19,407 bases of DNA from Nitrospinota bacterium (GCA_016212295.1 JACRGO010000075.1:1-19407); one strand, 5' to 3'. Counted from the first letter of the stretch, positions 1-19,407 are shown. Program-made: numbers and translations. The notes: generated by a model not told the origin, from the sequence alone.

Positions 1-402
1 GGAATCAGGCGATGTATGGGAACATACCGCGATGGACGGCACAACCCATTCCCCCTTAACAAAGGGGGATTAAGGGGGATATAAAGATACATTTAACGGC
101 GACTATCGGGGTTATATAATATTTCGCTGAATAGTTACAAATATTTTTGTATAGCCTTTTTCCCTCCCTTCGCCTTTCGTCTTATATTTGACCTTTTGGG
201 AATTAAATGTAATGCAAAAGACGATTTTTTCCAGTTCCCCCTTGATGGTCTCCTTTTTTCCAAGCCAGGAGCCTTTGGGTATGATTGGAACGGATTTTTC
301 TTTATGGGATTGGAAGGGAAATTTCAAGACGGACTCAAAGGCTGAAATTATAATAAGCGGCGCGTTTTAAATGCGCCGGCCACAAAAACTTTATGTTATA
401 GC
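1..402. other. Intergenic stretch without a recognised gene
   Basis: No convincing gene was found here. Two overlapping short reading frames (112-327 on minus, 188-370 on plus) show no recognisable motif and no clear Shine-Dalgarno, and each contradicts the other. The first 110 bases contain a C/G-rich inverted repeat (listed separately). The rest is A/T-rich sequence next to the 3' end of the zinc-ribbon gene. A decayed gene fragment cannot be excluded. Confidence 0.5.
51..80. repeat. Short CCCCCTTA/TAAGGGGG inverted repeat
   Basis: CCCCCTTA at 51-58 is complementary to TAAGGGGG at 71-78. The right side also contains two near-identical tandem 10-mers (AAAGGGGGAT, TAAGGGGGAT). Repeats of this look are scattered through many environmental bacterial genomes. 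Whether other copies exist in this genome cannot be seen from the window. Confidence 0.6.
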
Positions 403-1914
403 CTAATAAACATTCACGTCAAGCGACCTTCTGGGAAGGCTCAGCCGCGTGAAATAATCTATATAATTGTACCCGCTCCCGGTAAAGGGACGCCAGACAA
501 GCTCGCTCTTACGCACCTTGATCCTGAGGTCTGAGTAAAAATTCATGGCCTGCGGATCGACCCTCCCGATCAGGGAACAAACCAGCGGATAAAGCATATC
601 CACCGCCTCTTCCGGCGGCAGGGACACATTCATCACCTTCAGGCGCAAAAAGTCGGGGCTGCCGGACGCCGGGGGCGCTTCCTTCTGCATCCTGGAAATA
701 TTGGCCGCGAACTTCAATAAAGCGCCCGCGTTCCGCGAAACCAGGGCAGGAACAAACAGTCTCAAGCCCACGGCAGGGTCCCTGTCTCTCAGAATCATTT
801 CCCCCATTTTCATGAATCCGGCAAGGCCGCCCACGCTGTCCATGGCCACCCCGGCCTTTTCCGATTCAAGCGCCACGTCAAAGGCCCACATTGGAATATA
901 CAAAATATTCCGGTTGCTTCCCGCGTCCAGCACGTTCAGCTTCACGCCCAGGTAGCCGTCCCCCTTCAAAAGCCACAACCTGCAACAGTTTCCGCAGAAA
1001 TAGATGATATCAAAATCGCGCGGCGCCAGATCATGTCCGCAGTTTTTGCAGCGATGCGTGAGCAGGCGAATTCGATACTGGGCCGCGGCTTCCGGCGTTT
1101 TTTCCCCTGAAATAACACTTGCGCCGTCCGTTTCCTCCAGCAGGGCCCTGCTGACGCCGTCCAGCAGAAAACCGCTGTATTCCTCCGGTCCCTTGCAGAT
1201 AACGTTAATCACCGGGTAATAAATGATGAAAAATTTTTCCCCGGCCATGTAGACCCTGGAAAACGCCTCAGGGGTTTTCATACGCAGGTCCGTTTTTTCC
1301 TGAACAGGCTCAATAAAATCCAGCTCAGAATTCCAAAGCGATATCCTTTTCTTGCGAGGGGCGTCCGACTTTACCGCCAGGGAAGCATCCATCTCAGTGT
1401 TTCTTTGAGCGAGGCCGGCGGCCGTATTCCGGGCCGACTCCCGGTCAACGGTCAACGGCAAAAAGACGCCGCTGTCCTTGTACTCCTCGCTGTCATAGGG
1501 TTTGAGGGTCAGCGCCTCGGTTTTGACGCCCAGCGTTGAGAGCGCCGGAGCAAAACCGTTATTGGCCTCGAAGCTATGGGACCACGTCTTCCCTATCACG
1601 TCCGTCTTGCCGTTATTGGCGAAGACCCGGTAGATCATCCCTTTGAAATACCAGAAGGGTTTGTAGACAACGGTTATTCTTTTAATTACCGGGAGTTTTT
1701 TGACTCCCTTTTGCAGGAGTATTTTTTTCGTCGCGAGCGCGATATCCCGTTGGCCGAGGCTGGAAGTGATGATGTATTTAAGGTCCCTGGCCCCGGCTTC
1801 AGTGCGGAGTACGGACCCGCAGTAGGCGCATTTAAAGGTGTAGGTCCCCTCCGGATAGCGCAACGGAGCGCCGCACTCCGGGCATTTTATGGAGACTATA
1901 AAAGGATTATGCAT
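403..1914 (-). CDS. Double zinc-ribbon protein of unknown function
   Basis: This 503-residue protein has no obvious membrane segment. It starts with a zinc ribbon (C11-P-E-C14 paired with C29-A-Y-C32) and carries a second one in the middle (C289-K-N-C292 with C307-G-N-C310). Each ribbon is followed by a beta-rich segment containing an aromatic Y-x-P-[FM]-W motif (YKPFW near residue 85, YIPMW near 341), so the protein looks internally duplicated. No enzymatic motif is visible. The N-terminal ribbon resembles those of B. subtilis YdjG/YdjH-like proteins and of the SPFH protein upstream. The gene lies downstream of the CHAT-STAND gene on the same strand, but the 178-bp gap contains a strong palindrome and repeats, so co-transcription is uncertain. 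No Shine-Dalgarno precedes the ATG; the start is chosen because the first ribbon begins at residue 11. Confidence 0.8.
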   Translation of the reverse strand: MHNPFIVSIKCPECGAPLRYPEGTYTFKCAYCGSVLRTEAGARDLKYIITSSLGQRDIALATKKILLQKGVKKLPVIKRITVVYKPFWYFKGMIYRVFANNGKTDVIGKTWSHSFEANNGFAPALSTLGVKTEALTLKPYDSEEYKDSGVFLPLTVDRESARNTAAGLAQRNTEMDASLAVKSDAPRKKRISLWNSELDFIEPVQEKTDLRMKTPEAFSRVYMAGEKFFIIYYPVINVICKGPEEYSGFLLDGVSRALLEETDGASVISGEKTPEAAAQYRIRLLTHRCKNCGHDLAPRDFDIIYFCGNCCRLWLLKGDGYLGVKLNVLDAGSNRNILYIPMWAFDVALESEKAGVAMDSVGGLAGFMKMGEMILRDRDPAVGLRLFVPALVSRNAGALLKFAANISRMQKEAPPASGSPDFLRLKVMNVSLPPEEAVDMLYPLVCSLIGRVDPQAMNFYSDLRIKVRKSELVWRPFTGSGYNYIDYFTRLSLPRRSLDVNVY

Positions 1915-1929
1915 AGCGGGACGAAGGCT

Positions 1930-2039
1930 AATGAACCGCGGAGACGCAGAGGCGCGGAGATTTTTATAAAAGGCTTACAGTTGTAAGGGCACGACGTATC
2001 GTGCCCTTACCTTTCTCAGCGTCTTTGCGCCTCTGCGGT
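1930..2039. repeat. Inverted pair of GC-rich dispersed repeats
   Basis: The word family CCGCGGAGACGCAGAGGCGC (about 1933-1957) recurs in opposite orientation at 2015-2039 (GCGTCTTTGCGCCTCTGCGG). The two copies are imperfect and bracket the 28-bp palindrome at 1983-2010. Another copy lies at 6181-6205. These look like short dispersed intergenic repeats, and the arrangement would fold into a long interrupted hairpin between the CHAT-STAND and zinc-ribbon genes. Confidence 0.65.
1983..2010. repeat. Perfect 12-bp-arm palindrome (REP-like hairpin)
   Basis: GTAAGGGCACGA (1983-1994) and TCGTGCCCTTAC (1999-2010) are exact reverse complements around the 4-base centre CGTA. It lies 82 bp past the stop of the CHAT-STAND gene in the direction of transcription. 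No run of T follows on either strand, so it is not a textbook intrinsic terminator. It could still block exonucleases or attenuate read-through into the zinc-ribbon gene. It resembles REP-type palindromes. Confidence 0.75.
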
Positions 2040-2070
2040 AAAAATATTTTTAAAATCCTAAATCTATAAT
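2019..2070 (+). repeat. Composite direct repeat, left copy
   Basis: This segment reads GCGTCT...GCGGT, then an A/T tract, then AAAATCC-AAATCT. The same ordered parts in the same orientation occur at 6181-6241. Together the two copies bracket the three genes for the 3-TM protein, the proline peptide and the CHAT-STAND protein. The match is imperfect and includes a small length difference in the A/T tract. Confidence 0.55.
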
Positions 2071-2092
2071 AATAGAAAAAATAACTATACTA

Positions 2093-5000
2093 TCATTTCT
2101 GTTTACTGAAAACCGCTGAAGGCGGGGCAACGCCGGGGGCGATCCGTTGGTAGATTTCCGTGAATTTTTTATGGCCCAGCTTGGCTTCCAACTCCATTAA
2201 GTGCCCGGCAATTTCTTCCATAAATAGTTGATGTTTTCCATTCACTATGTCCTGCCATAGTCCGGTTGAAATTTCCATTGCTTTTTCAAATTTGCTTTGA
2301 AGGAAATAGATTCTGGCTTCCATAGCTAATACATGAATCGGCACGCCGCTCTTCGCATCTGGGAGTTCTTTTAATTCCTCCAATAAACTCAGGGCTTCCT
2401 CAAATTCACCACGAATCATTCTGCGGGTAGCAACATTTAGGAACAGGCGAGGCTTCATCCCAGCACTCGTTTTTTCATAAGGAATTTCATTTAATATTAT
2501 ATTCTCATATTTCCTGCATTCTTCAACGTTTTCCAAATTTTGTTCGCAGATAGCCAATGAATCCAAATCCGATAAAATACCCATATAAAATTGTTTTTTC
2601 TTATTATGCGACAGGCTGATAAGGCTAATTTCTTTTTTCTTGTTCCAGTTTTTTGTTCTACTGTAATACGCTCCAAAAAATTTTAACGCATCGTTAAAAT
2701 AGGAAGTATCTTCATTGTCAGGGGATTGGATCCAGTCCCTCCAATATTGAACGGTCCGGAGTATTACTGTAGTATCACTGGCTCCTTTTACGTCAATAGC
2801 ATTTTTCGCTGCAAGTAACCATGCCTTCGCGAAATCGGGCGGCAGGGGAGACGGCAGATGGGAGATATCCAAATCCTGGATTAATCTTGAGCACATCTCA
2901 TAAAGCCAGTCCGCTATGCCAAGGCTTTGTAGAATCAGCCCAAAACGCGGTACTGTCCTGGAAAAAATATTGTATTCCTTTTGGTGCCATAGGTGCTCCA
3001 GGTATCCCCTCCAGCGCGTCTGATTTTGGCCAACCCTGGGGAGCAGAGGGGATTGAGCGTTTTTCATAAAATAATTACATAATATAGCTAACTCTTCACA
3101 ATAGATTTTGCTCAGACAAAGCCCTATTTGGTCTCTTTTTTCCTCAGTCCAGCCCAATTCCTTTCGTTTCGCGGCAAGATACTGAGGGCCAGCAGGATGG
3201 ACCTCCCATCCTAAGGGTTGGCGGACATAGAATCCCGCCTTCTCCCCTGCTTTAAAGACCTCTTCCATGTATTCCGGTTTTGGAACGTTCAGGGCCTCGA
3301 AGAACTCTCTGGACCAATCGGCTTCCTCTTCTTCCTTCGTATCAAAGGCCACAGGCAGGGCATCCGTTATAAAACCTTTAAGGTCCGCCAAGGCACAAAA
3401 GATTGGACGCCATTCCTGCGGCAGCCTCTTCCACCCGAACTCGAACAGGGCGAACATGGAATCCGCCTGGAGGACCGAACCCCCCTTTGCCTGGGAATCC
3501 ATTTCCCTGCCAAACTCCTCCAGAATTTCCTTGGCGGAACATTCCCTCAGCCGGGGCAGGAGTTTTTGGGTGAGATAAGGATGCCCTTCCAGGTAGTCCA
3601 GAAGTTTTATATGTTCCTGGTCCCCCTCCTTTTCCTCCAATCCGCTCTCCTTCAGGACCACGGCCCCGAATTCGCGCCTCTCCTGGTCCGTTAGCCCTTT
3701 CACGTCCACATAATAAACATCGTCATTGGGTATCCACTCCTCCCTCCCCCTGGAGCCGATGAGGACCCGCGTCCTTCCCCTGCCGGCCTCCCGGAGGAAT
3801 TCCAGGAGTCCAGTCCGTTCCTTATCCGCGAGAGAACCCTCGGTCCCGCCCAGCCCCGTAACCGTTTCAAAATTGTCCAGGACCAGCAGAAATCTTTGAT
3901 GAAGTAATTTATCCATGGTGGACCTTATGCCGGCGCCATCTCCGTCCAGGGTCCTGCCTATGAGTTGGACGATCCGGTCCTTGTCCCATGCCTCGGACTC
4001 GTAATTGAAGTAGAACGCCTTTTCCGCCCCAAGGCTGGCAACGTACCAGGAAGCGAATTGGTGAGACAGGTGGGTCTTGCCGATCCCGGCGTATCCGTGG
4101 GCCAGGGCTATCCTTCCTTTCCGGAAGGCGGACTCAATGGCGTGGAACTCCCGGTCCCTGCCGAAAAATCCCCTGGCCTCCAGCAGCTCATCACGGAAAG
4201 AAATCAGATTTTTTCTGACCTCTCCATAGGCGTTCGTCTTTATCAAGGGCAGAGTTTCCTGCTTGTCCGAAAAAGCCCGTATGTCCCGGAGTCCGTAATG
4301 GACCGGCACGGGCCAGTCGTGGAATTCCAACTCCCTGGAGGTGAGGACCGATTTCCGGTCCGCGAGCTTCATGGCTTGGCGGGACTCCACCACGGCCCTG
4401 GCCAGGGACTTTCCCTCCGCTATATTGGCGTAAACGGATTCAAAACATTCCGAGGTTGTAAAGGTATATGAGGTCCATGTCATGGCCACGACCCCCTTGA
4501 TCCCGCCGTGGATAAGTCCGGTGGCCATGGCTGCCTGGAGAGATTCGGAATGATGGGAGTTTTCCATGGCCGCTCCCCGGCAGCTATCCAGGAAAACCAT
4601 TTCCACCCCTTGGCCGCCTGCCAGTTGCGCCAGGGACTCGGTATCGCGGCAGTCGGTCTTTCCTGAATCGTCTTCAAAGGCCAGGACCCCAAGGGCGGGG
4701 CCTTCTTCTTGAGATTGCAGGTCTCCGTGCCCGTCAAAGTGGAGGATATGGACGGGTTTAACTTCGTTGTTGAGCCTTTTTCGCAGGGCCTCCCATGTTG
4801 GGGGACGCAATACCTCGATCTCTACCGAGCGTTCAAATTCCAGCAATTTCTGAAAGACGCCCCTGGCAGTGGCCCGGAAAGGAAGGTTGGAAAGGTCAGA
4901 GGGCCGGGAAATAACCATCAGGACGCGCAAGGGATTTTCCTTGCCAAGCTGGAGTTGGGTCTCAGGCTTGAACTTTTCAGGGAGGGAGCGGACAAATCCA

Positions 5001-5422
5001 GAACAGGAGGTGGAAAGACACTGGTCTCTTTCAGGCAAGAGAAGGATTTCCCAGGGTTCCTGAAAAAATTCGGGACGGGTGGATTCCAGAGTGACAAGGA
5101 CGTTTTGAAGCTTGAGCCGGTCCAGTTTTTCCAGGATGACGTCGCGAACGCGGCCTTCCCCGAAAAGTCTTTGCCCCATTTCTTTCCCGAATTTCTTGAT
5201 ATCGCTTGCCGCCTTTTTTGCCCTTTCGATATTTTTCCCGTACGGGTGCAGGAGATACTCCTCGAAATACCATTGAAGTTCCTTGCGGAAGTCATCGGTA
5301 ATGGGGGAGGGATAATATTTGACCGGATAGGCGAAGGTGTCGTCTCCAGACACCAAGCGGATTTCCACCTCGCCGGATTCGCCGTTTTTCTCAGGCTTAT
5401 CGATCAAGCTTAGTTTCACCAT
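2093..5422 (-). CDS. CHAT protease - STAND/NB-ARC-like ATPase - TPR protein
   Basis: A 1109-residue multidomain protein. Residues about 90-380 form a CHAT domain, a caspase-like cysteine protease fold. The catalytic histidine is H232 in HFDGHG and the catalytic cysteine is C281 in LDSCRGA; both are intact. A STAND-type P-loop ATPase follows: Walker A GYAGIGKT at 443-450, Walker B LLVLD ending at D516, and a sensor-like RVLIGSR at 552-558. The C-terminal third is helical and includes TPR-like pairs near residues 985-1075, the usual ligand-sensing part in such proteins. In known STAND and TPR-CHAT proteins, ligand binding triggers oligomerisation and protease activation; applying this here is inference. 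The gene starts 13 bp after the proline-peptide stop with no good Shine-Dalgarno, suggesting translational coupling. The segment coding the C-terminal region is strikingly A/T-rich. Its substrate is unknown; immunity and programmed cell death are plausible roles, unproven. Confidence 0.93.
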   Translation of the reverse strand: MVKLSLIDKPEKNGESGEVEIRLVSGDDTFAYPVKYYPSPITDDFRKELQWYFEEYLLHPYGKNIERAKKAASDIKKFGKEMGQRLFGEGRVRDVILEKLDRLKLQNVLVTLESTRPEFFQEPWEILLLPERDQCLSTSCSGFVRSLPEKFKPETQLQLGKENPLRVLMVISRPSDLSNLPFRATARGVFQKLLEFERSVEIEVLRPPTWEALRKRLNNEVKPVHILHFDGHGDLQSQEEGPALGVLAFEDDSGKTDCRDTESLAQLAGGQGVEMVFLDSCRGAAMENSHHSESLQAAMATGLIHGGIKGVVAMTWTSYTFTTSECFESVYANIAEGKSLARAVVESRQAMKLADRKSVLTSRELEFHDWPVPVHYGLRDIRAFSDKQETLPLIKTNAYGEVRKNLISFRDELLEARGFFGRDREFHAIESAFRKGRIALAHGYAGIGKTHLSHQFASWYVASLGAEKAFYFNYESEAWDKDRIVQLIGRTLDGDGAGIRSTMDKLLHQRFLLVLDNFETVTGLGGTEGSLADKERTGLLEFLREAGRGRTRVLIGSRGREEWIPNDDVYYVDVKGLTDQERREFGAVVLKESGLEEKEGDQEHIKLLDYLEGHPYLTQKLLPRLRECSAKEILEEFGREMDSQAKGGSVLQADSMFALFEFGWKRLPQEWRPIFCALADLKGFITDALPVAFDTKEEEEADWSREFFEALNVPKPEYMEEVFKAGEKAGFYVRQPLGWEVHPAGPQYLAAKRKELGWTEEKRDQIGLCLSKIYCEELAILCNYFMKNAQSPLLPRVGQNQTRWRGYLEHLWHQKEYNIFSRTVPRFGLILQSLGIADWLYEMCSRLIQDLDISHLPSPLPPDFAKAWLLAAKNAIDVKGASDTTVILRTVQYWRDWIQSPDNEDTSYFNDALKFFGAYYSRTKNWNKKKEISLISLSHNKKKQFYMGILSDLDSLAICEQNLENVEECRKYENIILNEIPYEKTSAGMKPRLFLNVATRRMIRGEFEEALSLLEELKELPDAKSGVPIHVLAMEARIYFLQSKFEKAMEISTGLWQDIVNGKHQLFMEEIAGHLMELEAKLGHKKFTEIYQRIAPGVAPPSAVFSKQK

Positions 5423-5435
5423 GATTTATGGACGC

Positions 5436-5549
5436 TCACTTTTTGGGAGTAGGCGTTTTGGGTTCGACGCTTCCTTTGACGCTTCGCGGCGGCGGAGGGG
5501 GTGGCGGAGGGGGTGGCGGAGGGGGCGGAGTTGCCGGTTTCTTTTTCAT
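5436..5549 (-). CDS. 37-residue poly-proline peptide (small unlisted gene)
   Basis: Reading the minus strand from the ATG at 5549-5547 gives MKKKPAT, then 14 consecutive prolines, then RSVKGSVEPKTPTPKK and TGA at 5438-5436. An AAAGGA element lies 8 bases before the start. The gene fits between the 3-TM gene (25 bp upstream) and the CHAT-STAND gene (13 bp downstream) on the same strand. The peptide is strongly basic and would be extended (polyproline II). Long proline runs stall ribosomes unless EF-P acts, so it could be a leader controlling CHAT-STAND translation or a proline-rich adaptor. Both ideas are inference. The proline tract is encoded by a near-tandem CCX repeat that could vary in length by slippage. 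It could also be non-coding. Confidence 0.5.
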   Translation of the reverse strand: MKKKPATPPPPPPPPPPPPPPRSVKGSVEPKTPTPKK

Positions 5550-5574
5550 GTTTTTTTCCTTTATTAAAATTGTT

Positions 5575-6162
5575 TCATTTTTTTATTGTAACAGGTTTTG
5601 TTATTTCCACCTTTTGGACCCCTGAGCCGAAGGATTTGTCCATGCGGAAAAAATAGTATGGCAAAAAGGTTAAAAAGGTAAGTATCATGGCCACTGTCAG
5701 GGAAACCGTGGTCCTGTATATATTATACGATCTGGCGTCGTTATTTATCGTGTTGACCGAAGAAAATTCCACATAATAATTGTAAAGGGAATCCTTCAGA
5801 CCCTTTTCCACCAGTTCCCCGGAATTTTCATAATCCTTGTAAAAATCCACCAATTGATTCCGGTATTCCTCAATGGTTTTCGCCGTGGGAAGGAGTTTGT
5901 CCGTTGGCCCGAACCATGATTTCCTGAAAAAATATAAGGCGCAACCAATGGCCGTTAAAGCGGCCAGGTAGAAAATCCAGAAAATCATGGAAGGGCCTCC
6001 GCCTATGTCCGGGTTTTTGTTTTGAAGCATGTATCCCAGGAAGCCGGACAAGGCCAGCAGCGCCGCTATAGGAAGTTGCAGGCGCGAGTTGAGCTTTTCG
6101 CGCATATCGATCTCATGGAAATATTGGCGCTCGTAAAGTTTAAAGAGTTCCTCTCTGTTCAT
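5575..6162 (-). CDS. Three-TM membrane protein of unknown function
   Basis: This 195-residue protein has a short charged N-terminal helix (1-28), two closely spaced hydrophobic segments (about 29-47 and 59-79), a soluble helical stretch of some 70 residues rich in Y, D and E, and a third hydrophobic segment (about 152-172), ending in a basic tail. No signal peptide or catalytic motif is visible. The layout resembles small SLATT-like membrane effectors that accompany sensor proteins in conflict systems, but I do not recognise the family. A Shine-Dalgarno AAAGGAA precedes the ATG by about 10 bases. It sits in a leftward string between the SPFH gene and the proline-peptide and CHAT-STAND genes, and may be the membrane target, anchor or effector of the CHAT protein. 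That role is inference. Confidence 0.8.
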   Translation of the reverse strand: MNREELFKLYERQYFHEIDMREKLNSRLQLPIAALLALSGFLGYMLQNKNPDIGGGPSMIFWIFYLAALTAIGCALYFFRKSWFGPTDKLLPTAKTIEEYRNQLVDFYKDYENSGELVEKGLKDSLYNYYVEFSSVNTINNDARSYNIYRTTVSLTVAMILTFLTFLPYYFFRMDKSFGSGVQKVEITKPVTIKK

Positions 6163-6180
6163 TGCTATTTTTTCCTTTGT

Positions 6181-6241
6181 GCGTCTCCGCGAACTCCGCG
6201 GTGAAAAAATTTTTTAATTTTTAAAATCCCAAATCTGAAAT
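6181..6241 (+). repeat. Composite direct repeat, right copy
   Basis: It matches the order of parts at 2019-2070: GCGTCT...CCGCGGT, an A/T tract, then AAAATCCCAAATCTGAAAT. The terminal word is iterated further (ATCCCAAATCTGAA units up to about 6262). It occupies the gap between the SPFH gene and the 3-TM gene. The GC part also contains a small CCGCG/CGCGG stem. Confidence 0.55.
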
Positions 6242-6266
6242 CCCAAATCTGAAATCTGAAATTTTA

Positions 6267-7445
6267 TTAGTTCGCCTTTTCCCCGCAATGCGGGCAGAAC
6301 TTCGTTCCAGTGGGCAGGCTTTTGTTGCAGCTTTTGCAAGCCGTCTTTGTGTCCAGCTTGAAACCGCAATTCATGCAAAACCTGGCGTGCGTCGGGAGAA
6401 CCTTTGAGCATTGGGGACAGATGTTTTGCACCACCATCTGATGGCCGCACTTGTAGCAGAACCTGCTGCTCTCAGGGGTGAAGGAAAGGCATTCCGGACA
6501 TTTCACGGTCGGGATTTGCTCCGTCCCTAAATCCTTTTGCCCGGGCATGAATGCCTTATTAAGATAGCCGGGCATCAACATGCCTACGCCCAATCCCATG
6601 CCGAGCCCTGCCCCCATTTGTACGCCTGAGGCCACGCTGCTACCATCGCCGCCCGTGCCCGGGGCGGCCATGGCGTTCTCCGCGTTCCTGGTTCCCCCCT
6701 GCCGGTCCATAGCCCTTGCGAGTTTCAGCTTCAGGAAATCGTCTATGTTCTTGACTGCCTCCATGCCGCTCCGGGCGTCTATCATTTGCTGAACGTCCTC
6801 CGGCACGGAAATGGAGGAGACGTAAAAGGATTCCAGAGACATGCCGTGTTTAACGAAATCATTGCGCAGCCTCTCATGGAGCGCCTCTGATATCTCATCA
6901 AAGCTCTTCGGCAGATTGAGGAAGGTGTCCAGCCGCTCGCCTAACACGTCGCTGACGCGGCAGAGGATGATGTCACGCAGGTAGTCCTCTATGTCCGACG
7001 TCTGGTACTTCGCCGCCCTGCCCACAATCTGGTTTATGAACGCCACTGGATGGTCTATCCTGCAGCTATACACCCCGAAAACGCGGAGCCGCGCCATGCC
7101 GAGGTCCTTGTCCTTGAACGCTATCGGCTCCCTAGTGCCCCATTTGAGGTCAATGAAGGTCTTGTGGTTTATGAAATAGACCTCGGCCGTGAATATTGTC
7201 TCGAAGGCCCACGGCAGGGAGAAAAGCTTGGTGATGATGGGGATGTTGAAGGTGGCCAGGGTGTGCCTGCCAGGACCAAAGGTGTCGCACGCCTTTCCGT
7301 CGCGGTAAAACACGGCGGTCTGAGTGTCCCTCACTATAAGTTGCGCGCCGAGCTTGATGTCCGCCGAGCCTTCCGGCGGGAACCTGTGGATCATCTCGTC
7401 CGGCGGCGGATCAGGCCATTCAATGACTTCGAGTAAAATGCCCAT
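6267..7445 (-). CDS. SPFH-domain protein with three C-terminal zinc ribbons (YdjI-like)
   Basis: A 392-residue protein. Residues about 1-250 match the SPFH/band-7 'virion core protein' type represented by B. subtilis YdjI. Then come a glycine/methionine-rich hydrophobic stretch (274-292) and three consecutive zinc ribbons: C316/C319/C330/C333, C343/C346/C357/C360 and C370/C373/C384/C387. SPFH proteins assemble on membranes and organise microdomains, and YdjI recruits a PspA homologue in Bacillus. Those facts are known for the family only. A strong Shine-Dalgarno (GGAGGAG) precedes the ATG. The gene heads a leftward string leading to the 3-TM, proline-peptide and CHAT-STAND genes, and diverges from the AIM24-family gene. 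No separate signal peptide is seen; association with the inner face of the cytoplasmic membrane is inferred. Confidence 0.92.
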
Positions 7446-7527
7446 GAGTCTCCTCCTCTATATTATTACGCTCAGAAATTTGCGTTGTCCGCGCAGATTT
7501 TTCAACCGCTGCTTGGAATGCCCACAA

Positions 7528-7556
7528 AGTTTAGCAAAACGTGTATCTATAATCAA
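7528..7556 (-). promoter_or_regulatory. Candidate sigma70-like promoter for the SPFH gene string
   Basis: On the minus strand TTGATT (7556-7551) is followed after 17 bases by TAAACT (7533-7528). Each hexamer matches 4 of 6 consensus positions. The start of the SPFH gene lies about 83 bp downstream. In an A/T-rich gap such matches can occur by chance. Confidence 0.33.
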
Positions 7557-7592
7557 AAAAACTAATCGCATATAATCTTCTTGAAATCTTTC

Positions 7593-7621
7593 TTGACTGT
7601 TTTCGCGTGGAGTGTTAAAAA
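7593..7621 (+). promoter_or_regulatory. Candidate sigma70-like promoter for the AIM24-family gene
   Basis: TTGACT (7593-7598), a 17-base spacer, then TAAAAA (7616-7621), about 66 bp before the ATG at 7688. The -35 matches 5 of 6 consensus bases and the -10 matches 4 of 6. Seen in sequence only. Confidence 0.4.
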
Positions 7622-7687
7622 GGTTAGGATTCATCACCGCCAAGGCGCGAAGTGCACGGGCCAAATCTTTATTGAGGGGAGCTTAAA

Positions 7688-8476
7688 ATGCAATGCCATG
7701 AAGTGGACTACAAACTTATCGGGGACGACATGCAGATCGTGGAGGTGGAGCTTGATCCCGGAGAGACCGTCATCGCCGAGGCAGGGGCCATGAATTACAT
7801 GGAGCAAGGCATAAGCTTTGAGGCTAAAATGGGGGACGGGTCCAATCCGGACCAGGGCGTTTTCGGAAAACTCCTCAGCGTGGGCAAGCGGGCCCTCACA
7901 GGAGAATCCATCTTCATGACTCATTTCACCAACAACGGCCCCGGCAGGCAGGCCGTCGCCTTCGCCGCCCCTTATCCAGGAAAAATTATCCCAGTGGATA
8001 TGTCAAAAATTCACGGGGAACTTCTTTGCCAAAAGGACGCCTTCCTGTGCGCGGCCCTGGGGACCAAGGTGGATATCGCTTTCAACCGGAAACTCGGCGT
8101 GGGATTCTTCGGCGGGGAGGGATTCATCCTCCAACGCCTTCGCGGCGACGGCATGGCCTTCATCCATGTGGGCGGCACTGTGATTAAAAAAGAGCTAAGG
8201 GGGGAGACCCTGCGAGTGGACACGGGGTGCCTGGCCGCCCTCACCTCCGGGATTCATTACGATATCCAACGCTCTGGGAGCCTGAAGTCGATGTTCTTCG
8301 GCGGCGAAGGCATCTTCCTCGCCACCCTCGCCGGCACGGGAACGGTCTACCTGCAAAGCCTCCCGTTTTCCAGACTTGCTGACCGCATCCTGGCCCACGC
8401 CCCCAGCGCCGGAGGGACACGGAAAGGGGAAGGGTCGGCGCTGGGCGCACTGGGAAACATGATAGACGGGGATTGA
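7688..8476 (+). CDS. AIM24/TIGR00266 family protein
   Basis: This 262-residue protein has the glycine-rich, beta-strand pattern of the TIGR00266/AIM24 family. It includes an early [16 protein letters not shown]-type segment (about 24-39), repeated FFGGEG motifs (about 139-145 and again near 203), and a flexible Gly/Ser-rich C-terminus. The eukaryotic member AIM24 is mitochondrial and linked to membrane organisation; the bacterial members have no firm biochemical role. No signal peptide or membrane segment is visible. A good Shine-Dalgarno (GAGGGGAG, 6 bases from ATG) supports the start. It is divergently transcribed from the SPFH/zinc-ribbon gene. Genes of these two families often occur together, which suggests a shared membrane-associated function (inference). 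Confidence 0.92.
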
Positions 8477-8585
8477 AGACCTAAAATTTTTTTTCCGTTC
8501 GCCCTGGATTTGCAATTCAACAAAGCATTCCTACAAAACTACATAGGCTTGCCAAAGGGCTTGCCCTTCGTTTACCATAAAAAGC

Positions 8586-8733
8586 AGCCAAAAATATTTG
8601 ACATTTTAAAAAAAGGCGCAATGTTTTTTCACGGTCGGGGATATTTACTCGCCTATTCCGAAAATTTATCTCTTTTTTGCCATGAAACGTTTTACTTTTT
8701 GCCGCCTTTTTGAAATTTCAAATATTTTTGGCT
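8586..8733. repeat. Inverted repeat A (arms 8586-8618 and 8703-8733)
   Basis: The left arm begins AGCCAAAAATATTTGA, and the reverse complement of the right arm begins with the same 16 bases. Both arms then have a variable A/T stretch and end in AAAAGGCG. The arms are 84 bases apart, with the left arm of repeat B lying between them. Confidence 0.75.
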
Positions 8734-8789
8734 CATTGCCGGGAAATGAAATGCGCGAGATAGATTTTCGGAATAGGCGAGTAAATATC
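8640..8789. repeat. Inverted repeat B (arms 8640-8672 and 8757-8789)
   Basis: Thirty-two of 33 positions are complementary. The single mismatch would be a U-G wobble in RNA. The core is ATTTACTCGCCTATTCCG. The right arm ends 2 bp before the ATG of the GGDEF-PilZ gene. The right arm of repeat A lies between the two B arms, so A and B interleave. Confidence 0.85.
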
Positions 8790-8791
8790 TA

Positions 8792-9964
8792 ATGGACCCA
8801 ATAAGAAACGCAATAATACGCTGCCTGAACAAGTGCCATGACGACGAGCCGGCCCTCCTGGAGGAAATCGAGCAACTGAGAAAGGCGGAGGGAGATAAAG
8901 TCTTTCAGGGCCTCCTCAGCGTGTTGACCCATTTTGAATTCGAGGCCAGCGACGCCAAGGAAAAATGGCGGAAAATCATTTCCTACCGGAAGGAGATGGA
9001 AGCCATGCTGGGCCGGACAGTGAATCTTGCCACCGCTGCCTGCGACTACTTCAGCACGATCCAAAAAGACCTCCACAATCCGAAGATCGTTGAGATAAGC
9101 ATATTCGAGGAGACCGCGAAGCTGGCCCATTATGACTCCTTGACCGAGCTTTTCAATCGGCGCTATTTCGACTCCGCCCTGTCCAGGGAGATGAGCCGGT
9201 CCAAACGTTACGACTTCGATTTATCCGTGATATTCTTCGATCTCGATGACTTCAAGGCGCTGAACGATTCCTTCGGGCATCAGGTGGGTGACCTGGCTTT
9301 AAAGAACGTAGCCAAGGAGATCATGAAACAAACGCGGGTCGAGGACACGGCGGCGCGGTACGGAGGGGAGGAAATAGTCATGGTCCTTCCCCAGACTCAT
9401 AAGGAGAAGGCATTTTTCGTGGGCGACCGCATCCGGAAAAACATTGAGGAAATGACCCTTGAGCATGGGGGAATCCCCATCAAGATAACCCTCAGCGGCG
9501 GGGTGGCCTCCTTTCCCATCGACTCCATGAGCGCCCAGGGTCTGGTGGAATGCGCTGACAGGGGCCTTTACCAGGCCAAAAACCAGGGGAAGAACAATGT
9601 CGCCCTCTATTCCTCCGAAAAGCGGCGGTTTCCGCGCATTGACTTTTCCGGCCAGATCAATGCCTTTCTCCTGTCGGAACCAGGCAAGAACTTTACAGGC
9701 AAGGCGAAGAACATAAGCATGATGGGACTGCTCTTTGAAAGCGTGGAATCCATGGAAATCGGCGAGGAACTCCGGCTAGACGTCCCGATCCCGCCCCATA
9801 ACAACCGGCTTCCGATAACGGGCCGGGTGGCGCGCGTCATTCCTTCCAGCCATTCCTTTGATATAGGGGTCTCCTTCATCAAAATGGCGGACAGGCAAAG
9901 TAATGATCTGGCCCTCCGTGACTTCGGAAAATACCTTGGGTCGCAATTCCAGTCAACGGTTTAG
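8792..9964 (+). CDS. GGDEF-PilZ diguanylate cyclase
   Basis: A 390-residue soluble protein predicted to make cyclic di-GMP from two GTP. An N-terminal helical region (1-110) has no recognised sensor motif. The GGDEF domain follows (about 112-275), with the active-site loop GGEEI at 191-195 and an RxxD inhibitory site (R182-V-E-D185) five residues before it; both look functional. A C-terminal PilZ domain (about 277-378) has the c-di-GMP-binding R278-x3-R282 and N307-x-S309-x2-G312 motifs. So one protein can make c-di-GMP and bind it, allowing feedback or output in the same chain. No receiver domain or membrane anchor is visible. The start follows directly on inverted repeat B, which could control its translation. 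The gene is convergent with the radical SAM gene, 40 bp apart. Confidence 0.95.
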   Translation: MDPIRNAIIRCLNKCHDDEPALLEEIEQLRKAEGDKVFQGLLSVLTHFEFEASDAKEKWRKIISYRKEMEAMLGRTVNLATAACDYFSTIQKDLHNPKIVEISIFEETAKLAHYDSLTELFNRRYFDSALSREMSRSKRYDFDLSVIFFDLDDFKALNDSFGHQVGDLALKNVAKEIMKQTRVEDTAARYGGEEIVMVLPQTHKEKAFFVGDRIRKNIEEMTLEHGGIPIKITLSGGVASFPIDSMSAQGLVECADRGLYQAKNQGKNNVALYSSEKRRFPRIDFSGQINAFLLSEPGKNFTGKAKNISMMGLLFESVESMEIGEELRLDVPIPPHNNRLPITGRVARVIPSSHSFDIGVSFIKMADRQSNDLALRDFGKYLGSQFQSTV

Positions 9965-10004
9965 CGCATATTTTTTCACAGCGGCTCATTTCTTGAATTT
10001 TTAT

Positions 10005-12575
10005 TTATTGCCTGAAATAAGCCTCTGTCTTCACCACGCCGATTTCCAATTCTTCCAGCTCATCCGGCCCCACAAGCTTCCTCAGCACATCCAGCGGCTG
10101 CACTTGCTTGGAGTCAACCACAGCCAATGTGACCGACAGCCTGAAGCCTTCATCCGTAAAATCCATGACCTTCAGTTTTTTTATAAAGGGAGAGAGATTG
10201 ATTGTCTGGGGCTTGCCTTTTCTTATGCGCTCAAGAATAATTTCCCGCGCCCCCAAAATTCCCTCAACGGCCTTTTCAAGGTCCTCCCTGGCGCCGAATA
10301 TCTTTTCTCCCTTTCCATTAAAATTGACGCTGACCTCGTAATCCACCCGCTCCAGGGAATTTGAAAGGGACGCCGCCGCTGGAAGCAGGCGCTGGACTGT
10401 CAGCGCCTTTAACCCCTCCGGCAGGGCCTGGTTGATCCCTTGCATAAAATCATCCGCCTCCAGGGGCTTGTTGAACTGGATGTCGGCGTATTCGGCATAA
10501 CTTTCCACTCCAAGGGAAAGGGCAGAGGCGTAGGCGATCTTGGGGTGCGGGTGAAAACCCTCGGAATAGGCAAGCGGAACCCCCATCCTCAGACAGGCCC
10601 TGTGCAGAACCAGGTTCAGGTCCAGGTGAGAGATGTATTTCATGTCTCCTGTCTTCTTGAAGCGCATTCTCACCGCAACCGGCAGGGAGCTGAAACCTGA
10701 GTCCCGCGCCGCGCCGGTGGAAGCCTGCTCCCCGGTCCACGGCAAAGGGGCCACCACTTTTTTGCACGTGGATTCCAATCCGCAGAGGTGGCATTTCCCG
10801 TAGCGGCAGTCCTCTGTTAAAGCCTCCTCCATGGACCTCCGGTATTCCTTTTTCAGATACTCCTCCGATACCCCGGTTTGGATATGGGACCAGGGCAGCT
10901 TTTCCTCCAGGGGAATTTGCCTGTGCGCGTAAAAGGAAGGGGCCACTCCAAGTTCCCCAAACGCCTTCTCCCACAGATCGAAACGAAAACGCTCCCCCCA
11001 CCCGTCGAACCCGCACCCCAGTTCAAAGGCCCTTTCCACCACCGCGCCAAGACGTCTGTCTCCTTTTGCGAAAACACCCTCAAGCAGGCTTGCTTCCGGG
11101 CTCGGCCTCTTCAGGCTGAATTCCCTCCTGTTCCTGAAAAGAGACCACAAGAGGCCCATCTTTTCCTTCAATACTTCCAGGGGGTCCTGGGGCGTCCATT
11201 GAAAGGGCGTGTGGGACTTGGGCACGAAGTATCCGACGCCAAGATTAATCCCCTTTATCCTGCTTCCCTTTTTATTGACGATCTTCAGGACCCGCAGGCA
11301 GAATTTGTGAATCTCGCGTATGTCCTCCATTGTCTCCGTTGGCAGGCCGACCATGAAATAAAATTTGAGCCTCTCCCATCCGAGGCCGGTCAGGTCGGAC
11401 ACGGTGCGCATCACGTCGTCCTCCGAGATGTTCTTGTTGATCACCTTCCGCAGCCTTTCCGTTCCGGCCTCCACGGACACTGTAAATCCTGTTTTCCTGA
11501 CAGACCTTATGGCCTCCATCAACTCCCGGCTGATAGCGCCCGGACGCAGTGAAGGGAAGGACATCGAGGTCCTTCGCTCCTGGTATTTCGCGATCAGATA
11601 CGGCCCAAGCTCCTGGATGCAGGAAAAATCCCCTGAGCTCAGGGAAAGGAGGGAAAACTCCTCGTATCCGGTGGATGAAAGCGATTTGTCCAGAAGTTCC
11701 TCTATTTTTTTCCAGGAGCGCTCCCTCACCGGACGGTAGATGATCCCTGCCTGGCAAAAGCGGCATCCCTGCGTGCAGCCCCTGTCGATCTCCAGGGAAA
11801 GACGGTTATGCACCAATTGCGTGAATGGAATGGGCGGCCTGGTTGGGTAGTCAACTCCATTAAGGTCCCTTACAAAACGTTTCCGGACAAAAGGTTTTTC
11901 CGGAAATTGTGGAACTATGTCCAGGATGGAACCGTCAGCGTGATAAGCAGGATGGAAGAAGGAGGGGACGTAAACGCCGTCCAACTCCGAAAGCGCTTTA
12001 AGGGTCCTGTCCCTTTTCCATCTCTCTTCCCTGGCGGAGGCCAGCAGAGCGGCGATTTCAACCATTACCTCCTCTCCGTCTCCCACGACAAACAGATCAA
12101 AAAATCGGGCCAGGGGTTCCGGATTAAAGGCGCATGGACCTCCGCCGATGATAATGGGGTCATCTTCTCCCCTCTCCGCTGAATGGAGCGGTATCTTACC
12201 GAGGCGCAACATAAAAAGAATATTGGAATAAGACAACTCGTACTGAAGGGTGAAACCCACAGCGTCAAAGCGGTTCAGCGGAGTCCTTGTTTCAAGCGAC
12301 GCCAGGGGAAGTCCCCTTTTTTCAAGCTCCGCGGCGTAATCCATGTCCGGGGCGTAGACCCTCTCGGCCGCTACTCCCTCCCTGGCGTTCAGAATGTGGT
12401 AGAGAATGCCAAGACCCAGGTGGGCCATTCCGACTTCATATAAATCCGGAAAGGCGAGGGCGATGCGCGCCTTGACGTCTTTTTCTTCTTTTCGGACCGA
12501 ATTGACCTCGGAGCCGAGATACTGCGCGGGTTTCAACACCCGCATGAGGATTTGCTCGTAACTGTTTTTTTTCAT
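10005..12575 (-). CDS. B12-binding-like radical SAM protein fused to DUF2344
   Basis: An 856-residue protein matching the TIGR03960 (radical SAM) plus TIGR03936/DUF2344 fusion. The N-terminal 170 residues look like a cobalamin-binding-type fold (IIIGGGPCAFNPEP at 141-154). The radical SAM cluster is C267-x3-C271-x2-C274, within RGCTQGCRFCQAG. A linker carries four more cysteines (C590, C595, C598, C604) that could bind metal or a second cluster. DUF2344 begins near residue 632. The family is widespread in bacteria and its reaction is unsettled; in some genomes the two halves are separate genes, often near Rne/Rng-type ribonuclease or ribosomal protein genes. The start is supported by AAGGAAC just before the ATG. 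It is transcribed away from the DsrH/GT87 pair's repeat-containing gap and ends opposite the GGDEF-PilZ gene. Confidence 0.94.
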   Translation of the reverse strand: MKKNSYEQILMRVLKPAQYLGSEVNSVRKEEKDVKARIALAFPDLYEVGMAHLGLGILYHILNAREGVAAERVYAPDMDYAAELEKRGLPLASLETRTPLNRFDAVGFTLQYELSYSNILFMLRLGKIPLHSAERGEDDPIIIGGGPCAFNPEPLARFFDLFVVGDGEEVMVEIAALLASAREERWKRDRTLKALSELDGVYVPSFFHPAYHADGSILDIVPQFPEKPFVRKRFVRDLNGVDYPTRPPIPFTQLVHNRLSLEIDRGCTQGCRFCQAGIIYRPVRERSWKKIEELLDKSLSSTGYEEFSLLSLSSGDFSCIQELGPYLIAKYQERRTSMSFPSLRPGAISRELMEAIRSVRKTGFTVSVEAGTERLRKVINKNISEDDVMRTVSDLTGLGWERLKFYFMVGLPTETMEDIREIHKFCLRVLKIVNKKGSRIKGINLGVGYFVPKSHTPFQWTPQDPLEVLKEKMGLLWSLFRNRREFSLKRPSPEASLLEGVFAKGDRRLGAVVERAFELGCGFDGWGERFRFDLWEKAFGELGVAPSFYAHRQIPLEEKLPWSHIQTGVSEEYLKKEYRRSMEEALTEDCRYGKCHLCGLESTCKKVVAPLPWTGEQASTGAARDSGFSSLPVAVRMRFKKTGDMKYISHLDLNLVLHRACLRMGVPLAYSEGFHPHPKIAYASALSLGVESYAEYADIQFNKPLEADDFMQGINQALPEGLKALTVQRLLPAAASLSNSLERVDYEVSVNFNGKGEKIFGAREDLEKAVEGILGAREIILERIRKGKPQTINLSPFIKKLKVMDFTDEGFRLSVTLAVVDSKQVQPLDVLRKLVGPDELEELEIGVVKTEAYFRQ

Positions 12576-12601
12576 TGTTCCTTGAATTATAAGTGGCTAA
12601 G

Positions 12602-12635
12602 GACACAAAGAAAAAAACTTTGTGATCTTTGTGTC
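12602..12635. repeat. ACACAAAG/CTTTGTGT hairpin repeat
   Basis: GACACAAAG (12602-12610) pairs with CTTTGTGTC (12627-12635), and an inner CTTTGTG (12618-12624) offers an alternative shorter stem with an A-rich loop. It lies in the 93-bp gap between the GT87 stop and the radical SAM start. The flanking CTTTGTGTCTTTGTGGTGA resembles another widely dispersed intergenic repeat family. Confidence 0.6.
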
Positions 12636-12668
12636 TTTGTGGTGAATTTTAGTTCCGGCTTGTCCTGG

Positions 12669-13994
12669 TTAGGGTCGTGGCCATTGCGATACCAGTTGCC
12701 TCGCCTTTCTTCCGTGAAACCAAAGAAGGACCAAGGCGTAAAATTTAACCGGCATGATTAACAGGAACGGACGCAGCCTATGCGGATCAGCCGCGAAGAA
12801 ACCCTTATTGGCGAATACAATTTCATTTAAAACGAAATGGTGCAAACTCCTTTCAATATCCATGGACAATATCAACCAGCATAGCACAAAGGAAACGGTC
12901 CACCATTTATTCGGCCTTTCGTTGAGATAGACCGCGCCTATAACCGCCAAGGGAACGCAAATGGAAATCAGGTGGTGCTCCCATGTAACGCTGCTCATAA
13001 GAGTGTAAAGGATGACTATATTGGACAGCGGCACGATTTTCCCCATATTGCCGGAGGGAGAAATACTTTTTCTGTTTTGCGCGATCGCATCCCCTATCAA
13101 TAAAAAAATCGAAAACAAATACACTGCCTTCCCCAATCCTGGATTTTCCCAGGAAACATTCAACGCGAGAATGGACCTGACGAATATTGAGGAAAAGAAA
13201 CCATTCAGGGAGCTATTGCCGTGGTCTCCTGGCGGAAGGCCGGTTTCGTAGGGAATATTTCCAAAGGAATAGGTTGGTAAGGTCACTTTAACATAAAACA
13301 AGGTATTTTCCACTCCCACTATCCAAACTGAAAGCGCGGTAAGGAAAACCAGAAAAAACAAGGCGTGGAAAAAAATCCGGTATCGCCGCAATAAAAACAG
13401 GAAGAACAACAACAGTACCGGGCCGATTTTAATCAGCGCCAATATGGAAAGGCACAGTCCCGCCCACGTATTTTTCTCTTTAAGATAAAAATGAAAAAAC
13501 AGGACAAGCGCCGCGAAAATGAATATATTGACCTGGCCCCAACGGAAATTCTCAGCAATGGAATTGAATGTGAGGAGCATGGCCCCGATAAACAGCATCA
13601 GGTAAAGTTCATTGTCCCCACGACCGTCCTTTCCATAGGATCTGATAAGTTGGTAAAGGACAAAAAAAGCGAGGTAAAGAAAAAAAATATTGAACCAGAA
13701 CCATAATTTGAGCGCATTTAAATAGGAAAAAAAGGTGAAAGGATACATCAATACTGAACCGAAGAATGGGGGATACACATAGGAGTAGACTTCACCCTCG
13801 TAGCCATGATTCCGCGCCAGTTTTTTCAGTTCGTAAGTCTCATAGGGGTTTAACTTCATCTTTATTGCCTGGGCGGCAAAATAGATATGGGCGAAATCGG
13901 AGGTTTTCTGTCTATGGCTATTGATGTAGCAAGTTTGAAATGAGAACCAAATCAAGAAAATTGTAAAAACGCCCATGAAGGCTTTTTTTCCCAT
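12669..13994 (-). CDS. GT87-family (DUF2029) membrane glycosyltransferase
   Basis: A 441-residue multi-pass membrane protein with about ten hydrophobic segments. It has the typical GT87/DUF2029 start: one TM segment, an extracytoplasmic loop with an acidic residue (D33 in TSDFAHIYFAAQAI), then NPYE and YVYPPFF (about 73-78). Family members such as mycobacterial PimE use polyprenyl-phosphate-mannose; the sugar and acceptor here are unknown. It probably acts in glycolipid or envelope glycan synthesis. A good Shine-Dalgarno (AAAGGA, 6 bases from ATG) supports the start. It follows the DsrH-like gene by 28 bp on the same strand and may be co-transcribed with it, although no functional link is evident. 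Confidence 0.86.
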   Translation of the reverse strand: MGKKAFMGVFTIFLIWFSFQTCYINSHRQKTSDFAHIYFAAQAIKMKLNPYETYELKKLARNHGYEGEVYSYVYPPFFGSVLMYPFTFFSYLNALKLWFWFNIFFLYLAFFVLYQLIRSYGKDGRGDNELYLMLFIGAMLLTFNSIAENFRWGQVNIFIFAALVLFFHFYLKEKNTWAGLCLSILALIKIGPVLLLFFLFLLRRYRIFFHALFFLVFLTALSVWIVGVENTLFYVKVTLPTYSFGNIPYETGLPPGDHGNSSLNGFFSSIFVRSILALNVSWENPGLGKAVYLFSIFLLIGDAIAQNRKSISPSGNMGKIVPLSNIVILYTLMSSVTWEHHLISICVPLAVIGAVYLNERPNKWWTVSFVLCWLILSMDIERSLHHFVLNEIVFANKGFFAADPHRLRPFLLIMPVKFYALVLLWFHGRKARQLVSQWPRP

Positions 13995-14022
13995 GCCAAT
14001 CCTTTTTTCTCAGATGGTTGTA

Positions 14023-14283
14023 TCACCAACATGCCACGGAATTGGCGTCCATGATTCTTTTTACAATCTCTGCGTAATTCAGGGTATTACCGTGATGAGT
14101 TATATTTCTTGCTTCAACATCTTCCTTGCAGGCCCAAACACGGGAAGAAAAAACATCGCATTTCAGGAAAACAGCGTCCTGGATCAAAATGACGTCCACC
14201 TCGTCCCTTTGGGCCATTTGAAACGCTATAAGCTTTTCAGCGTCAGGATTTTGAGTCTTGCGAAGAATATGTATCCGTTTCAT
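14023..14283 (-). CDS. DsrH/TusB-like sulfur-relay protein
   Basis: An 86-residue protein starting MKRIHIL with the DsrH-family pattern. It has a DVILIQDAVF strand/turn (about 30-39), a central cysteine (C42), a CKEDVEARNI segment (about 52-61) and a C-terminal ...SVACW ending in tryptophan. DsrH/TusB proteins form part of DsrEFH or TusBCD persulfide relays, but no DsrE, DsrF, TusC or TusD partner is visible in the window. The frame stays open upstream to 14403, but that extension runs into a dispersed repeat and has no family similarity, so the start at 14283 is preferred. Only a distant GGA precedes it, so initiation is weakly supported. The GT87 gene follows 28 bp downstream. Confidence 0.75.
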   Translation of the reverse strand: MKRIHILRKTQNPDAEKLIAFQMAQRDEVDVILIQDAVFLKCDVFSSRVWACKEDVEARNITHHGNTLNYAEIVKRIMDANSVACW

Positions 14284-14701
14284 TTGCGGTAATTCCATCC
14301 AAACTACAAACTTATAAAACTTTGTTTTTTCAGCAAAGTTTTTCATGCAACTCATTGAGAAGTAAATTCGAAATCCGAATAACGAAATCCTAAACAATAT
14401 CAAAATTCAACGGCTCAAATTTCAAAACTCAGGCCAACGTGGTTTGGTATATTGAAATTTGGTTATTCGGATTTGTTTCGTATTTCGATATTCGGTATAT
14501 AGACGTGTGTATCAAAGGCGATGGCGTTTTCCATAAGGCCAAATTAGCACGGAGATATTGATTTTGTCAAGAATTTTAAAACAGCCGGCTTGGTTGACTC
14601 CGCAAGAGAAATATCATTAAACTTGGAGTGGCTCCGTGAACTCTTTTTTTTAGCAAAGTTTGCTCGTATAACCTTTTAAAATAAAAGATTTTATTCCTTA
14701 C
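14284..14701. other. 418-bp divergent gap with dispersed repeats
   Basis: This A/T-rich gap separates the leftward DsrH-like gene from the rightward RNase R gene. It contains an inverted pair of an AAATCCGAATAAC-type repeat (listed separately) and a small AGCAAA/TTTGCT palindrome near 14652-14664. No gene or confident promoter could be named, though both flanking transcripts should begin here. Confidence 0.5.
14371..14495. repeat. Inverted pair of AAATCCGAATAAC repeats
   Basis: AAATCCGAATAAC at 14371-14383 is exactly complementary to 14462-14474 (GTTATTCGGATTT). The flanks continue with degenerate versions of the same words (CGAAATCC, TTTCGATATTCGG). This is a dispersed A/T-rich repeat type often seen in intergenic regions of environmental genomes. 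Confidence 0.65.
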
Positions 14702-16843
14702 ATGAAAACCATAACCGAAAAAGAAATACTCCATTTTTTTGAAGAAACTGCCAACCGTCCCATGAGCTCGCGGGAGATGCTCTCCACCCTGCATATCTCC
14801 ACTGAGGAGCGCCCCGCCTTGCGAAAACTCCTCAAGCAAATGAGCAAGGACGGCCTGCTGATAAAATTAAAAAAGGGCAGATACGGCCTGCCCTCGAAAA
14901 TGAAGCTCGTCACAGGCAGGGTGCAGGGGCATCCGGACGGGTTCGGATTCGTCATCAGCGAGGAGGAAGGACAAAACGACCTCTTTATAAACCCCCGCAG
15001 AATGAGGGAAGCCATGCACGGCGACCGGCTAATGTGCCGCATCGAGCACACGAGCGGCGACAAGTCCGAGGGAAGCATTGTGCGGGTCATCGAGCGCGGA
15101 CAAAAGACCCTGGTGGGGATTTTCGACCGCACCGCCCGCCTGGCTTATATCACTCCGATGGAAAAGCGGCTGGCCTGCGAAATATCCATACCAAATAAGC
15201 AAACCGGCGGGGCCAAGAGGGGCGAGGCGGTGGTGGTTGAAATAACGAGTTACCCGACCAAGCACCTCCCGCCTGAAGGGAAGGTCGTGGAAGTCCTCGG
15301 GTCGCCTGATGATCCGGAAATTGAAATTGAGATGATCATCCGGAAAAACGGCCTGCCAAGGCGGTTTCCGTCCGACGCGGCTGAAGAGGCAAGAAAGATC
15401 CCGGCCAAAATCCCGGAGGAAGAAATACAAAAAAGGCTGGATCTGCGGAAAAAAATTCTTTTTACCATTGACGGGGAAACAGCCAAGGATTTCGACGACG
15501 CGGTTTCCCTCGAGAAAAAGTCCAATGGAAATTACGCACTCGGCGTCCACATAGCCGACGTCAGCCACTACGTGCGGCCAGGAAGCCCTCTGGACCGGGA
15601 GGCCCTGGAAAGAGGCACCAGCGTATACTTCCCGGACAGGGTGATCCCGATGCTCCCGAAGGAACTCTCAAACGAGATATGCAGCCTGAAGCCAAGGGAG
15701 GACAGGCTCACTCTCTCCTGCATAATGGAATTCGACCCGGAAGGAAACCGGCTTAAATACGAGCTCAAGGACACCGTCATTAACAGCGCGGCAAGGCTCA
15801 CTTACGCACAGGTTGCCGGAATCCTGGAGCCGGAAAAAATAAAAGTCTCAGAGCAGGAAAGAGCAAAATGGAAGAAGGAACTGGGAAAGATATGGGATTG
15901 CCTCTTTATGATGAAGGAATTGGCCCTGCTGCTCAACAAGAACAGGGTGAAAAACGGGAGCGTGGATTTTGATCTCCCGGAGTCGGATATAATTCTCGAC
16001 CTGTGCGGCAAAATAGAGAATATCGTCAAGTCGGAACGGAACATCGCGCACAGGATAATCGAGGAATTCATGCTGTCCGCAAACGTCAGCGTGGCAGAAT
16101 TCTTGAGCGTGAAAAAGGCCAATTCCATTTACAGGGTCCACGAATCACCCTCACAGGAAAATATTCTGTCCCTGCGGGAATTTGTGCATAACTTCGGATA
16201 TCCCCTCCCGGCCCCTCCGGAATTCACCGCTAAGGACTTGCAGGGACTCCTTGCCTGGGTACAGGGCAAGCCGGAGGAAAAACTCATAAATCACGTGGCC
16301 TTGAGGTCCATGAAGCAGGCGGTGTATTCAACGGAAAACATCGGCCATTTCTGCCTGGCCTTTCCATTCTACACCCACTTCACTTCTCCCATCAGACGCT
16401 ACCCTGACCTTATAGTGCACCGGCTCGCGCGGAAACATAAAATCGCCGGTAAGGCAAGCAAGAAGGATAAGGACGTGTCCATGAAGAATTTGGAGGAAAC
16501 CGCGAAGCTTTCCTCGGAAATGGCAAGAAGGGCGGAGGAGGCGGAGCGGGAGGTGGTCAAGCTCAAGAAGGTCCAGTTCATGCTCGATAAGGCCGGGGAA
16601 GAGTATATGGGATTTATCACAGGGGTCACCTCCTTCGGGCTTTTCGTGGAACTGGTCGACCTCTTCGTCGAAGGACTCATTCACGTCTCGTCCATGTCGG
16701 ATGACTATTATATTTATCAAGAAAAAAACCACTTGCTCATCGGGGAAAGAAGGAAAAAGGTATATAGGTTGTGCGACCAGGTGCGCGTCCGCGTCGCGAA
16801 CGTGAGCGTGGAAAAGCTAAGGATTGATTTCGAGTTGGTGTGA
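14702..16843 (+). CDS. rnr: Ribonuclease R
   Basis: A 713-residue 3'-5' exoribonuclease of the RNase II/R family that degrades structured RNA processively and takes part in RNA turnover and quality control. Domains in order: N-terminal winged helix (about 1-65), cold-shock-type OB domains (about 66-215), RNB catalytic domain (about 245-580) and a C-terminal S1 domain (about 627-713). The four metal-binding aspartates of the active site are intact: D257 in TIDGE, and D263, D265 and D266 in KDFDDAV. The lysine-rich tail of E. coli RNase R is absent. There is no clear Shine-Dalgarno before the ATG, but the winged helix begins within the first ten residues, so this start is preferred. It appears to be transcribed alone. 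Confidence 0.96.
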   Translation: MKTITEKEILHFFEETANRPMSSREMLSTLHISTEERPALRKLLKQMSKDGLLIKLKKGRYGLPSKMKLVTGRVQGHPDGFGFVISEEEGQNDLFINPRRMREAMHGDRLMCRIEHTSGDKSEGSIVRVIERGQKTLVGIFDRTARLAYITPMEKRLACEISIPNKQTGGAKRGEAVVVEITSYPTKHLPPEGKVVEVLGSPDDPEIEIEMIIRKNGLPRRFPSDAAEEARKIPAKIPEEEIQKRLDLRKKILFTIDGETAKDFDDAVSLEKKSNGNYALGVHIADVSHYVRPGSPLDREALERGTSVYFPDRVIPMLPKELSNEICSLKPREDRLTLSCIMEFDPEGNRLKYELKDTVINSAARLTYAQVAGILEPEKIKVSEQERAKWKKELGKIWDCLFMMKELALLLNKNRVKNGSVDFDLPESDIILDLCGKIENIVKSERNIAHRIIEEFMLSANVSVAEFLSVKKANSIYRVHESPSQENILSLREFVHNFGYPLPAPPEFTAKDLQGLLAWVQGKPEEKLINHVALRSMKQAVYSTENIGHFCLAFPFYTHFTSPIRRYPDLIVHRLARKHKIAGKASKKDKDVSMKNLEETAKLSSEMARRAEEAEREVVKLKKVQFMLDKAGEEYMGFITGVTSFGLFVELVDLFVEGLIHVSSMSDDYYIYQEKNHLLIGERRKKVYRLCDQVRVRVANVSVEKLRIDFELV

Positions 16844-16902
16844 GTAACAACAGTTATTTGCATTTTTTCGTTTGTTGACTAAAGTTGCATATTATCGGCA
16901 TC

Positions 16903-16987
16903 AGTCATTAGACATTGGTCAATGGTCATTGGATATTGGTGCATGGGAAATTTTTTCACTGAAACCAATGACTAATGACCAATGACT
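16903..16987. repeat. GGTCATTG-type inverted repeat upstream of hpnA
   Basis: The left arm (about 16903-16939) is built from ATTGGTCA, ATGGTCATTGG and ATATTGG. The right arm (16965-16987) is CCAATGACTAATGACCAATG plus ACT, the reverse complement of the same words. An A/T loop separates them. The right arm ends 38 bp before the hpnA start, so it could form a hairpin in the mRNA leader. Confidence 0.75.
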
Positions 16988-17025
16988 CCATCCAAAAACG
17001 TCAATTATAAAATCGGTGAAACAGA

Positions 17026-18024
17026 ATGAAAGCCTTTGTTACCGGTTCCACGGGGTTTATCGGGTCCCACTTGGTCAGGGAACTTCTCAATGACGGCCAT
17101 GAGGCCAGGGTCCTTGTCCGCAAGGGAAGCAACCTTTCCAATATCGAGGGCCTGGGGCTGGAGACCGCCTTTGGCGACTTGAGGGATTATCAAGGTCTTC
17201 TCGAGGCTCTGCGGGGCTGCGAAATCCTCTACCACGCCGCCGCGCATTATTCCTTCTGGGACCGTGACAAAAAGCTGATTTACGGGATCAACGTGGACGG
17301 CACGAGGAACATTCTCCGGGCCGCCGGGGAGTGCGGCTTAAAAAGGATTGTTTACACCAGCACGGTTGGATGCATAGGCATTCCAGAGGACGGGACCCCT
17401 GGAAACGAAGACACCCCTTTAAAGCCCCAGGACGCATCCAATCCATATAAGCACTCCAAATATCTGGCCGAGCTTGAAGCAATAAATTTCGCGGCAGACG
17501 GTCTTCCGGTGGTGATCGTCAATCCCAGCGCCCCGGTCGGGGCCATGGATATCAAGCCCACGCCGACCGGTAAAGTCATAGTGGATTTCCTCAACCGCAA
17601 AATGCCCGCATATCTGGACACCGGGCTGAACCTGATTGACGTGAAGGACTGCGCCAGGGGCCATATTCTGGCCGCTGAAAAAGGCCGGACAGGAGAGAGG
17701 TATATCCTGGGAAACCAGAACATGGCGTTAAGGGAAATTCTGGAGGCCCTTGAGGAAATCACCGGCCTACCCGCCCCGAAATTTAAAATCCCCTACCCTA
17801 TCGCCCTGGCCGCCGGATACGTGAGCCATTTTGTTTCCGACTACATCACCCACTCCCCCCCAGCGGTCCCGCTGCCTGGAGTCAGAATGGCGAAAAGAAA
17901 AATGTTTTTCGATTCCTCCAAGGCGGTGCGGGAACTGGGGCTTCCTCAAAATCCGGTGAAGGAAGCCCTGAAGGAGGCGGTGGAGTGGTATAAGGGGAAT
18001 GGATATGTCCTGATTAAAAGATAG
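17026..18024 (+). CDS. hpnA: Hopanoid-associated sugar epimerase HpnA (extended SDR)
   Basis: A 332-residue extended short-chain dehydrogenase/reductase. The NAD(P)-binding motif GSTGFIG is at 7-13, the STV strand at 112-114 and the catalytic Y141-x3-K145 in NPYKHSK. The pattern DxRDxxxLxxAxxGCExxYHAAAHYSFW is typical of the TIGR03466 HpnA group, usually found in hopanoid loci; its substrate is not firmly established. A GGTGA-type ribosome site lies just before the ATG. A carotenoid-synthesis membrane protein gene follows 141 bp downstream on the same strand, consistent with a polyterpenoid membrane-lipid neighbourhood. No squalene-hopene cyclase is in the window. Other NAD-dependent epimerases are possible, but the match to HpnA is good over the whole length. 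Confidence 0.92.
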   Translation: MKAFVTGSTGFIGSHLVRELLNDGHEARVLVRKGSNLSNIEGLGLETAFGDLRDYQGLLEALRGCEILYHAAAHYSFWDRDKKLIYGINVDGTRNILRAAGECGLKRIVYTSTVGCIGIPEDGTPGNEDTPLKPQDASNPYKHSKYLAELEAINFAADGLPVVIVNPSAPVGAMDIKPTPTGKVIVDFLNRKMPAYLDTGLNLIDVKDCARGHILAAEKGRTGERYILGNQNMALREILEALEEITGLPAPKFKIPYPIALAAGYVSHFVSDYITHSPPAVPLPGVRMAKRKMFFDSSKAVRELGLPQNPVKEALKEAVEWYKGNGYVLIKR

Positions 18025-18051
18025 TAACGAGTGACGAGTATGAACTTATTA

Positions 18052-18120
18052 GCCACTGGTCACTGGTCATTGGGCGTCTTCCTGCTATCAATGACAAATG
18101 ACTATTGACCAATGACCACT
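18052..18120. repeat. GGTCATTG-type inverted repeat downstream of hpnA
   Basis: The left arm (about 18052-18074) reads CACTGGTCACTGGTCATTGG and the right arm (about 18089-18120) contains CAATGAC, AATGACTATTGACC and AATGACCACT, mostly the reverse complement. It is the same word family as at 16903-16987. It lies between hpnA and the carotenoid-synthesis gene and could act as a transcript-end or processing hairpin. No T-tract follows. Confidence 0.75.
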
Positions 18121-18165
18121 GCCTTATGTTGTTAGTATGCAACTGTTTGATTTATAAACGAAAAA

Positions 18166-18960
18166 ATGGAACCTAATTTTATTGAACTCCTGTGGGGCAC
18201 GGTTGTGTTGCGGCCTTACGTATTCGCATTCCTTGCCGCCTTCCTGTCTGCCGGTATCACGCAAATGGGCCTTAAGCGCACCCTGGCCTTCATGGCTTGC
18301 GCCTACCTCATCGCTTTTTTATCGGAGTACTCCTCCACCAGAAATGGCTTTCCATACGGCCTGTACCACTACATCGAAGCCACGCGCGACAGGGAACTTT
18401 GGATATCAAACGTCCCCTTCATGGATTCCCTCTCATACGTCTTCCTCTCTTATTTCAGCATCAACACGGCGATCTTTTTCGTGGCGCCGCTGAAACGAAG
18501 TGGATGGGAAGTGCGCCCGGTCTTGACGCATGAAATCCGGCGCTCAAAAAAGGTCCTCTTCCTATCGCCGTTGCTGTTCATGCTGCTTGACGTAGTCATT
18601 GATCCGGTGGCCTTGCAGGGTTCGCGATGGTTCCTTGGCCAGATTTATTATTACCCCGATGGAGGAATACATTTCGGGGTCCCGCTCTCCAACTACGCGG
18701 GCTGGTATATAGTGGGATTCGCCATCACCCTCGCCTACCGCCTGATGTTCAGCGCCTTTCAGGGGACAAAGGAACCGGGCGGGAAGGATTTCCCCTATCG
18801 GGACATGCTATGTCCCGTGGTCTATTTCTCGGTCTTTATCTTTAATCTGACGGTGACGCTGTGCATCGGGGAGTTTCTGATGTGGGCCTGCGGAATGGCA
18901 ATTGCCGGGACCATCTTTTATCTATTCATGAGACGCGTTATGTCCGCTGCCGGATTTTAG
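18166..18960 (+). CDS. Carotenoid biosynthesis membrane protein (CruF-like, DUF422)
   Basis: A 264-residue multi-pass membrane protein with about seven hydrophobic segments. Family-like motifs are EYSSTRNGFPYGLYHY (54-69), a DxxIDP within LLDVVIDPVAL (141-150) and YYYP...HFGVPLSNYAGW (161-180). These match the carotenoid-synthesis family (DUF422), which includes the CruF 1',2'-hydratase and related proteins of bacterioruberin synthesis. The precise substrate here is unknown. The start lacks a Shine-Dalgarno, but the next methionine (M34) would remove the first TM segment. It follows hpnA on the same strand, across a repeat-containing 141-bp gap, which supports a role in terpenoid pigment or membrane lipid metabolism. 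Confidence 0.87.
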   Translation: MEPNFIELLWGTVVLRPYVFAFLAAFLSAGITQMGLKRTLAFMACAYLIAFLSEYSSTRNGFPYGLYHYIEATRDRELWISNVPFMDSLSYVFLSYFSINTAIFFVAPLKRSGWEVRPVLTHEIRRSKKVLFLSPLLFMLLDVVIDPVALQGSRWFLGQIYYYPDGGIHFGVPLSNYAGWYIVGFAITLAYRLMFSAFQGTKEPGGKDFPYRDMLCPVVYFSVFIFNLTVTLCIGEFLMWACGMAIAGTIFYLFMRRVMSAAGF

Positions 18961-19022
18961 CAGTTTATCAATAGGACACTGATTTCTTTCAGGCGCATTT
19001 TTTTGACATAAACTCCAGCTTA

Positions 19023-19298
19023 ATGGAAAATAAGAGGCGCGAACGATTACCTTGTCAAGCCCTTTATGGAGTCAAGGATAATTTCTTCGAGGTCCGGGTG
19101 CGCGACGACGGCAAGGGCGTGCCCGAGGAATATCAGGAGAAGGTCTTCGAGGATTTTTTCCAGGCGCCGGGAAGCAAAAAGGGGACTGGGCTGGGGTTGA
19201 GCAGCGCCAAAAGGATCGTCGAGGCCCACAAGGGCAAAATCTGGATAGAATCCACCGTGGATAAAAAAAATATTTTTCATGAAAAGGAGTTCATATGA
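19023..19298 (+). pseudogene. Truncated histidine-kinase ATPase (HATPase_c) remnant
   Basis: The 91-codon frame encodes the second half of a GHKL ATPase domain: DDGKGVPEEYQEKVFEDFF (G1 box) at about 28-46 and GTGLGLSSAKRIVEAHKG (G2 region) at about 54-71. The N box, dimerisation/histidine domain and sensor are missing, and the usual GxGTxFxFxLP end is absent. The first ~20 residues and the last ~13 have no family similarity. This looks like a remnant of a sensor kinase rather than a working enzyme. Its stop codon overlaps the start of the antitoxin-like gene. A small stand-alone protein is possible but unlikely without the N box. Confidence 0.7.
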
Positions 19299-19407
19299 GA
19301 GCCACTGTAACAATAGAGAAAGAAGTGTTGGACACTCTTCAAAAGGAGACAAAAACAAAGAGCAAGACCTCTGCGGTGAAAGTAGCCATTGATGAATACC
19401 TCAGGAA
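19295..19407 (+). CDS. Antitoxin-like protein, VapB/ribbon-helix-helix type (5' part only)
   Basis: The frame begins MRATVTIEKEVLDTL and stays open for 37 codons to the window edge. A short basic beta strand followed by two helices with a conserved A...AIDEYLR ending is typical of ribbon-helix-helix antitoxins of the VapB type (DUF2191-like). Such proteins bind their own operator and neutralise a toxin usually encoded directly downstream, which here lies outside the window. A strong Shine-Dalgarno (AAGGAG, 5-6 bases before ATG) supports the start. The start codon overlaps the stop of the kinase remnant. The family call rests on an incomplete sequence. Confidence 0.62.
   Translation, partial: MRATVTIEKEVLDTLQKETKTKSKTSAVKVAIDEYLR

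Follow-up and report, generated by a model that had tools for sequence, protein, structure and literature searches.

A mobile pair of a three-helix membrane protein and a proline-run micro-protein, found beside a CHAT-STAND protease in a Nitrospinota contig, as a candidate anti-phage module

Does a compact string of genes that runs from a putative membrane sensor to a caspase-like protease form a single system, or does it bring together units of separate origin? The window, i.e., the whole stretch of DNA analysed here, is an entire 19.4-kb Nitrospinota contig (19,407 nucleotides) from a metagenome-type assembly of 3.74 Mb in 237 contigs. The original prediction had described a leftward gene string with a divergent AIM24-family gene, and every gene was found in its place. 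The minus strand carries an SPFH (Band_7_1) protein with zinc ribbons (6267..7445), a 195-aa protein with three transmembrane helices (3TM; 5575..6162), a 37-aa poly-proline micro-protein (5436..5549), a 1109-aa CHAT protease fused to a P-loop (STAND-like) ATPase and a putative TPR region (2093..5422), and a zinc-ribbon protein of the TF_Zn_Ribbon type (ZnR503; 403..1914), while the AIM24-family gene (7688..8476; AIM24 E-value 1e-70) lies on the plus strand. Ordinary neighbour genes (gyrB, flavoprotein, His-phosphatase, GGDEF) were set aside. Two overlapping long inverted repeats, of 33 nt (97%) and 27 nt (93%), were also observed at 8586-8789, directly upstream of a GGDEF-PilZ gene at 8792.

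The poly-proline peptide had been given no role in the original prediction, yet it proved to be the most conserved partner of the 3TM protein. A scan of genome contigs with the single 3TM sequence returned no relatives, and an alignment query was needed to reach them. At the 3TM loci, a short proline-run ORF adjoins the 3TM gene on the same strand, usually overlapping it or lying within a few tens of bases, and follows the motif P(5–14)-x-R-x-[V/I]-[K/R]-[G/D]. This strict motif was detected beside 3TM in 35 of 42 loci, whereas only 7 of 1996 background tiles cut from this DNA contained it, and a looser rule placed a peptide beside 3TM in 54 of 61 loci. The window peptide (MKKKPATPPPPPPPPPPPPPPRSVKGSVEPKTPTPKK) contains P14-RSVKGSV, and its counterpart in the closest relative (L090), whose 3TM protein is 49% identical, reads P10-RSVRGSV. 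Judged from these neighbourhoods, the 3TM protein and the poly-proline peptide are a conserved pair. Annotation pipelines miss the second gene because it is so short, and no description of the pair was found in the databases searched or in the part of the literature that was covered.

The 3TM protein belongs to a single catalogued family. Compared with PHROGs v4, it matched phrog_36961 (E-value 1.2e-12), and window, plasmid, and phage 3TM proteins all match this family with E-values of 1e-4 to 1e-15. No Pfam family was found above its cut-off, the nearest being 8xMP (PF24838; E-value 0.05, with a score of 13.8 bits where 30 are required), nor was any NCBIfam family or, at an E-value of 0.1, any PADLOC 2023 anti-phage model; for the pair as a whole, phrog_36961 was the only relative, with none in Pfam, NCBIfam, PADLOC, or PDB. 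Across an alignment of 38 homologues, residues Y14, F15, E17, and R27 are invariant, and Y10, E11, N137, and N141 nearly so. An AlphaFold2 model (mean pLDDT 90) predicts three membrane-length helices, TM1 (29-47), TM2 (56-84), and TM3, the last being the end of a 58-residue helix; an N-terminal helix precedes TM1 and a short helix follows TM2. A Foldseek search against PDB and viral models gave no match to this fold at an E-value of 0.001. VIA Z values reached at most 10.8, against generic helical bundles, and 9.6 for NINJ1, values of the size to be expected between helical proteins that are unrelated, the guide value for this class being Z 13. Charge counts suggest an N-in, C-out topology with a periplasmic C-terminal tail. 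Several 3TM proteins end in a fused second poly-proline copy (P9-x-RQIREGVEIV), often preceded by an internal Met and a Shine-Dalgarno-like stretch, and AlphaFold predicts this tail to be disordered (pLDDT < 50). By the charge-based topology the fused tail would be periplasmic, whereas the free peptide has no signal peptide, which is awkward for the model proposed below.

The protease next to the pair is of an already known kind, and its gene starts 13 bp after the poly-proline stop codon, on the same strand. The catalytic residues H232 and C281 of the CHAT domain (Pfam E-value 3e-14, above cut-off) are intact and the P-loop lysine K449 is present within GYAGIGKT, exactly as first claimed. Matches of the P-loop region to AAA_16, NACHT, and nSTAND1 were all below the curated Pfam cut-offs. 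The TPR assignment is putative, being based on the appearance of the helices at the C-terminus and on how relatives in Nostoc are annotated, and no Pfam match to TPR was detected at an E-value of 0.1. The protein had no sequence match among solved structure chains at an E-value of 0.1.

While the window is the one case of a CHAT gene beside the pair, caspase-fold proteases adjoin it elsewhere. A caspase gene directly precedes the 3TM and poly-proline genes in L110, L220, L222, L227, and L236, and is itself preceded by a TIR gene in L110, L220, and L222 (based on Pfam) and in L227 (based on near-identical sequence). A Campylobacterota contig (L118) has the order 3TM, poly-proline peptide, TIR, caspase, with gaps of −4 to 11 bp. 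Since the caspases of L118 and L227 are 63% identical but their 3TM proteins only 28%, with the genes in opposite order, these two pairings arose separately. Caspase-fold proteases have thus been linked to the pair independently on at least three occasions: CHAT in the window, and TIR-caspase genes in two orders, before the pair in P2-like phages and after it in Campylobacterota. Caspase was dropped as a dedicated partner of 3TM, as it belongs to the TIR-caspase (type IV Thoeris-like) gene pair; the independent Campylobacterota operon partly restores the link between protease and 3TM. The originally predicted connection between the CHAT protease and the 3TM protein is in this way indirectly supported, since these three or more operons, each assembled independently, combine the pair with a clan-CD protease, while the proposed SPFH/AIM24 sensing part is not. 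Two details of these loci may be recorded separately: L220, L222, L227, and L236 are phage contigs with type IV Thoeris-like TIR-caspase genes, and positions 322-4274 of L118, from a Campylobacterota MAG, hold six tightly packed genes, for an HTH/Csa3-like protein of 357 aa, a 256-aa protein, 3TM, the poly-proline peptide, a ThsB-type TIR protein, and a caspase.

The same survey, however, leaves real room for two separate defence genes, with a self-sufficient 3TM-peptide pair and an unrelated NLR-like CHAT-STAND gene that landed alongside without functional coupling. Most copies of the pair have no adjoining protease and most phage TIR-caspase loci were found without 3TM, so that protease coupling is either optional or mere clustering of defence genes, and the pair was also absent next to relatives of the CHAT-STAND gene carried by plasmids of cyanobacteria, acidobacteria, and actinobacteria. 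Against this stand the 13-bp spacing on one strand in the window and the three independently assembled operons in which protease, 3TM, and peptide genes are separated by small gaps. We consider the absence of coupling a serious possibility, if short of an even one.

The distribution of the pair is broad and patchy. 3TM was identified in ~60 loci from Proteobacteria in the wide sense, Campylobacterota, plasmids, and P2-like and other prophages, with relatives drawn from plasmids, IMG/VR phages, 33 named genome contigs, and a Pseudomonadaceae sample. It occurs in 11 of 348 Pseudomonadaceae genomes and in 1 of 186 and 2 of 155 genomes of two other classes; none was found in sequenced phage records, and no similar DNA was detected in E. 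coli. In P2-like prophages the pair occupies two cargo sites, one between tail-completion and baseplate genes (L077, L078) and one beside a gpD-like tail gene (seen in L227, and judged from gene layout in L217, L218, L229, L230, and L220). It lies after an integrase in P. quercus as well as on plasmids of P. syringae, and some copies on plasmids and chromosomes have no visible phage genes nearby. Besides TIR and caspase, its immediate neighbours include NERD (L113, L111), a type IIG restriction-methylase (L106), an AbiJ/PDC-S32 protein (L107), and a weak STAND-like protein (L096). These defence-gene neighbours, along with mobility and patchy occurrence, point to an anti-phage role by guilt by association, and the pair is probably an unrecognised bacterial immunity module. 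Separately, in a Candidatus Electrothrix locus (L097, 923-4621) 170 bp separate the pair from a homologue (40% over 856 aa) of a radical-SAM/DUF2344 gene that also occurs in the window, at 10005-12575; this shared neighbour is perhaps due to chance.

A small membrane protein with a small partner, carried by prophages beside tail and baseplate genes, could also serve the phage itself, through superinfection exclusion or a holin/antiholin-like control of lysis in P2-like phages. Phage biology of this kind is unlikely to explain the pair, as it is also found on plasmids and on chromosomes without visible phage genes, occupies two different cargo sites rather than a lysis cassette, and adjoins restriction, Thoeris-like, NERD, and CHAT genes.

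The peptide itself raises a further alternative. Runs of 8-14 prolines are strong ribosome stall signals, and the poly-proline ORF overlaps or abuts adjoining genes, as would be expected if it were a translational sensor in which EF-P-dependent stalling controls the coupled gene while the peptide has no role of its own. To gain insight into selection on the peptide, we compared 15 copies from phages and Pseudomonas, which were picked by a pattern demanding at least eight prolines. In all 15 the run is exactly eight residues long and is followed by T-R-x-V-R. Pairwise codon differences over P8-T-R-x-V-R amounted to 915 synonymous and 85 non-synonymous changes, compared with a random expectation of 208 and 708; the pairs are non-independent, and the direction of the bias is clear, indicating strong purifying selection on the peptide, octaproline length included. 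Motif conservation beside 3TM, codon bias, and fused copies together indicate that the peptide is a real, selected micro-protein. Conservation between phyla and purifying selection extend to the residues after the proline run (R-x-V-R-G-D-V), and the motif also occurs as a fusion to 3TM, which makes the translational sensor very improbable. A peptide of 37 residues whose proline run is under selection would be an unusual and readily testable interaction element.

The remaining genes of the string belong to the host operon. The SPFH protein (Band_7_1 E-value 2e-61) lies outside the mobile block, and ZnR503, in which no transmembrane segment is predicted, has two CxxC..CxxC sets and a best Pfam match to the TFIIB zinc-binding family (PF08271; E-value 1e-4, below the family cut-off). 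We searched the SPFH family across 291 genomes and examined the neighbourhoods of 28 strong, distant SPFH loci, 10 of which have a ZnR503-like gene nearby on the same strand; in most of these it is the next gene downstream, at a distance of −4 to 84 bp. Likewise, the pspA-ydjGHI operon of B. subtilis encodes both an SPFH protein, YdjI, and a protein of the Pfam TF_Zn_Ribbon family, YdjG, which act with PspA in membrane stress (PMC8581546, PMC9239133). Based on this recurrence and precedent, SPFH and ZnR503 are a YdjI/YdjG-like pair of an already known kind. In three genomes that are unrelated to one another (L051, L052, L053), the SPFH-ZnR gene is also immediately preceded by a recurring gene of 167-182 aa.

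Between the SPFH and ZnR503 genes of the window sits the 4-kb 3TM-peptide-CHAT block, and fragments of an intergenic repeat that is dispersed through the genome (CGCGGAGACGCAGAG... / ...AAATCCCAAATCTGAAATCTG) are present at both of its edges. The edge at 6163-6266 consists of this repeat and, used as a query, has 44 matches on many contigs of its own genome (G000), while the edge at 1915-2092 contains pieces of it, with 19 of 20 bases identical between 2046-2065 and 6217-6236. Repeat pieces at both edges make insertion by recombination plausible, and the block is most likely an insertion into an older SPFH-ZnR membrane-stress operon. SPFH-ZnR503 neighbours without the block were seen in distant genomes only: in the sole same-genus genome compared (G001, 99% complete), the 3TM, CHAT, SPFH, and ZnR503 genes are all absent. 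The SPFH-ZnR unit and the 3TM-peptide-CHAT block are two units, not one. The original prediction, in which SPFH and AIM24 detect damage to the membrane and thereby activate the CHAT-STAND protease, drew on the placement of all genes within one 8-kb stretch, mostly on one strand, and on the membrane-stress role of YdjI-type SPFH proteins with PspA (PMC8581546), but it is highly improbable, as the neighbour count that it had itself proposed for 3TM and SPFH homologues found no SPFH or AIM24 in any of ~60 3TM loci and no CHAT, 3TM, or AIM24 in any of the 28 SPFH loci (AIM24 and SPFH thus being associated in the window only), and as the block junctions are repeat-flanked.

We are left with a mobile anti-phage membrane module, composed of 3TM and the poly-proline peptide and partnered in the window by a CHAT-STAND protease, a function that we infer and to which we would give about even chances. 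The two members of the pair would function together, most likely as a membrane effector against phages. 3TM would sit in the inner membrane, with its N-terminal helix (Y10, E11, Y14, F15, E17, R27) and middle helix (N137, N141) on the cytoplasmic side, and the peptide may bind it through a polyproline helix and the R-x-V-K/R-G anchor, silencing it or setting its oligomeric state. Upon infection, 3TM would damage or depolarise the membrane and so halt phage growth. For the version in the window, sensing of infection would fall to the STAND part, which would release the CHAT protease, and this protease may then cleave or otherwise act on 3TM or the peptide; at other loci a TIR-activated caspase would replace CHAT-STAND, or the pair would work alone. 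A more specific reading, which we advance tentatively, is that of an undescribed immune module in which a three-helix membrane effector is controlled by an octaproline micro-protein (P8-x-R-x-V-R-G), carried on prophages and plasmids, and enlisted several times over by caspase-fold protease systems to serve as their membrane arm. The caspase-like proteases of bacteria are believed to set off cell death, and the executor is not settled for most CHAT and TIR-caspase systems. A 3TM protein with a proline micro-protein, recruited at least three times beside such proteases, would be a candidate executor of their response.

Compared with known systems, the novelty appears to lie in the pair of 3TM and poly-proline micro-protein, the SPFH-ZnR and CHAT-STAND parts being of known kinds. 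The one catalogued family, phrog_36961, carries no function, and the poly-proline partner matches no PHROG. Type IV Thoeris reportedly pairs a TIR protein and a protease of the caspase-like kind (Rousset et al. 2025, as cited in PMC12799240). Type IV Thoeris-like loci resemble the window in having a caspase-fold protease operonic with 3TM and the peptide (L110, L118, L220, L222, L227, L236), and TIR and caspase genes occur together in L110, L220, L222, and L118. The window differs in that its protease is a CHAT-STAND fusion, with no TIR among its ten main proteins, and most TIR-caspase loci lack both 3TM and the peptide. In Craspase (type III-E), the TPR-CHAT protein Csx29 is likewise a CHAT protease thought to act by cleaving a partner (PMC10028731, PMC9729208), whereas the window has neither gRAMP nor any CRISPR part. 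With B. subtilis pspA-ydjGHI the window shares a Band_7_1 SPFH-zinc-ribbon protein (YdjI-like) and the adjoining TF_Zn_Ribbon protein (YdjG-like), YdjG's Pfam family being that of ZnR503's best match; unlike that operon, it has no YdjH and no PspA among its ten main proteins, ZnR503 lacks a predicted transmembrane segment, and the 3TM-peptide-CHAT block separates the two genes. A parallel in logic is offered by the recurrently acquired nuclease-protease pairs (PMC12799240), in which a small gene pair is also repeatedly taken up by unrelated immune systems, although here the pair consists of a membrane protein and a proline peptide.
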